Source: Prochlorococcus sp. AG-363-N20 (GTDB taxonomy: Bacteria; Cyanobacteriota; Cyanobacteriia; PCC-6307; Cyanobiaceae). Taken from it: 64,000 nucleotides of DNA. The DNA is taken from NCBI GenBank assembly GCA_003280105.1, contig QCFX01000007.1, positions 1 through 64,000 on the forward strand, in the 5' to 3' direction. This document shows, piece after piece, positions 1-64,000 of the stretch (position 1 is its first letter; each line of letters opens with the position of its first letter). A model generated the notes under the pieces. That model had not been told where the DNA came from and made no database searches. It saw only the letters and a program-made list of their open reading frames with translations. A program made the translations under genes and the position numbers.

Positions 1-187
1 TAACTTTATATTAATTGAGAGCAAAAAATCCTTGGTTAAATTAAGAGAAGAACTAGCATTAAAAAATATATTAGTCAGGGATTGTCAATCCTTTAAAGGG
101 TTGGGAGAGAATTGGCTGCGTATTAGTCTCCAAACAAATTCTGGAAACAAAAGGATCATTAAGGAGATCAAGAAACTTGTTATTTAG
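1..187 (+). CDS. C-terminal end of a CobC/HisC-like PLP aminotransferase (partial)
   Basis: The window opens inside a plus-strand gene read in frame from base 2; 61 codons and a TAG stop at 185-187 are visible. The tail has the arrangement RDCQSF.GL....LRISLQT, which is typical of the last domain of fold-type I aminotransferases of the histidinol-phosphate aminotransferase / L-threonine-O-3-phosphate decarboxylase (CobC) group, where the Arg in the LRI segment binds the substrate carboxylate. The catalytic Lys lies outside the window, so the substrate cannot be decided; a role in cobalamin side-chain synthesis is a family-level guess. Its last 8 bases overlap the 3' end of murG on the other strand. 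Confidence 0.6.
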
Positions 188-1253
188 CTGCTCTAAGTAA
201 TTCGATTAGATTTCTATTTGCATTAGGAGCTGCAAGACTTTTCATGGCAAGTGACATTAGTTTCAAGGGGTCATTGAACAAATTTTTCCCTATTAATCGA
301 GTTTTCAGAAGTCTTGTCAAAGTATCTAGCAATGCTTTTTCATTAGGAGTATGTTCATGGACAATTACTGCAGCACCTAATTGAGCCGCAATGACAGCAT
401 TGAAATCTTGATGCTTATCTTTAGCCGCGGGATACGGAACAAGAACTGCAGGAGCAGCAGAAATAGCTAACTCACTCAATGCACTAGCTCCTGCTCTACT
501 AACTACAAGATCAGCATGCTGAAGCAATGCAGGGATTTCATTTGAAAAAGTTTTTTCCACAAAGTTTTGGTGAACAAGCTTGCCGACCTCAGGGTCATTG
601 CTACCTGTTAAATGAACAATCCGACATCCTTGGCCAAGCAAAACAGGGAAAGCAGCTCTAGCCATTCGATTCAAACCAACAGCACCTTGGCTCCCACCCA
701 TCACTAAGAGAAGTGGGCCATTGCCAGGCGGAATCCAAGTTGGCAAAGATTGTGATTCGTGAAAAGCTTTTCTCACAGGAGTCCCTGTAATTACTGTTCT
801 ACATTTCGAAAGGTGCTCAGAAGTTACGGGCAAACCAAGTGCAATTTTTTGACAAAACCTGCCTAAGAATCTTGTAACAGTCCCTGGGAAAGCATTTGAT
901 TCATGCAAGATGACTGGCAAGCCACACCACATCGCAGCTAAAATTGCTGGGGCAGCTATATAGCCACCAGTAGTGAAAACAATATCTGTTTTTTGTTCTC
1001 TTAATACATCCCTTACTCTTACAGTTGCTAATAACAATTGAACAAACTGGAGCAATTTTTTGAAGCCTTTTCCTTGAATACCTCCAGCTCGAACAGTTAT
1101 CAGCTCATAACGGTTAGGAACTAGTTGCACCTCTAACCTATCAGGCACTCCAAGCCAATAAATAGACCATGAAAGAGGCAGTTCATCTGCGACTGCAAGG
1201 GCCGGGAAAAGATGGCCGCCAGTACCACTCGCTGCTATTAGAAGCTTAGGCAT
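180..1253 (-). CDS. murG: MurG, UDP-GlcNAc:lipid I GlcNAc transferase
   Basis: MurG transfers GlcNAc from UDP-GlcNAc to undecaprenyl-PP-MurNAc-pentapeptide (lipid I) to make lipid II, at the inner face of the cytoplasmic membrane. The 357-aa length is normal for this GT28 enzyme. Near the start is the Gly-rich donor loop [12 protein letters not shown] (residues 9-20), near residue 187 [10 protein letters not shown], and near residue 255 the [11 protein letters not shown] segment that holds the nucleotide-sugar. It starts with ATG at 1253. It lies alone on the minus strand, with its 3' end overlapping the aminotransferase and its start facing the exported protein at 1304 across about 50 bases, so both promoters must sit in that gap. 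Confidence 0.95.
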
Positions 1254-1303
1254 TAAACCAAGCGCAGAGTGTCCATGCCAGTTAAGTTATCCGAATTACA
1301 GGT

Positions 1304-2065
1304 TTGACCAAGGTGCATTATTTAACAAGAGTTACTTTGGTTACTGGAATGCTATTAGCAATTTCAGCTTTCCCATCTAAAGGTTCTGAACAAAAATTAG
1401 CTCAGTCCGTAGCAATTCACCAGAGTCTCCAAGAAGCCCTAAACAAAAAAGACGTATCTTCTATTAAAAAATTTCTGGCTACTGGAAATTATGCTTCAAC
1501 GTTTATCTATCGATACAACAAGTTTTTAGAAGCTTTCCCTAATGCAACCTGGAAAATCCAAAGGGGGAAACCACTCCAAGATGGGAGTGAACCAATTGAA
1601 GTGACTGTAAATGGCAGTAAAAACTCAGATGGACGTTCTTATATTTTAGAAGCAAAGCAACTATTATCAATCAATACATATCAAGGAAAAATTGTAACTC
1701 AAGAAATTCTAAGTGAACAATCTGTAATTCAAAGTGGAGAAAAACATTTATCAATTGATCTAAATATTCCCGATACTGTTCTTACAGGTACCAATTATGA
1801 TATTGATTTGATACTTATAGAGCCACTAGAAAGCACAATATTAGCTGGTGGACTTATCAGTCTCTCCCAAAATGAAATCAATGATCAGCTTTCTCCATCA
1901 ATAGATCTAGAACCTTTAGCAAGTGGAGGTCTCTTTAAATCAGTCAAAGCGCCCTTACAGCCAGGTATACAAAACTGGGCAGCAATAATAGCTCATCCTA
2001 AAGGCCTTATTTCTATAACGAAAATGGTTAGGGTAGTTAATACTGCTGAGCAAATAACCCTTTAA
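1304..2065 (+). CDS. Exported protein of unknown function
   Basis: I do not recognise a named family. The translation begins with a basic residue and a hydrophobic run (VTLVTGMLLAISAF) that looks like a signal peptide, followed by Lys, Ser and Gln-rich sequence. Residues about 35-140 read like an NTF2-type small alpha/beta domain (IHQSLQEALNKKD, YRYNKFLEAFPNATW), and the second half has alternating beta-strand sequence with a proline-delimited segment resembling an Ig-like module (LNIPDTVLTGTNYDIDLILIEPLE). The start is TTG at 1304 or GTG at 1313; neither has a strong ribosome site. It probably acts in the periplasm or at the envelope. The neighbouring murG is divergent, so shared function is not implied. 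Confidence 0.75.
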   Translation: MTKVHYLTRVTLVTGMLLAISAFPSKGSEQKLAQSVAIHQSLQEALNKKDVSSIKKFLATGNYASTFIYRYNKFLEAFPNATWKIQRGKPLQDGSEPIEVTVNGSKNSDGRSYILEAKQLLSINTYQGKIVTQEILSEQSVIQSGEKHLSIDLNIPDTVLTGTNYDIDLILIEPLESTILAGGLISLSQNEINDQLSPSIDLEPLASGGLFKSVKAPLQPGIQNWAAIIAHPKGLISITKMVRVVNTAEQITL

Positions 2066-2099
2066 TTATCTTTAAATAATAGAGAGAAGTACTCGCAAC

Positions 2100-2148
2100 A
2101 AGATTCTTCCAAGACTAAAGTAGGTATCAATAGTTAGAATCTTTTTTT
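2100..2148 (+). terminator. Possible terminator after the exported protein
   Basis: An 8-bp perfect inverted repeat, AAGATTCT at 2100-2107 and AGAATCTT at 2136-2143, is followed by a T tract ending at 2148. The loop of 28 bases is long for an intrinsic terminator, so this is only a candidate. It lies in the convergent gap between the exported protein and pgk. Confidence 0.3.
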
Positions 2149-2197
2149 ATCACTAATTGTTTAAATATAACTGGCTATACCTTAATCAGATCTGCAT

Positions 2198-3406
2198 TTA
2201 ATTTGCCTCATCTAACGCCGCTACTCCTGGCAGTGTCTTCCCTTCCAACAGCTCAAGACTAGCTCCTCCCCCTGTAGATATATGAGACATCTTTTCTGCA
2301 AGGCCTGCCTTCTCAACAGCAGCAACTGAATCTCCTCCTCCAATGATTGTGCAACAGCCTTTTGAGCTCAATTGAGCCAAAGTAGTCGCAATAGAGTTTG
2401 TTCCATTGGCAAATTTATCAAACTCAAAAACACCCATAGGGCCATTCCAAATCACAGTCTGACAATCTGCCAAAGCATCTTGAAAAACCTGCACTGAATC
2501 AGGACCAATATCTAAGCCCATCCACCCTTCAGGAATCGAATCAATCGCAGTGGTCTGACTTGCAGCATCAGGAGCGAAATTATCTGCCAAAACAACATCA
2601 GTAGGCAATAAGAGTTGAACTCCCTTCGATTTTGCTTTTTCCTCAAGAGCTTTAGCAAGTTCTAATTTGTCCTCTTCAACCAAACTCTTGCCAACCGAAA
2701 GACCACGGGCCTTATAAAAAGTAAAAATCATACCTCCACCAATAAGTACCTTGTCACACTTATCAATTAAGGATTCAAGTACTCCGATTTTGCTACTTAC
2801 TTTTGATCCCCCAACAATTGCCGCTAATGGACGCTTTGGTTCATCAATGGCCCCTTGAAGGTATTTCAATTCTTTTTCCATCAAATAGCCAGCCACACTT
2901 GGGGTTAAAAACTTCGCCACACCCTCAGTAGAGGCATGGGCACGATGCGCTGCGCCAAATGCATCGTTAACGTAAACATCAGCTAATGAAGCAAGGCTTT
3001 TAGCAAATTCAGAATCATTTTTTTCTTCTTGCTCAAAAAAACGGACATTTTCTAGGAGAACAATATCTCCATTAGACATTGCACCAACCTTTGTTTCAGC
3101 ATCAGAGCCAACGCAACTAACCGTCTTAATCACCGTTTTTCCTAAGAGCTCAGACAGGCGCTGGGCTACAGGAGACAAACGCATGGTCTCATTCACTTTC
3201 CCCTTTGGCCTACCAAAGTGGGCTGCAAGGATTACTCGCGCCCCTTTTGCTAAAAGATCATTAATTGTTGGCAGTGCCGCGCGTATACGCGTATCGTCAG
3301 TAATCGAGCCTGTCTCATTTAAAGGCACATTGAAATCCACTCGCACCAAAACACGCTTGCCAGTTAGATCCTCTGCACTGAGAGTAGAGAGGGAACGCTT
3401 CGCCAT
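2198..3406 (-). CDS. pgk: Phosphoglycerate kinase
   Basis: Pgk interconverts 3-phosphoglycerate + ATP and 1,3-bisphosphoglycerate + ADP, in the Calvin cycle by day and glycolysis at night. The 402-aa length is that of the family. Visible signatures are [12 protein letters not shown] near residue 20, the substrate loop AAHFGRPKG near 60, [13 protein letters not shown] near 117, VGGSKVSSK near 200 and the C-terminal nucleotide and glycine-rich segments GGGDSVAA and STGGGASLE. The start is ATG at 3406. It is divergent from the usp gene at 3538, with a 131-base shared upstream region that contains a hairpin. Confidence 0.97.
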
Positions 3407-3471
3407 GACGGGTGCTTTGAATTAGAAAACGCCTGAGATTAACCCTTGGTTGGATCAATTGGGTTGTTTTG

Positions 3472-3494
3472 AAGGCAGTTGAGCAAACTGTCTT
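3472..3494. other. Stem-loop in the pgk/usp divergent gap
   Basis: AAGGCAGTT at 3472-3480 pairs with AACTGTCTT at 3486-3494 (nine pairs, one of them G-U) around the loop GAGCA, and TT follows on the plus strand. It would fold in the 5' leader of usp or of pgk depending on where transcription starts. Whether it is a leader structure, a short-RNA terminator or an operator cannot be told from sequence. Confidence 0.35.
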
Positions 3495-3537
3495 TTACTA
3501 AGACAAAATTAAATCAAGTTTTGGAATCAGAAAAAGC

Positions 3538-3921
3538 ATGTTCGAAAGGATACTTTTTCCAATAGACCAAAGCAGAGAAGGGCTAGAAACAGCCAGCAAA
3601 GCAATTGAACTCGCAGAAAATCACAAAAGTCACATGATCATGCTCTCCGTTATTCAGCCAGACAGAGCAGAAATGAAGAGTTCAGAGATAGTCGCATCGC
3701 TCTTAGATCGTGCTAAGCAGGAAATAGAGCAAGCTGGGATTACATGTGAGGTAATCAAGAAAGAAGGAAAACCAGCCTTCGTGATCTGTGATATTGCAGA
3801 TGACTTAAATGTAGATGTAATAGTCATGAGAACAAGAGGTATCAATCTCGATCATGAGGATGAAAGTACCGCTTCACAAGTGATTCAATTTGCCCCCTGC
3901 CCAGTCTTAGTAGTCCCGTGA
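3538..3921 (+). CDS. Small UspA-domain protein
   Basis: A single universal-stress-protein domain of 127 aa, starting MFERILFPIDQSREG and ending QFAPCPVLVVP, both hallmarks of the fold. The ATP-binding motif of the UspFG type (G-2X-G-9X-G-S/T), which normally lies just before the APCPVLVV strand, is not present; the segment reads RTRGINLDHEDESTASQ. It is therefore probably a non-nucleotide-binding, UspA-like member. Its stop overlaps by 4 bases the GTG start of the RbgA-like GTPase, and that gene is in turn joined to an RluD-like gene, so the three are likely cotranscribed. Confidence 0.85.
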   Translation: MFERILFPIDQSREGLETASKAIELAENHKSHMIMLSVIQPDRAEMKSSEIVASLLDRAKQEIEQAGITCEVIKKEGKPAFVICDIADDLNVDVIVMRTRGINLDHEDESTASQVIQFAPCPVLVVP

Positions 3922-4781
3922 GCAAGCCGACAATACAGTGGTATCCAGGACATATTGCTAAAGCCGAAAAACAGCTCAGCAAAAACCTTGAAAAGGTAGA
4001 TCTAGTAATTGAAGTTAGAGATGCACGAATCCCTCGCTCTACATCTCATCCTCATCTGAACCAATGGATTCAAGGTAAGCAACATCTGTTAGTCATCAAT
4101 CGCAGAGACATGATTCCTACCAAAGCAATGCAAAATTGGGATCAATGCTTACGCCTTGAAGGTCAAAAACCATTTTGGTGCAATGCAAAAGATGGTACTG
4201 GGGTACAACAATTAAAAGAAGCTGCTATCCAAGCTGGGATTGAACTTAATTTGCGTAGGCGTTCTCGTGGCATGAGAGATCGTCCAGTCCGAGCATTAAC
4301 TTTAGGTTTTCCAAATGTGGGGAAATCTGCCCTAATCAATCGATTAGTACGTAAAAAAGTGGTTACAAGTTCCCGCAAAGCAGGGGTTACGCGATCTCTT
4401 CGATGGGTTCGGCTTGGGCAAGAACTTGACCTCCTAGATGCTCCAGGAGTTTTACCGACAAAACTTGAAGATCAAAAATGTGCGTTAAATCTGGCGTTAT
4501 GCGATGACATTGGCCAAGCTGCTTATGAAGTTGAATCAGTTGCGATTTCCTTCTTAAAAATGATCAAGCGATTAGAAAAAAATGCATCCTCAGGTATTTC
4601 TCCAAAATTACTTGAAAAAAGATATGGTTTAGCTGTTCAAGAGGAAATTGCTGATTTTGAAAAATGGCTCTTAATGGTGGCAGGCCGCCATACTTCAGGA
4701 GATACAAGACGAATGGCACAAAGAATCCTGGAAGACTTTAGAAAAAGCCTATTGGGACAAATTGCTCTTGAACTCCCTTAA
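3918..4781 (+). CDS. rbgA: RbgA/YlqF-type ribosome assembly GTPase
   Basis: A circularly permuted GTPase of 287 aa needed, in the family's studied members, for late maturation of the 50S subunit. The permuted order is visible: the G4 element INRRDM near residue 60 comes before G1 GFPNVGKSALINRL near 130 and G3 DAPGVL near 175. The G4 motif is NRRD rather than NKxD, which is a mild variation. The N-terminal IQWYPGHIAKAEKQL is the family signature. The GTG start at 3918 overlaps the stop of the usp gene (GTGA), and the stop shares one base with the next ATG, an arrangement suggesting translational coupling. Confidence 0.9.
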   Translation: MSKPTIQWYPGHIAKAEKQLSKNLEKVDLVIEVRDARIPRSTSHPHLNQWIQGKQHLLVINRRDMIPTKAMQNWDQCLRLEGQKPFWCNAKDGTGVQQLKEAAIQAGIELNLRRRSRGMRDRPVRALTLGFPNVGKSALINRLVRKKVVTSSRKAGVTRSLRWVRLGQELDLLDAPGVLPTKLEDQKCALNLALCDDIGQAAYEVESVAISFLKMIKRLEKNASSGISPKLLEKRYGLAVQEEIADFEKWLLMVAGRHTSGDTRRMAQRILEDFRKSLLGQIALELP

Positions 4782-5761
4782 TGGAGGAGATTCTCACTCA
4801 GACCTTTGGAGAAGGAGAAGGAAAGCTTCAGAAGTTGTGCTATTCCAAGCCATTACCTATGCGTCTCGATCGCTGGCTTGCAAGTCAACTCCTAGAACAA
4901 AGTCGAGCTCGTATTCAAAAGTTTATTGATGCCGGCTTGGTAAGAGTAAATGGCATAAAAGGAGTTGCAAAAACACCTCTTCGCAAGGGAGATGAAGTTC
5001 AATTATGGATTCCACCCCCTGAGCCACTCCCTTATTTAATGCCTGAGGTGATGGACTTAAATGTACTTTTTGAAGATAAGGATCTAATCGTAATTAATAA
5101 ACCTGCAGGCTTGGCAGTGCATCCTGCTCCAGGGAACAAAAATGGAACATTGGTCAATGGTCTCTTGCATCATTGTGAGGACTTGCCAGGTATAAGCGGC
5201 AAACTACGGCCAGGGATTGTTCACCGATTAGATAAAGACACTACTGGATGCATTGTTATTGCAAAAAGCCAGCAAGCTCTCGTAAATTTACAAATTCAAA
5301 TCCAAAAACGAATTGCTTCACGTAACTACTTAGCAATTGTGCATGGTGCTCCGAAAGGCGAAACAGGAATGATAATTGGATGTATAGGGAGACACCCAAT
5401 AGATAGAAAGAAATACGCCGTTGTCGATGAAGATAAAGGAAAATATGCCTGTACACACTGGGCATTGCTTGAAAGACTTAATGACTACTCTCTTCTCAGC
5501 TTCAAGTTAGATACAGGACGTACACATCAAATTCGCGTTCATTGTGCTCATATAGGCCACCCAATTGTTGGAGACCCTACCTATAGCCGTTGCAAAAAAC
5601 TACCAGTTAATCTGTCAGGCCAAATTCTGCATGCCATTAAGCTTGGTTTAAACCATCCCATCACCAACGAACGCATGGAGTTCGAAGCTCCTCTACCAGA
5701 AGAATTTGAAAAGCTATTACGTTTTTTAAGAAAAAAAGTCAATTCTGATTTATCAATCTAG
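4781..5761 (+). CDS. rluD: RluD-family 23S rRNA pseudouridine synthase
   Basis: The 326-aa protein has an N-terminal S4 RNA-binding domain (MRLDRWLASQLLEQSRARIQKFI, from about residue 27) and a RluA-type catalytic domain with VHRLDKDTTG near residue 148, where the Asp is the nucleophile that attacks the uridine. KPAGLAVHPAPG and DTGRTHQIRVH are further family motifs. RluD modifies helix 69 of 23S rRNA in E. coli; the exact target here is inferred. The ATG shares its first base with the stop of the GTPase gene, which joins two ribosome-assembly activities in one unit. The 3' end overlaps the convergent ABC gene by 23 bases. Confidence 0.88.
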   Translation: MEEILTQTFGEGEGKLQKLCYSKPLPMRLDRWLASQLLEQSRARIQKFIDAGLVRVNGIKGVAKTPLRKGDEVQLWIPPPEPLPYLMPEVMDLNVLFEDKDLIVINKPAGLAVHPAPGNKNGTLVNGLLHHCEDLPGISGKLRPGIVHRLDKDTTGCIVIAKSQQALVNLQIQIQKRIASRNYLAIVHGAPKGETGMIIGCIGRHPIDRKKYAVVDEDKGKYACTHWALLERLNDYSLLSFKLDTGRTHQIRVHCAHIGHPIVGDPTYSRCKKLPVNLSGQILHAIKLGLNHPITNERMEFEAPLPEEFEKLLRFLRKKVNSDLSI

Positions 5762-7349
5762 GGCTTACATCAAGAAGTTTTCTAGTGATTTCTGCTTGTG
5801 GCGAATCAAATAATTTCTGACCAGAACCTTCCTCAACAATGCGTCCTTGATCTAGAACTATCAACCTGTGGCAAAAACCCCTAGCCACTGATAAATCATG
5901 CGTGACAAAAATCATTGCAAGCCCTAATTGCTTCTGTAATGAACTCAATAAAGCCAAAACCTCAGATTGAATTTCTGCATCTAACATGCTCACACTTTCA
6001 TCGCATATCAATACTTTGGGGTTCAACGCAAGAGCTCTTGCAATAGCAACTCGCTGCTGTTGCCCTCCTGAAAGTTGATGAGGTAAGCGATTTTCAAACT
6101 CCTCTGGAGGATTGAGGCCAACTGCTTGCAAAAGACTTCTTGTTTGTTCACGAGCCTTGCCAGAACTAGATAAATTGTGAATCAAAAGAGGGTCTGCAAT
6201 TGCTTGCCCTACAGTCATTTTTGGATTGAGGGAAGCAAATGGATCTTGAAAAACCATTTGCATTAATTTGCGCGTTTTCCGCAATGACTGCCCTTGTAAT
6301 TTAAAAATATTCTTTCCTTTTATTTTCACTTCCCCTCCCCGTATGGGAACTAAGCCCATCAGGGCTCTACACAAAGTGCTTTTCCCACAACCTGAAGAAC
6401 CCACTACGCCCAGAGTTTCTCCAGAATGCAATTCAAAACTCACTTCATCAACAGCTTTTATCCACTTTTTGTTCCAAGGAACTCCTCCGCATAAATGCCA
6501 ACAGCGCAATCTATTCACTTCCAAAACTAATTCATCTTGAAGTAATAAAGAGACTCTGTTTCTTTCCCTCTCCCTAGCAGCAGATACAAGTCTTTTCCCT
6601 ATAAATGATTGGGGACTCATTAGCAATTCTTGACTTTGACTTTTCTCGACAATGTGTCCCTGATCAAGAATCGCCATGCTTTCACACCAACGCAAAGCCA
6701 ACGCCAAGTCATGGGTAATAAGCAAAAGTGCAGTCCCAGACTGATTACACAAATTGCTTAATTCAGACATAATCTGATTCGCTATTACTACATCTAAATT
6801 GGTCGTTGGTTCATCAGCGATTATCAACGGTGGTTTCAATGCAAGTGCCAAAGCAATTGCTAAGCGTTGTCGCATTCCGCCACTTAATTCATGGGGATAA
6901 GCATTAAACCGAACATGACTAATTCCTACTTGGTCCAATAATTCCTTTGCTCTTGCTTGCGCCCAAGAGAGATCTTGATGAGGTCTATGAGCTTTAAAAA
7001 TATCAAGCAAATGTCCCCCAACAGTCATCAATGGATTCAATCTTGTCATCGGATCCTGAAAAATAAGACCAACTGCTTCCCCTCTCAAAGTTCGTAATTT
7101 GGCTTGATCCAATTCTCTTGGATCTTGACCTGTCACCACCAGTTTGCCTTTACAAGTACTCCCATAGGGAAGTAGCTGCAGCACAGATTTGGCAACAGTA
7201 CTTTTGCCACAACCAGATGAACCAACCAAGGCAAATCTTTCACCAGACTCAATATTCATGGTCAAACCATTAAGAATCCAACCATCGCTATTTGGATAGC
7301 GCATTGAAAAGTCTTGAATATCTAAAACAAGCCCTGCTAAATCGGGCAT
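5739..7349 (-). CDS. Fused double-ATPase ABC protein of the peptide/nickel type
   Basis: Two complete ABC ATPase domains lie in one chain, in the manner of E. coli YejF or GsiA. Domain 1 has Walker A GSSGCGKST and signature LSGGMRQR with Walker B ADEPTTNLD; domain 2 has GSSGCGKST, LSGGQQQR and Walker B CDESVSMLD. It would energise import of a peptide-like or metal solute, but no permease or binding-protein gene is adjacent, so the substrate is unknown. An in-frame TTG at 7445 would add 32 residues and overlap the rel start; I prefer ATG at 7349, just before the conserved LVLDIQDFSMRYP, giving 536 aa and a 55-base gap to rel. Confidence 0.85.
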   Translation of the reverse strand: MPDLAGLVLDIQDFSMRYPNSDGWILNGLTMNIESGERFALVGSSGCGKSTVAKSVLQLLPYGSTCKGKLVVTGQDPRELDQAKLRTLRGEAVGLIFQDPMTRLNPLMTVGGHLLDIFKAHRPHQDLSWAQARAKELLDQVGISHVRFNAYPHELSGGMRQRLAIALALALKPPLIIADEPTTNLDVVIANQIMSELSNLCNQSGTALLLITHDLALALRWCESMAILDQGHIVEKSQSQELLMSPQSFIGKRLVSAARERERNRVSLLLQDELVLEVNRLRCWHLCGGVPWNKKWIKAVDEVSFELHSGETLGVVGSSGCGKSTLCRALMGLVPIRGGEVKIKGKNIFKLQGQSLRKTRKLMQMVFQDPFASLNPKMTVGQAIADPLLIHNLSSSGKAREQTRSLLQAVGLNPPEEFENRLPHQLSGGQQQRVAIARALALNPKVLICDESVSMLDAEIQSEVLALLSSLQKQLGLAMIFVTHDLSVARGFCHRLIVLDQGRIVEEGSGQKLFDSPQAEITRKLLDVSPRLINQN

Positions 7350-7404
7350 AGGGAGTAGCACGGTTTCTTCAGTCTGAATAACATGAATAAATCGGTTTAG
7401 TCCG

Positions 7405-9735
7405 ATGCTTAATGCAACCTCTACAACCGATTCTATGCAGGCCAATATGGCTTGTGATTCATCATTGTGCGCAGAACCTCAACTCAGACCCAATCCCATC
7501 CAGAGCTGCGATGATTATGGAATCAATTTGCCAGACTGGCTGAAAGACTGTATAGAGCAAATACCCCCTGGGATAGGACAAAGCTGCCCAACAGACTCAG
7601 AAGCACTCTTATCAAGAGCTTTTGACTTGGCTTTTCAATTGCATGAGGGCCAATTCAGAGCAAGTGGAGAACCGTATATAGTCCATCCAGTTGCAGTTGC
7701 AGATTTATTAAGAGATATAGGGGCAAGTACAAGTGTTATTGCCGCTGGGTTCCTTCATGATGTAGTTGAAGATACTGATGTCACTCCAGATCAATTAGAA
7801 GATTATTTTGGCAGCGAAGTTAGAAGATTAGTAGAAGGTGTCACCAAGCTAGGAGGCATACATTTCACCAATAGAACTGAAGCTCAAGCAGAAAACCTTC
7901 GCAAAATGTTTCTTGCGATGGCGAGTGATATTCGAGTTGTACTGGTAAAGCTTGCAGACAGACTCCACAACATGAGAACGCTAGGCTCTCTTCAATCAGA
8001 TAAACAACAACGTATTGCCCGTGAAACTCGTGAAATATATGCACCTTTGGCTAATAGGCTCGGAATCGGTCGTTTCAAATGGGAACTTGAGGACCTTGCT
8101 TTTAAACTGCTAGAGCCTGAGGCCTATCGTGAAATTCAAGAACAAGTTGCTACTAAGCGTAGTGAGAGGGAAGAGCGTTTAAGCGCTACCGTTCAATTAC
8201 TCAAAGATCGACTGGAAAGAATAGGCCTTGATAGCTGTGAAGTAATAGGCAGGCCAAAACATTTATACGGTATTTGGAGCAAAATGCAAAGGCAAGAAAA
8301 AGCCTTTCACGAGATATACGACGTTGCTGCGCTAAGGATCATTGTTCCTAGTGTTGAAGCTTGCTACAGAGCTCTAGCAGTTGTCCATGAAACCTTTAGG
8401 CCAATTCCCGGTCGATTCAAAGATTACATTGGCCTGCCCAAGCCAAATGGCTATCAATCGCTCCATACCGCTGTTATCGGTCGTCATCGACCTATCGAAG
8501 TTCAAATTAGAACAGCAGAGATGCATCGCATAGCAGAATTTGGCATAGCCGCTCATTGGAAGTACAAAGAGGGAGGCTCTCCTGCCGCAGGAGAGGCGGA
8601 ACGCTTTAATTGGCTACGCCAACTCGTTGACTGGCAGCAAGAAGGCGCAAGTAATGACCACAATGATTACTTAGCCTCTATCAAGGAAGACCTATTTGAC
8701 GAAGAAGTCTTTGTCTTTACGCCTAAAGGTGATGTTGTTGGATTAAGAAAAGGCTCCACACCTATCGATTTTGCATATCGCATCCATTCGGAAGTCGGCA
8801 ACCATTGCCATGGGACTCGAATCAATGATCGCCTATCTACACTTTCAACTCCTCTACAAAATGGAGACTTTGTTGAGATCTTAACGAGCAAAACAGCACA
8901 TCCAAGTCTTGATTGGCTGAATTTTGTGGCCACACCAACAGCAAGAAATCGCATTCGTCAGTGGTACAAAAGAAGTCACCGAGATGAAACTATTGTGCGA
9001 GGTAAAGAGCTTTTAGAAAAAGAATTAGGCAGAAATGGTTTTGATGGACTACTAAAAAGCGATGCCATGACAAAAGTGGCTGAGCGATGCAATTTACAAA
9101 CTACCGATGATCTATTAGCAGCTCTTGGCTTCGGTGCAATAACACTACAGCAAGTGCTTAATCGCCTACGTGAAGAGGTGCGTCTACAAAGTGTGTCCAC
9201 TACAAAGGCACTCAGCAATGCTGATCTTGCCAAGCAGCTAACGGAAAATACCGAGGCAAGTTCCACAAAAGGAAGTACTCCAGATGGAGTCTTAATTATT
9301 GGAGTAGAAGGATTAGACTATCGTTTAGGGGGATGCTGTAGCCCACTTCCAGGTGAGCAAATAATTGGGACTGTCGCATTAGGGAATCACGGCATCACCA
9401 TTCATCGACAAGATTGCACTAATGCATGCATGATTCCTAGTGAAAGACGGTTACCGGTTCATTGGAATAAGCATTCAAATATCGAAAACGCAAAATTCCC
9501 GATCCAACTGCGGATCGAAGTTCTCGATCGAGTAGGAATTCTCAAAGATATCCTCATGCGACTCTCTGATAGTGGAATCAATGTTAGTGATGCTCGAGTA
9601 AAAACAGCTGTCGGCAAACCTGCCTGCATTGATTTGCGAATAGAGCTTCGAGATGCCACTCAACTAAGTAAAACCATGAGTCAAATCAAATCAATGGCCG
9701 ATGTACTTGCTATTGCACGAACAGGTCAGGGGTAA
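7405..9735 (+). CDS. spoT: Bifunctional (p)ppGpp synthetase/hydrolase (RSH)
   Basis: A full-length RelA/SpoT homologue that makes and degrades the alarmone (p)ppGpp. The domains are in the usual order: HD hydrolase with FLHDVVEDTD near residue 117, synthetase with GRFKDYIGLPKPNGYQSLH near 335 and EVQIRT near 370, TGS domain (VFTPKGDVVGLRKGSTPIDFAY) near 440, a zinc-finger-like stretch GCCSPLPGEQIIG near 645 and a C-terminal ACT domain (IEVLDRVGILKDI). The intact HD motif means hydrolase activity is likely retained. ATG codons at 7405, 7435 and 7447 are all possible starts. The end overlaps the proposed SelO start by 35 bases. Confidence 0.95.
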   Translation: MLNATSTTDSMQANMACDSSLCAEPQLRPNPIQSCDDYGINLPDWLKDCIEQIPPGIGQSCPTDSEALLSRAFDLAFQLHEGQFRASGEPYIVHPVAVADLLRDIGASTSVIAAGFLHDVVEDTDVTPDQLEDYFGSEVRRLVEGVTKLGGIHFTNRTEAQAENLRKMFLAMASDIRVVLVKLADRLHNMRTLGSLQSDKQQRIARETREIYAPLANRLGIGRFKWELEDLAFKLLEPEAYREIQEQVATKRSEREERLSATVQLLKDRLERIGLDSCEVIGRPKHLYGIWSKMQRQEKAFHEIYDVAALRIIVPSVEACYRALAVVHETFRPIPGRFKDYIGLPKPNGYQSLHTAVIGRHRPIEVQIRTAEMHRIAEFGIAAHWKYKEGGSPAAGEAERFNWLRQLVDWQQEGASNDHNDYLASIKEDLFDEEVFVFTPKGDVVGLRKGSTPIDFAYRIHSEVGNHCHGTRINDRLSTLSTPLQNGDFVEILTSKTAHPSLDWLNFVATPTARNRIRQWYKRSHRDETIVRGKELLEKELGRNGFDGLLKSDAMTKVAERCNLQTTDDLLAALGFGAITLQQVLNRLREEVRLQSVSTTKALSNADLAKQLTENTEASSTKGSTPDGVLIIGVEGLDYRLGGCCSPLPGEQIIGTVALGNHGITIHRQDCTNACMIPSERRLPVHWNKHSNIENAKFPIQLRIEVLDRVGILKDILMRLSDSGINVSDARVKTAVGKPACIDLRIELRDATQLSKTMSQIKSMADVLAIARTGQG

Positions 9736-11248
9736 TCAAAATATTAAGGAGTTGATAAACCCATTACTGTCACTTGAGTTTGAACCTTCCATTGAAGGGT
9801 TAGGGGATTCCTATTGGGATGAAGTGAAAGCTGCTAACTTTCCATTAACCAAGTTGCGATTTAGGAATGACGCTTTACTCAAAGAATTGGGAATCAATGC
9901 AAGTGCAATTAAAGATATTCATTTTGAAGAAGCTTATGGAAAATTCAGTGAACGATTTCCTTTATTGGCATTGAGATATCACGGATATCAATTTGGCACT
10001 TACAACCCTTTTCTTGGAGATGGTCGGGGTTTCTTATATGGTCAGTTACGTGATCGACATGGAAATCTTCGGGATCTAGGAACCAAAGGATCAGGGACAA
10101 CTCCTTGGAGCAGAGGAGGTGATGGCCGTCTAACCCTTAAAGGAGGAGTACGAGAAATCATTGCAAGTGAAGCTCTCCACCGTCTTGGAACTACTACTAG
10201 TAGAACGCTTTCATTAATTGAAACAGGTGAAGACCTTTTTAGAGGAGATGAGCCTTCACCCACCCGTAGTTCAGTGATGGTTCGAGTTGCACAAACACAC
10301 TTACGTTTTGGAACATGTGAAAGATTGCTTTACCTGCGTGAACCACTACTACTTCAACGACTATTGCTTCATACAATTGCGGTCTACTACCCAAGTATTG
10401 CCAACAAATATCCAATTACTGATCAAACTTGTTCTTATACCATTGAAAAACAAATTCTTGCTTTCTATGCCGAGTTAGTGGAGCGCGTAGCCAGGCTTGC
10501 AGCAGAATGGATGGCTGCAGGTTTTACGCATGGAGTCCTTAATACAGACAACATGTCATTAACAGGAGAAAGTTTCGATTACGGTCCATTTGCATTCATT
10601 GAGAATTGGGACCCAAGCTTTACTGCTGCCTATTTTGATCAAACTGGTTTATATGCATTCGGACAACAGCCATCAATCTGCTATAGCAATCTCAAGCTTC
10701 TTCAAGAACCACTCTTAATGATACTTTCTCGTGAGGATTTAGAAGAACGGCTAGAGAAATTTGCCAATACTTATAAGAACCACTATCAAACATGCATGAA
10801 TAGGCGGCTAGGACTAGCTAATACCCTGACGAATAGAGATAAGAAATCAATAAAAAGTGACACTGAGGATTTGCCACTCATCGAAAATACTTTGAAGCTA
10901 TTATCAAGCTGGGGAGTTCATTATGGAAAGTTCTTTTCAGCATTCTCAAATCATATAAGCACCTATGGTTTGCCTGAAGAAGCTGAATCTCTCTTGCCCT
11001 TTATGGGCAATGCATCGACACCCTCTCGTAAAACATGGCTGGAGTGGAGAGACAGTTGGTGGATGTTTCAACATCTCGCACGCAGCATTGATCCACAAGA
11101 AACAACAAAAATTCCTCAGCGCTTAGTTCGATGGAATCTGCCTCAAACCCCAATTCGTTCAGTTATTGAAGATCTCTGGGAATCAATTGATCAGGAGGAT
11201 AATTGGGAACCTTTAAAGGATTGGTTACAACAAGTAATTGTGGATTGA
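9701..11248 (+). CDS. selO: SelO protein adenylyltransferase (YdiU/UPF0061)
   Basis: SelO is a pseudokinase-fold enzyme that transfers AMP to Ser, Thr or Tyr of target proteins and is linked to redox stress in studied organisms. The match is strong: GQLRDRHGNLRDLGTKGSG near residue 113, TPWSRGGDGRLTLKGG, and VLNTDNMSLTGESFDYGPF near 275, which carries the metal- and base-providing Asp and Asn residues. At 515 aa it is slightly longer than E. coli YdiU. The ATG at 9701 lies inside the end of rel; a start further in, nearer the conserved NPLLSLEFEP (about 9759), is equally plausible, for example a TTG at 9752. Confidence 0.9.
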   Translation: MYLLLHEQVRGNQNIKELINPLLSLEFEPSIEGLGDSYWDEVKAANFPLTKLRFRNDALLKELGINASAIKDIHFEEAYGKFSERFPLLALRYHGYQFGTYNPFLGDGRGFLYGQLRDRHGNLRDLGTKGSGTTPWSRGGDGRLTLKGGVREIIASEALHRLGTTTSRTLSLIETGEDLFRGDEPSPTRSSVMVRVAQTHLRFGTCERLLYLREPLLLQRLLLHTIAVYYPSIANKYPITDQTCSYTIEKQILAFYAELVERVARLAAEWMAAGFTHGVLNTDNMSLTGESFDYGPFAFIENWDPSFTAAYFDQTGLYAFGQQPSICYSNLKLLQEPLLMILSREDLEERLEKFANTYKNHYQTCMNRRLGLANTLTNRDKKSIKSDTEDLPLIENTLKLLSSWGVHYGKFFSAFSNHISTYGLPEEAESLLPFMGNASTPSRKTWLEWRDSWWMFQHLARSIDPQETTKIPQRLVRWNLPQTPIRSVIEDLWESIDQEDNWEPLKDWLQQVIVD

Positions 11249-11252
11249 AGTT

Positions 11253-11276
11253 ATCATAAACTTATAACGTTATGAT
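11253..11276. other. AT-rich inverted repeat between selO and the DUF2062 gene
   Basis: ATCATAA at 11253-11259 and TTATGAT at 11270-11276 form a 7-bp stem with a 10-base loop in the convergent gap. It has no T tract and is AT-rich, so a terminator role is only possible. Confidence 0.2.
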
Positions 11277-11316
11277 CAAGAAAGTTAATTCCAGCTTACA
11301 AACTTGCTCTAGAGGA

Positions 11317-11775
11317 TTAGTTTTTTACTTGGGGTTTTGATTTAAGAACTAGGTATGCAATTAAACCTGTCAACAAACCAGATAGGATTCCAACAAATGA
11401 AGATCCTATCAGTAATCTACTAACAACAATCCATCCTTGATTCCACATATCCCCAAGTTCCATTTGATTCAAGTAGTGTTTATTTTCTCCTGGTCCTATC
11501 AAAATGCATCCCATACGATAGTTAAACCAATAAATTGGCAAGTACGTAAATGGATTGCTAATCCATGTAGCTGTTGCAGCTAATAATCGATTAGCCCTGA
11601 AAAGTGTTGCCAAAGAAAGTCCTAGTACCGTTTGCAATCCAAAAAGCGGGAAACATCCCGCAAAGATGCCTATAGCCAAGCCTCTTGCGCGTCTTCCTGG
11701 AGTACCTTCCTGTTGCGCAAGCCAAAACACAAATTGGCGTAATCGAGTTATCAATTTTTGGAGAGTTTGAACCAT
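11317..11775 (-). CDS. DUF2062 membrane protein
   Basis: A 152-aa protein with the DUF2062 signature: a basic N-terminal helix, PGRRARGLAIGIFAGCFPLFGLQT from about residue 26, and TATWISNPFTYLPIYWFNYRMG near 70. Two or three hydrophobic stretches suggest a small integral membrane protein, with a last membrane segment near residues 118-143 (LLIGSSFVGILSGLLTGLIAYLVL). The biochemical role of the family is unknown. It starts with ATG at 11775 and is divergent from mnmE across 70 bases. Confidence 0.85.
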   Translation of the reverse strand: MVQTLQKLITRLRQFVFWLAQQEGTPGRRARGLAIGIFAGCFPLFGLQTVLGLSLATLFRANRLLAATATWISNPFTYLPIYWFNYRMGCILIGPGENKHYLNQMELGDMWNQGWIVVSRLLIGSSFVGILSGLLTGLIAYLVLKSKPQVKN

Positions 11776-11845
11776 ACAAGAGCCTCTTAAACTCCTTAGT
11801 TACAGACTGGGGTAAGTCCTAGAAAGCGCAAAGCATTAACCAACC

Positions 11846-13240
11846 ATGACAACGGCTTTAGCCACCGACGAAACAATCGCTGCAATTGCAACCGCTATCG
11901 CGGCAGGACAAGGGGGTATTGCGATAATACGAATCTCTGGGCCTGAAGCGGTAGTAGTGGGAAAGAGTGTGGTTACTATTTCTGGTAATAAAAAATGGGA
12001 TAGCCATACAGTCCTTTATGGCCATGTAATAGATACAAAGAACAAAACTCACATCGATGAAGTTCTAGTTTTAATTATGAAAGCCCCTCGCAGCTTCACT
12101 GGGGAAGATGTTGTAGAGCTTCATTGCCATGGAGGAGTCATTGCGGTCCAACAAGTGTTAGAAAGAGTTTTGGCTCATGCAAAAGTCCGAAGAGCATTCC
12201 CAGGAGAGTTTTGCCAACGTGCCGTGCTAAATGGGCGAATTGATTTAACACAAGCAGAAGGCATCAGTGAATTAGTTGGAGCAAGAAGCCAACAAGCAGC
12301 CCAACTTGCTATGGCGGGCATAAATGGAGGCATTCAACTACGCATAACAAAGCTGCGAGAAAAGCTCTTAGATCAATTAAGTGAATTAGAAGCTCGTGTT
12401 GATTTTGAAGATGAATTGCCTCAACTAGAAGCCTCAAAAGTTTTAAGTGAGATCAATACAGTTCAAACAGAGCTTGATGAGCTTATAGAAGAAGGCAAAA
12501 GAGGAGAATATTTCCGGAAAGGTCTCAAAGTGGCTTTAATTGGTTGTCCAAATGTTGGCAAAAGCTCGCTTCTAAACAAATTGAGTCGCAAAGAGAAAGC
12601 AATTGTTACCGACCTGCCAGGAACAACAAGAGACTTATTAGAAAACGAAGTTGTTTTATCTGGTGTACCCATCATCCTTCTTGATACGGCAGGGTTTCGT
12701 CCAACAAAAGACAAAATAGAGAAACTTGGTATTGAGAAAAGTCAGCAAGCTTTGATTAGCGCAGATGTAGTTGTTCTTGTTTTTGATCTCTGCGCTGGTT
12801 GGACTAACGACGATCAGAAACTACTTGAAAAGATTCCTCAAAATACGCCGAAGTTGTTAGTCGGGAATAAGAGCGATCTAATAGAAGAAGGAAATATGAT
12901 CGAAAACAATCTAGCCCGTGAAAAATTCCCCCCTCATGTAATCTTTAGTGCGCTTACAGGTAAGGGAGAGGAAGTTTTAATTCAAACATTATTGGGAACC
13001 TGCAACGCTGAGCAATGCCAATCTTTAGAAGTAGCTTTGAATGACAGGCAAAGAGATCTAGCAGGAATCGCTAGCGCTGCCTTAGAGAGGACAAAAGATG
13101 TTGCAGAGAATCAACTGCCTTGGGACTTTTGGACAATCGATTTACGCGATGCAATCAAAAGCTTAGGAGAAATCACCGGTAGTGAAATAACTGAGGAAGT
13201 ATTAGAACGGGTATTTGCTCGCTTTTGTATTGGCAAGTAA
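11846..13240 (+). CDS. mnmE: MnmE, tRNA U34 modification GTPase
   Basis: MnmE works with MnmG to place the (carboxymethyl)aminomethyl group at C5 of wobble uridine 34 in several tRNAs. The 464-aa chain has the N-terminal formyl-THF-binding domain (IAAIATAIAAGQGGIAIIRISG; AFPGEFCQRAVLNGRIDLTQAEG), a G domain with P-loop GCPNVGKSSLLNKL near residue 234, switch TDLPGTTRD, DTAGFR and NKSDL, and the invariant C-terminal CIGK whose Cys is needed in the family. The start is ATG at 11846. No MnmG gene is present in the window. Confidence 0.96.
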   Translation: MTTALATDETIAAIATAIAAGQGGIAIIRISGPEAVVVGKSVVTISGNKKWDSHTVLYGHVIDTKNKTHIDEVLVLIMKAPRSFTGEDVVELHCHGGVIAVQQVLERVLAHAKVRRAFPGEFCQRAVLNGRIDLTQAEGISELVGARSQQAAQLAMAGINGGIQLRITKLREKLLDQLSELEARVDFEDELPQLEASKVLSEINTVQTELDELIEEGKRGEYFRKGLKVALIGCPNVGKSSLLNKLSRKEKAIVTDLPGTTRDLLENEVVLSGVPIILLDTAGFRPTKDKIEKLGIEKSQQALISADVVVLVFDLCAGWTNDDQKLLEKIPQNTPKLLVGNKSDLIEEGNMIENNLAREKFPPHVIFSALTGKGEEVLIQTLLGTCNAEQCQSLEVALNDRQRDLAGIASAALERTKDVAENQLPWDFWTIDLRDAIKSLGEITGSEITEEVLERVFARFCIGK

Positions 13241-13309
13241 ATCATCCTTAAAGAGAATCAGTGCATGACTAAATACACTCTTTCAAATAATCTGAATTAA
13301 AAAATCGAA

Positions 13310-14173
13310 ATGGATCTTCGCACACCAGCATTAAATAATCTTTTAGATGAATGGCTGAATGAAGATTTAGGTCGAGGTGATCTAACAAGTACGAGTATCC
13401 CTAATCACAACTGTTCTGCATATTGGCTTGCCAAACAAAAAGGTGTTTTCTGTGGGGGCGCATTAGTTGAACGTCTCTTTAAAAGATTAGATCAATCTGT
13501 TGAAACAACTTTATTAATTACTGATGGCAGTTCATTTGATGCTGGTCAATGCCTCTTAAAGATAAAAGGCCCAGCACCCTCTCTTCTCTCAGGAGAAAGA
13601 ACAGCATTAAATTTGGCAATGCATCTGTCTGGTATAGCAACCGCTACAGCGGCTTTGGTAGATGATCTCAATGGAACAGGTGTCCGACTTGCCGATACCC
13701 GTAAAACAACTCCAGGTCTCCGTACTTTAGAAAAATATGCATTTCGATGTGGAGGCGGAGTAAACCATAGACTTGGTCTTGATGATGCTGCAATGCTTAA
13801 AGAAAATCACCTTGCTTGGGGAAATGGGATCAGCAACACTGTTGAAGCAGTTCGCTCGACTGCACCATGGCCTTCAAGAATAATTGTTGAAGTTGAGACA
13901 CCTAAACAAGCCGAGGAAGCTATACATGCAGGAGCAGATGGAATTCTTCTAGATGAAATAGCTCCAGATGTACTCCAAGAACTTGTTCCAAAGTTGAGAC
14001 ATCTCGCATCAACAAAGAGTGACCATAAAAGGTCTCGCCAAATTGTTCTCGAAGCCTCTGGAGTAGACCCAATGAATCTAAAAATTTATGCTGCCACTGG
14101 AGTGGATTTAATTTCGACTAGCGCACCTATAACTCAAAGTAAGTGGATTGATTTCAGTATGCGTTTTGAATGA
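13310..14173 (+). CDS. nadC: NadC, nicotinate-nucleotide pyrophosphorylase
   Basis: This enzyme converts quinolinate and PRPP to nicotinate mononucleotide, CO2 and PPi in de novo NAD synthesis. The 287-aa length is typical. Motifs include EDLGRGDLTS at residues 19-28, the TRKTTPG PRPP/quinolinate-binding stretch near 130, the HRLGLDDAAMLKENH segment near 153 and the C-terminal LEASGV and DLISTSAPI. It starts with ATG at 13310 between mnmE and argS on the same strand, with gaps of 69 and 84 bases, so cotranscription is possible but not certain. Confidence 0.95.
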   Translation: MDLRTPALNNLLDEWLNEDLGRGDLTSTSIPNHNCSAYWLAKQKGVFCGGALVERLFKRLDQSVETTLLITDGSSFDAGQCLLKIKGPAPSLLSGERTALNLAMHLSGIATATAALVDDLNGTGVRLADTRKTTPGLRTLEKYAFRCGGGVNHRLGLDDAAMLKENHLAWGNGISNTVEAVRSTAPWPSRIIVEVETPKQAEEAIHAGADGILLDEIAPDVLQELVPKLRHLASTKSDHKRSRQIVLEASGVDPMNLKIYAATGVDLISTSAPITQSKWIDFSMRFE

Positions 14174-14257
14174 TCACAATGAATACACCTAGAACAATCT
14201 GCCAAGTAATTTTTAAAGTTCTTTTTGTGAACAAAGGACAATAGTCAACATTTACCG

Positions 14258-16069
14258 ATGCTAACCCTTTCAAAAGTACTCAAACTTCAAATTCAAAACG
14301 CTTTAGAGAGCGCATTCCCTGAAGCCGCCTCAGCAGCTCGAGCGGCTGGTAAAAGGCTAGATCCGCTAATCGTACCTGCCAGCAAACCTGAATTTGGAGA
14401 TTTTCAAATTAATGGTGCCTTGCCATTAGCTAAACCCTTGAAACAATCTCCTCGACAAATCGCTACGGCAATTGTGGAGCAACTAGAAACCAATGCAGAC
14501 TTCCTAAACCTATGCAAACCTCCTGTCATTGCTGGTCCTGGATTCATCAATCTAATTTTAAAACCAAGTTGTTTAGTAAATGAAATAAGTAGTCGACTTA
14601 TCGATAAGCGGCTTGGAGTTCCCTCCATTCCTCCCAAAAAAAAGAATGGGGAAATAAGTCCTGTTGTTATTGATTTTTCTAGTCCAAACATTGCAAAAGA
14701 AATGCATGTAGGCCATTTACGCTCGACAATTATTGGCGATTCACTAGCTCGAGTATTTGAATTTCGTGGATACGAAGTGCTCCGGTTAAATCATGTAGGA
14801 GACTGGGGTACTCAATTTGGCATGTTAATTACTCATCTTAAAGAGGTTGCACCTGAAGCGCTAAGCACTCCTAATGCAATTGACTTAGGAGATCTTGTCG
14901 CTTTCTATCGACAAGCAAAGCAAAGGTTTGATGAAGACAATTCATTTCAACTTGCCTCTAGAGAAGAAGTGGTCAAACTTCAAAGTGAAGATCCAATTGC
15001 ATTAAAAGCTTGGAAACTACTTTGTGACCAATCTCGGCGAGAGTTTCAGAAAATCTACGATCGGCTAAATATTGATCTCACAGAGCGAGGTGAATCTTTT
15101 TACAACCCCTTTTTAAGACAAGTCATTGAAGATCTTAAGGTCAAAAAACTTTTAGTATTGGATGACGGTGCGCAATGCGTTTTCCTTGAAGGAATGACTG
15201 GAAAAGAAGGGAAGCCACTGCCAATGATCGTCAAAAAAAGTGACGGTGGATTTAATTACGCAACAACAGATTTAGCTGCTATTCGATATCGTTTTGATGC
15301 TTCACCCAAAGGAGATAATGCTTTACGTTTGATATATGTAACAGATGCAGGACAAGCTAATCATTTTGCAGGAGTCTTTCAAATTGCAGAGCGAGCCAAC
15401 TGGGTCCCTAACCATGCACGTCTAGAGCATGTTCCATTTGGCTTGGTGCAAGGAGAAGACGGGAAAAAGCTGAAAACTCGATCAGGAGAAACAGTTCGCC
15501 TTCGTGACCTTCTTGATGAAGCAATTGAACGAGCTGAAAGTGATCTGCGGTTACGCCTCAAAGAAGAAGGTCGCTTAGAAAGCGAAGATTTTATTGAACA
15601 TGTCTCTAAAACAGTAGGGATTGCAGCGGTCAAATATGCAGATTTAAGTCAACACAGACTCACTAATTACCAGTTTTCTTTTGATCGCATGCTTTCTCTC
15701 CAAGGTAATACAGCACCTTATCTTCTGTATGCCTTAGTCCGTATAGCTGGGCTGGCTCGAAAAGGTGGAATGATTGACATCGCTCCAGATGAGCTTCAGT
15801 TTAACGAACCTCAGGAATGGAGCCTAATTAGGGAGCTGCTTAAGTTTGATGAGGTCATCGTCGAAGTAGAAGAGGAATTACTGCCTAATCGACTATGCAC
15901 CTATTTATTTGAACTCAGTCAAAGTTTTAACCGTTTCTATGACCAAATCCCCATACTCAAAACCGATGAACCATATCGAAAGAGTCGATTGGCTCTATGC
16001 CGGCTTACAGCAGATACCCTAAAAACAGGCATGACCCTACTAGGCATTCCTACTCTCGAAAGAATGTAA
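14258..16069 (+). CDS. argS: Arginyl-tRNA synthetase
   Basis: A class I synthetase of 603 aa charging tRNA-Arg. The N-terminal Add-1 tRNA-recognition domain is followed by [16 protein letters not shown] near residue 145, the HIGH motif in the form HVGH, and by the degenerate KMSKS segment [17 protein letters not shown] near 405, as usual for ArgRS. The DALR anticodon-binding domain ends the protein ([19 protein letters not shown]). The TAA stop shares its last base with the ATG of the following aminotransferase gene, so the two are probably translated from one transcript. Confidence 0.96.
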
Positions 16070-17187
16070 TGAAATTATTTCCCAAAAAGCAAAAGGAATC
16101 AAAGCCTTCTCCTCGAATTGCAGTAGAAAAAATGCAGACTTATTCAGCTCCACTTGAAGGTCGTCGAGAGCTGCTGCGATTGGATTTCAACGAAAATACA
16201 ATAGGTCCTAGTCCTTTAGTAGTTGAAGCACTCAGCCAAATTCCTAGAAGTGCAATTTCCATTTACCCGGAATACAGCGGGTTAAAGGAAGCTGTCATAG
16301 AAAACCTCAAAGGTTTGCAAGATAAAAGCAATTTAAATACTTCTGAAATTGGTTTATTCAATGGCGTTGATGCTGCTATTCATGCGATTTTTCATGCCTA
16401 CGGAAATCCAAATGATCTACTGCTAACTACAACTCCAACATTTGGGTACTACACACCATGTGCCCAAATGCAAGGCATGAAAATCCATGCGATTCCCTAT
16501 GAAGGGAAAAACTTCGACTTTCCATTTTCAAGGATATATAAAGCGCTGACAAAGCTTAAGCCAAAAATTCTGATGATTTGCAACCCTAATAATCCTACTG
16601 GAACCAGATTAAAAGCAGAGCGCATCCTCGAGCTAGCTCGTGCTATGCCGACAACATTGGTTGTAGTTGATGAGTTATATGAAGCATTTACAGGAGATAG
16701 TGTCTTTCCAAGAATAGACTTTGCAAAAACACAAAACCTCATAATACTTAGGTCGCTGGCTAAAACCGCTGGGTTGGCAGGGTTAAGAATCGGATTTGCT
16801 CTTGGTCACAAAAGTTTGATCGAAAGAGTTGGCCGAGTAACAGGCCCTTATGACATCAATAGTTTTGCCGTCACTGCCGCTTTAGCTGCTTTAAAAGACC
16901 AAGCATATGTAGATAATTACGTTAGTGAAGTCTTAGTTGCGAAGGAATGGATTGCAAATCAACTACAAAATAGTGGCATACGTCATCATATTGACGGAGG
17001 TAATTATTTTTTAATCTGGCCTAAAGAGAACGCATCAAAAATAGAAGAGGCTCTGAAAAAGTCAGGAGTCCTTGTCAGAAATATGAACAAGAAGCATTTA
17101 ATTGAAGGTTCCCTAAGAGTCAGTATTGGAACAAAGGAACAAATGAAAAGATTCTGGGAGGTCTTTCAAAAGATCAGCTTTATCTAG
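16069..17187 (+). CDS. HisC-like histidinol-phosphate aminotransferase family protein
   Basis: A 372-aa fold-type I PLP aminotransferase. LDFNENTIGPSP near residue 40 is the HisC-type substrate segment, CNPNNPTGT near 173 the PLP-ring contact, and SLAKTAGLAGLRIGF near 230 holds the Schiff-base Lys; the C-terminal SLRVSIGT supplies the carboxylate-binding Arg. Histidinol-phosphate or a related amino acid is the likely substrate, but the partial gene at the left edge is another member, so one may serve another pathway. I start it at ATG 16069, which overlaps the argS stop by one base; an in-frame ATG at 15997 lies within argS and would add 24 unconserved residues. Confidence 0.85.
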   Translation: MKLFPKKQKESKPSPRIAVEKMQTYSAPLEGRRELLRLDFNENTIGPSPLVVEALSQIPRSAISIYPEYSGLKEAVIENLKGLQDKSNLNTSEIGLFNGVDAAIHAIFHAYGNPNDLLLTTTPTFGYYTPCAQMQGMKIHAIPYEGKNFDFPFSRIYKALTKLKPKILMICNPNNPTGTRLKAERILELARAMPTTLVVVDELYEAFTGDSVFPRIDFAKTQNLIILRSLAKTAGLAGLRIGFALGHKSLIERVGRVTGPYDINSFAVTAALAALKDQAYVDNYVSEVLVAKEWIANQLQNSGIRHHIDGGNYFLIWPKENASKIEEALKKSGVLVRNMNKKHLIEGSLRVSIGTKEQMKRFWEVFQKISFI

Positions 17188-17189
17188 CG

Positions 17190-17930
17190 TTATCGCATTA
17201 GATTAATAACAGTTTGATCGGAAAGATTTCTGTTTAGAAATACAGTCTTTCCAACTTTCCTTGTCTTTAGGTGACTCAAAGCCTCTAAAAAAGGCTCTAC
17301 TCCTGTTAGATCACAACTTTGAGGAGAGCTTCTCCGAAGGTATTGCACTGGAATTACTTGTTTTGGACTTAATTCCTTTACAACTGTTGCTGCTTCTTTC
17401 CCGTTATAAGCCTTAGCACCTCCACCAACAGCAATAATCAAAACATCTGGACGGCCTAATAAAATCTTATCCTCTGCCGTAAGCGGGGCTGCGGTGCCTC
17501 CTAAATGGGCAAACCTTAATCCTCCCTGAGTCCATTGCCATAGCGTTGCGAGTCCGTACCTACGCCCACCAAATCTGTCGTGCGGTGCAGTGAACCCTTC
17601 TAAGTTCAACTTGCCCAATCGATATGAGCCTGGTTTGACAAGGAATGTACCTTCAGCAATTCTTGCACCCTCATCAGCAAGTTCAGAGCTAGCAAGAATG
17701 ACATCTGCACGCACCCGTGGCTCTTTTAAACCTGCCGCACACCCAACAGACTTAAAAGGGTTTAGCAAAACAGAGTGTCCCCCGCCTTTAATTAAAAGGG
17801 CACTATGGCCATAATTAGTTATCCGCACTCCACCAGCTAATGCAGGCGGAATAGTTGATGCTCCAACCCAAGTGAAAACGCAAATAAATCTTGTAAAAGC
17901 AGATAGGAAAGAATGAAAAGGAACTGACAT
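17190..17930 (-). CDS. Exported, probably metal-less metallo-beta-lactamase-fold protein
   Basis: The 246-aa protein starts with a signal-peptide-like stretch ending in ALAGG near residue 34. The rest aligns by eye with UPF0173-type MBL proteins: ITNYGHSALLIKGG, VLLNPFK, ADVILASSELADEG, APHDRFGG, RFAHLGGTAAP, GRPDVLIIAVGG and KQVIPVQY. In active enzymes the third element would be THGHxDH, the fifth HAGD and the last IPMHY; here these metal ligands are largely lost (ASSELADEG, AHLGGT, VQY), so hydrolysis is unlikely. It is the last gene of a tight minus-strand set behind pabA (25-base gap). A binding or scaffold role in the periplasm or thylakoid lumen is only inference. Confidence 0.75.
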   Translation of the reverse strand: MSVPFHSFLSAFTRFICVFTWVGASTIPPALAGGVRITNYGHSALLIKGGGHSVLLNPFKSVGCAAGLKEPRVRADVILASSELADEGARIAEGTFLVKPGSYRLGKLNLEGFTAPHDRFGGRRYGLATLWQWTQGGLRFAHLGGTAAPLTAEDKILLGRPDVLIIAVGGGAKAYNGKEAATVVKELSPKQVIPVQYLRRSSPQSCDLTGVEPFLEALSHLKTRKVGKTVFLNRNLSDQTVINLMR

Positions 17931-17955
17931 TTTGAAAGGCTTTAAGTTGAAGAAG

Positions 17956-18564
17956 TTAGCAGTGTTTGGAATGAATTTCTGTCATAGATAAAAAGTTGCT
18001 CAGAAGCTGATGCCCACTTTCAGTAAGCACACTTTCAGGGTGAAATTGAACTCCTTGTAAATGAGAGTATTCACGGTGTTGTAATCCCATAATTGTTCCA
18101 TCTTCAAGCCATGCTGTAATTTCTAAACATTCAGGAAAACTTTCTCTGTCCGCAATAAGACTGTGGTACCTAGTCGCAATAAGAGGGTTGGAAACATCTT
18201 TAAAGACTCCTTTGCCGTTGTGTAATACCTGTGAAGTTTTTCCATGCATAAGTTGCTTGGCTCTAACTATTTTTGCTCCATAAGCTTGCGCAATTGCTTG
18301 ATGACCCAAGCAAACTCCTAAAATTGGGAGAGTTGAAGCAAGTTGACTTAAAACTTCCAAACAAATCCCAGATTGATTTGGATCTCCAGGCCCCGGAGAC
18401 AAAAGAATTCCCTGTGGGCCAAGCCTCTTAATCTCCCTAACAGAGATTGCATCATTCCTTTCAACTCGAATATCTTCCGCTACTGGGTGTTTTAAAGCCA
18501 ATTCTCCCAAGTATTGAACTAGGTTGAAAGTAAAGCTGTCGTAGTTATCTATAACAAGAAGCAT
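17956..18564 (-). CDS. pabA: Glutamine amidotransferase subunit, TrpG/PabA type
   Basis: A class I glutamine amidotransferase of 202 aa that supplies ammonia to a chorismate-using partner for anthranilate (tryptophan) or aminodeoxychorismate (folate) synthesis. Visible are [20 protein letters not shown] at the start, [11 protein letters not shown] near 57, the nucleophile Cys in GVCLGHQA near 84 and the His-Glu pair in [11 protein letters not shown] near 176. No TrpE or PabB gene is adjacent, so it may serve both, as is common. It lies between dgkA and the MBL-like gene, with gaps of 13 and 25 bases. Confidence 0.88.
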
Positions 18565-18577
18565 TTGCTTTAAAAAT

Positions 18578-19036
18578 TTAAATCCCTATTCGACTTAAGA
18601 AAGGTGGAAGTAATAGCAGAATGGCAATTATTAAAGAGCTTATAGAAGCAACTAGAACTGCAGCTGCTGCACAATCCTTCGCGACCCTCGCTAGTGGGTG
18701 AAATCGACGACCAATCGCAAGATCTACAACAGCCTCAATAGAAGTATTTAATAACTCCAAAACCAAAACAGCCGCAATAGTCAAAACCAGTACAGCCAAA
18801 TTATTCACATTGAGCTTTAACCACACACCTAGGCCGAACACCAAAGCACCTATAACGAGATGGATACGAAAATTCCTTTGGCTAAAAAAACCATATGCAA
18901 GCCCTTGAGCTGCATAACGAAAACTTGCGGGTAGATCTTTTGCAATCTGCCAAGAACCTCTTCGTTTCCCTTTTCGAGCATGACTTGAAAGAGGAGTGAT
19001 TTTTTCAGACACCGTATTTAAAGACTCAGGTTGCAT
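18578..19036 (-). CDS. dgkA: Diacylglycerol/undecaprenol kinase family protein
   Basis: A 152-aa small integral membrane kinase of the DgkA family, which phosphorylates diacylglycerol or undecaprenol. The family signature [17 protein letters not shown] near residue 95 and [14 protein letters not shown] near 120 are clear, and three hydrophobic segments follow a hydrophilic N-terminal tail of about 50 residues. I start it at ATG 19036; a TTG at 19042, directly after the ybeY stop, would add two residues. Its location in the prfB-ybeY-pabA string is consistent with cotranscription rather than shared pathway. Confidence 0.88.
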
Positions 19037-19042
19037 TACCAA

Positions 19043-19621
19043 TCACTCGTTGTTTATCCAGATAGGCTGAACATTACCGTTGATATTCAAAAGTTGCTGC
19101 TGAAAAAACAGCATTTCTTTAAGACTCTTGGAATTCGGATGCTCCCATCCAAGCAAATGTAATAGGCCATGGCTCAGTAGCCATCTCAGTTCATGTAAAA
19201 AATCATGGTTATGTTGCTCCGCTTGGCTTTGAGCTCTTGTTAGAGAAATGACAATGTCTCCTAATTCAACACATTCTTCTCCAATAGAAAGCATGTTTGC
19301 ATCTAGCACTGGAAAAGATAAAACATCAGTTGCTTCTGGTTTTTGGCGCCAAGAAGTATTTAAATCTGCAATTGTTGCATCATCCGTAAAATGAAGTCCC
19401 ATGCTTAAGCACTTAGTTTTACGAATGACTTGATTACAACTTAAAGAGTCGTGTCTGCAAATGAATTGAATCCATTCACGTAAATCGCTTTCCCATGGCT
19501 CTGGGTCAGCCAAAGCTGCCTTAATTGAAGGATCACAAAAGGTTTCTAATAGTTCTTCAGAAGGAGAATTAAATGACAATACTAATTCCATCTCAAAACA
19601 ATCAGAAAGAGGCATATTCAT
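19043..19621 (-). CDS. ybeY: YbeY, endoribonuclease for rRNA maturation
   Basis: YbeY is a zinc-dependent RNase involved in 16S rRNA 3'-end processing and ribosome quality control. The metal motif H-x3-H-x5-H is intact as HGLLHLLGWEH near residue 147, preceded by ELGDIVISL near 118. At 192 aa it has an N-terminal extension relative to the E. coli protein. ATG at 19621 is my choice; TTG at 19624 and ATG at 19615 are alternatives. It begins 7 bases after the stop of the DUF3285 gene and ends just before dgkA. Confidence 0.93.
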   Translation of the reverse strand: MNMPLSDCFEMELVLSFNSPSEELLETFCDPSIKAALADPEPWESDLREWIQFICRHDSLSCNQVIRKTKCLSMGLHFTDDATIADLNTSWRQKPEATDVLSFPVLDANMLSIGEECVELGDIVISLTRAQSQAEQHNHDFLHELRWLLSHGLLHLLGWEHPNSKSLKEMLFFQQQLLNINGNVQPIWINNE

Positions 19622-19628
19622 CAACTAA

Positions 19629-19817
19629 TCAACTTGGAAGGTTCGGCCGAGCAAACCAAGCAATTAAAAGAATAAATGCCCCAAAACCAAAAGCAGTTAA
19701 TGCAAAATGCGAGAGACTTTGGCTTCCTTTTCGTACCATATTCCTCATGGCAAGTTTCACAAAACTTGGGGGGGGGACGAATTTGCCAGTTGGGTTTTGA
19801 GGGTTTTCTTTATTCAT
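19629..19817 (-). CDS. DUF3285 small membrane protein
   Basis: A 62-aa cyanobacterial protein with one predicted membrane helix near residues 40-57 (FALTAFGFGAFILLIAWFA), preceded by the conserved PPSFVKLAMRNMVRKG. This matches my memory of the DUF3285 family, found next to prfB and ybeY in marine picocyanobacteria. Function is unknown; the basic N-terminal half may lie on the cytoplasmic side. ATG at 19817 follows the prfB stop by 14 bases and has AAAGGA about ten bases upstream. Confidence 0.85.
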   Translation of the reverse strand: MNKENPQNPTGKFVPPPSFVKLAMRNMVRKGSQSLSHFALTAFGFGAFILLIAWFARPNLPS

Positions 19818-19831
19818 AGTAATGACATCCT

Positions 19832-20951
19832 TTAATCCAAATTTGAAAGATCTAGGTCTTTCCTTAAAAGAGCTTGAATAAATGAATCTAAATCACCATT
19901 CATGACTCCTTGGACATCAGTTGTCTCCTCCGCTGTTCTCAAGTCTTTAACCATTTGGTAAGGGTGAAATACATAATTTCTAATTTGATTACCCCAGGCT
20001 GCCTCAACAATATCGCCTCTAATATCTGCAATTTCTGAAGCCCTTTGTTCTTGAGCTATAACCAGTAACTTTGCTTTCAACAACGCCATTGCCTTCTCCT
20101 TATTTTGAAGTTGTGATCTCTCCTGGGTACAACGGACAGCCAAACCCGATGGGACATGGAGAATACGAACTGCTGTTTCAACCTTGTTTACATTTTGCCC
20201 GCCAGCTCCTCCTGAACGGCTGGTAGTGATTTCTAAATCTTTATCAGGAATATCTAATTCAACGTCATCATCGAGTTTGGGCATAACTTCAACACCTGCA
20301 AAACTTGTTTGCCTTTTGCCATTCGCATTAAACGGCGAGATACGTACCAAGCGATGAGTACCTTTCTCATGCTGGAGATAACCATAGGCATACCTTCCTT
20401 CAATCTCCACAGTTGCACTTTTAATACCAGCTTCTTCTCCTTCTGAAAGTTCATTGACCGTGACCTTCATTTGATGGTCTTCTGCCCAGCGGGTATACAT
20501 TCTCAACAACATTTGAGCCCAATCCTGAGCATCTGTACCTCCAGCCCCTGCATTGATTGAAAGGACAACTCCTTCTTTGTCATAAGTCCCACTCAAAAGG
20601 CGTTCTAACTCCCAGCGATCCAGTTCTTTAGCCAGGAGATCTAATCCAGACTGGGCCTCATCTAACATCTCTTCATCTGGTTCAAGTTCATACAACTCAA
20701 CAGTTGCATTCGCGTCATGTATGGCTTTTCTCCATCCAGCCAATTGAGCTAATTGAGCTTTGACCTCATCAAGGGTCCGCATCTGTTTTTTAGCGCTTAA
20801 TTGATCATTCCAAAAGTCCGGTTGAGCTGCAAGCTGTTCAAGGTCCTGTTGAAGTGCTTTTAAAGCTGGAACGTCAAAGACAGTCCTGAGCTTTGCTCAG
20901 GCGGTCAGTGAGGATAGAAAGGTCCCGTTTGAAATCAGTAAGATCCAGCAA
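19832..20951 (-). CDS. prfB: Peptide chain release factor 2, with programmed +1 frameshift
   Basis: RF2 recognises UGA and UAA and triggers peptide release. The main frame runs from 20875 to 19832 and contains the release-factor tripeptide SPF ([10 protein letters not shown]) and the catalytic GGQ ([14 protein letters not shown]). The first 25 codons are in another frame, beginning TTG at 20951 ([17 protein letters not shown]) and ending CTT at 20877 before an in-frame TGA; slipping one base forward at CTT TGA C joins them to [15 protein letters not shown]. The total is about 372 aa, normal for RF2. Because RF2 itself reads the UGA, the shift gives autoregulation in other bacteria. It heads the minus-strand set running to the MBL-like gene. 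Confidence 0.95.
20873..20879 (-). promoter_or_regulatory. RF2 recoding site CTT TGA C
   Basis: Read on the minus strand the bases are CTTTGAC, identical to the core of known prfB +1 frameshift sites. An AGGA that could act as the stimulatory Shine-Dalgarno-like element ends four bases before CTT, close to the three-base spacing known for E. coli. TGA occupies 20876-20874. Confidence 0.9.
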
Positions 20952-21028
20952 AACTAAACTCTAAATTCAAAAACTAGACGCTATCAGAAGAGCAAACGAC
21001 ATAAGATCTTCAAAGCTATATGTGTGCA

Positions 21029-21292
21029 ATGGCAAAAGTTGAAATCTATACATGGCAATATTGCCCCTTCTGTATAAGGGCAAAAGCCTTGCTAGAGAAA
21101 AAAGGTATTAGCTACATCGAACATTCAATCGATGGCAATGAACAAGCTCGTCAAGAAATGGCTATTAGGGCAGAGGGCAGAACGACAGTTCCTCAAATTT
21201 TCATCAATAATAAAGGGATTGGTGGATGTGATGAGTTGCATTCTCTTGAGCAACGACAGGAGTTAGATGGGATGCTTGAGCTAAGCAACTAG
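21029..21292 (+). CDS. grxC: Glutaredoxin, GrxC type
   Basis: A dithiol glutaredoxin of 87 aa that uses glutathione to reduce protein disulfides. Its active site CPFC is near residue 11 in [13 protein letters not shown], the cis-proline is in TTVPQIFI near 60 and the glutathione-binding GGCDEL near 72. An in-frame ATG at 21020 would add MCA; the later ATG fits the family start better. It ends 4 bases before gshB, which makes glutathione, so the two are almost surely coexpressed. It is divergent from prfB. Confidence 0.92.
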
Positions 21293-21296
21293 TGCC

Positions 21297-22223
21297 ATGA
21301 AGCATCTTTTCGTTCTAGATCCAATAGCACAAATAAACCCTTGCAAAGATTCTTCAGCTGCCTTAATGCAAGCAGCTCAAAGAGCATCAATTGAGATTTG
21401 GGCCTGCACCCCTTCCGACCTTCAAGCCCAAGGGGACAAAGCTTTCGCCATTGCCACAGAAGTGGTTCCTGAGCCATGGATAAGTGTCGGCAAACCCCAA
21501 AGTCAATTGCTTGCTGATTTTCAATGCATTTGGATGCGTAAAGATCCACCGGTAGATGAAGCCTTCTTATATGCCACTCATTTACTTGAAGTCGCAGAAC
21601 GAGATGGTGTCCTAGTCCTGAATAAACCAGCCTCTTTAAGAGCCTGGAACGAAAAACTTGGAGCATTACGTTATAGCAAGTTAATGGCTCCTACTCTTGT
21701 TGCTAGCAGGGTTTTTGAACTTGCTTCATTTGCTCGTGAACAAGGAGAAGTAGTTGTAAAACCACTTGGAGGTAAAGGGGGGCAAGGAGTAGTGAGAGTA
21801 GCCAAAGATGCTCCTGGGCTGGAGTCTTTATTAGAACTGCTGACCCAACAAGAAAGATTGCCAGTAATGATGCAAAAGTTTCTTCCAACTGTTGTGGAGG
21901 GAGACAAAAGAATCTTGCTAGTGGATGGTTCTCCACTAGGAGCTATAAATCGTCGTCCTAAGTCAGGGGATTTCAGAAGTAACCTTGCATTAGGAGGTCA
22001 GGCTGAAAAAACTGAATTATCTGTTCGTGAAGAAGACATCTGCAAAAAGATCGGTCCTGATTTAAAAAAAGCAGGGCTTTTCTTTGTGGGAATTGATGTT
22101 ATCGGAGGCATGCTGAGTGAAATTAATGTAACCAGTCCAACTGGTATCCGGGAAGTCGAGAATCTTATGAATGTTCCTTTAGCAGATCAGGTGATATCTA
22201 AGCTTTTAGAAAAATTAGGTTGA
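21297..22223 (+). CDS. gshB: Glutathione synthetase
   Basis: GshB joins gamma-glutamylcysteine and glycine with ATP. The 308-aa chain has the ATP-grasp layout: N-terminal [28 protein letters not shown] near residue 78, the glycine-rich loop [14 protein letters not shown] near 152 and [17 protein letters not shown] near 265, with the metal-binding Glu and Asn. ATG at 21297 comes 4 bases after grxC. The 3' end overlaps menF on the other strand by 37 bases. Confidence 0.94.
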
Positions 22224-23596
22224 AGGTCTAATTGACCAGCCAATACAGCAAGTTTAAGGCCAACCTCTTGCAACTCTTTTTCAGCAATTGAGCCCCTTAC
22301 AAGACCTGCTCCTGCAGTTAATTCCAACTCCTGGCCTTTTAAATGTCCACAGCGAATAGCAACCCTAAATTCTGCATTTCCACAAGTATCAATCCATCCA
22401 ATAGGTGCTGCGTAACTTCCTCTTTCAAAAGGTTCTAGTGTTCGCAACCAACTCATTGCTTGACTACGAGGCAAGCCAGCAACTGCTGGAGTTGGATGTA
22501 AAGCTCCTGCCAAATGCAAGGGTGCTTCTCCTCTGGTATCAGCTGTGATTGGAGTATGAAGATGGACCAAATGTCCATGTCGAGCCAATTGAGGCCTTCT
22601 TGGTCTGCGAGGTGTAAGTCCTTTCGAAATTAATTGATTCGTAATAGAAGCAACAACCAATTCATGCTCACGCAAATCTTTTTCAGACCTCATTAAAGCT
22701 TTACCTCCATCCCTAAAAGCTGCTGTTCCAGCCAAGGCATCGCTCTGAAGCTGACCTTTTCTCAGGCTTAATAAACGCTCAGGGGAAGCACCAAAAAATG
22801 CCTCATTTTTATTTCGTTGCCACAAAAACCGACAACTTCCTTCTTGTTGTTGACGTAGGCGAGAAAGCATTATCAGTGGATCTAAGGATGCATCCAAAGA
22901 AATCAATTGACGAACCGCAAGAACTAGTTTCTCAAGAACCCCGTTATTAACTAGATCAATCCCTCGAATGAGTGCTGGGTAATAACAATCTTGCCATTCT
23001 CCTGTGGAAGATATGCCTGAGACAATTTTTGTGCGTGTTGATTCTTTCTTCTTACATGGAGCAAGAAGTCGTTCTCGCATAATCCATAAGTTTTCTGCAA
23101 GTTCTCTAGCCTCAGCCTCATGAGTAATTACACCATTAATACGCAGCCAGCCATGACGTCCTTGCCTTGTTAATTGCCATCTTGGAAGAATTGCCTGGAC
23201 AGCAGATGTACCTCCAAAAGTTCTTTTTCTTTCAGAAATCTGCTCAAAAAATGAAAAAGACAAAAGAATGCGAGGCCTAGCCTGTAAGGGTGCTTCGGGA
23301 GTTGCATCAGTGAGGCGGCCAAGCAATTCATCGCTTAGGCGTTGAGCGAGTTCAAATCTTTTAGGTCCTGATAAATCAAAATGCTGACACCTTCCTGATG
23401 CCGCAATACATAACCCGGGAGCTGTATCCCAAAGAAAACGAAATTCCTGCTCCTCAGACAAACAAGATAATTTATTAAGAGGGTCTACTCCATCTATCGG
23501 CAGCGCAAGGCTTAAGGCGCATTCCTCTACCTTCCGTGTGCTCCAACCTATTGCTGCAGCACTCAAAATGTCACTAAAAGTGGAGCCAGAAGTCAT
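22187..23596 (-). CDS. menF: Isochorismate synthase
   Basis: MenF isomerises chorismate to isochorismate, the first committed step to phylloquinone (vitamin K1), which serves in photosystem I. The chorismate-binding domain is seen in [34 protein letters not shown] and the C-terminal [19 protein letters not shown] with the catalytic Glu/Lys environment. ATG at 23596 gives 469 aa; an in-frame TTG at 23629 would add 11 residues and touch the divergent menA start at 23630. It converges on gshB with a 37-base overlap. Confidence 0.93.
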
Positions 23597-23629
23597 AGGT
23601 GGTACAAGCTGACAACACGAACTGCTCAA

Positions 23630-24631
23630 ATGTATAAACCGTCACCCAGCCTAATGGGACCTAAGTCAATGCAAAACCAACAGGCTGTTGCATCCCTCGA
23701 AAAAGAAAAAGCTGAAAAACGTCGTCTTTGGAAAGCTGCAATCAAGTGGCCTTTGTACTCAGTCGCTGTGATGCCAATAATTTTGGCCGCAGGCTGGAAT
23801 TACGGGTCTGGCTTGATTGTGCGCATAGATCAATTAATTGGTTTTCTTATTGCTTCGGTTCTCCTCTTGCTATGGGAAAACCTAACTAATGATCTATTCG
23901 ATTCAGATACAGGAATAGATGAATTGAACAAACCCCACTCCGTAGTGGCCTTATTAGGTAAGCGACAACCAGTGCAAAAGCTCGCCTATTTGGTTCTTTG
24001 CATAGGGTTATCAATAATTCTCGTATTGGCATTACGCAGCCATCCAGCAGTGCTGTTTTTAGTTTTAGGCAGTTGCACGCTTGGGTATCTATATCAAGGC
24101 CCTCCCTTCAGATTGGGCTATAAGGGCTTAGGAGAGCCTCTTTGCTGGTTAGCTTTTGGCCCTTTAGGAACAGCTGCTGCACTTCTTGTTTTATCGCCTT
24201 TCGAGGCTAATCAGACAGGCATACCCTGGAGAGAGGCAACTCTGCTTGGAGCAGGGCCAGCATTGGCAACAACTCTTGTTCTCTTTTGTTCGCATTTTCA
24301 CCAAGTAGAAGAAGATTCCTCCCATGGAAAGAAATCTCCTTTGGTGCGATTAGGCACTCGTCGAGCCGCTGCTCTGGTCCCATGGCTCATTGCATTTTGT
24401 TTTGGACTGGAATGGACACCAATTCTTATGGGTCACTGGCCAATTACAGCTTTTCTAGGAGTTATTGGCCTCCCTTCAGGTTTAGCTCTTATTAATTTGC
24501 TCAAACGACATCACAATCAACCTCAACGTATAAGTGGGAGCAAATTTCTGGCTTTGAAATTTCAAGCATTAAATGGATTTGGTTTAAGTATTGGGCTGGC
24601 TCTTAGTCATCATTTTATAAATCCATCCTAG
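23630..24631 (+). CDS. menA: MenA, 1,4-dihydroxy-2-naphthoate phytyltransferase
   Basis: A UbiA-family membrane prenyltransferase that adds the phytyl chain to DHNA. The first Asp-rich motif NLTNDLFDSDTGID near residue 84 binds the prenyl diphosphate through Mg2+, and about eight hydrophobic segments follow. The second motif is represented by FHQVEEDSSHGKK near 222. At 333 aa the protein is typical. ATG at 23630 is used; in-frame ATGs at 23654 and 23669 are also possible. It is divergent from menF and 4 bases before menC. Confidence 0.93.
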   Translation: MYKPSPSLMGPKSMQNQQAVASLEKEKAEKRRLWKAAIKWPLYSVAVMPIILAAGWNYGSGLIVRIDQLIGFLIASVLLLLWENLTNDLFDSDTGIDELNKPHSVVALLGKRQPVQKLAYLVLCIGLSIILVLALRSHPAVLFLVLGSCTLGYLYQGPPFRLGYKGLGEPLCWLAFGPLGTAAALLVLSPFEANQTGIPWREATLLGAGPALATTLVLFCSHFHQVEEDSSHGKKSPLVRLGTRRAAALVPWLIAFCFGLEWTPILMGHWPITAFLGVIGLPSGLALINLLKRHHNQPQRISGSKFLALKFQALNGFGLSIGLALSHHFINPS

Positions 24632-24635
24632 GGAA

Positions 24636-25604
24636 ATGTCTCTCATTCTTAGTGTAAAGCCTTTTTCATTTAGACTACTCCAAGTAGTCACAACTACGAA
24701 TGGAAGTATCGATAAAAAACAGGGTTGGCTCCTGAATATTACTGATCAATTAGGTAATCAGGGCTGGGGCGAAGTTTCTCCTTTTGAAAAGCCCCAATTG
24801 AAAAAGTGTGAGGAAATATTAGAAACAATTAATCGTAATATTTCTCGTAAGGAATTAGAAGCTGGAACGCAGATTTGGCCAGCAGCATTAGCTTTTGGCA
24901 TTGGAGCTGCATTAGCAGAACTTGATGGAGTCATTGGTTCAAAGTCTCAAACAGGTTGGCTAAAAGCACCTTCATCAACAATCTTGTTGCCACATAATGA
25001 TGCACTCTTAGATACCGTCGAATCATTAGTAGAAAAACACCTCCCGAACAAAGTTCCACTCACAGTCAAATGGAAGATTGCCATTAATTCACAAGAAAAA
25101 GAGGAAGGTCAACTGCATCAAATCCTGAACTTACTTCCTCCAAATGGTGCACTGAGGCTGGATGCAAACACAGGCTTAACTCGGGGGAAAGCAAAACGAT
25201 GGGCCAAGTACTTCCATCAAGATCCTCGTCTTGAATGGTTAGAACAACCCTTACCTATAGAAGATTTTGAAGGCCTTTTGGCGTTATCTAAAGAAATACC
25301 CATTGCTCTCGATGAATCACTAATTGCCAACCCACGCTTGAGAAGAACATGGAAAAGCTGGCAAGTACGTCGCCCTCTAATAGAAGGAGATCCAAGAATT
25401 CTTTTGGATGAATTAAACCAAAGGGTTGGAAAGAGAGTAGTCAGTACAGCCTTTGAGACAGGAATTGGTCGGCGTTGGATTGAGCACCTCTCTGCATTGC
25501 AGCAACAAGGGCCCACTCCAACGGCCCCTGGATTGGCTCCAGGCTATTGCCCAGACAGTCCTCTTTTCGCAAAAGACCCTCTAGTGGTTTGGGAAGCTGC
25601 ATGA
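24636..25604 (+). CDS. menC: MenC, o-succinylbenzoate synthase
   Basis: An enolase-superfamily dehydratase of 322 aa that makes o-succinylbenzoate from SHCHC. The catalytic and metal residues can be picked out: KWKIAI near residue 149, LRLDANTGLT near 178 with the first metal Asp, WLEQPL near 205, and ALDESLI near 230. Its stop overlaps by 4 bases the ATG of menE (ATGA), which supports one menA-menC-menE operon. Confidence 0.92.
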   Translation: MSLILSVKPFSFRLLQVVTTTNGSIDKKQGWLLNITDQLGNQGWGEVSPFEKPQLKKCEEILETINRNISRKELEAGTQIWPAALAFGIGAALAELDGVIGSKSQTGWLKAPSSTILLPHNDALLDTVESLVEKHLPNKVPLTVKWKIAINSQEKEEGQLHQILNLLPPNGALRLDANTGLTRGKAKRWAKYFHQDPRLEWLEQPLPIEDFEGLLALSKEIPIALDESLIANPRLRRTWKSWQVRRPLIEGDPRILLDELNQRVGKRVVSTAFETGIGRRWIEHLSALQQQGPTPTAPGLAPGYCPDSPLFAKDPLVVWEAA

Positions 25605-26851
25605 AAAAACTATCCACACTGCTCTGGGATCCTTATAAAGTATCCAGATTTACCGAGCACCTTGAAGAGTTAATAGATCTAAACGCTTGGGTGCAATTAG
25701 CCCCAAACCTTAAGGAAACAATAGACATTCCTTCTCATTTTTTACCTGATAAAAGCGGTCTCATCATTCGCAGTGGTGGAAGCTCAGGAGGAGCTAATTA
25801 CTGTTTTCAACCTTTTAAACACTTCGATCAATCAGCAATAGCTACTGGTCTTTGGCTTAGGAAGCTGGGTTTACAGCCAAGTCAATGTCTTTTAATGAAT
25901 TCATTACCAATGCATCATGTAAGTGGCTTAATGCCTTGGTGGCGGAGCAAAGTGTGGGGCTCAAAGTACAGATGGCTAAATCGCGATCTCATGCGAAATC
26001 CAATTACTTTAAATAAAACTTGTCAATTATTTTTTTCAAAAACTCAAGCTCCTTTATTGACATCATTAGTACCCACACAAATACAACGCTTGATATCTCA
26101 TCCCGATGGATTGCAATGGATGCAATCTTTTTCATTGATTTGGGTTGGCGGGTCAAGTCTTTCAAAATCTTTAGCCAACAAAGCAAGATCTGCAAACATT
26201 CGACTCGCTCCTTGCTATGGAGCTACCGAAACGGCATCTATGGTGTCAGTGCTTACACCTGAAGAATTTCTTGCCGGCAAAAATGACTGCGGAAACCCTT
26301 TAATTGATGTTGAATTACGAGTAGACAGACAGGGTGCTTTAAATGTGAAAACACAACGACTAGCAATAGGGCGTTGGAAAAATGGTCAACTAGAAGTGAT
26401 CAAAGATAAGTCAGGGTGGTGGGAGTCTGGGGATGCCGCTAACTTAACTCTTTTAAAAGAACTGCCGAGGTTACAAATTAACGGGCGAATTGATACAGCT
26501 ATTACTTGCGGAGGAGAAACGATTTTCCCTGAAACACTCGAAGGCAGGTTATTAGAAGCTGCTAGATCTACTGACATCCCAATTCGCGACCTTCTTTTCT
26601 CAACGATTGAAGATAACGAATGGGGAGAGAGAATTATTGCACTAATTAGTTGGAATGCAGAGCAAAAAGAAGAGATTAACCAAGCTCAGATCAACAAGTT
26701 AAGGAGTCTTACCAAAGATTGGCTCCCAGCCGAAAAACCCGTTGGCTGGATTAATTGTAAAGAGCTAAGAAGAAATTACAATGGCAAATGGGAGCGTTTG
26801 TATTGGAGAGAATGGGTCGTCAAGCATCATAAAAATAAAGCGATGCCTTAA
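25601..26851 (+). CDS. menE: MenE, o-succinylbenzoate-CoA ligase
   Basis: An adenylate-forming ligase that activates o-succinylbenzoate with CoA. Signatures are the Ser/Gly-rich AMP loop IRSGGSSGGA near residue 52, LAPCYGATETASM near 203 and the SGDAANL near 271; the C-terminal Lys region reads RNYNGKWER. At 416 aa it is shorter than typical 450-490-aa homologues, mainly in the N-terminal half, as in other cyanobacterial MenE proteins I recall. ATG at 25601 overlaps the menC stop; an upstream in-frame codon at 25547 lies within menC and is rejected. Confidence 0.9.
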   Translation: MKKLSTLLWDPYKVSRFTEHLEELIDLNAWVQLAPNLKETIDIPSHFLPDKSGLIIRSGGSSGGANYCFQPFKHFDQSAIATGLWLRKLGLQPSQCLLMNSLPMHHVSGLMPWWRSKVWGSKYRWLNRDLMRNPITLNKTCQLFFSKTQAPLLTSLVPTQIQRLISHPDGLQWMQSFSLIWVGGSSLSKSLANKARSANIRLAPCYGATETASMVSVLTPEEFLAGKNDCGNPLIDVELRVDRQGALNVKTQRLAIGRWKNGQLEVIKDKSGWWESGDAANLTLLKELPRLQINGRIDTAITCGGETIFPETLEGRLLEAARSTDIPIRDLLFSTIEDNEWGERIIALISWNAEQKEEINQAQINKLRSLTKDWLPAEKPVGWINCKELRRNYNGKWERLYWREWVVKHHKNKAMP

Positions 26852-26899
26852 ATAATGAAAAACTTTTTCCGAAGCAAATTATGTACATCAAAAATATAT

Positions 26900-27367
26900 T
26901 TATACAGGTCTCAGTCCCAAGTTCAAAGATGAGGCTTCTAACCACAAATCAATGTCTTGAGGCAAATCGCAACGTTCTCGAGTTGTTGAATCAATTGCCA
27001 AATGGCGAACAAGGCCTATAGCTACCTCTTGACCATCTCGTTGAAACTTAGTTCGCACTTGAAAACTTCCAACATCTATTCGTTGTGGCTCAAGTCTTAT
27101 CAATAAATGGTCCCCACACTTTATTGGCAATCGAAAATCAGCTTCGCAATGAATGATCGGCAAAGCTACTCGCAAGCTGTCTGTTACATCTAATTTACTT
27201 GGAAATATGTCTACAGCATTTATGCCATATCTTTCCAAACTCTCTTCCCAAGCCTCATGACACCATCGAAGTAAATGGTGAAAATGCAAAACACCTGCGG
27301 CATCAATCTCACCAAAGCGAACAGTTCGTTCTAATAGGAGCCATTCATTAGGTTGAGTAGGCGACAC
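26900..27367 (-). CDS. DHNA-CoA thioesterase, hotdog fold
   Basis: A 155-aa 4-hydroxybenzoyl-CoA-type thioesterase. Residues 16-40 read VRFGEIDAAGVLHFHHLLRW, holding the conserved Asp that is catalytic in this branch. Its position next to the men block and resemblance to the cyanobacterial Slr0204 type support hydrolysis of 1,4-dihydroxy-2-naphthoyl-CoA, which precedes MenA. It begins with GTG at 27367, 6 bases after the ndhH stop, so it is probably read through from ndhH. This links an NDH-1 subunit to phylloquinone supply on one transcript. Confidence 0.85.
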   Translation of the reverse strand: MSPTQPNEWLLLERTVRFGEIDAAGVLHFHHLLRWCHEAWEESLERYGINAVDIFPSKLDVTDSLRVALPIIHCEADFRLPIKCGDHLLIRLEPQRIDVGSFQVRTKFQRDGQEVAIGLVRHLAIDSTTRERCDLPQDIDLWLEASSLNLGLRPV

Positions 27368-27373
27368 TTCAAT

Positions 27374-28558
27374 TCAGCGATCAACAGAGCCCATGATTAC
27401 GTCAATTGAGCCTAAGATTGCCATAATGTCTGCAACTTTTGCACCTTTGAGAATATGAGGAAGTATTTGCAAATTATTTAAGTCAGCCGCACGAATTTTA
27501 AATCTCCAAGGAGTAACATCATTATTACCCTGTAAAAAAACACCTATTTCTCCCTTTCCTGACTCCAAGCGTGTGTATAGCTCACCTTTAGGAATCTTAA
27601 AAGTAGGAGCAACTTTTTTAGCTACATATTGAAAATCAAACCCTGCAAAGGGGCTCGCCTTGCCCTCTGAAATACGACTTGCTTCAAGGTTTTCAGTTGG
27701 TCCGCCTGGAATCATTTCACAGGCTTGTGCAAGAATCTTTAATGATTGTCGCATCTCTTCTATCCTTACTCGATATCGGGCATAACAATCACCTTCTTTC
27801 TCACATGCAACATCCCAATCAAAGTCGTCATAACATTCATAATGATCTACTTTTCGTAAATCCCAAGGAACGCCAGAAGCTCTCAGCATTGGGCCAGAAA
27901 GACTCCAATTAATTGCTTGCTCGCGCTTGATAGTTCCTAAACCTTCAATACGTCGACGAAAAATTGGATTATTAGTAATTAATTTCTCATATTCATCAAT
28001 TTTTGGTCCAAACCAATTACAGAAATCCTTGCATTTAACCAACCATCCCCAAGGGAGATCACAAGCCACTCCGCCTATACGAAAGTAATTGTTGTTTATC
28101 AAACGTTGACCAGTAGCAGCCTCCCACAAGTCATAGATCATTTCTCGCTCTCTAAAGATGTAGAAAAATGGTGTTTGAGCCCCCACATCCGCTAAAAAAG
28201 GGCCCAGCCACAGCAAGTGATTAGCAATTCGATTAAGTTCAAGCATCAACACACGGATATAGCTAGCTCTTTTAGGTACGGAAATATTGGCTAAGCGTTC
28301 TGGGGCATTAACTACAACAGCCTCATAAAACATGCCAGCGGCATAATCCATTCGACTGACATATGGAACAAACATTACGTTTGTTCTGTTTTCAGCAATT
28401 TTTTCCATGCCGCGATGGAGGTACCCAATTACAGGCTCACAATCCACCACATCTTCTCCATCCAATGTGACCACCAAACGGAGTACACCATGCATAGAAG
28501 GATGATGCGGGCCAAAGTTGACCACCATTGGCTCTGTGCGCGTTTCAAGCTGCGTCAT
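27374..28558 (-). CDS. ndhH: NdhH, NDH-1 subunit H
   Basis: A hydrophilic subunit of the thylakoid NDH-1 complex (49-kDa subunit family), which takes electrons from ferredoxin to plastoquinone in cyclic flow and respiration. The 394-aa chain shows [16 protein letters not shown] near residue 13, [15 protein letters not shown] near 45 and the C-terminal [14 protein letters not shown], all strongly conserved and near the quinone site. The start is ATG at 28558. It is divergent from rsmH and is followed closely by the thioesterase gene. Confidence 0.97.
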
Positions 28559-28600
28559 GAGGCCAATGGCAATAAAGAACTATTTAGATCTTAGAGAAAA

Positions 28601-29515
28601 ATGATGCAAGACAACTCTCTCATTAAATCTTTCACTTTCAATCATCTGCCTGTACTTGCTGAAGAAGTTCTTGAATCAATCAATGCCTTACCCAAGGAAT
28701 TGCTTGATGGAGGTCTATTGATTGACACAACTCTAGGTGGAGGAGGCCATTGCGATCTTATCTTAACGAGACATCCAAATTTGCATGCTATTGGGATAGA
28801 TCAAGATCCAGTAGCAAGAAGTGCAGCTGCAGAAAAATTAAAACAGTTGAGGACAAGAGTTGAAATTAAAGGAAGTAATTTTGGGGATTTTTCTCCCACA
28901 AAAAAAGCATCATTTGTTTTGGCTGACTTAGGAGTAAGCAGTCCTCAGGTCGATGACGCAAAAAGAGGTTTCAGTTTTAACAAAGATGGTCCATTGGATA
29001 TGCGTATGAACCCTGAGAGAGGAAAGACCGCTGGGGATTTAATCGCACAGCTCAGTGAAAAGGAGCTTGCTGATGTTCTTTATCGCTATGGAGAGGAAAG
29101 ACTATCAAGGAAAATTGCCAGGCGGATAAAAGCAGATTTAGCAACTAAAGGTCCGTATAAAGGCACCCTTGCTTTGGCTTATGCAATAGCAGGTTGCTAC
29201 CCCAACAAACTCCGGTATGGCCGTGTTCATCCTGCAACGCGTAGCTTTCAAGCCTTGCGAATAGCTGTAAATAAAGAACTAGAGGCACTTGAAACCCTAC
29301 TTAAAGAAGCCCCTAATTGGTTAAACCCTGGAGGAGTTTTAGGTGTAATCAGCTTTCATTCGCTAGAAGACAGATTAGTCAAAAGAGCCTTTTTGGAAGA
29401 TGAGCGTTTAGAACGAATTACTCGAAAACCAATAATTGCAAGTCCAAAAGAATTATCAATAAACCCTAGAAGTAGAAGTGCAAAATATCGAATTGCAAAA
29501 CGGATAGATCAGTAG
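28601..29515 (+). CDS. rsmH: RsmH, 16S rRNA m4C1402 methyltransferase
   Basis: RsmH (MraW) methylates N4 of C1402 in 16S rRNA using SAM. The 304-aa protein has the SAM motif [12 protein letters not shown] near residue 39, GIDQDPVA near 65, [19 protein letters not shown] near 108 and PLDMRMNP near 130, with the C-terminal [14 protein letters not shown] near 250. ATG at 28601 is followed by a second ATG. It stands alone, divergent from ndhH and convergent with the cysteine desulfurase gene; its stop forms part of a hairpin. Confidence 0.95.
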
Positions 29516-29567
29516 TTTCTTCTACAAAAGAAACAACTTCGTAGATCTGGCACTAAGAAAAGTTGTT
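29515..29567. terminator. Two stem-loops in the rsmH / cysteine desulfurase convergent gap
   Basis: GTTTCTT (29515-29521) pairs with AAGAAAC (29528-29534), and AACAACTT (29532-29539) pairs with AAGTTGTT (29560-29567). The two share three bases, so they are alternatives. Neither has a clean T tract, but their placement between convergent genes suits transcription termination in both directions. Confidence 0.3.
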
Positions 29568-29572
29568 GATTA

Positions 29573-30736
29573 TTACTTCAGGTTGTTTATAACGTAAACT
29601 ATTCTTTGAACACATTTACTTACATCCTCTTCTGTTGTTTCTCGGCCTAAGCTCAATCTAATTGAAGCCTGTGTTTCTTTCAAACTCCTTCCGATGCTTC
29701 GCAAAACATGAGAAGGTTCTCCATTGCTACAAGCAGATCCACTACTGCAATTAACAAACTTACGTAACTCTCTATGCAGCCTAATCCCTTCTATTCCAGG
29801 GATAGTAATATTCAAGTTATGAGGCAAACGATTCTCCAAACAACCATTGATTAAAATTTCTGGTATTTGTTTTTGTAATCCATTCAAAAGTTGGTTACGA
29901 AGTTTGAGCAATCTAGTTTGACGGCTTTTGAGATCCTGTAAAGCAAGAGTTATGGCTTTTGCGAAACCAATAATTAAAGGTACTGGAAGCGTTCCAGGCC
30001 TAATACCTTGTTCTTGTGTACCTCCCCATTGCAAGGGTAAAATAGGGGTAGCGGAACAGTTGATTAAAGCCCCAACTCCTTTAGGACCATAAATCTTATG
30101 CGCACTTATTGATAAAAGATCAATATCTAAGTTACTTAAATTTATAGGCATATGACCAAATGCTTGAGCCGCATCACAATGAGAGATAACACCTCTTGAA
30201 CGACATATTTTTGCTATTTTAGCAATTGGTTGTAAAACTCCTATCTCATTATTAGCCAACATACAGCTCACTAAGATTGTATCATCTTCAAAAGCATTAA
30301 TCAGGTTTTGAATAGATATAATTCCATCAGAAGATGGAGTTAGCTCTGTAAGTCTAAACCCTTCTTTTTGCAGCTGTCGTAAAGGCTCAAGGACCGAATG
30401 ATGTTCAGTCGCAATCGTGATCAGGTGTCCTGCTCTACCTAGTTTTATTGCACTAGCCCTTGCATGACCCAATAAAGCCAAGTTATTTGCTTCTGTAGCA
30501 CCACTCGTAAAAGTTACTTTTTCATTAGATACGCATAAAGAAGAAGCCAATTGATCTCTGGCAAGGCTAACGGCGGCGGCGGCATGTACATCCAATAGAT
30601 TTTGTCGACTCGATGCATTCCCCCAAAAATCTTTCCAATAAGGATCCATAGCATTTAAGACTTGAGGATCACAAGGTGTAGTTGCTTGGAAATCAAAAGC
30701 TAGCTGCTCCTGATTAGTAATCTCCTTCAAAGTCAT
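29573..30736 (-). CDS. Cysteine desulfurase, NifS/IscS family
   Basis: A PLP enzyme of 387 aa releasing sulfur from cysteine for Fe-S cluster or thiolated-tRNA synthesis. The Schiff-base Lys is in SISAHKIYGPKG near residue 205, and the mobile-loop catalytic Cys in NCSSGSACSNGEPSHVL near 330, with FTSGATEANNLAL near 75. The SGSAC loop is of the IscS/NifS (class I) kind rather than SufS. No scaffold gene is adjacent. The ATG at 30736 faces the long gap before the response regulator. Confidence 0.9.
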   Translation of the reverse strand: MTLKEITNQEQLAFDFQATTPCDPQVLNAMDPYWKDFWGNASSRQNLLDVHAAAAVSLARDQLASSLCVSNEKVTFTSGATEANNLALLGHARASAIKLGRAGHLITIATEHHSVLEPLRQLQKEGFRLTELTPSSDGIISIQNLINAFEDDTILVSCMLANNEIGVLQPIAKIAKICRSRGVISHCDAAQAFGHMPINLSNLDIDLLSISAHKIYGPKGVGALINCSATPILPLQWGGTQEQGIRPGTLPVPLIIGFAKAITLALQDLKSRQTRLLKLRNQLLNGLQKQIPEILINGCLENRLPHNLNITIPGIEGIRLHRELRKFVNCSSGSACSNGEPSHVLRSIGRSLKETQASIRLSLGRETTEEDVSKCVQRIVYVINNLK

Positions 30737-31071
30737 TTGCTTGCAATGCTATACACCTGCTGATGCGACCAGCTTGAATTGCTTCCTAAAAAGCAGTAAG
30801 TAATAACAGAAATTCATCACACTTTTAATCAGGAGTCAGCAGCTTCAACCTTTTGGAGAAACACGGACTGGTAATGACTCAAATGCAATCTAATACTTGA
30901 ATTCACCAAAGAGGTTTCTATTAGAGAAACTGCTTGGCTTGAAAAGCTGCCCACTAGAACTACTTAGAAGCAATCCCTATCTTTTCATGATTAAAATCTT
31001 TCAATAAGATGAACAGCACTTTTCACAATTAATGAGATTGCTTCTGCATTCTCCAGCTATCCCCTCTATTT
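30737..31071. other. 335-base gene-free region
   Basis: No open reading frame longer than about ten codons with a plausible start is seen on the plus strand. It must hold the divergent promoters of the cysteine desulfurase and the response regulator. One hairpin stands out: GTTTCT (30914-30919) and AGAAAC (30925-30930) around ATTAG, extendable by a G-U pair. A long 5' leader or small RNA is possible, but I cannot support one further. Confidence 0.4.
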
Positions 31072-31797
31072 ATGACTGAGCAACCAACTGACCAAAATAA
31101 GCTAATACAACAGCCTCGCTTACTGCTGGTTGATGACGAGCCAGGTCTTCGTACAGCCGTTCAACAATATCTTCAAGACGAAGGTTTTGACGTTACAACT
31201 GCTGTTGATGGAGAGGAAGGATGGCAAAAAGCTCAGCAAATACTTCCAGATTTAGTCATTAGTGATGTGATGATGCCACGATGCGATGGCTATCAACTTT
31301 TAGACCAATTAAGAAAAGATGAGCGACTAGGAGGAACACCTGTAATTTTCTTAACTGCAAAAGGAATGACTGTTGATAGAACACAAGGCTATCTGGCGGG
31401 TGTAGATGACTACATTTCCAAGCCATTCGATCCTGATGAATTAATTGCAAGAGTAAGAAATGTAGTGAGAAGACAAGAAAGGTTATTAACAGAAGCTGCA
31501 AGATTTGCAAATGCAGATGTTGGTCAAATGGCTAGGCAAATAACAGAAATTCGCTCAATGCTTTCACAAAATGAGGCATCTAAAGCCAGAGAGACTGCGC
31601 TACCAAACTTCACTCCAAGAGAAGCTAGTGTGCTGCAATTAGTGGCAGAAGGATTAATGAACAAAGAGATTGCGAGGAAATTAGAAACTTCTATCCGTAA
31701 TGTAGAAAAATATGTAAGCAGACTATTTATTAAAACAGGAACATCCAGTCGAACTGAGTTAGTTAGATATGCACTAGAAAATCATCTAGTAACTTAA
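31072..31797 (+). CDS. NarL/LuxR-type response regulator, possibly Ycf29-like
   Basis: A two-component response regulator of 241 aa. The receiver domain has the acidic pair at residues 21-22 (LLLVDDEPG), the predicted phospho-Asp at 65 in ISDVMMPRCDG and the Lys in YISKPF near 115. A linker with QITEIRSMLSQNE joins it to a LuxR-type HTH: FTPREASVLQLVAEGLMNKEIARKL near 180 and TSIRNVEKYVSRLF. Among cyanobacteria and red plastids this layout fits Ycf29, but I cannot confirm it. No sensor kinase is adjacent. It is preceded by the long 335-base gap. Confidence 0.85.
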   Translation: MTEQPTDQNKLIQQPRLLLVDDEPGLRTAVQQYLQDEGFDVTTAVDGEEGWQKAQQILPDLVISDVMMPRCDGYQLLDQLRKDERLGGTPVIFLTAKGMTVDRTQGYLAGVDDYISKPFDPDELIARVRNVVRRQERLLTEAARFANADVGQMARQITEIRSMLSQNEASKARETALPNFTPREASVLQLVAEGLMNKEIARKLETSIRNVEKYVSRLFIKTGTSSRTELVRYALENHLVT

Positions 31798-31860
31798 TTG
31801 TTGAGTAAAAAAACCATTTACGCATAACCTGATTAAGAGAATATTCATTTCTCAACCTAT

Positions 31861-32589
31861 CTAAATATTTTTATCACTAATTTTTCTAAATTCAATCAAC
31901 TTAGAAAAATAAAAAGGAGCCTTATTTAATTTTCCCTTAGCTTTTTCAAATCCACATTTGTTAGCTGCCTTTATAATTCCCTCTTCTCGCAATGTGTATG
32001 CTCTTGTAGTTTTACTTGGTCCTGGGAAAAATTGGCCTATACGTTTTAACAATGCAAGAGCAGGAGTATATGGCGCAAAGCTAACAATTAATCGTTCTTC
32101 TGCCAAACTACAAAGATGAGAAACCATTTCTTCTGCGGCATTTTGTTGGTAATGAATAAATACATCTAAGCAAATGACTGTATGAAAAGATCCCTCCAAG
32201 CTTTCAAGATCAGAAGTTTTAAAAGAAAGTCTAGACAAATCAAGTCCTAGATTTTCTGCTCTTTTTTTTGTTTCTGTGACCATTGCATGAGATATATCAC
32301 TAGCAAAAATTGATTTAGCACCCAACTCCGCCAAAGGGATGCTAAGACTTCCAACTCCACAGCCAGCATCACAAAAAGTCTGATTACTGACTTCACCTCC
32401 ATCTCTTAACCAAGACAAAACATCATCAACGGTTTTCTGATGCCCTATGCGAATGTTCCGCTGTACTTTATTGACATCGTCACTATCGCTATAAATGCGA
32501 TTCCAGCGGTCAAAACCCATACCATTGAAGTAGCTTTCAACTTCGTCCTTATCAGCCTGTTTAAGCTCTTTAATCTTTTCAATAGTCAT
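31861..32589 (-). CDS. chlM: ChlM, Mg-protoporphyrin IX O-methyltransferase
   Basis: ChlM methylates the C13 propionate of Mg-protoporphyrin IX with SAM in chlorophyll synthesis. The N-terminal DEVESYFNGMGFDRWNRIYS near residues 12-32 is characteristic, and the SAM motif FCDAGCGVGSLSIPLA is near residue 72, followed by FASDIS. I place the start at ATG 32589 (242 aa), because a longer reading from 32634 would run into the end of nagA. It follows nagA by 26 bases on the same strand and converges with the response regulator. Confidence 0.94.
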   Translation of the reverse strand: MTIEKIKELKQADKDEVESYFNGMGFDRWNRIYSDSDDVNKVQRNIRIGHQKTVDDVLSWLRDGGEVSNQTFCDAGCGVGSLSIPLAELGAKSIFASDISHAMVTETKKRAENLGLDLSRLSFKTSDLESLEGSFHTVICLDVFIHYQQNAAEEMVSHLCSLAEERLIVSFAPYTPALALLKRIGQFFPGPSKTTRAYTLREEGIIKAANKCGFEKAKGKLNKAPFYFSKLIEFRKISDKNI

Positions 32590-32615
32590 TTCAAAAGAGT
32601 CAGTAGGACGAGATC

Positions 32616-33773
32616 TTAAGCAGCAAACTGCCAAAAAAGCTCATCTTTCTGAGGATTGCATCGCCATCGAAGTAGTTTTTTTAAAGGTTGGCCAATCAAA
32701 TAATCCTTTAATTCAAATCTATTTTCTAAAACCATGCGAGGCGCAATAGTCGCAGACCAAATTGCTGCAGAAGGCTCTTTTGTCCAACGAGACAATCTTT
32801 TGCAACCCTCCAGCAAAGGTAATGTTGTTCCAGCAAGAGTGCCATCCTGCAGACGGCAACATCCATTATGAACATATACAGAACGCTCATCCCATGCATA
32901 AGTCCCATCTTGCAGGCCATAAGGCGCTATGGCATCACTAACTAAAACCAATTGATTAGGCGCTAAACGTTGAAGGAATGCGACCATAGTTGGATCAATA
33001 TGCAATCCATCAGCTATTAAGCCAAGAGAGATTTTGCTGTTTTTAATGGCTTCAGCAATTGGGCCAGGAGCTCTGTGATGCAGACCAGGCATTGCGTTGA
33101 AAACATGCGTAAGCATTGTCACTCCTTGATCAAAAGCAGAGCTAGAAGTCTCTCCATCAGCAGAAGAATGTCCTAAGGCAATCACTACACCAAGGGTCTT
33201 CAATTGATTAATTACCTCAAAAGACCCAGCTAGTTCTGGTGCAAGTGTCATAAGTGCTATTTCCTTTTCAAATCCAGAAATGCGAGCATCTAAGGCAATC
33301 AAGCTGGGATCACACAAATATTCCAAAGAATGAGCTCCATGCCGCTCTTTAGATAAAAATGGCCCTTCTAGATGTGCACCAAGCAGCTTGCATCGATTAA
33401 AGCCATCTAGTTTTCGTGCCTCTCGTAAAACTTCTAAGCCCAGACGTAATGAAGGCAAAGAATTGCTTATAAATGTTGGGCAGATTGCCTCTAATCCATC
33501 TAGCCAAAGTTGCTTCAATAATGCTTCCAGCTTTGGCAGCTGAGAGTAGGTAAGTTCTGAAAATGCAATGCCTAGACCTCCATTTATTTGAAGATCTAGC
33601 CCCATAGGACTCAGCCAATCTGAACTCCAATTATCTCCTAAGACCTCAGAGGTTGGATCCATGGGATCAATAGATAGAACAATTTCTTGGTCATCTAAGG
33701 CCAATGACCACAAATTGTTGTCATCTAAATTGCTGAGTGGTTTAGGAAGGCAAACATGAGTGATGTGATGCAT
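32616..33773 (-). CDS. nagA: N-acetylglucosamine-6-phosphate deacetylase
   Basis: NagA removes the acetyl group from GlcNAc-6-P, an entry to amino-sugar recycling. The 385-aa amidohydrolase shows LQINGG near residue 58 and HLEGPFLSKERHGAHS near 135, ALGHSSADGE near 195, LTHVFNAMPGLHHRAPG near 215 and VSDAIAPYGLQDG near 275, covering the metal and substrate residues. A TTG at 33779 precedes the ATG at 33773 used here. No NagB or transporter gene is near; chlM downstream is unrelated in pathway. It is divergent from purE. Confidence 0.9.
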   Translation of the reverse strand: MHHITHVCLPKPLSNLDDNNLWSLALDDQEIVLSIDPMDPTSEVLGDNWSSDWLSPMGLDLQINGGLGIAFSELTYSQLPKLEALLKQLWLDGLEAICPTFISNSLPSLRLGLEVLREARKLDGFNRCKLLGAHLEGPFLSKERHGAHSLEYLCDPSLIALDARISGFEKEIALMTLAPELAGSFEVINQLKTLGVVIALGHSSADGETSSSAFDQGVTMLTHVFNAMPGLHHRAPGPIAEAIKNSKISLGLIADGLHIDPTMVAFLQRLAPNQLVLVSDAIAPYGLQDGTYAWDERSVYVHNGCCRLQDGTLAGTTLPLLEGCKRLSRWTKEPSAAIWSATIAPRMVLENRFELKDYLIGQPLKKLLRWRCNPQKDELFWQFAA

Positions 33774-33803
33774 AGACAAAACAAGAATTAATAATGCAAG
33801 ACA

Positions 33804-34385
33804 ATGAATGTCAAGTCATTATTAATAATGAATTCGGCTCTTGAGCAATTGATTTCAAAAAAATCTGAACCAATGCCATTAGTTGCCGTTGTCATGGGAA
33901 GTGACTCGGACCTCATTACTCTGCAACCCGCTATAGAGGTTTTAAATAAATTCAATCTAGAAGTTGAGGTGAGAATTCTCTCAGCTCATAGAACTCCAGA
34001 AGAAATGGTTGATTTTGCAAAAAATGCTGAGTCAAGAGGTTTAAAAATCATTATTGCTGGCGCAGGTGGAGCTGCTCACCTTCCTGGAATGATCGCTTCC
34101 CTTACAACTCTTCCCGTCATAGGGGTTCCTGTTCAAAGCAAATCTCTTTCTGGTGTCGACTCAATGCATTCGATACTTCAAATGCCTGGTGGCGTTCCTG
34201 TCGCAACTGTTGCAATAGGCGGCGGGCTTAACGCAGGGTTATTAGCCGCCTCAATTTTAGGTACATACGACCTAGAGATCAGGAAAGAGGTTGCTAATTT
34301 CCGCGAGATCATGCATGAAGAAGTTGTCTCTAAAGACAAAAAGATAATAAAAATAGGCCCTAAATCTTATCTTGCTCAAATGTAG
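33804..34385 (+). CDS. purE: PurE, N5-carboxyaminoimidazole ribonucleotide mutase
   Basis: PurE moves the carboxylate of N5-CAIR to give CAIR in purine synthesis. VVMGSDSDL near residue 29, SAHRTPEEM near 60 and the [16 protein letters not shown] phosphate and substrate loop near 90 are intact. The length of 193 aa includes about 25 residues before the conserved core. ATG codons at 33804, 33828 and 33873 are all possible starts; a 16-bp palindrome at 33816-33831 overlaps the first two, which slightly favours 33873. Confidence 0.92.
33816..33831. promoter_or_regulatory. Perfect 16-bp palindrome at the purE start
   Basis: TCATTATTAATAATGA is its own reverse complement. The right part ATTAATAATG also occurs as a direct copy at 33787-33796, before the first purE ATG. 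AT-rich palindromes of this size often bind dimeric regulators; this is inference only, since AT-rich sequence makes such repeats more likely by chance. Confidence 0.35.
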
Positions 34386-34417
34386 ATTTCTACCAGTCAA
34401 ACTTAGGAGAAATGTAT

Positions 34418-35050
34418 TTAACCAGGGATCACATTTAATTCAATTAACTTTGCTATTACAGTGTCTACGCAGTCATCAAGATGCTCCTTCCCAGTGTCAA
34501 TTACCAGCTGAGGGTTGTCTGGTACTTCATATGGACTAGATATCCCAGTAAATTCTTTAATCTCTCCTGCTCTTGCTTTTAAATAAAGCCCCTTTGTATC
34601 ACGTTTTTCACAAATATTTAAATCTGCAGAACAATAAATTTCAACAAAATCTCTTTTCTCAACAAGGGATCTAGCTTTCTCTCGATCCGCCCTAAATGGA
34701 GAAACAAATGCTGTTAAGACTATTACTCCTGCATCTAAAAAAAGCTTTGCTACCTCTCCAATTCTTCGAATATTTTCCTCTCTATCAGAATCAGAAAAGC
34801 CTAAATCACTGCACAATCCATGGCGAACATTATCGCCATCTAAAACATAAGTTGCAAAACCACGTTTAAAAAGGGCTACATTGACAGCATTCGCCAAAGT
34901 ACTTTTCCCAGAACCAGATAAGCCTGTAAACCAAAGAATTGCACTGCCATGTCCTCGCAGTTGCGATAAAGCTTGCCGATTCACGGAAGCTTGGTGCCAA
35001 ACTATGTTTTTGGCTTTAGGGAGTCTTCCTCCTGCAGAGGCCTCACTCAT
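34418..35050 (-). CDS. cysC: CysC, adenylylsulfate kinase
   Basis: CysC phosphorylates APS to PAPS with ATP in sulfate assimilation. The 210-aa protein has the P-loop LWFTGLSGSGKSTLANAV near residue 43, the DGDNVRHGL motif near 72 and the FVSPFRADREKAR segment near 115. An ATG at 35050 is used; the in-frame TTG at 35056 would add two residues. It is followed by no other sulfur gene; purE converges with it, 32 bases away. Confidence 0.94.
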   Translation of the reverse strand: MSEASAGGRLPKAKNIVWHQASVNRQALSQLRGHGSAILWFTGLSGSGKSTLANAVNVALFKRGFATYVLDGDNVRHGLCSDLGFSDSDREENIRRIGEVAKLFLDAGVIVLTAFVSPFRADREKARSLVEKRDFVEIYCSADLNICEKRDTKGLYLKARAGEIKEFTGISSPYEVPDNPQLVIDTGKEHLDDCVDTVIAKLIELNVIPG

Positions 35051-35107
35051 TGTCAAAAGTTAAATATCAAATCTATTCTCCATGCCAAGGAGCACACTTT
35101 GTAAAAA

Positions 35108-35431
35108 TCAACCTCCAGACCGTTTAGGGCAATAACCTTCCTTCTGAAGCAGCTCTAATAAGACCTCTACCTGATCGCCTTGAAGTTCTAAAAACTCTCC
35201 TTTAAAAGTTCCTCCTGTGCCACATTTTGCCTTTAGTCGCTTTAAAAGATTTTTGGCTTCTAAATCAGGAATTTTCAACCCACTAACAACGGTAACTGTT
35301 TTCCCCCCTTTGCCGCCTCTAGTCCTTTGAACGCGGACTGGCTGTTCCTCTGTATTTAATTTCGAAGGAAGCTTATAGGGTCTAATAGTTGCTTGTGAAT
35401 TGTCAAATTCACGCCAGCTGCCTTTTGGCAT
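35108..35431 (-). CDS. SUI1/eIF1-like translation factor (YciH family)
   Basis: A 107-aa protein whose C-terminal 75 residues form the SUI1 domain: VRVQRTRGGKGGKTVTVVSGL near residue 33, and KLKAKCGTGGTFKGEFLELQGD near 67. The bacterial YciH members influence start-codon fidelity in vitro; the physiological role is unclear. The ATG is at 35431; the gene is 57 bases before cysC on the same strand and divergent from trpB. Confidence 0.9.
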   Translation of the reverse strand: MPKGSWREFDNSQATIRPYKLPSKLNTEEQPVRVQRTRGGKGGKTVTVVSGLKIPDLEAKNLLKRLKAKCGTGGTFKGEFLELQGDQVEVLLELLQKEGYCPKRSGG

Positions 35432-35506
35432 AGCTCTAATTCCTTAATCTAGTAACTATCTTCGTTCTTTTAAGTTGAAAACACAGTCCCTCCCCAAGAA
35501 AAGAAT

Positions 35507-36724
35507 ATGAATCTTGCTGCGAATGTCCGCCCATCCTCAACAGGTCGATATGGAAAGTATGGGGGGCAATATGTACCCGAAACGCTTATGCCAGCTTTGG
35601 CTGAACTGGAGAAAGCGGCAGCCAATGCATGGAAAGACCCAGTCTTTACAAATGAACTAAACCATTTATTGCGTACTTATGTAGGACGAGCGACCCCTCT
35701 ATATGAAGCTCAAAGACTTTCAAAGCATTATCGAAGTAATGAAGGTGGGCCCAGGATATGGCTAAAGCGTGAAGATCTAAATCACACTGGAGCCCACAAA
35801 ATCAATAATGCTCTCGGACAAGCGCTGCTCGCACTTCGCATGGGGAAAACCAGAGTAATTGCAGAGACTGGCGCTGGTCAGCATGGTGTGGCTACGGCAA
35901 CTGTATGTGCACGCTTTGGCCTGAAATGCATTGTTTATATGGGTGCAGAAGATATGAGAAGACAATCGCTAAATGTTTTTCGAATGAGATTACTAGGAGC
36001 GACGGTTGAACCAGTAACTTCAGGAACTGCAACCTTAAAAGATGCCACTAGCGAAGCGATTCGAGATTGGGTGACAAACGTAGAAAGTACGCATTACATT
36101 CTCGGATCAGTTGCCGGGCCACATCCTTATCCAATGTTGGTGAGAGATTTTCATGCCGTTATTGGACAAGAAACACGCAAACAATGCGCCCAAGCATTTG
36201 GGGGGTTGCCCGATGTATTAATGGCATGCGTAGGCGGTGGATCTAATGCAATGGGTTTATTCCATCCATTCATAGAGGAAACCTCCGTGAGAATGATTGG
36301 AATCGAAGCCGCAGGAGAGGGTATAGAGACAGGACGACATGCAGCAACCATTACAGAAGGACGAACTGGTGTTTTGCATGGTGCAATGAGTCTTCTTCTT
36401 CAAGATTCTGATGGGCAAGTTCAAGAAGCTCATTCCATTAGCGCTGGCCTTGACTATCCAGGCGTTGGCCCTGAACACAGTTATTTAAAAGAGATAGGTC
36501 GAGCCGAATATGTAGCCGTAACAGATCAAGAGGCTTTAACCGCGCTGAAATTAGTTAGTGAATTAGAAGGAATCATTCCTGCTTTGGAAACTGCACATGC
36601 CTTTGCTTGGCTTGAAAAGCTCTGCCCCACTTTAAAACCAGGGACAGAAATAGTTATTAATTGCTCAGGTCGAGGAGATAAAGATGTAAATACGGTGGCC
36701 GAAAAACTAGGGAATGATTTGTAA
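35507..36724 (+). CDS. trpB: Tryptophan synthase beta chain
   Basis: TrpB condenses indole and L-serine in a PLP reaction. The 405-aa protein has [17 protein letters not shown] near residue 13, the PLP Lys in [15 protein letters not shown] near 92, [12 protein letters not shown] near 115 and the phosphate loop [12 protein letters not shown] near 240. TrpA is not in the window, so the genes are unlinked as in other cyanobacteria. It converges with hrcA with a 9-base gap. Confidence 0.97.
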
Positions 36725-36733
36725 TTCTTTAAA

Positions 36734-37732
36734 TCAACTCAAAACCCTATCTAAGTGAGCAGCAACTCTCTTAACCGCCGATATAGAAGTTGCATAAGCC
36801 ATCCGCATTGGACCTATAAGAGCAACCTTTCCAATTGAATTGCTTGAACTGCGATATTCGGCTTGAACTACAGAACAATCAACAAGTGCTTGGTGAGGAT
36901 GTTCTGAGCCAATCCAAACTCCCTTGCACTTGTTTTCTGCCATAGGAACCACTGCTATAGGAGTGCTATCCATCAGCTCTAAAAGAGGACGAAAACTATT
37001 CGAATGACTAAATTCCGGTTCAGAAACTAATCGAGACATCCCATGAAAGACAGCTCCAGATTCAGCCAAAGCCATTGAATTTCCATGACTTTGAATCGCA
37101 TCTTTTAAAAGAGATCCGCTCAAATGTAATTGTGGTGGCAAAGTTGACCAATCCAACGTTCCATCTCCTGACTGAGCAAGTTGCTTTCTAATCCAAACTT
37201 CTATTGCCTCAATTTCCCTAGCGGCCTCATGAGGTAAGCGAATATTCAAGTTAGTTGCAGAATTCGAACTTTGAACAAGCATTACCAACAACCTATCCCC
37301 ACTTTGAACTAAACGAACCTCTTCGAGATTGGACCTCTGTCTAATAGGCCTAGTAATCAAACTCATTAAACCTGTGAAATCAGTAAGTCTTCGAGCTACT
37401 TGCCATAACAAATCATCAAGTGCAGCCCATTTAAGACTCAAATTGGTCAATTCATTTTCTAAGTGTTGCGCAACCGGGCTAGGAGGAGGGAGCAAACAAT
37501 CCACATAATGCCTATAACCTTGGGGACTAGGGATCCGTCCTGCTGAAGCATGAGGTTGAGTTAAAAATCCTTTTTCTTCAAGTGCGCCCATATCTGAGCG
37601 AACTGTTGAGGAACTTGCATCAAGGCTAAATCGCCTGACAAGAGTTTTACTGCTGACTGGTTCGATGGTATCAACATAATGGTGCACTGTTGCTCGGAGC
37701 ACTTGCTGTTGTCTATCGGACAGAGTCTCCAA
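36734..37732 (-). CDS. hrcA: HrcA, heat-shock repressor
   Basis: HrcA represses chaperone genes by binding the CIRCE inverted repeat. The N-terminal winged-helix part is clear: ALRQQQVL-like LSDRQQQVLRATVHHYV at residues 4-20, SSSTVRSDMGALEEKGFLTQPHASAGRIPS near 40. The C-terminal MRMAYATSISAVKRVAAHLD is also typical, and the total is 332 aa. The start is a TTG at 37732. I see no CIRCE element in the 79 bases upstream, and no chaperone gene is adjacent. Confidence 0.92.
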   Translation of the reverse strand: METLSDRQQQVLRATVHHYVDTIEPVSSKTLVRRFSLDASSSTVRSDMGALEEKGFLTQPHASAGRIPSPQGYRHYVDCLLPPPSPVAQHLENELTNLSLKWAALDDLLWQVARRLTDFTGLMSLITRPIRQRSNLEEVRLVQSGDRLLVMLVQSSNSATNLNIRLPHEAAREIEAIEVWIRKQLAQSGDGTLDWSTLPPQLHLSGSLLKDAIQSHGNSMALAESGAVFHGMSRLVSEPEFSHSNSFRPLLELMDSTPIAVVPMAENKCKGVWIGSEHPHQALVDCSVVQAEYRSSSNSIGKVALIGPMRMAYATSISAVKRVAAHLDRVLS

Positions 37733-37811
37733 CTGAATTTTATAAATAATCTGATCGTAAGAGAATTGGAAGCAGATCTCACCTGTTTATGAAGAAGCAA
37801 TTTATATGCCT

Positions 37812-38165
37812 CTAATACCTAGGCACCGAGGGATCAATGTTGACACTCCAGGCATCTATTCCACCTTCCAAATTGCAAACTTTGTAATTCCAACCTTGAT
37901 CAATCAACCAAATTGCAAAATTCCTACTGCGTATGCCTGAATGGCAAATCACTACAACTACTTCTTTCCCCAAGAATCTATCAGGCAATTTTTCCAACCA
38001 ACGAGCAGATTCACTTAAAGGCAAATGCACTATGGGGAAAGGGAAGGCAGCAATATCCAATTCTTGCTGTTCTCTAACGTCTACTAAAACTAGTTTTGAA
38101 GAATCCTCTTTCAACAATTCATGTAACTCAGCAGAAGTAATGTTGAATAAAGATTGAGTAGGCAT
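37812..38165 (-). CDS. Single-domain rhodanese-like protein
   Basis: A sulfurtransferase-fold protein of 117 aa. VLVDVREQQELDIAAFP near residue 28 and the active-site loop VVVICHSGIRSRNFAIWL near 75 are as expected; the Cys in CHSGIRS would carry the persulfide. The physiological acceptor is unknown. I start at ATG 38165; upstream in-frame ATG 38177 and TTG 38189 would lengthen it. It lies 79 bases before hrcA on the same strand. Confidence 0.88.
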   Translation of the reverse strand: MPTQSLFNITSAELHELLKEDSSKLVLVDVREQQELDIAAFPFPIVHLPLSESARWLEKLPDRFLGKEVVVVICHSGIRSRNFAIWLIDQGWNYKVCNLEGGIDAWSVNIDPSVPRY

Positions 38166-38614
38166 ATCTTCAAGCATAAGTCGAAGCAAAGCTCATCAGA
38201 GCATTTAATCATGTGTTACAGATACAGTTGAGCATAAAGAAATTGCTATGCAAGTCTCAATTGAACTGACTATCTGCTTAATAGTTTAGATTTACTCCTA
38301 CTTTATTTTAAGTTTGATCTACTATTTAGAAATTCTTTTCTAAGAAAAAGCACATTGAGCACAAAAATTGGCACTTGCCATAAGAGACACATTTTAAAGG
38401 CTAAGGACCTAGAGTCTTCACCAAGTATCTGCTCACAAGGTCATCGCTTAATGAGTAATTTTTGTTCCTTTCGGATCAAATTGCTCTCAAAAACGCTCTT
38501 TTAGTCCAAATTCCTTTGGACTAAAAGCAAATTTAGGATTTCAAACTAATCGCCTTATTAAGCCCAAGTTGCTCTTGCACAATTTCAATTGAGTTTTCCA
38601 TTAGCTTTATAGAT
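38166..38614. other. 449-base gene-free region before gltA
   Basis: It must contain the rhodanese promoter and the gltA promoter. There are several hairpins, of which the one at 38498-38527 is exceptional. TTAGAAA (38326-38332) and TTTCTAA (38337-38343) form another. A 17-codon reading frame, ATG at 38451 to TAG at 38502-38504, ends inside the left arm of the large hairpin. I see no tRNA or larger gene. Confidence 0.4.
38498..38527. other. Perfect 13-bp stem-loop upstream of gltA
   Basis: CTTTTAGTCCAAA at 38498-38510 and TTTGGACTAAAAG at 38515-38527 are perfect complements around a TTCC loop. There is no T tract on the plus strand; on the minus strand a TTTTT run follows after a few bases. 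It lies 87 bases before the gltA start, so it is likely part of the gltA leader or the end of a small RNA. Confidence 0.6.
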
Positions 38615-39808
38615 ATGTTCCAGACGCAAAAAACCATAGAAAACCATCGTCCACAGCCTGGCAATCAGTTAAGGCCAGGACTAGAAGGGGTTCCTGTTAC
38701 CCAATCTTCAATCTGTGATATTGATGGTAACCATGGAAAATTGACATATCGTGGCTATCCAATTTCTGAACTCGCAGCTCACAGTAGCTTTCTTGAAACT
38801 AGTTATTTACTGATCTGGGGAAATTTACCAACAGCTGAAGAGCTGAAAGTGTTTGAAAAAGAAGTTCAAATGCATAGGCGAGTGAGCTTCAGGGTGCGAG
38901 ACATGATGAAATGTTTTCCAGCTACAGGGCATCCAATGGATGCTTTGCAATCCAGTGCAGCCTCTTTAGGACTCTTTTATTCCCGTCGGGCAATTGACAA
39001 TCCCCAATACATTTATGACGCAGTAGTCAGACTTATTGCCAAAATCCCAACAATGGTGGCAGCCTTCCAACTAATACGAAAAGGCCAAGATCCAATACAA
39101 CCACGAGATGATCTCGCTTATTCAGCGAATTTCCTTTATATGCTTACCGACCGTGAACCAGATCCCCTTGCAGCAAGGATCTTTGACCGGTGCCTAATTC
39201 TTCATGCAGAACATAGTCTCAACGCAAGTACTTTCAGTGCTCGCGTTACAGCCAGTACCCTTACAGATCCTTATGCTGTAGTTGCCTCAGCAGTAGGGAC
39301 CCTTGCTGGCCCTCTTCACGGAGGAGCAAATGAAGATGTTATTGCAATGCTTGAAGAGATAGGTAGCCCGGAAAAAGCACGATCCTATCTAGATGAAGCC
39401 ATATCTAATAAAAGAAAAATCATGGGGTTTGGCCATCGAGAATATCGAGTTAAAGATCCACGGGCCTCAATACTGCAAGGATTGGCAGAAGAGCTATTTG
39501 CAAGATTTGGCAAAGATGAAATGTATGACGTAGCCAAAGCACTTGAAGAAGAAGCTGCTACTAGTCTTGGCTCAAAAGGCATTTACCCAAATGTTGATTT
39601 TTATTCAGGACTTGTTTATCGGAAATTAGGAATTCCACGAGATCTCTTCACGCCTGTCTTTGCAATATCAAGAGTGGCAGGTTGGTTGGCTCACTGGCGT
39701 GAACAACTAGGAGCAAATCGTATTTTTAGGCCTTCACAGATTTATACAGGTGTTCCATCAAGAACTTGGAAAGCAGTTGAAGATCGGCCAACATCAATAG
39801 GCGCCTAA
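38615..39808 (+). CDS. gltA: Citrate synthase
   Basis: GltA condenses acetyl-CoA and oxaloacetate to citrate, feeding 2-oxoglutarate for nitrogen assimilation in cyanobacteria. The 397-aa chain shows DGNHGKLTYRGYPISEL near residue 36, HAEHSLNASTF near 200, the GPLHGGANEDV segment near 233 with a catalytic His, and the MGFGHREYRVKDPRA near 270. It starts with ATG at 38615 and ends 9 bases before ndhA, so citrate synthase may be coexpressed with NDH-1 genes. Confidence 0.96.
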   Translation: MFQTQKTIENHRPQPGNQLRPGLEGVPVTQSSICDIDGNHGKLTYRGYPISELAAHSSFLETSYLLIWGNLPTAEELKVFEKEVQMHRRVSFRVRDMMKCFPATGHPMDALQSSAASLGLFYSRRAIDNPQYIYDAVVRLIAKIPTMVAAFQLIRKGQDPIQPRDDLAYSANFLYMLTDREPDPLAARIFDRCLILHAEHSLNASTFSARVTASTLTDPYAVVASAVGTLAGPLHGGANEDVIAMLEEIGSPEKARSYLDEAISNKRKIMGFGHREYRVKDPRASILQGLAEELFARFGKDEMYDVAKALEEEAATSLGSKGIYPNVDFYSGLVYRKLGIPRDLFTPVFAISRVAGWLAHWREQLGANRIFRPSQIYTGVPSRTWKAVEDRPTSIGA

Positions 39809-39817
39809 GTTGCAAAC

Positions 39818-40984
39818 ATGTCACCTATGAAAATATTGACTTCTGGCACAACCGCAATAGCTCAACTAAGTCCAGGCATAGATCTCGAATTGAGCTTCAA
39901 TCAAACCATGCAAAGCCTTGGCATGTCTCCGGAAATTTCCCATATTCTTTGGCTGCCTCTCCCTATGCTCCTTGTACTAACGGCCGCTTTAATTGGCGTA
40001 TTAGTAACTGTATGGCTTGAGCGAAAAGTTTCTGCAGCTGCGCAGCAAAGAATTGGGCCGGAATATGCAGGTGCATTAGGTGTGCTTCAACCCATGGCAG
40101 ACGGACTAAAACTTCTAGTCAAAGAAGACGTAATACCAGCCAGAGCCGATGGATTGCTATTTACGTTAGGGCCAGTCCTAGTTTTAGTTCCAGTAATACT
40201 TTCTTGGTTAATAGTTCCATTTGGTCAAAATTTACTCATTAGCAATGTTGGTATTGGAATCTTTTTATGGATATCCCTAAGCAGTATTCAACCGATTGGC
40301 TTATTAATGAGTGGATATGCATCAAACAACAAATATTCTCTCCTAGGAGGCCTAAGGGCTGCTGCACAATCAATCAGTTATGAAATACCTCTTGCCTTAT
40401 CAGTTCTAGCTGTTGTGATGATGAGCAATTCATTAAGCACAGTTGATATTGTTGCTCAGCAAAATGGTGCTGGCTTACTTAGCTGGAATATATGGCGACA
40501 ACCAGTAGGGTTTCTGATCTTCTGGATTTGCGCACTTGCCGAATGTGAGCGCCTCCCCTTTGATCTTCCTGAAGCTGAAGAAGAACTTGTTGCCGGATAT
40601 CAAACAGAATATGCAGGAATGAAATTTGCCTTGTTTTATCTAGGAAGCTATATAAACCTTGTTCTATCTGCCATTCTAGTTTCAGTCCTTTATCTAGGCG
40701 GATGGGGTTTTCCCATTCCTGTGGAATGGCTTGCAAATTGGCTAGACCTATCAACTAATGCTCCTTTAGTGCAAGTTATTACTGGCTCAATAGGTATTGT
40801 CATGACTGTACTCAAAGCCTATCTTCTGGTTTTTTTAGCAATCTTGCTTCGATGGACTACTCCAAGAGTTCGCATAGATCAACTGCTAGATCTTGGCTGG
40901 AAGTTTCTATTGCCTATTTCACTGGTAAATCTACTTTTCACAGCTTCCCTGAAACTTGCATTCCCAGTAGCTTTTGGAGGCTAA
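39818..40984 (+). CDS. ndhA: NdhA, NDH-1 membrane subunit A
   Basis: The Nqo8/ND1 family subunit that forms part of the quinone cavity and couples electron transfer to the membrane arm. The 388-aa protein has about eight hydrophobic segments; conserved loops include [18 protein letters not shown] near residue 67, [24 protein letters not shown]-type sequence near 167-190, and [21 protein letters not shown] near 245. It follows gltA by 9 bases and begins the ndhA-I-G-E order that is conserved in cyanobacteria and plastids. Confidence 0.97.
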
Positions 40985-41104
40985 TTTGAAAATGTCCAAG
41001 AAATTCTTCAAACATAACAAGCATGGGTAGTTTTACTTATTGGCCTAAAAAGGCTTGTAGTATTTATTACGTACACCCTTTTCGCCTCCGGTAGCACCGA
41101 TCGA

Positions 41105-41746
41105 ATGCTGGGTTTTCTCAAAAAAGTCACTGATTATTCCCGTGATGCGGTGAATGCAGCCAAGTACCTTTCCCAAGGACTGGCGGTCACCTTCGACCAT
41201 ATGCGTCGAAGACCAATCACAGTGCAATATCCATATGAAAAATTAATCCCTTCTGAGCGCTACAGAGGAAGAATTCACTATGAGTTCGATAAATGCATCG
41301 CTTGTGAAGTCTGTGTCAGAGTATGCCCAATCAATCTCCCAGTAGTGGACTGGGTGATGAATAAAGAGACCAAAAAAAAGGAACTTCGCAATTACTCGAT
41401 AGATTTTGGAGTTTGTATTTTCTGTGGAAACTGTGTTGAATACTGCCCCACTAATTGCCTCTCAATGACTGAGGAATATGAACTTGCAAGCTTTGATAGA
41501 CATAGTCTGAATTACGACAATGTTGCCCTAGGGAGACTCCCTACTAGTGTTACTACTGACCCTTCCGTATTACCTCTTCGAGAATTAGCATATCTGCCAG
41601 AAGGTGTGATGGATCCACATAATGTTCCCTCCTCTCAATCAAGAGCCGGTAAATTACCTTCCGAATTAATAAGTGAAATGAGCAAAAAAGTATCAACCAA
41701 AGATTCTTCTAACAACTCTCCTTCGAAGCAAGAGAATCAACCATGA
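41105..41746 (+). CDS. ndhI: NdhI, NDH-1 iron-sulfur subunit I
   Basis: A 213-aa protein carrying two [4Fe-4S] clusters that pass electrons towards the quinone site. Both cluster motifs are intact: [16 protein letters not shown] near residue 64 and [14 protein letters not shown] near 104. Its C-terminal 45 residues are a Ser/Lys-rich tail. It lies 120 bases after ndhA; that gap contains a short frame of 23 codons that I reject as a gene. The stop overlaps the ndhG ATG by 4 bases. Confidence 0.97.
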
Positions 41747-42345
41747 CCATATCAACATCAACAGAATTAATTTGCTTTGGTGTACTTAGTTCGATTGTGA
41801 TATTGGGTAGTCTTGGTGTGGTATTACTCCCAAACATTGTTTACTCAGCATTCCTTTTAGGAGGAGTCTTTATGGCCGTTGCGGGTTTATACCTTCTATT
41901 AAATGCCAGTTTTGTAGCAGCTGCTCAGGTGCTTGTTTACGTAGGTGCAGTTAATGTACTCATACTTTTTGCAATTATGCTTGTAAACAAACAAGAAGAG
42001 CTAAAGCCTATTAAAGGTTTGCGCTTGAGGAAAATTTTTTCAGGTGCAGTTTGTGCCGGCCTTCTTGCATTACTTATTAGAGTAGATTTCACAACGCCTT
42101 GGGTTTTGCCAGGTCCAAATGCCATTGGAGAAGAAGCGACTATCCGAATTGGAGAACATTTATTCACTGATTATCTTTTACCCTTCGAACTTGCATCAGT
42201 ACTTCTATTAATGGCTATGATTGGTGCAATAGTATTGGCTCGTAGAGATGTTTTAATTAGTGATATAGGGACCGGCAATAGTGTTGATCAGGCTCTTATA
42301 GAAAAATCTAAAACTCCTCTGCTAATAGATAAATCGTCTCAATAA
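41743..42345 (+). CDS. ndhG: NdhG, NDH-1 membrane subunit G
   Basis: The ND6/Nqo10-type membrane subunit, 200 aa with about five hydrophobic segments. [21 protein letters not shown] near residues 65-85 is the family's most conserved transmembrane helix and includes the pi-bulge region. [21 protein letters not shown] near 146 is the last helix. The ATG overlaps the ndhI stop (ATGA), supporting translational coupling. It is followed by ndhE after 22 bases. Confidence 0.96.
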
Positions 42346-42367
42346 AAATCAAATCTTCTAACTTCAC

Positions 42368-42703
42368 ATGAACATGATCGAAACTTCAACTGGAACGATT
42401 CCACTTCAGGCTTATTTGTTAATAGCTTCTCTGCTTTTCTGCATAGGCGTTTGGGGATTGATAAATAGCAGAAATGCCGTACGAGTTCTCATGAGCATCG
42501 AGTTAATGCTTAATGCAGTTAATATAAATTTAATGACTTTCTCATCATATATTGATGGAGAGTTGATCCGCGGACAAGTTTTTGCGGTTTTTGTTATTAC
42601 TGTTGCTGCCGCAGAAGCTGCAGTAGGGTTAGCTATCCTTCTTTCTTTATATAGGAATAGAGTTACTGTAGATATGGAAAGTTTTAATCTTTTGCGCTGG
42701 TAG
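42368..42703 (+). CDS. ndhE: NdhE, NDH-1 membrane subunit E
   Basis: The ND4L/Nqo11-type subunit, 111 aa with three membrane helices. Conserved features are [24 protein letters not shown] in the middle helix, which carries the proton-path Glu of the family, and [19 protein letters not shown] in the third helix. A second ATG 6 bases on (42374) could also be the start. It ends 10 bases before the NAD kinase gene. Confidence 0.96.
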
Positions 42704-42713
42704 AGCATCACAT

Positions 42714-43643
42714 ATGCGTCTCGATCTGGTCTGGGTGATCTATCGGGCAGGAAGCCATGTTGCCGAAAAAGAAGCATTAGTGATTGCAAGTGAATTGAAA
42801 TTGCATGGAGCAAATATTTTCTCTGCAAAAATAGGCTTAGGGGAGAATCCATTCCGAAAATTACTTTCAGAATCTAATAGATTTCCAGACTTAACTATTG
42901 TTTTAGGAGGCGATGGAACAGTCTTAAATGCTGCTCGACATTTAGCTAAACATAAAGTGCCTATTTTATGTTTCAATGTTGGTGGTAATCTAGGATTTCT
43001 TGCACATGATCGAGGCCTTCTTACTGCACGAGATCTTTGGCAAAGAATTATTGAAGATAATTTTTCGATTGAAAAAAGAATGATGCTTAAAGCAAATATT
43101 GAAAGCACTACTTCATTACACAAAAGTCTTTTAAATTCCGATGAAGATCCGTGTGATACAAAAAATACTTTCTTGGCCTTGAATGATATTTATTTCCGTA
43201 ACTATGGAGATGAAGTGTCACCAACTTGCACACTAGAACTCGAAATAGATGGTGAATCCGTAGATGAATATAGAGGAGATGGGCTTATTTTCTCCACTCC
43301 AACTGGCTCAACAGCTTATGCAATGGCTAGCGGTGGGCCAATTCTTCACCCAGACATTGAAGCAATAATAGTTAGTGCAATTTGTCCTATAAGCCTTTCG
43401 AGCAGACCTATCGTTGTCCCAGCGAAATCGAAACTAGTTATCACACAATCAGGAGAAAATACTCGCAGAGTGAAACTATGGCAAGATGGCGCAAGTGGAG
43501 CTTTAATTGAATCAGGAGATAGATGCGTTATTCAAAAAGCAGCTCATCAAGCATTCATATTGGTTCTTGAAGAATCACCTTCTTATTACAGAACACTTAC
43601 ACAAAAACTCCATTGGGCCGGGAGCTTTGAATCTAAACAATAA
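42714..43643 (+). CDS. nadK: NAD kinase
   Basis: NAD kinase makes NADP from NAD with ATP, setting the pool used by photosynthetic electron transfer. [13 protein letters not shown] near residue 65 is the diagnostic motif, with [10 protein letters not shown] near 85 and [17 protein letters not shown] near 195. Length is 309 aa. Its position right behind ndhE suggests coexpression with the NDH-1 genes. Cyanobacteria usually have two NAD kinases, and I cannot say which group this belongs to. Confidence 0.94.
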
Positions 43644-43649
43644 ATCCAT

Positions 43650-44150
43650 ATGTCACTTGAAATCGAAAGGCGATTCATAGTCAAAGGAAAAAATTGGAAA
43701 AATATTGCGTCCAACCCACAACATTTTCAACAAGGATATCTAACAAGCAGTTTAGAGGGGTGGACAATTCGGATAAGAATAGAAGGCAAAAAACAGGCGT
43801 GGTTAACACTTAAAACTCATGCAACAGGAATATCAAATCACGAATTTGAATATTCAATTCCAATCGATGATGCATATTCTATCTGGAAACTTGTTCAATA
43901 TAAATTGACTAAAATTCGTTATGAACTGAATCTTGTCGGAGGAAACTGGATAGTTGATTGCTTTGAGAAAGAGAATGCACCTCTGGTCATAGCAGAAGTG
44001 GAGCTTTCTTCTGAATCCGATCCTGTCCTCAAGCCAAAGTGGTGCGGAAGAGAAATTACAGGAGAAAAGCAATTCAGCAATGCTGCACTAGCTCAAAACC
44101 CTTTTTCAAAATGGCCTGAGCAAAAGCGTCTTGCACTAAATCTGAACTAA
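43650..44150 (+). CDS. CYTH-domain protein
   Basis: A 166-aa member of the CYTH superfamily (adenylate cyclase CyaB / thiamine triphosphatase fold). The defining ExExR/K motif is LEIERRFIVKG at residues 3-13, and the tunnel-lining basic residues IRIRIEGKKQAWLTLKT near 40 follow. Such proteins commonly hydrolyse inorganic triphosphate, but the activity here is not shown. It is 6 bases after the NAD kinase gene and probably ends that transcript. Confidence 0.85.
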   Translation: MSLEIERRFIVKGKNWKNIASNPQHFQQGYLTSSLEGWTIRIRIEGKKQAWLTLKTHATGISNHEFEYSIPIDDAYSIWKLVQYKLTKIRYELNLVGGNWIVDCFEKENAPLVIAEVELSSESDPVLKPKWCGREITGEKQFSNAALAQNPFSKWPEQKRLALNLN

Positions 44151-44240
44151 AAACCCTAAAAATGCCAATCTTCCTTTAGATTTACTTTAGATTCAAAGTC
44201 CACCTCTGCTCTATCGGCAGTCAAACGGGAGGAATGAAGT

Positions 44241-44429
44241 TTGTATGGCCTCTATGACAATGATGGAATTCTCCGCTTCTCGGGAGGAGACCGAGAGGCC
44301 TGTCTAGCCTATGCGGAATTGTTCGAACTTCCTGATCTGGAGTGCTCCTTACTATCTCTACCTGAACCTAGTGCTCAGGAAGTCAGATATCAGGAGAGAT
44401 CTCGTCGTCGGGTAAGGAACAGCAATTAA
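44241..44429 (+). CDS. Small conserved picocyanobacterial protein, TTG start
   Basis: A 62-aa protein starting at TTG (44241) seven bases after the good ribosome site GGGAGGA at 44227-44233, which decides this start; the ATG codons nearby are in other frames. The N-terminal MYGLYDNDGILRFSGGDREACLAYAELFELP looks like a conserved small protein I recall from marine picocyanobacteria; the C-terminus is Arg-rich (RYQERSRRRVRN). Function is unknown. Its last 47 bases overlap the 3' end of the LuxR-type gene on the other strand. Confidence 0.65.
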   Translation: MYGLYDNDGILRFSGGDREACLAYAELFELPDLECSLLSLPEPSAQEVRYQERSRRRVRNSN

Positions 44430-44664
44430 AGCCATCACGACATATTTTGCCGTGATCCATAGCCCAATTCAGAAGAGCCACTCGATTCTTAGAACCTGTT
44501 TTAGTGAACATATTGCTGACATGGTTATCCACTGTTCGCTTGCTGATAGTTAGACGCTCAGCAATTTCCTGGTTGGTTAAACCGTCAGCTACCAATTCAA
44601 TAATCTCCATTTCCCTCGCTGAGAGGGCCATATGAGCTGAATTGGAGACTTCGCCTGTGGCCAT
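44383..44664 (-). CDS. Small LuxR-type regulator, PedR-like
   Basis: A 93-aa protein consisting of little more than a LuxR/GerE helix-turn-helix: LSAREMEIIELVADGLTNQEIAERLTISKRTVDNHVSNMF, then GKICRDGFNCCSLPDD at the end. The lack of a receiver domain and the C-terminal cysteines resemble PedR of Synechocystis, whose Cys responds to thioredoxin and light. The assignment is inference. Starts at ATG 44664 are likely; TTG 44676 and ATG 44631 are alternatives. It is divergent from metF across a gap with repeats. Confidence 0.75.
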   Translation of the reverse strand: MATGEVSNSAHMALSAREMEIIELVADGLTNQEIAERLTISKRTVDNHVSNMFTKTGSKNRVALLNWAMDHGKICRDGFNCCSLPDDEISPDI

Positions 44665-44697
44665 CCTCCCTCTCAACTCCGAAGGTTCATATTAGGC

Positions 44698-44754
44698 AGA
44701 CTAAAGTTTGAAAGACTAAAGGTCCAGTGATAATCCATAGTAAGTAGTCTATGG
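44698..44754. promoter_or_regulatory. Repeats between the PedR-like gene and metF
   Basis: AGACTAAAG occurs at 44698-44706 and again at 44713-44721, 15 bases from start to start. CCATAG (44735-44740) and CTATGG (44749-44754) form an inverted repeat just before the metF TTG start. Direct repeats in a divergent gap beside a regulator gene suit an operator, but none is known for this family. Confidence 0.35.
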
Positions 44755-44764
44755 GCAAAAAGAT

Positions 44765-45658
44765 TTGAGGTCAGCACTTCAAACATCCCTTGAATCAAAT
44801 GGAGCAACCATTACGGCGGAGATCATGCCTCCACGGGGCGGGGATCCATCAAAGGTAATCCAACGAGCCAAAAAGCTAGCTGGGAAAGTACATGCATTCA
44901 ACGTAACTGATGGAAGTAGAGCTGTAATGCGAATGAGCAGTATGGCTGTTGGAAAATTACTCTTAGAGGCTGGTCTAGAGCCTGTCCTACAAATCGCTTG
45001 TCGCGACAGGAATCGAATTGGGCTTCAGTCAGACTTACTAGGAGCAAATGCTTTAGGTATAAAAAATGTTCTGTGTCTTACAGGCGATCCCGTCCGAGTT
45101 GGAGATCAGCCAGAAGCTAAACAAGTAAGTGAGTTTGAATCAATTCGCCTTCTTAAGCAGGTTTCTGCCTTTAACAAAGGAGAAGATCCTGTCTCTGGAA
45201 AACTAGTTGATGGTAATACTGATTTTTTTGCAGGAGCCGCCGCAGACCCCAATTGCCACAGTCTGAGTGGCCTCCGTAGAAGACTTGAGCAAAAACGAAA
45301 TGCAGGTGCTCGTTTTTTGCAAACACAAATGGTAATGGAAACAAAAACTCTCGAACATTTTTGCCGTGACGTCGCAAACCCTCTCGAATTACCAGTCATT
45401 GCAGGCGTTTTTTTATTAAAATCAGCTAAAAACGCATTATTTATAAATCGTGTAGTACCAGGTGCCTGTATACCCGAAGAGATAGTGAAGCGTCTTGATT
45501 CAGCAAAAGATCCTGCTTCTGAAGGTGTTGCTATAGCAGCTGAACAAACGAAGCAATTTCTTGGAGTTGCTAAAGGAGTTCACCTAATGGCAATTAAGGC
45601 CGAAGAAAAAATTGCTGAAATACTGGATCAAGCAGAGGTTAGCTTGCAGCAGCAGTAA
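44765..45658 (+). CDS. metF: Methylenetetrahydrofolate reductase (MetF family)
   Basis: A TIM-barrel flavoprotein of 297 aa reducing methylene-THF to methyl-THF for methionine synthesis. AEIMPPRGGDPSKV near residue 19 carries the catalytic Glu, and VLCLTGDPVRVGD near 102 and FLQTQMVM near 175 are the FAD and folate segments. It belongs to the shorter bacterial type. The start is TTG at 44765; no nearer ATG precedes the conserved core. It converges with the nucleotidyltransferase gene with a 20-base overlap. Confidence 0.85.
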   Translation: MRSALQTSLESNGATITAEIMPPRGGDPSKVIQRAKKLAGKVHAFNVTDGSRAVMRMSSMAVGKLLLEAGLEPVLQIACRDRNRIGLQSDLLGANALGIKNVLCLTGDPVRVGDQPEAKQVSEFESIRLLKQVSAFNKGEDPVSGKLVDGNTDFFAGAAADPNCHSLSGLRRRLEQKRNAGARFLQTQMVMETKTLEHFCRDVANPLELPVIAGVFLLKSAKNALFINRVVPGACIPEEIVKRLDSAKDPASEGVAIAAEQTKQFLGVAKGVHLMAIKAEEKIAEILDQAEVSLQQQ

Positions 45659-46817
45659 GGTCTGTTCCTAATAATTCAGCCATAGCCTTTTGCTGAGGTG
45701 AAGGCTCACCTAAATCTTGTCTTCTTGCATCAGTAATTAGCCAATCAAGAGCAGCTTCTTGCAGATCAAAATGATTACCATTTTTACCTACACAATATCT
45801 ACCAAAAACAAGTTTCTCTACTAATTGGACTCCAGGCCCTATACGAGAGTAATCAAAAATAATAGAGTTATCTATCGTTGCACCTTCACAAATACAACAA
45901 CTGGGACCAATCATGGAAGGACCAATAATTGTTGCTCCATCTTCAATTCGGGTCATTCCTCCTACATAAATAGGCCCCTTAACATTTATCTTATCCCAAT
46001 TAGCTGCAACATTAAGACCGGCATAAACCCCTGGCCTAACTTCCTTACCTGGTGTTCCAACTTGCCTAACTTCACCCAAAAGAACACTTCGAATAGCCCT
46101 CCAATAATCAGGCACCTTCCCAATATCTACCCATTCAAAATCCATAGGTAGGGCATAGAAAGGTGCTCCAATTTCTACCAATTTAGGGAACAAGTCTGAT
46201 CCAATATCAAATGGCTTATTTGAAGGTATGTGCTCAAAGATCTCAGGTTCAAAAAGATAAATTCCGGTATTAATTGTGTCACTTAGGGCCAAGTCTATAG
46301 AAGGTTTCTCTTGAAAAGCCTTTACTCGGTCCTCTTCGTCAGTAACGACAACCCCATAACTACTAACCTGTTCTTTTGGAACTTTTTTAGTAATTAAACT
46401 AGCCATTGCACCTTTAGCGCGGTGGCGTCTAACAGCCTCTGTTAAATCAAGGTCGATTAAAGCATCCCCACAAAGCACAACAAAAGTGTCATCAAAAAAC
46501 TCTTGAAAATCCTGAATTTTTTTTAATCCGCCGGCTGAACCAAGAGCATCACCAATTAACTCACCATCTTCAATTCGACCTTCAAAGCTATAAGCAATTT
46601 CCACCCCAAAACGCTGACCATCCCGAAAATAGTTTTCAATTTCTTCTGCAAGGTGAGAAACATTCACCATTACTTCTTTAAATTGATGCTCCTTGAGCAA
46701 CTCCAGCAGAAACTCCATTACAGGCTTCTGCAGAATGGGAATCATTGGCTTGGGGATCACATGGGTTATCGGCTGAACTCTTGTTCCCTTACCAGCCGCC
46801 AGGATCATCGCCTTCAT
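45639..46817 (-). CDS. Sugar-nucleotide pyrophosphorylase with hexapeptide C-terminus
   Basis: A nucleotidyltransferase of 392 aa. The N-terminal domain starts MKAMILAAGKGTRVQPIT, the NTP-binding loop, and includes VLCGDALIDLD near residue 103 and FEWVDIGKVPDYW near 222. From about residue 250 left-handed beta-helix repeats follow (YVGGMTRIEDGATIIGPSMIG). Candidates are mannose-1-phosphate guanylyltransferase or glucose-1-phosphate thymidylyltransferase types; the substrate is not fixed. ATG 46817 is my choice over GTG 46835. It lies downstream of scpA. Confidence 0.85.
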   Translation of the reverse strand: MKAMILAAGKGTRVQPITHVIPKPMIPILQKPVMEFLLELLKEHQFKEVMVNVSHLAEEIENYFRDGQRFGVEIAYSFEGRIEDGELIGDALGSAGGLKKIQDFQEFFDDTFVVLCGDALIDLDLTEAVRRHRAKGAMASLITKKVPKEQVSSYGVVVTDEEDRVKAFQEKPSIDLALSDTINTGIYLFEPEIFEHIPSNKPFDIGSDLFPKLVEIGAPFYALPMDFEWVDIGKVPDYWRAIRSVLLGEVRQVGTPGKEVRPGVYAGLNVAANWDKINVKGPIYVGGMTRIEDGATIIGPSMIGPSCCICEGATIDNSIIFDYSRIGPGVQLVEKLVFGRYCVGKNGNHFDLQEAALDWLITDARRQDLGEPSPQQKAMAELLGTDLTAAAS

Positions 46818-46872
46818 TGGCGTTATAAGACTCACCTATCCCCACAACATAGACGCCCATTCCCCCCAGCAC

Positions 46873-47766
46873 CTATGCCGCAGCCGGCAATGTATCTGGC
46901 ACGTCTATTGTTTTTAAAGGCAATTGAGCAATTGTTCCAGGTGAAAGTATTCGTTTAAGTCTTAATGGAGCGTAAAGAGATCCCTTTTGTTCAAGCTCTA
47001 CTTTCCCCTGAGAGGAAAGGAACAGAAGTGCCCAAAAAACTCCAACTCGGTCAGTATCCAAGTCGTCAGATGCAACTTCTTCCCAATGGTCAACCAATAA
47101 ATCAAAATCAACCCAATGCAGAGCATCTTCCCAATCATTTAGGAAAACGCCTAAAGCAGCGGTGGTCTCAGGAAGTTTTTCTCGATGAGCCAAAGAAGTT
47201 ACCTGAGCTATAACTTCTCTATCGCTAAATCTTTTTTGCCTTCTGCGTTTTCGAAGTTGAAAGTCCGCTGAATCTATTTGCTCAGCAATCGCCTCAAGCT
47301 GCTCTATCAATTCACCAAGTGTTACAGGTCGTCGAAGAGGAGGAGGAGCTACAGGCCGTCTAAATAAATGTCGCTCTGGTCTTAGAGGAAGTTCAAAGCT
47401 TGAATCCAACCACCCTTGCTCTGCAAGCTCACCCTCAAAGCAATCATCTATATCTGGTTCTGCTGGAAAGGTTTCCGATTCAAGCACTTCAGCCTTTAAG
47501 CCAACCAAAACTGAAGCAGCTAAGAAAGCTTCGCTACTTTCAGCTAAATCTCTTTCAAAGCTTCCACCATGTCGAGCTAGATGATTTGAGATGCGCTTAG
47601 GTACTTCAATGCGCTGACGCAATTGGTCCAAAAAGCCATCTACAACGGGGATGACATCAACATCCCAAGGATCCAAATCGCCTCGCTGAGCTGCATCTTG
47701 CAAAAGACGTATTGCTAAGCGTGCCCCACCGGCATCTGACACAACATTGAGAGTGGCAACAGGCAA
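46873..47766 (-). CDS. scpA: ScpA, chromosome segregation and condensation protein A
   Basis: ScpA is the kleisin that closes the SMC ring together with ScpB in chromosome segregation. The 297-aa protein has the N-terminal region ARLAIRLLQDAAQRGDLDPWDVDVI near residues 16-40 and a C-terminal winged-helix FWALLFLSSQGKVELEQKGSLYAPL near 245. The middle is Pro/Arg-rich. The start is a TTG at 47766. It is 121 bases after ndhD on the same strand. ScpB and SMC are not in this window. Confidence 0.85.
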   Translation of the reverse strand: MPVATLNVVSDAGGARLAIRLLQDAAQRGDLDPWDVDVIPVVDGFLDQLRQRIEVPKRISNHLARHGGSFERDLAESSEAFLAASVLVGLKAEVLESETFPAEPDIDDCFEGELAEQGWLDSSFELPLRPERHLFRRPVAPPPLRRPVTLGELIEQLEAIAEQIDSADFQLRKRRRQKRFSDREVIAQVTSLAHREKLPETTAALGVFLNDWEDALHWVDFDLLVDHWEEVASDDLDTDRVGVFWALLFLSSQGKVELEQKGSLYAPLRLKRILSPGTIAQLPLKTIDVPDTLPAAA

Positions 47767-47887
47767 GATGAATTCAACTCTTCTGAAAAGTTATCGATTG
47801 GGAGGTAAAGATGCCAGGGTGAAGCAATTTTTCTAAACCATTGATTAAATAAAATTCTCAAAGTCACTTCTTCTGATGAAAGGAAGT

Positions 47888-49555
47888 TTAAAAAACTGTT
47901 TTCTCAATAACTGGAGTTGGTATAATTCCCGGAAGAAACTTAGAAGTTTTTGTAGAAGCTATTTCAATTCGATTTAATCTTTCCATCGCAAGAAGATCCC
48001 TTTCAACTAAAGCTTCTATCGAAGCTCTATAGCTATCAGTCATAATTCTCGGATAAAGTCCTATCCCAATTATTGGAACCAAAAGGGAACTGATTATATA
48101 TATTTCTCTTGGCTCAGCATCTTCTAGATTTGTATGTGAAACAAGCTCGTCATTCTCTTGCCCAAAAAATATTTCTCTTAGCATTGAGAGTAGATAAATC
48201 GGAGTAAGGATCACTCCAACTGCCGCTAATCCCGCTATCACAATTCTAAAAGGCAATGTATATGCTTCATCAGTTACAAAACCTACAAATACCATTAACT
48301 CAGAAACAAATCCACTCATGCCAGGCAAAGCTAGAGAAGCTAATGAACAAACTGTCCAAAGAGCAAACATGATTTTCATTTTCTGTCCAACACCACCCAT
48401 TTCATCAAGCTGCAGTGTGTGTGTACGGTCATATGTCGCACCAACTAAAAAGAAAAGGCTTGCCCCTATAAGGCCATGACTAATCATCTGCAACATTGCC
48501 CCACTTGTTCCTAGTGCACTAAAGCTTCCTATCCCAATTAGAACAAAGCCCATGTGACTTATAGAGCTATACGCAATCTTTCTCTTGAGGTTTCTTTGTG
48601 CAAATGAAGTTAAAGCAGCATAAATAATATTTACCACTCCAAGAACGATCAGTAATGGAGCAAATTGTGCATGTGCTTCAGGTAGAAGTTGTGCATTAAA
48701 TCGCAATAATGCATAACCACCCATTTTTAAAAGGATGCCAGCCAAAAGCATATGAACTGGGGCTGTTGCCTCTCCATGAGCATCAGGCAACCAGGTATGC
48801 AAAGGTACTATTGGTAGCTTTACGCCGAATGCAATTAATAAGCCTGTATAACAAAGAACTTGGAAACTAGTCCCGAAATTTTGTTGAGCAAGGTGTGTAA
48901 ATTCAAAATTAGGAATTCCTCCACCAAAGAATCCCATGGCAAGGGCTACTACAAGAATAAATAATGAGCTTCCAGCTGTATAAATGATAAATTTAGTAGC
49001 TGCATACTGTCGTTTTTTCCCTCCCCAAATGGCAAGTAATAAATAAACTGGCAAAAGTTCTAACTCCCATGCAAGGAAGAAAAGCAACATATCTTGCACA
49101 GCAAAAACTGCTATTTGCCCTCCATCCATTGCAAGGAGAAGAAAGAAAAAAAGCTTTGGCTTATAAGAAACAGGCCAAGCCGCTAAAACAGCTAAAGCTG
49201 TAATGAAGCTTGTTAAAAGGATTAGAGGCATTGATAGGCCATCTGCACCAACTGCCCAAGCCAGACCTAAGTCAGGCAACCAATCAACACGCTCAGATAA
49301 TTGAAGCCCTTCCTGACTAGGGTCATATCCTTTTAAATAAGCACCTATGGTGATCAAAAAGGTCACCAAAGCAATTGCTAATGCATACCAGCGAACCTGT
49401 TTACCCTCTCCATCATCTGGAATAAAGGGAACTAACAAAGAACCAACAATTGGAAATAAAATTGAGAAGCTAAGCCAAGGGAAATTGGCACCCATTTGTT
49501 CTGTCACCATTCCAAACACAGGATTCACAGCTTCATTAAGGGCAAGGATCAGCAC
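47888..49555 (-). CDS. ndhD: NdhD, NDH-1 membrane subunit D
   Basis: An antiporter-like (ND4/Nqo13) subunit of NDH-1 that pumps protons. The 555-aa chain has many hydrophobic helices. Key motifs are [18 protein letters not shown] near residue 145, [21 protein letters not shown] near 255 (with the Lys/His proton-path residues), and [13 protein letters not shown] near 325. The start is GTG at 49555. It lies 93 bases after ndhF, which suggests the D1/F1 pair of the respiratory and cyclic complex rather than the CO2-uptake forms; that is inference. Confidence 0.96.
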
Positions 49556-49648
49556 TTACAAGGCTTACGACCACTTTGAGGAGTGTAGAAATCTTCAAGC
49601 AATTCGCATCCACTCGATAGGCGTTGACACACAATCAATGATTCAGCA

Positions 49649-51670
49649 TCAAACTGGTGGAAGAGTAGGAGTCCCTAAAACCCCAAAAAGAGCAACCAAC
49701 GCAATCACCCCTCCAAAAACAATTAAGGCATAAAACTGAGCCCGACCTGTTTCGAAATATTTAAGGCCTTCTCCACTTCCAAGAGTTAAGAGGCCTGTGA
49801 GATTCACTACTCCATCCACTACTTTTGCATCTACTTCTAAAACTTCACGTGCAAGTTTCCGGCTTCCTTTTACAAAGAGCTTTTCATTAATGTCATCTAA
49901 ATACCATTTATTAGAAAGAAAATTATTAATGGGCTTGAATCTTTCTGCAAAAACCTTTCCAAGGTCTAGCCGTTTCAAATAATAAGCAGAAAAAGCAATA
50001 CCAATGCCTAAAGAAGAAATAGATACCGATGCAAGCGCAAGAGGAAGGAATTCTTTCCAGCTAAAATTTTCAGCCATTTCAAGAGCCTCTTGGGGACTCA
50101 AAAGTGCCGCGAACTGACTATTCCAAGGGACACCAATTAGGCCGATTAAAATAGAAGGTATAGCTAGAACTATAAGCGGGTAACTCATAGACCAAGGAGA
50201 TTCATGCAAGTCACCACTATGGTTCTGATGCTCCTCTTCTAATACTTTTCCTGCTGCGGTTAATAATTCATTTTGTAGTTCTGAATCTTCCCCTCTAAAA
50301 TCACCTTCAAAAGTTAAAAAGTACAAGCGAAACATATAAAAAGCTGTCATCCCCGCGGTCAAAAAGCCTACAAACCAAAGCAAAGGGAAAGAATTGAATG
50401 CTTGTCCCAAGATTTCGTCTTTACTCCAAAAACCTGCTAGAGGAGGAATACCACTAATCGCAATACAACCAATTAAAAAGGTAATTGCCGTAATAGGCAT
50501 TTTCTTACGAAGACCACCCATCAATCTCATATCTTGAGCTAATACAGGCTCATGACCAACAACATCCTCCATTGCATGGATCACTGAACCTGATCCCAAG
50601 AAGAGCATTGCTTTAAAGCACGCATGAGTTACTAGATGAAACATACCTGCGATGGGGGCACCACAACCCATGGCCAACATCATGTATCCAAGTTGTGAGA
50701 CGGTGCTATAGGCCAAACCCTTTTTTAAATCCATCTGAGTAAGGGCTATGGATGCGCCTAAAAAACATGTAATTGTGCCAACAATTGCTATTACAAGGCC
50801 CACGATCGGGAATTGGCTATAGAGAGGCTCAAGTCTTGCGACAAGAAAAACTCCAGCAGCAACCATCGTTGCTGCATGAATCAAAGCAGAGATGGGAGTA
50901 GGGCCCTCCATTGCATCAGGAAGCCATACATGAAGGGGAAACTGTGCAGACTTAGCCATAGGCCCCATGAAGACCAATAAGCAAAGTGTTAAAGCAGCCC
51001 AGGTCGGAACAGACCCTTCTGCTATGGAATTTGAAAGCCCATTGGCTATTCCTTCAAAATCAAAACTTTGGGTGGCCCAAAAAAGGCCAAGAATTCCCAA
51101 AAGTAAGCCAAAATCTCCGACTCTGTTTACAACAAATGCCTTTTGAGCAGCATGAGCAGCCCCTTCTCTGTCATACCAAAAGCCAACCAACAAATATGAG
51201 CACATGCCGACTAATTCCCAAAAAACATAAATCTCTAACAAATTTGGACTAACTATTAGCCCAAGCATGGAACTACTAAAAAGAGCCAGATAAGTGAAAA
51301 AACGAACATACCCTTTGTCGTGCGCCATATAGCCATGGGAGTAAATCATGACCAATAAAGCAATCGAGGTAACCAAAGAGAGCATTACTGCTCCAAGAGG
51401 ATCGACCACATATCCCATTGGCAAAACAAAGTTACCTGCACTTGCCCAAACAAAAAGATGCTCAACCGGCGGAGAGCCACTTAATTGCTCTAGCAAGACC
51501 GCGTAACTGAGCACTGTAGATATACCTATGCAGCTCAGAAGAGTTATTGCGACAGGTTTTCTAAGTTGATTAATTTCGCGATTAAAACCTATTAATCCAA
51601 GACCAGTCAGAACAGCACCGATCAAAGGGAGTACTGGGATTAACCAAGCAATTTCAGAAACCGAGGGCAT
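49649..51670 (-). CDS. ndhF: NdhF, NDH-1 membrane subunit F
   Basis: The ND5/Nqo12 subunit, the largest antiporter-like component, 673 aa, with the long amphipathic C-terminal helix of the family. WELVGMCSYLLVGFWYDREGAA near residue 150 and HVWLPDAMEGPTPISALIHAATMVAAG near 245 hold conserved Glu and His residues; AYSTVSQLGYMMLAMG near 320 and FFTYLALF near 125 follow. ATG at 51670. It sits between the Z-ISO-like gene (34-base gap) and ndhD, consistent with one minus-strand transcript. Confidence 0.97.
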   Translation of the reverse strand: MPSVSEIAWLIPVLPLIGAVLTGLGLIGFNREINQLRKPVAITLLSCIGISTVLSYAVLLEQLSGSPPVEHLFVWASAGNFVLPMGYVVDPLGAVMLSLVTSIALLVMIYSHGYMAHDKGYVRFFTYLALFSSSMLGLIVSPNLLEIYVFWELVGMCSYLLVGFWYDREGAAHAAQKAFVVNRVGDFGLLLGILGLFWATQSFDFEGIANGLSNSIAEGSVPTWAALTLCLLVFMGPMAKSAQFPLHVWLPDAMEGPTPISALIHAATMVAAGVFLVARLEPLYSQFPIVGLVIAIVGTITCFLGASIALTQMDLKKGLAYSTVSQLGYMMLAMGCGAPIAGMFHLVTHACFKAMLFLGSGSVIHAMEDVVGHEPVLAQDMRLMGGLRKKMPITAITFLIGCIAISGIPPLAGFWSKDEILGQAFNSFPLLWFVGFLTAGMTAFYMFRLYFLTFEGDFRGEDSELQNELLTAAGKVLEEEHQNHSGDLHESPWSMSYPLIVLAIPSILIGLIGVPWNSQFAALLSPQEALEMAENFSWKEFLPLALASVSISSLGIGIAFSAYYLKRLDLGKVFAERFKPINNFLSNKWYLDDINEKLFVKGSRKLAREVLEVDAKVVDGVVNLTGLLTLGSGEGLKYFETGRAQFYALIVFGGVIALVALFGVLGTPTLPPV

Positions 51671-51704
51671 CCTCTATATCCAAGTTCTTGGGAGTGTAGG
51701 CATT

Positions 51705-52442
51705 TCACCTAAGTAGTTCATTCAGATGCGAGGAGAGAAAGACTTGGCTGCCAAGAGAAATAAAACGATGCGCCCACCAAAAAACCCCTACAGCAATACA
51801 AATTCCTAGTTGAGATGGCCTTAGAAATTCCTTTAATTGCAATTTTTGTCTTCCATCTATCACTGCCAAAAAAGGGAAAACAGATGTCTTTCTTCGCAAT
51901 TCCTCAAAATCTTCTCCAAATTTAGCTTTTAGTCTTCTATCTCCATGCCATACAGCAAACAAATGATGACCTATTAAGCCTGCACAAGTAACCAGCATGA
52001 AACTTGTTCCAATCCATAGAGCATGCGAAAAACACCAAAGGATTTGACCAACAGCTTGGGGGTGTCTACTTATTCGAATTATTCCTTTTGCGTAAAGCCT
52101 TACCTCAGGCTTTAAAACCGCTGGTATTTCCAAAAGATTGTAAGTAGCTGGATACAGGAAAAAAAAGCTAATTACTGTCATCGTAAAAATCAACGGAACC
52201 ATCCCAGGAACCCCTTGAAGATTCCATAGCCGAATTCCGTCATATCGATGAGCCAAAAAATAACCAATTACTAATACAGCACTCGGAATACTGGCAGAGG
52301 CAAAGATCAATCTCCAAGCCCTAGCTCCAATAAGAACTTCTGCACGACTTCGAATTGCAGCTCCACCGCTATGAATAATGGCAAACAAAACCAATAATCC
52401 AAGCATTATCAAACTGGTTTGGTGCGGGCCTGCTTGCAACAT
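51705..52442 (-). CDS. Z-ISO / NnrU-type 15-cis-zeta-carotene isomerase
   Basis: A 245-aa membrane protein with six to seven hydrophobic segments. The C-terminal half has RISRHPQAVGQILWC near residue 124 and HHLFAVWHGDRRLKAKFGEDFEELRRKTSVFPF near 159, which closely resembles plant Z-ISO; the N-terminal AIIHSGGAAIRSRAE carries the His that is a heme ligand in that enzyme. It would isomerise the 15-cis bond of 9,15,9'-tri-cis-zeta-carotene after CrtP. It is upstream of ndhF and divergent from rbcR; crtP and crtB are 2 kb away. Function is by family inference. Confidence 0.8.
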   Translation of the reverse strand: MLQAGPHQTSLIMLGLLVLFAIIHSGGAAIRSRAEVLIGARAWRLIFASASIPSAVLVIGYFLAHRYDGIRLWNLQGVPGMVPLIFTMTVISFFFLYPATYNLLEIPAVLKPEVRLYAKGIIRISRHPQAVGQILWCFSHALWIGTSFMLVTCAGLIGHHLFAVWHGDRRLKAKFGEDFEELRRKTSVFPFLAVIDGRQKLQLKEFLRPSQLGICIAVGVFWWAHRFISLGSQVFLSSHLNELLR

Positions 52443-52481
52443 TTATGCCACATGATCAACTCAATAATTATTAGACCGCGC

Positions 52482-52505
52482 CTTTAAGGAAATTGCCGCT
52501 TAAAG
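52482..52505. promoter_or_regulatory. Inverted repeat in the rbcR / Z-ISO divergent gap, possible LysR site
   Basis: CTTTAAG (52482-52488) and CTTAAAG (52499-52505) are perfect complements separated by ten bases. A separate perfect palindrome AATAATTATT lies at 52463-52472. LysR regulators often bind such TTA-rich dyads next to their own genes, so an RbcR autoregulatory operator is plausible. If so, the ATG at 52519 would be in the leader and 52543 the true start. Confidence 0.4.
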
Positions 52506-52542
52506 TTTTTCTCTATTCATGCGATTAGGTAGTCAGGCCCTT

Positions 52543-53499
52543 ATGGCAGATCTGCCCTTCACAATTGATCAGCTTCGTATACTCCGTGCAATTGCGAGAG
52601 AAGGGAGCTTCAAAAAAGCTGCTGATACGCTTTATGTAACACAGCCTGCAGTGAGTCTTCAAATTCAAAACCTTGAAAAGCAATTAGAAGTTTGCCTATT
52701 TGACAGAGGGGGAAGAAAAGCTCAGCTGACTGAAGCAGGAGAGGTTCTTCTCAATTATTCAGAGAAAATCTTGAATCAATGCGATGAAGCATGTCGAGCC
52801 ATAGAAGATCTTCAAAATTTAAAAGGTGGGTCTTTAGTCATTGGAGCAAGTCAAACAACAGGTACATACTTAATGCCTCGAATGATCGGGCTCTTTCGTC
52901 AAAAATATCCTGAAGTAGCTGTCCAACTCCAAATACATAGCACCAGGCGAACAGGCTGGAGTGTTGCCAATGGTCAGCTCGACCTTGCAATTATTGGAGG
53001 TGAGTTACCCCAAGAGCTAAATGAATTGTTGCATGTGGTCCCTTATGCAAGTGATGAAATAGCACTTGTTCTTCCACAAAAGCATTCTTTTGCGAAGATG
53101 ACTGAACTATCCAAAGAAGATCTTTATCGTCTTAATTTCGTAAGTCTTGATTCACAATCAACAACGAGAAAAGTTCTAGACAAACTATTAGCTGGATCTG
53201 GTTTAGATGTCCACAGACTAAGAATTGAAATGGAACTAAATTCTCTTGAGGCAATAAAAAATGCGGTGCAATCTGGATTAGGAGCAGCCTTCCTTCCTGT
53301 AGTTTCTATAGAAAGAGAACTCGTATCTGGAACTATTCATAAACCAATAGTTGCTGATCTTACAGTCCGACGTCAATTAAAACTAATAAGTCATCCTGCT
53401 AGATATACTTCAAGAGCTGCCGAGGCATTTATGGCCAATGTACTGCCTATCTTTGCGAGCAAAGAAAGTCCTCTAAGCTCAAAACCTAAAGAAAAATAA
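52543..53499 (+). CDS. rbcR: RbcR (Ycf30), LysR-type regulator
   Basis: A LysR-family regulator of 318 aa that in other cyanobacteria activates Rubisco genes in response to metabolites. The HTH is [49 protein letters not shown]-type sequence at residues 1-45 ([16 protein letters not shown] the recognition part), and the linker ends in [14 protein letters not shown]. The effector domain starts with [22 protein letters not shown], a close match to RbcR proteins. I start at ATG 52543; 52519 is an in-frame alternative. It converges with the DUF3172 gene. Confidence 0.9.
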
Positions 53500-53521
53500 T
53501 CAAAAGATATATTTTATAAGT

Positions 53522-54205
53522 TTAAAATTGAATGGCTTCTTGATTAACTCCAACCGCATCTTCAGCTGCTCCTTTAATTATAAATTTATTCTCATTAATA
53601 TCTGCCTGGTAAACACATCTAACTACAGGGTTATCACGAATTGAACCAATATAAGCAAAGGTATTCATACGCTGCTTGCATTCTCTTACATCCTCATTAG
53701 TAATTGCTCCTTGCTTTTGAAGAACCGTCCAATTTTCTCTTCTAATAACACAGCCTGGCTGAAGAGCGGGTTGAGTAACAAAACTAGTCGAGGGATTAAG
53801 TGTGGTGTACATCTCTACATCAATTACAAAAGCACTGGCTCCCCATTGCCTACAAAATTCAGGGTCAGGAACGGCCATGTCGAGCTGTTGCTGACTTGCA
53901 ATATTTCCTTGGCCACCTTGAGTAGTGCTAGTAACAGCACTACCTATACCAACTCCTACTATCAATACTCCTGCCAGAACAGCAATAGTCCCTGTATCCA
54001 TTTTTATCCCACCACCGCCGCCGCCTGGAGGTAAAGGGGGCGTAGATCTTGGACCTCTTGGACCTCTTGGACCTCTTGGACCTCTTGGACCTCTTGGAAA
54101 ATTATCTTCGTCAAAAGATGCTCTCGATGAAGGCCTGGGCTGTCTATTGACCATGCCCTCAGATGATTGACGCCGAGGTTGTCGGCCGTAAGAAGAACGC
54201 GTCAC
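53522..54205 (-). CDS. DUF3172 membrane-anchored protein with Gly-Pro-Arg repeat
   Basis: A cyanobacterial DUF3172 protein of 227 aa. The N-terminal 65 residues are Arg/Ser/Pro-rich and carry an exact run of Gly-Pro-Arg triplets, then a Gly-rich spacer, then a membrane helix near residues 70-93 ([17 protein letters not shown]), followed by a conserved domain with [25 protein letters not shown] and [10 protein letters not shown] that includes four or so Cys. Its GTG start overlaps the ndhM stop by four bases, so it is probably coexpressed with an NDH-1 subunit. Function is unknown. Confidence 0.85.
54051..54095. repeat. Five exact 9-bp tandem copies inside the DUF3172 gene
   Basis: Five contiguous identical units GGACCTCTT fill 54051-54095, with a partial sixth on each side. 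On the coding strand they give Gly-Pro-Arg triplets. Identity at the DNA level, including synonymous positions, suggests replication slippage, so copy number may vary between strains. Confidence 0.95.
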
Positions 54206-54555
54206 AAAAGCTCAGGAGTTCGAGGGAGGCCCATCGAATAGTTCAATACTCGACATTCAGGGTTATAACTGAGTTCTCCAGCTTGTAGTAATTGCCTAAT
54301 TGTGCCTTCAAGTTCTGAGCCTATTTTTCGAAGATTGTAATCACTTAATTCATTCCCAGTATTGCAATCAACTAATTCTCTAAATCTGTTTTGGACTTTT
54401 TCGATCGCATCTTGATTCCAAAGGAACTCATTATCTGGATCCAGATCAAGAGTTAGATGTGATGGATCAGGAACTAATGCAGAGTCCTCAACCCTGGCTG
54501 TGAATAACCGAATATGCCTAGTAGTGCACTTAAGCAAGGTGTCGGTCGCAACCAT
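54202..54555 (-). CDS. ndhM: NdhM, NDH-1 subunit M
   Basis: A hydrophilic subunit of NDH-1 unique to cyanobacteria and plastids, 117 aa. The protein starts with [21 protein letters not shown], continues with [26 protein letters not shown] and ends with the conserved [13 protein letters not shown]. It starts at ATG 54555 and is divergent from crtP across a 102-base gap. Its stop overlaps the start of the DUF3172 gene (GTGA), indicating translational coupling. Confidence 0.93.
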
Positions 54556-56031
<1,476 letters not shown>

Positions 56032-56077
56032 ACCAGCAGATCCAAAACTAAAAAGAGATGCTCCTGCAAGTTGATCA

Positions 56078-57019
56078 ATGAATCTTGGATTAACTGACCA
56101 CACAAAAAACCACGACAAGACGACTTTGAGTCTTGACGATGCATACGAAATATGTCGCAAAGAAACTGCTAAATGGGCAAAAACCTTTTATCTAGGAACT
56201 CTTCTCCTGCCTCCTATTAAACGCAAAGCAATCTGGGCAATTTATGTCTGGTGCAGAAGAACAGATGAGTTAATGGATAGCCCAGAGGCACAAAAACTAC
56301 CTGTTACAGAACTATCTAAGCGACTTGATATATGGGAAGAAAAAACAAAGTCAATATTTGCTGGTCATATCAAAGATGAGTTGGATGCCGTTATGACAGA
56401 TACTCTTGAACATTTTCCACAATCAATCAAACCATATCTGGACATGATTGAAGGCCAAAGAATGGATCTAGATAAAACGCGATACGAAACTTTTAAGGAA
56501 CTTGAACTTTATTGCTATCGGGTAGCGGGCACTGTGGGTCTAATGACCCAAGGTGTTATGGGAATTGACCCTGCTTATACAAACGCTCCTTGGAGTTCTG
56601 CTCCAGATCCATCAGAAGCAGCAATAGCTCTTGGAATAGCAAATCAACTCACCAATATCTTGCGAGACGTTGGAGAAGACAGAGGAAGAGGGCGTATTTA
56701 TATACCTCAAGAAGATTTAAAACAATTTGGGTATTCCGAAGAAGAGCTTATGGCTGGTGTCATCAATCAAAAATGGAAAGAATTGATGGCTTTTCAATTA
56801 GATAGGGCCAGACAATGGTTCACAAAGTCTGAGGCTGGCGTGAGGTGGCTTTCACCAGATGCTCGATGGCCAGTGTGGACATCTTTAAGGCTTTATAGAG
56901 GAATACTTAATTCAATCGAAAGACTTGACTATGACGTCTTCAATAATCGAGCCTATGTCAGCAAATGGGTCAAAATTTTAGATCTTCCTTTTTCATTCCT
57001 AATAGCTCAAGCCAAATAA
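56078..57019 (+). CDS. crtB: CrtB, phytoene synthase
   Basis: CrtB condenses two geranylgeranyl diphosphate molecules to phytoene, the first carotenoid step. The two Asp-rich motifs are RRTDELMD near residue 60 and NILRDVGEDRGRGRIYIP near 190, with the substrate segment YCYRVAGTVGLM near 145. Length is 313 aa, normal for the family. ATG at 56078 is the first plausible start. It probably shares the crtP transcript. It converges with the RRM gene; a short AATTAG-CGA-CTAATT hairpin (57046-57060) lies between them. Confidence 0.96.
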   Translation: MNLGLTDHTKNHDKTTLSLDDAYEICRKETAKWAKTFYLGTLLLPPIKRKAIWAIYVWCRRTDELMDSPEAQKLPVTELSKRLDIWEEKTKSIFAGHIKDELDAVMTDTLEHFPQSIKPYLDMIEGQRMDLDKTRYETFKELELYCYRVAGTVGLMTQGVMGIDPAYTNAPWSSAPDPSEAAIALGIANQLTNILRDVGEDRGRGRIYIPQEDLKQFGYSEEELMAGVINQKWKELMAFQLDRARQWFTKSEAGVRWLSPDARWPVWTSLRLYRGILNSIERLDYDVFNNRAYVSKWVKILDLPFSFLIAQAK

Positions 57020-57061
57020 CTCAGCCATATCTAGAGCACAAGATAAATTAGCGACTAATTC

Positions 57062-57496
57062 TCAAACAGCTGTCTTTTGATTGGCAAGAAGGTCCTTTAA
57101 TTTGGCCAATTCTCCAGCCCAGCGAGGATCAGGAGCTTCTGAAGGAGGGGCATCACTATGGACAACCTTTTTAGTTTGCTTACGTTTCGAGCCCTGGGAA
57201 TTACTACTTGAATTTCCTCCATTACGTCGTCCGCCCCCGTTATTTGATTCGCGGCGTTCCGAACGCTCCACTCTTAGGTTATTGCCATTGAAATCTTTGC
57301 CATTCAGTTGCTCAATAACCGCATTTGCCACTTTCTCATCGGAGATATTGGCAAAGCCAAATCCTCGACATCCCCCAGTTTCTCTATCCATAACCGGTTT
57401 GAACCGAATTCCATTTCCAACAGTTGCAAGGAGTTCTTCTAATTGTTTGCTCTCAAAAGTTTGAGGCAAGTTACCGATGTAAAGGCGAACGCTCAT
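57062..57496 (-). CDS. RRM RNA-binding protein (Rbp family)
   Basis: A single RRM domain of about 80 residues followed by a Gly/Asn/Ser/Lys-rich tail, total 144 aa. RNP2 is LYIGNL near residue 5 and RNP1 is RGFGFANI near 45. Cyanobacterial Rbp proteins of this sort are linked to cold adaptation and mRNA localisation. The tail end, WAGELAKLKDLLANQ, may be amphipathic. ATG 57496 is preferred to TTG 57502. The upstream gap to cca has a GATCA/TGATC hairpin at 57526-57538. Confidence 0.92.
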   Translation of the reverse strand: MSVRLYIGNLPQTFESKQLEELLATVGNGIRFKPVMDRETGGCRGFGFANISDEKVANAVIEQLNGKDFNGNNLRVERSERRESNNGGGRRNGGNSSSNSQGSKRKQTKKVVHSDAPPSEAPDPRWAGELAKLKDLLANQKTAV

Positions 57497-57577
57497 GAAC
57501 AAAAAGGGGAGAAAAGAATGATGCCGATCAGATTGATCAAAGTTTCACTTAGTGCAGCTAGTTAATCACAGCAAGGT

Positions 57578-58804
57578 CTAATTATGTTTCCACCAGTCAC
57601 GTGCACTTTGCAGAGCTTCATCTCTACTATTCAACCTTCCGAAGGCTCTTTCATGGCAAAGATGGCGCATAAGTTCACCTAATTGCACACCCTCACTCAA
57701 TTGAAGCTCCTTTTGAAGCGTATTGCCATCCAAAGGACAAGAGGGGTGAAACAGCGGGTCGTTTGGGTTTCTCCATCGCCTCAGCCATATTTCTTGATCA
57801 GATCGTTGTAATTGAATGATCAAAGATGGAAGGTCTTCCTCTAAATCTTGATGTAACTTCAAACGATCTTTTTCAGAAAAAGTCTGAAAAGCCTTGCCAT
57901 CATCTAACTTTTTCCAATAACGGAGCCTTTCGCAGCGTTTACGTTGTTTGCGACTGAATCGCAACAGATTCAATCCATCATCACTAAGCAAATCGGTCAA
58001 TAAAGCCAAAGGCATTGCAAGATCAAATTCTTCTGGTGAAAAAATCTCTTCCATTTTTGAAGAAAAGGTTTCTAAATTCATTGCGGAATCTTTATTGCTC
58101 CACAACTCAACTAAACCAATTTCTTTAAGAAGCCTTATTGCTGTTTCTGCCCACCTACCTTCTACCAATTTTTGAATTTCCGCCTGAATTCTTTCATTAG
58201 AAGCTAAAGGAAGGAGATTCGAATATTTACAAAAAAAACTCTTTGTTTTTGAATCTAGGGAAAGATTCATTTCTGCTATCAGCCTTATTCCCCTCAGAGG
58301 CCGCAATGGATCATCCAATAAGTTCTTCTCCCGAAAAGCAACAAGGCGTTTTTCGAACAAATCTTTCATTCCTCCAGTCGGATCGAGGATTCGTGGGTGA
58401 GAGTCGAAAGTCAATGCAATTGCATTCACACTGAAATCACGGCGCCAAAGATCTTCTTCAATACTTGATCCCATTTGACTTGCAAAATCAATTGTCCACC
58501 CGTTAGAAATAAAGCGAGCCATATCCCTTTGTTCATCAAGTATCACGCAACGTCCATCAATTTTCTTAGTAAATTCTTGAGTGAGATTTATTGCACTGCA
58601 AGGAACGACAAAGTCTAGATCTGGAGTCTTAGCAAGCCTGTTCAAGAGCGCATCCCTAACAGCCCCTCCAACCAAAGCAGTCCCCTCAGGCAGGTCAGAA
58701 GCTTGGACCGGACATTGATCAAGTTTTAATCTTTCCAAAACAACTTTGACCAGATCAGCCTGATCAACCGCCAGAATGGTCTCATCAGCTTTGGTGGGGG
58801 TCAT
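57578..58804 (-). CDS. cca: tRNA nucleotidyltransferase (CCA-adding) / poly(A) polymerase family
   Basis: A class II nucleotidyltransferase of 408 aa. GTALVGGAVRDALL near residue 44 and TPDLDFVVP near 65 are the catalytic motifs; RRDFSVNAIALTF near 124 and LDPTGGMKDL, then PLRPLRGIRLIAE near 170 follow. It may add CCA or only part of it to tRNA ends. Start is unclear: ATG 58804 or 58810, which sit on top of the ycf34 start, or TTG 58738, which would leave room for promoters. I give 58804. Confidence 0.9.
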   Translation of the reverse strand: MTPTKADETILAVDQADLVKVVLERLKLDQCPVQASDLPEGTALVGGAVRDALLNRLAKTPDLDFVVPCSAINLTQEFTKKIDGRCVILDEQRDMARFISNGWTIDFASQMGSSIEEDLWRRDFSVNAIALTFDSHPRILDPTGGMKDLFEKRLVAFREKNLLDDPLRPLRGIRLIAEMNLSLDSKTKSFFCKYSNLLPLASNERIQAEIQKLVEGRWAETAIRLLKEIGLVELWSNKDSAMNLETFSSKMEEIFSPEEFDLAMPLALLTDLLSDDGLNLLRFSRKQRKRCERLRYWKKLDDGKAFQTFSEKDRLKLHQDLEEDLPSLIIQLQRSDQEIWLRRWRNPNDPLFHPSCPLDGNTLQKELQLSEGVQLGELMRHLCHERAFGRLNSRDEALQSARDWWKHN

Positions 58805-59054
58805 GTGCATATGTGTTAACTGCCGCTGGGTTGACCGGTGTCAGACGTATCACGCAGTTGAGCGACAGCACGGTGTAATCCATCTAAACGAAGCTCCAGA
58901 CATAGAGCCAAGAGATCCACAAATTCATATAAGTGTTTTAGGCCTCAATCAAGGAGAAGTGGGAATTGAATGGGATGTAAGAGCCTGTAAGAGCTTCCAA
59001 GAAGATCCAGGGAGATGGCTCAGATTAAGACCTGGAGAAGAATTGCCAACATGA
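58803..59054 (+). CDS. ycf34: Ycf34, iron-sulfur cluster-binding protein
   Basis: Ycf34 is a small conserved protein of cyanobacteria and some plastids that binds an Fe-S cluster and is connected to photosynthetic electron transfer. The 83-aa protein begins MCICVNCRWVDRC with clustered cysteines and contains ERQHGV, IEWDV and WLRLRPGE. The ATG at 58803 is the family start; a longer reading from 58776 is not conserved. GGTGGGGG just upstream may serve as the ribosome site. The stop overlaps the tsaB ATG by 4 bases. Confidence 0.92.
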   Translation: MCICVNCRWVDRCQTYHAVERQHGVIHLNEAPDIEPRDPQIHISVLGLNQGEVGIEWDVRACKSFQEDPGRWLRLRPGEELPT

Positions 59055-59728
59055 ACTTGGAGGAAGAGAAAGAAAAAAAAGTTCCTCGAGATGGATTCCT
59101 TATTGGACTTCATAGCTGCTCTGAAACTTTAGGCGTCGCAATTATCAACTCTAAAGATCCAAAAGAGAGTTTAATTAGTTCAACTTTTCCTATCGGGAGA
59201 AGTCTTTCTAATCTAGTTTTTAATTGCATTAATCAGGTTATTCCTAAATCAAATTGGAAGCAAATTATTCGCATTGCAGTTGCAACCGGACCAGGTAGTT
59301 TCACAAGTACTAGAGTTACAGTAGCTATTGCTAGAACACTAGCTCAACAAGTAAATTGCTATTTAGATGGAGTAAGCAGCTTTGCATTAATGGCAGCCAG
59401 ACTTAATGGCGGCATAGAGATATGTGATGCAGGTGAATCATTCTGGATAACAAGAGATATGCCTAGGAGAGGTTTAATAGCAGGTGAATATATTGTGAAA
59501 AAAAGTAGAAGTATTTACTTAGACTATGATGTTATTGAGATAAGTCCACCAAAGCTTTATTCGAAGAAAATTGATTCAATTAAAAGCTATGAAGCTACAG
59601 AAAATGTCAGCAAAGATGTTGAAAGACTTACAAGAATATGCTTTGCTTCTCATGAGCTAAATATTGAAAGTTATTGGGGAAATATCCTGCCAATTTATCC
59701 AACTTCACCTGTAGGTAATGTTAAATGA
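59051..59728 (+). CDS. tsaB: TsaB, tRNA threonylcarbamoyladenosine synthesis protein
   Basis: TsaB is the regulatory partner of TsaD in making t6A37 in tRNAs reading ANN codons. The 225-aa protein has an ASKHA-fold start GFLIGLHSCSETLGVAI and ATGPGSFTSTRVTVAIARTLAQQ near residue 76, the motif of the family. The C-terminal half is divergent. ATG 59051 overlaps the ycf34 stop. TsaD is not within the window. The next gene overlaps by 4 bases. Confidence 0.88.
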   Translation: MNLEEEKEKKVPRDGFLIGLHSCSETLGVAIINSKDPKESLISSTFPIGRSLSNLVFNCINQVIPKSNWKQIIRIAVATGPGSFTSTRVTVAIARTLAQQVNCYLDGVSSFALMAARLNGGIEICDAGESFWITRDMPRRGLIAGEYIVKKSRSIYLDYDVIEISPPKLYSKKIDSIKSYEATENVSKDVERLTRICFASHELNIESYWGNILPIYPTSPVGNVK

Positions 59729-60324
59729 AGCTTTTTCATCCAAGCTTCTTATTTAGTGGTTTTGTTATCATTTTTCTTCTTAATTCAAAGTATACAAGGC
59801 CTTACATAAAAGCCTTTAGGAATATTGAGCAACCTCAATTAATTTTGGTTCTTGGAGGAGATGTCTCACGAGAATATCTTGGAGTTAAATTAGCCAAAGC
59901 GATGGGATTGCCATTAATAATTAGTGGTGGAAGCAATCCAGAATTCGCAGAATGGTTAATAGAAAAAAGCACCATACCCTCAAATCTTGTTACACTTGAT
60001 TATCGCGCTGAAGATACTCTTGGAAATTTTACTTCGATAATTGATGATTTACTACTCAAAGAAGTAAAACATGCTTTATTAATAACAAGTAAGGATCATA
60101 TGTCACGGGCAATGCTTGTAGGAAATATTATCGCCGGAAGTCGAGGGATTCGACTAACAAGTATATCCGCCAAATGCGCTCCAAGATGCAAAGAAGAGAC
60201 TCTATCTAAAAAGACTATTGATTTAATTAGAGCTTTAACTTGGGTTATAACAAAGAAAGATCCCAAGTTATTTCTACAAAATCTTTACCAAAGCCAGGAA
60301 AAGCTTATTTTTAAGGATGAGTGA
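59725..60324 (+). CDS. YdcF-like DUF218 protein
   Basis: A 199-aa protein with an N-terminal membrane anchor (SFLFSGFVIIFLL, residues 7-20) and a DUF218 domain: LILVLGGDVSREYLGVKLAKAMGLPLIISGG near 40 and LDYRAEDTLGNFTSIIDDLL near 94. The GG-x-D loop suggests a nucleotide or polyol-phosphate binding site as in other YdcF/SanA-like proteins, but the reaction is unknown. It overlaps tsaB by four bases and converges with plsC with one base between. Confidence 0.85.
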   Translation: MKLFHPSFLFSGFVIIFLLNSKYTRPYIKAFRNIEQPQLILVLGGDVSREYLGVKLAKAMGLPLIISGGSNPEFAEWLIEKSTIPSNLVTLDYRAEDTLGNFTSIIDDLLLKEVKHALLITSKDHMSRAMLVGNIIAGSRGIRLTSISAKCAPRCKEETLSKKTIDLIRALTWVITKKDPKLFLQNLYQSQEKLIFKDE

Positions 60325-60325
60325 A

Positions 60326-61000
60326 CTAGTGCAAAAGGCCTTTATCTATCATATTATTTATAGATTCTTGTAGTTTCACAGTGACAACATCTAAGTCATT
60401 TCTTTTGCGACTAATTGGAGCAGGAATAGGCTTACCAATGCGCATATGAATAGGCATTAAGCGAGGAAAAATAGAGCCTGTTCCTAAGACCCTATGACTA
60501 TTAATTATGGCTACTGGTAGCAATGGAGCCCCACTGCGAGCCGCTAGCAATGCTGCACCAGGTAGGGGAGCATTGACTCGACCATTATCCTGACGACTTC
60601 CATCTAAAAAAACACCTGTTGCCCAGCCTTCATTAAGCTTCGCGGTCGCAATACGAATGGCTTCTCTGTCACTTGCTCCTCTCTTAACAGGGTATGCTCC
60701 ACACTTTCGAATAATCCAACCCAATAAAGGAATCTTAAAAAGTTCTGCCTTTGCCATAAACGCAACAGGTCTCCCAAAAGCATGACCTAATAGTGGTGGA
60801 TCCAAATGGGATCCATGATTAGCAACTACAACTAAAGGGCCGTAAATAGGTACATTCTCTATCCCAAAAGTTTTCCCTCTAAAGAGTCCACGAAATATAG
60901 GAAAAACAAACAAATAACTAACAATCCTATAAGCCAAGCTAGGGCTAGGGGGAACAAGGCATGCGGCCTTTTCTGTCAATTGCAAATTAGGTTTGTTCAC
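60326..61000 (-). CDS. plsC: 1-acylglycerol-3-phosphate acyltransferase
   Basis: PlsC adds the second acyl chain to lysophosphatidate. The 224-aa protein has motif I VVVANHGSHLDPPLL near residue 57 (N-H-x4-D), motif II near GAYPVKRGASDREAIRI, and motif III LDGSRQDNGRVNAP near 133. Hydrophobic sequence near the N-terminus suits a membrane-associated enzyme. The start is GTG at 61000. It ends a plsX-fabH-fabD-plsC string, with gaps of 52, 28 and 4 bases, that covers fatty-acid initiation and phospholipid acylation. Confidence 0.93.
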   Translation of the reverse strand: MNKPNLQLTEKAACLVPPSPSLAYRIVSYLFVFPIFRGLFRGKTFGIENVPIYGPLVVVANHGSHLDPPLLGHAFGRPVAFMAKAELFKIPLLGWIIRKCGAYPVKRGASDREAIRIATAKLNEGWATGVFLDGSRQDNGRVNAPLPGAALLAARSGAPLLPVAIINSHRVLGTGSIFPRLMPIHMRIGKPIPAPISRKRNDLDVVTVKLQESINNMIDKGLLH

Positions 61001-61004
61001 GCAT

Positions 61005-61901
61005 TCAATGTCCTAAATCACTCGCTGAAGACAGCTGACTAATCGTAAGGTCTTTATAAGAGCGTTTCGCAAGACCACTAAGAACATTTCCGGGCCCAAT
61101 TTCTACCAAAGTATTAATCCCTCGACTGACCAATTCTTCCATTGTTTCTCTCCATCTAACTCCTGAAATCATTTGGCTTTTTAGCTTTTGCTTTAAAACA
61201 TGTGGATCACAACTTGGTATTGGATCAGAATTACTAAGAACAGGAATAGATGCTTTATTGAAATTAATTTGATCAAGTTGCATGGCAAAAGTCTTTGCTG
61301 CATTTGCCATATATGGAGAATGAAAAGCCCCGGAAACATTTAAAGGGATTGCTCGTTTACAGCCCAAAGAAGTAGTAACAGCCGTAACCCCTTCAGGGCT
61401 CCCTGAAAGCACAACCTGGGCTTCACTATTATCGTTAGCTATTACAACTCCTTCTATATCTTCAACAAGAGTCTCTAACTTTTGTCGGTCAAAGCCAATC
61501 ACAGCTGTCATAGCCCCTCCAGCCGCTTCTGCCATTAACTCAGAGCGGTTTTTAAGCAAGCTCAAAGCTGTATCAAAATCAAAAACTTCCGCTGAATACA
61601 GAGCAACAATCTCTCCAAGGCTATGGCCTGCTACATAAGTGGGTTTACGACCTTGCCTCCGAAGATCATCTACTAACAATGATTCAACAACAAACAATGC
61701 TGGTTGCGTATTCCTAGTGTCATTTAAATCAGTCAGTTGATCATCTTCCTTGTGACCTCCTCGACAAATCTCTAAAAGGTTTCGCCCTAATAGCTCAGAA
61801 GCTGATTGAAAGCGTTTTTGGGCTCCCGGCAAAGAAAGCAAATCTTCTGCCATGCCAAGTTTCTGAGATCCTTGACCAGGAAAAATCCAAGCTATGGACA
61901 T
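61005..61901 (-). CDS. fabD: FabD, malonyl-CoA:ACP transacylase
   Basis: FabD loads malonate on acyl carrier protein. FPGQGSQKLGM near residue 8 forms the oxyanion loop, GHSLGEIVALY near 93 has the nucleophile Ser, and GAFHSPYM near 200 the catalytic His. Total 298 aa, as usual. The start is ATG at 61901, 28 bases after fabH, and its stop is 4 bases before plsC, so it is inside the lipid operon. Confidence 0.95.
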   Translation of the reverse strand: MSIAWIFPGQGSQKLGMAEDLLSLPGAQKRFQSASELLGRNLLEICRGGHKEDDQLTDLNDTRNTQPALFVVESLLVDDLRRQGRKPTYVAGHSLGEIVALYSAEVFDFDTALSLLKNRSELMAEAAGGAMTAVIGFDRQKLETLVEDIEGVVIANDNSEAQVVLSGSPEGVTAVTTSLGCKRAIPLNVSGAFHSPYMANAAKTFAMQLDQINFNKASIPVLSNSDPIPSCDPHVLKQKLKSQMISGVRWRETMEELVSRGINTLVEIGPGNVLSGLAKRSYKDLTISQLSSASDLGH

Positions 61902-61929
61902 AAAAATCTTTGAAATTTATATGTGGAGC

Positions 61930-62949
61930 CTAGGAGGGTCCATGCCATTTAAATAATGCCGCACCCCAACTCAAGCCAGCTCCAAACCCACTACTAGCAA
62001 TTAAATGACCTGACTGAACACGTCCATCCCTTACCGCTTCATCAAGCATTAAAGGAATAGTTGCTGCTGAAGTATTTCCATAAGATTCAAGATTGCTTAA
62101 TACCTTTTCTCGAGGGAGTTTAAAGCGATCTGCGACTGCATCAAGAATGCGCTGATTAGCCTGGTGGAGTAATAGCCAATCCAAACATTCTGGCTTGATG
62201 TTATTCACTTTTAGCAAGTTATCCAAAATGGATGGGACTTCACGAACTGCAAACTTATAAACCTCTTGTCCATTCATCTCAATAGTTGAATATCCACCCT
62301 TCTGATGAGTTTTACCAGTGACTAAATCCAGATAATCTCTACGTTGAGGCAAGTTCAAACAGCCACCGCGTTTACCATCAGATTTCAAGTCAAATGCTAA
62401 TAATCCATTCTGATTTGAGTTAGTGGATTCAATAGCCACAGCGCCTGCTCCATCGCCAAATAAAACACAACTTCTTCTATCATCCCAATCTACCCAGCGG
62501 GAAAGCTGATCAGCACCTATAACCAATGCTCGCTTGATAGAGCCAGTCCGCAAAAATTGTGAAGCAGTGACCAAGGCAAACAAGAAGCCGCTACAAGCAG
62601 CCGTCAGGTCAAAGGCAACTGCTTTTGAAGCTCCAAGCATGGCTTGTATCTGAGGTGCTGAACCGAACAAATCATCTGGTGTCGAGGTGGCTAAAAGAAC
62701 CAAATCAACCGTCTCTGCATCCCAACCAGCCATTTGTAAGGCTGATTCTGCTGCCCGATAACTGAGATCATTAACCGTTTCACCTTTAGCTACAACTTTT
62801 CTTTCGCGGATACCTGTTCTAGTTTGAATCCATGCATCACTAGTCTCTACTCTTTGGCCTAGTTCATCATTAATAACCCTTTGAGCAGGAGTGGAACTAC
62901 CACAACCTACGAGAGCTACTCCTGGAAGATTTGGGGGCGCTTGAGCCAA
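61930..62949 (-). CDS. fabH: FabH, 3-oxoacyl-ACP synthase III
   Basis: FabH condenses acetyl-CoA with malonyl-ACP to start fatty-acid synthesis. The Cys-His-Asn triad is intact: DLTAACSGFLF near residue 120, LLLHQANQRILDAV near 265 and ESYGNTSAATIPL near 293. GIRERKV at about 46 and GFGAGLSWGAALF at the end are also as expected. The start is TTG at 62949, with no ATG near the conserved start. 339 aa. Confidence 0.95.
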   Translation of the reverse strand: MAQAPPNLPGVALVGCGSSTPAQRVINDELGQRVETSDAWIQTRTGIRERKVVAKGETVNDLSYRAAESALQMAGWDAETVDLVLLATSTPDDLFGSAPQIQAMLGASKAVAFDLTAACSGFLFALVTASQFLRTGSIKRALVIGADQLSRWVDWDDRRSCVLFGDGAGAVAIESTNSNQNGLLAFDLKSDGKRGGCLNLPQRRDYLDLVTGKTHQKGGYSTIEMNGQEVYKFAVREVPSILDNLLKVNNIKPECLDWLLLHQANQRILDAVADRFKLPREKVLSNLESYGNTSAATIPLMLDEAVRDGRVQSGHLIASSGFGAGLSWGAALFKWHGPS

Positions 62950-63001
62950 AGAGGAATTAGTTTTACAGTTTGATCAGTCAACCACAGCCATTACATTTAA
63001 G

Positions 63002-64000
63002 TCATCCAATGGTCATGGAAGCTGGGTTCTGGAGTTGAAGCAAATCATCCATTACTCCATGATTTGCCGCAGAATGGGCTAGCCGAAGAGCACTCACGAC
63101 AGAAAGAGCTTTGCTACTTCCATGACCTATAACACAAATCCCATTAACGCCTAACAAAAGGGCACCCCCATGCTCTGCATGGTCCAATCTCTTCTTAATT
63201 CGTTTTAAATTGCTACGTAAAAATGCAGAGCCAACTTTTCCTCTACGGCCTCTGGGTAATTCTGAACGAAGAACATTTAATAAAACACTTCCTACAGATT
63301 CTAGAAATTTGAGCAAAACATTGCCAGTAAAACCATCACAAACAACTACATCAAACTCTCCAGAGAGAACATCACGTCCTTCACAATTGCCAGCAAAATT
63401 AAAGCGTTCTTCCTCAGTTAATAATGAGTAAGTTTGCAGAGACAAATCATTACCTTTACAAGATTCTTCTCCAATGTTTAACAAACCTATTCGCGGATTC
63501 GCAACTTGAAGAACATCTCTTGAGTAAATATTTCCAAGCAAAGCAAATTGATGTAAATAATTTGGTTTGCAATCCATATTTGCACCAACGTCAAGAACTA
63601 AAACTGGTTGTCCAGGATCTTTAGTAGGGAAAAGTGCACCTATTGCTGGGCGATCAATGCCAGGAAGTCGCCCTAAACGAAAAATTGCAGAAGCCATTAG
63701 AGCTCCAGAGTTACCAGCGGAATACATCGCCAAAGCAGTTCCCTTTTTAACCAGATCCATAGCAATATTGATACTTGCATCCCTTTTGCGTCTCACAACA
63801 GTTGCCTCTTCGTCCATTTCTACTGATGGACCACTTGCTATCAAATCAAGATGACCTAATTCAATTGCTTGATTTAACAATTCATCTAACCCCAGCTCCG
63901 TAGCAGCCTGGAGAACTTTGTCAGATTCCCCAACAAATTTGATGCGAATAGGCAATCGTTGAAGAGCCTGAAGACAACCATCAAGAATCTGTCCAGGAGC
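63002..64000 (-). CDS. plsX: PlsX, phosphate acyltransferase (5' end beyond window)
   Basis: PlsX converts acyl-ACP to acyl-phosphate for glycerol-3-phosphate acylation. The visible 332 codons run in frame to base 64000, beginning APGQILDGCLQALQRLPIR, so the true start lies outside the window. Motifs include VGESD near the start, AMYSAGNSGALMASAIFRLG, LVLDVGANMDCKPNYLHQFA and VVCDGFTGNVLLK. It heads the visible part of the lipid operon. A codon at 63955 is not the start. Confidence 0.95.
   Translation of the reverse strand, partial: APGQILDGCLQALQRLPIRIKFVGESDKVLQAATELGLDELLNQAIELGHLDLIASGPSVEMDEEATVVRRKRDASINIAMDLVKKGTALAMYSAGNSGALMASAIFRLGRLPGIDRPAIGALFPTKDPGQPVLVLDVGANMDCKPNYLHQFALLGNIYSRDVLQVANPRIGLLNIGEESCKGNDLSLQTYSLLTEEERFNFAGNCEGRDVLSGEFDVVVCDGFTGNVLLKFLESVGSVLLNVLRSELPRGRRGKVGSAFLRSNLKRIKKRLDHAEHGGALLLGVNGICVIGHGSSKALSVVSALRLAHSAANHGVMDDLLQLQNPASMTIG

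Follow-up and report, generated by a model that had tools for sequence, protein, structure and literature searches.

A predicted exported metallo-beta-lactamase-fold protein with most metal ligands replaced, found across photosynthetic cyanobacteria

The window, a 64,000-nucleotide stretch of Prochlorococcus DNA, encodes a 246-residue protein of the metallo-beta-lactamase (MBL) fold in which five of the seven metal-ligand positions are replaced. The reading that we prefer, at a probability of about 0.6, is that of an exported MBL-fold pseudo-hydrolase kept as a disulfide-locked binding protein, which may retain a remnant site for one metal. A TM0207-like ancestral hydrolase would have lost the first metal site (His and His to Ser and Leu) and the bridging Asp before the photosynthetic cyanobacterial class radiated. 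Two cysteines, probably disulfide-bonded near the cleft, would have been gained and an export signal acquired. In the periplasm (or the thylakoid lumen) the cleft would then most likely bind a partner protein or a small molecule instead of carrying out two-metal hydrolysis.

Fold and the altered metal site

The gene and its product are as follows.

17190..17930, minus strand: MBL-fold (Lactamase_B_3) exported protein with replaced metal ligands, 246 aa (open reading frame, PF13483, fold match to 1vjn)

The reading frame was complete from an ATG start through the stop. PF13483 (Lactamase_B_3) matched it with 136.6 bits against a curated cut-off of 24, over profile positions 1-160 of 160, which places the protein in the MBL-fold superfamily. 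The AlphaFold2 model, built from 56 aligned sequences, had a mean pLDDT of 91.0 and a pTM of 0.85. Its top fold match by structural alignment was TM0207 of Thermotoga maritima (1vjn; Z 26.6, rmsd 1.7 over 186 residues, 26% identity), followed by entries with Z about 17-18, UPF0173 structures among them. A single-sequence phmmer search of the solved structures returned TM0207 as the sole match (E 4e-16), and a family profile run against the PDB sequences found it at E 6.5e-37, together with weak UPF0173 matches. TM0207 is thus the best neighbour in both fold and sequence among the solved structures, and the protein falls in the TM0207-like subgroup. The MBL fold claimed by the first-pass annotation was borne out by the PF13483 score and by the model, which matched 1vjn; a non-MBL structural model, the outcome named as refuting the claim, was thus not obtained.

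The same annotation had likened the sequence to UPF0173, and this attribution failed. The UPF0173 model (NF001911) scored 24.5 bits against a curated cut-off of 144, covering residues 36-82 only, and in place of the UPF0173 motifs THxHxDH, HAGD and IPxHY the reading frame has ASSELADEG, HLGG and IPVQY. The UPF0173 hydrolases (TM_1162, 3x2x/3x2y/3x2z; Igni_1254, 6hrg; 7e3v/7e3w) share the MBL fold with the window protein at Z about 17-18, with only a weak match in sequence. The family is a TM0207-like MBL fold outside UPF0173. A subunit of a solved photosystem complex was also rejected as a candidate, as the PDB profile search at E 0.01 gave only 1vjn and UPF0173 entries, a result that is no proof of absence.

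TM0207 and the window protein share the N-terminal GH, the HD motif, PG, VGG and IPxxY. They differ in that TM0207 keeps SHQHFDH, HLGD and IPMHY, lacks both cysteines described below, and in the profile alignment shows nothing but a tag-like stretch before its domain. Four segments of the window protein carry the altered site.

17667..17690, minus strand: SSELADEG, residues 81-88, replacing HxHxDH, with S82, L84, D86 and E87 (alignments)
17553..17582, minus strand: HDRFGGRRYG, residues 117-126, carrying the kept third-His ligand H117 (homologue alignment)
17496..17507, minus strand: HLGG, residues 142-145, replacing HxGD, the bridging Asp having become G145 (homologue alignment)
17340..17357, minus strand: VIPVQY, residues 192-197, replacing IPxHY, the last His having become Q196 (homologue alignment)

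The motifs ASSELADEG, APHDRFGGRRYG, AHLGG and IPVQY were all present in the reading frame; the aligned positions of TM0207 read SHQHFDH, FHD, HLGD and IPMHY. Aligned on TM0207, the seven positions that we take, from general knowledge of the MBL fold, to be metal ligands are S82, L84, D86, E87, H117, G145 and Q196. Relative to TM0207, His is replaced at S82, L84 and E87, the bridging Asp at G145 and the last His at Q196. With only D86 (the Asp of HxHxDH) and H117 kept, 2 of 7 positions, the full set expected of a canonical MBL hydrolase (HxHxDH, third His, bridging Asp and last His) is absent. The loss of most metal ligands, as first proposed from the sequence, was therefore confirmed. The accompanying statement, which counted just the APHD His and one His beside it as surviving, understated what is left: D86, H117, H42 and H142 are all kept. 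H42 and H142 are two further His placed near the cleft by motif.

These replacements were followed through 102 distinct homologous sequences, the window protein included. The row for L111 covers the C-terminal half of a split gene, the N-terminal half being uncounted, hence totals of 101 at some positions. The HxHxDH element occurred in 0 of 102, so that none of these homologues had the intact motif that the first-pass annotation had named as refuting it; no second HxHxDH was present elsewhere in the window reading frame. S82, D86, E87 and G88 were each found in 101 of 101 homologues with a letter there, and G122 in 102 of 102. Position 84 was L in 98, M in 2 and Q in 1, and position 117 was H in 98 and R in 3. 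The bridging position 145 was never D (G 97, A 3, V 1, W 1 in 102). Position 196 was more variable, with Q in 62, H in 36, Y in 2, M in 1 and P in 1, and H42 was kept in 97 of 102. At the L111 locus itself (G207:C102:27021-27760) the gene is broken into a pair of overlapping frames, the second of which carries W at 145 and P at 196; a true frameshift and an error in sequencing are both possible causes.

The seven former ligand columns had a mean conservation rank of 24.6 among 213 columns (weighted entropy, L111 excluded), a value matched by 1 in 20000 random sets of seven columns. Replacements kept across the homologues, in columns that outrank random sets, are not a matter of chance. Such conservation indicates constraint, not function, and the ligand loops may be kept for structural reasons. 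In close pairs (dS 0.05-0.7, n=23) the median dN/dS was 0.17 (range 0.06-0.46); pairs with larger dS reached 0.74, which we attributed to saturation and set aside. A decaying gene was rejected on the low dN/dS in close pairs and the lack of internal stops in the listed matches. Loss of catalytic residues (HxHxDH in 0 of 102) together with retention under selection (median dN/dS 0.17) is what characterizes an MBL pseudoenzyme, and a non-hydrolytic role is likely, although Asp86, Glu87 and a His/Gln at 196 may still hold one metal.

The same genome encodes a second PF13483 protein (G000:C3:48303-48872; L062:1468-2229), in which LLLTQGLPDH replaces THxHxDH and the first two ligand His are gone. 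It had no signal peptide by hydropathy. Of the genomes tested for relatives, all 7 of the class had one and neither of the 2 from sister classes did. This protein lies outside the finding described here.

Export signal and the two invariant cysteines

Three features lie outside the former metal site.

17835..17930, minus strand: N-terminal signal-like segment, residues 1-32, without twin arginine, cleavage presumably falling between PPALA and GG (hydropathy)
17739..17741, minus strand: Cys64, invariant, possible disulfide partner (101 of 101 homologues with a letter there)
17313..17315, minus strand: Cys206, invariant, possible disulfide partner (102 of 102 homologues)

The N-terminal signal named in the first-pass annotation corresponds to a hydrophobic signal-like stretch, and the AlphaFold2 model placed a low-confidence helix at residues 6-24. 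Among the homologues of the same picocyanobacterial family (f1), the best 12-residue hydropathy upstream was at least 1.58 in 49 of 49. The median of this value was 2.21 in f1 versus 1.53 outside it. The starts also differed in kind. A start of the form M..RRx followed by a hydrophobic residue was present in 50 of 52 homologues outside f1 and in 0 of 49 within it; the two exceptions outside f1 read KRRQFL, after a likely GTG start, and KRKTFL. The twin-arginine motif of Tat export was missing from the window protein, and TatC is still encoded in its genome. Judged from these starts, the picocyanobacterial family most likely switched from a Tat-type to a Sec-type signal while the cleft residues stayed unchanged. 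Loss of the Tat motif with the cleft residues kept makes it less likely that export requires a cofactor inserted in the cytoplasm. The protein would reside in the periplasm or the thylakoid lumen.

Neither cysteine position is Cys in TM0207 or in the five canonical outgroups. C64 comes after the NPF loop and C206 after the end of the IPxQY strand, sites that we take, from general knowledge of the MBL fold, to be loops near the cleft. For two such cysteines of an exported protein the simplest interpretation is a disulfide, which C64 and C206 probably form near the cleft.

Distribution, losses and gene neighbourhood

The family was present in 374 of 388 sampled genomes of the photosynthetic cyanobacterial class, and in 136 of 139 class genomes of a phylum-wide sample. 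The 153 genomes of other classes in that phylum yielded 49 matches, all weak, of which the strongest had E 4e-6 and 26 bits. Five UPF0173-like sister-class sequences were inspected, and in these THxHxDH, HAGD and IPxHY were intact. All 10 class genomes tested encoded photosystem reaction-centre proteins (PF00124, Photo_RC), as against 0 of 17 from the sister classes. In the tree, from which L111 was again excluded, all 101 family members clustered together on a long stem that set them off from TM0207 and the outgroups; the support printed at the rerooted stem was low (0.295), and the grouping is taken jointly with the shared replacements. As far as tested within the phylum, the family is confined to photosynthetic cyanobacteria; outside the phylum, the sampling took in TM0207, the solved structures and the genomes that served as controls in the family searches. 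The expectation that the changes would be constant across picocyanobacteria was supported by the homologue alignment. The suggestion that they might be picocyanobacterial has to be widened, for they are common to the whole class, and an origin within picocyanobacteria only was rejected on the presence of the family in 374 of 388 class genomes and on the shared replacements among the 102 homologues.

The 14 misses comprised 4 of 4 genomes of genus g61, 2 of 2 of genus g73, and 8 drafts. The drafts consist of 260 to 1840 contigs and their misses may be gaps, whereas the g61 and g73 genomes are in one or two contigs each. Genus g61 belongs to the window's own family and g73 to another. Both retain the trpG-like gene, dgkA and ybeY, and the MBL gene is cleanly absent after trpG (L134-L137 in g61; L139, L140, L154 and L155 in g73). 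In g61 the trpG-like and aminotransferase genes nearly abut, and in g73 a different gene follows trpG. Photosystem II genes were present in all four of these six MBL-less genomes that were tested, two per clade. Clean loss in two clades that keep photosystem II implies that the protein is useful, not indispensable, and the two losses offer natural controls for finding co-lost genes. At another locus, L138 (G025:C1:859499-860107), the trpG-like gene has an in-frame TAG, and no MBL gene was detectable in genome G025.

Upstream of the MBL gene the window carries the following genes.

17956..18564, minus strand: trpG/pabA-like glutamine amidotransferase, 25 bases upstream of the MBL gene (TIGR00566, 234.7 bits against a cut-off of 121)
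18578..19042, minus strand: dgkA-like prokaryotic diacylglycerol kinase (PF01219, 114.2 bits)
19043..19624, minus strand: ybeY, rRNA maturation RNase (TIGR00043, 116.8 bits)

Gene order in the window is prfB, a DUF3285 gene, ybeY, dgkA, the trpG/pabA-like gene and the MBL gene, all in one direction with short gaps. A trpG/pabA-like gene stood directly upstream on the same strand, within 600 bases, at 37 of 41 loci (13 of f1 and 28 of other families, some ending at contig ends); dgkA lay upstream within 6 kb at 32 of 41, as did ybeY. Locus L131 was left out of the 41, having no MBL reading frame after the overlap filter. A promoter scan found no promoter-like site on the minus strand from 17930 to 21300, with one at 17014; over 16900-21300 on both strands it gave 3 sites versus 8.0 expected by chance. 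The empty minus-strand interval argues weakly for co-transcription, and the MBL gene is probably co-transcribed with the trpG/pabA-like gene, often also with dgkA and ybeY. The deep conservation of the trpG-like/MBL pair suggests a link. It does not imply a shared pathway, because the MBL product leaves the cytosol, where the trpG-like product is expected to stay.

The prfB model (19832-20896, minus strand) matched from position 48 only, the open frame starting inside the gene, which may reflect the usual programmed frameshift. A hisC-like aminotransferase gene (15997-17187, plus strand), convergent to the MBL gene in f1, scored 245 bits, below the hisC cut-off of 276.55.

Possible functions and relation to known systems

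Use of the cleft for binding is the most likely explanation for replaced residues that are kept almost without exception. Some observations count against this explanation. Three homologues have Arg in place of H117 and position 196 varies, as would not be expected under strict constraint on the cleft, and the invariance of D86 and E87, with His at position 196 in 36 of 102, leaves room for a one-metal site. The main competing reading, which we consider possible though clearly less probable, builds on that room. The protein would be a working enzyme with a rebuilt single-metal site of Asp86, Glu87, His/Gln196 and perhaps His42 or His117, catalysing a reaction outside the cytoplasm with a harder metal, for example manganese, iron or calcium. 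Besides the invariant acidic pair (101 of 101) and H196, H42 in 97 of 102 fits this reading. The Tat pathway suits proteins that are folded with a cofactor before export, and Tat export outside f1 would accord with such a metal. However, the second site is disrupted in most members by Q196 (62 of 102) or by Y, M or P (four more), Gly stands in for the bridging Asp in 97 of 102, and f1 dropped the Tat motif with its cleft residues unchanged.

A structural or carrier protein appears unlikely. Here the old cleft would be functionless, its conserved residues would hold the fold, and the protein would act through its surface or its abundance. Ligand-loop positions do have structural roles in the MBL fold as well, some cleft residues drift (the three H117 Arg), and the family was lost in two clades. 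Yet invariant polar S82, D86 and E87 beside the cleft would be unusual for pure packing, and hardly any random column set is as conserved as the former ligand columns. That the true ligands lie elsewhere, for instance among other His such as H42 and H142, in an ordinary hydrolase misread by the alignment is highly improbable, given that phmmer, Pfam, MAFFT and the structural alignment are all colinear and full-length on TM0207, that the homologues share the replacements, and that the reading frame holds no second HxHxDH.

To return to the binding protein that we favour, MBL folds kept as non-catalytic partners have precedents. Integrator INTS9-type pseudoenzymes are one, although these are subunits of eukaryotic nuclear RNA processing, unlike exported bacterial proteins. 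Among cyanobacterial proteins, Flv1 and Flv2 keep an MBL-like domain without canonical metal ligands; they are multidomain flavodiiron proteins with flavodoxin domains and stand beside the ligand-bearing Flv3 and Flv4 (PMC4390876). The window protein, in contrast, is small, exported and single-domain.

The family has probably been seen already as a secreted protein. In the exoproteome of marine Synechococcus, an abundant "metallo-beta-lactamase" (NP_898405.1) was detected in 7 of 8 strains at 1.3% on average, with one strain excluded, and has high identity across sequenced picocyanobacterial genomes; the available text does not discuss lost ligands (PMC4949707). This protein is probably a member of the present family, a match made by elimination and not by sequence. 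The marine-Synechococcus-like genome G544 has nine MBL reading frames, two of which showed clear signal-like starts by hydropathy and reading. The other exported-looking one, L158 (G544:C1:2328929-2329366), has canonical-looking motifs (THAHHDH, GDTY) and a full-length relative in 1 of 25 genomes of the family, which fits poorly with the high identity reported for the exoproteome protein.

Our literature searches found no paper describing ligand loss in this family, and for PF13483 with cyanobacteria they gave one paper, on ComEC. Two beta-lactamase-type proteins mentioned elsewhere carry accessions that we take to be those of a partner bacterium. They are named in the accessible part of PMC5839243, and the accessible part of PMC3219644 mentions neither cyanobacteria nor TM0207. 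Ligand-poor MBL folds as such are already known, and the novelty, which we regard as moderate, lies in a class-wide, exported, photosynthesis-linked example.

Annotation of the family as a beta-lactamase-type hydrolase is misleading, as the residues do not support what the profile match implies. Few proteins occur in nearly all oxygenic cyanobacteria and are absent from the non-photosynthetic relatives, and such proteins are informative. A fuller and more doubtful picture is that the hydrolase cleft turned into a new exported active or binding site (Ser81-Ser82, Asp86-Glu87 and His117/His142), closed by the new disulfide and holding one hard metal or none, in a family that would have arisen with photosynthetic cyanobacteria to serve an extracytoplasmic task required by nearly all oxygenic cyanobacteria. 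If the exoproteome protein belongs to it, the family ranks with the abundant released proteins of marine Synechococcus. Identifying its ligand or partner would mend the annotation class-wide and could reveal a shared periplasmic or lumenal function.
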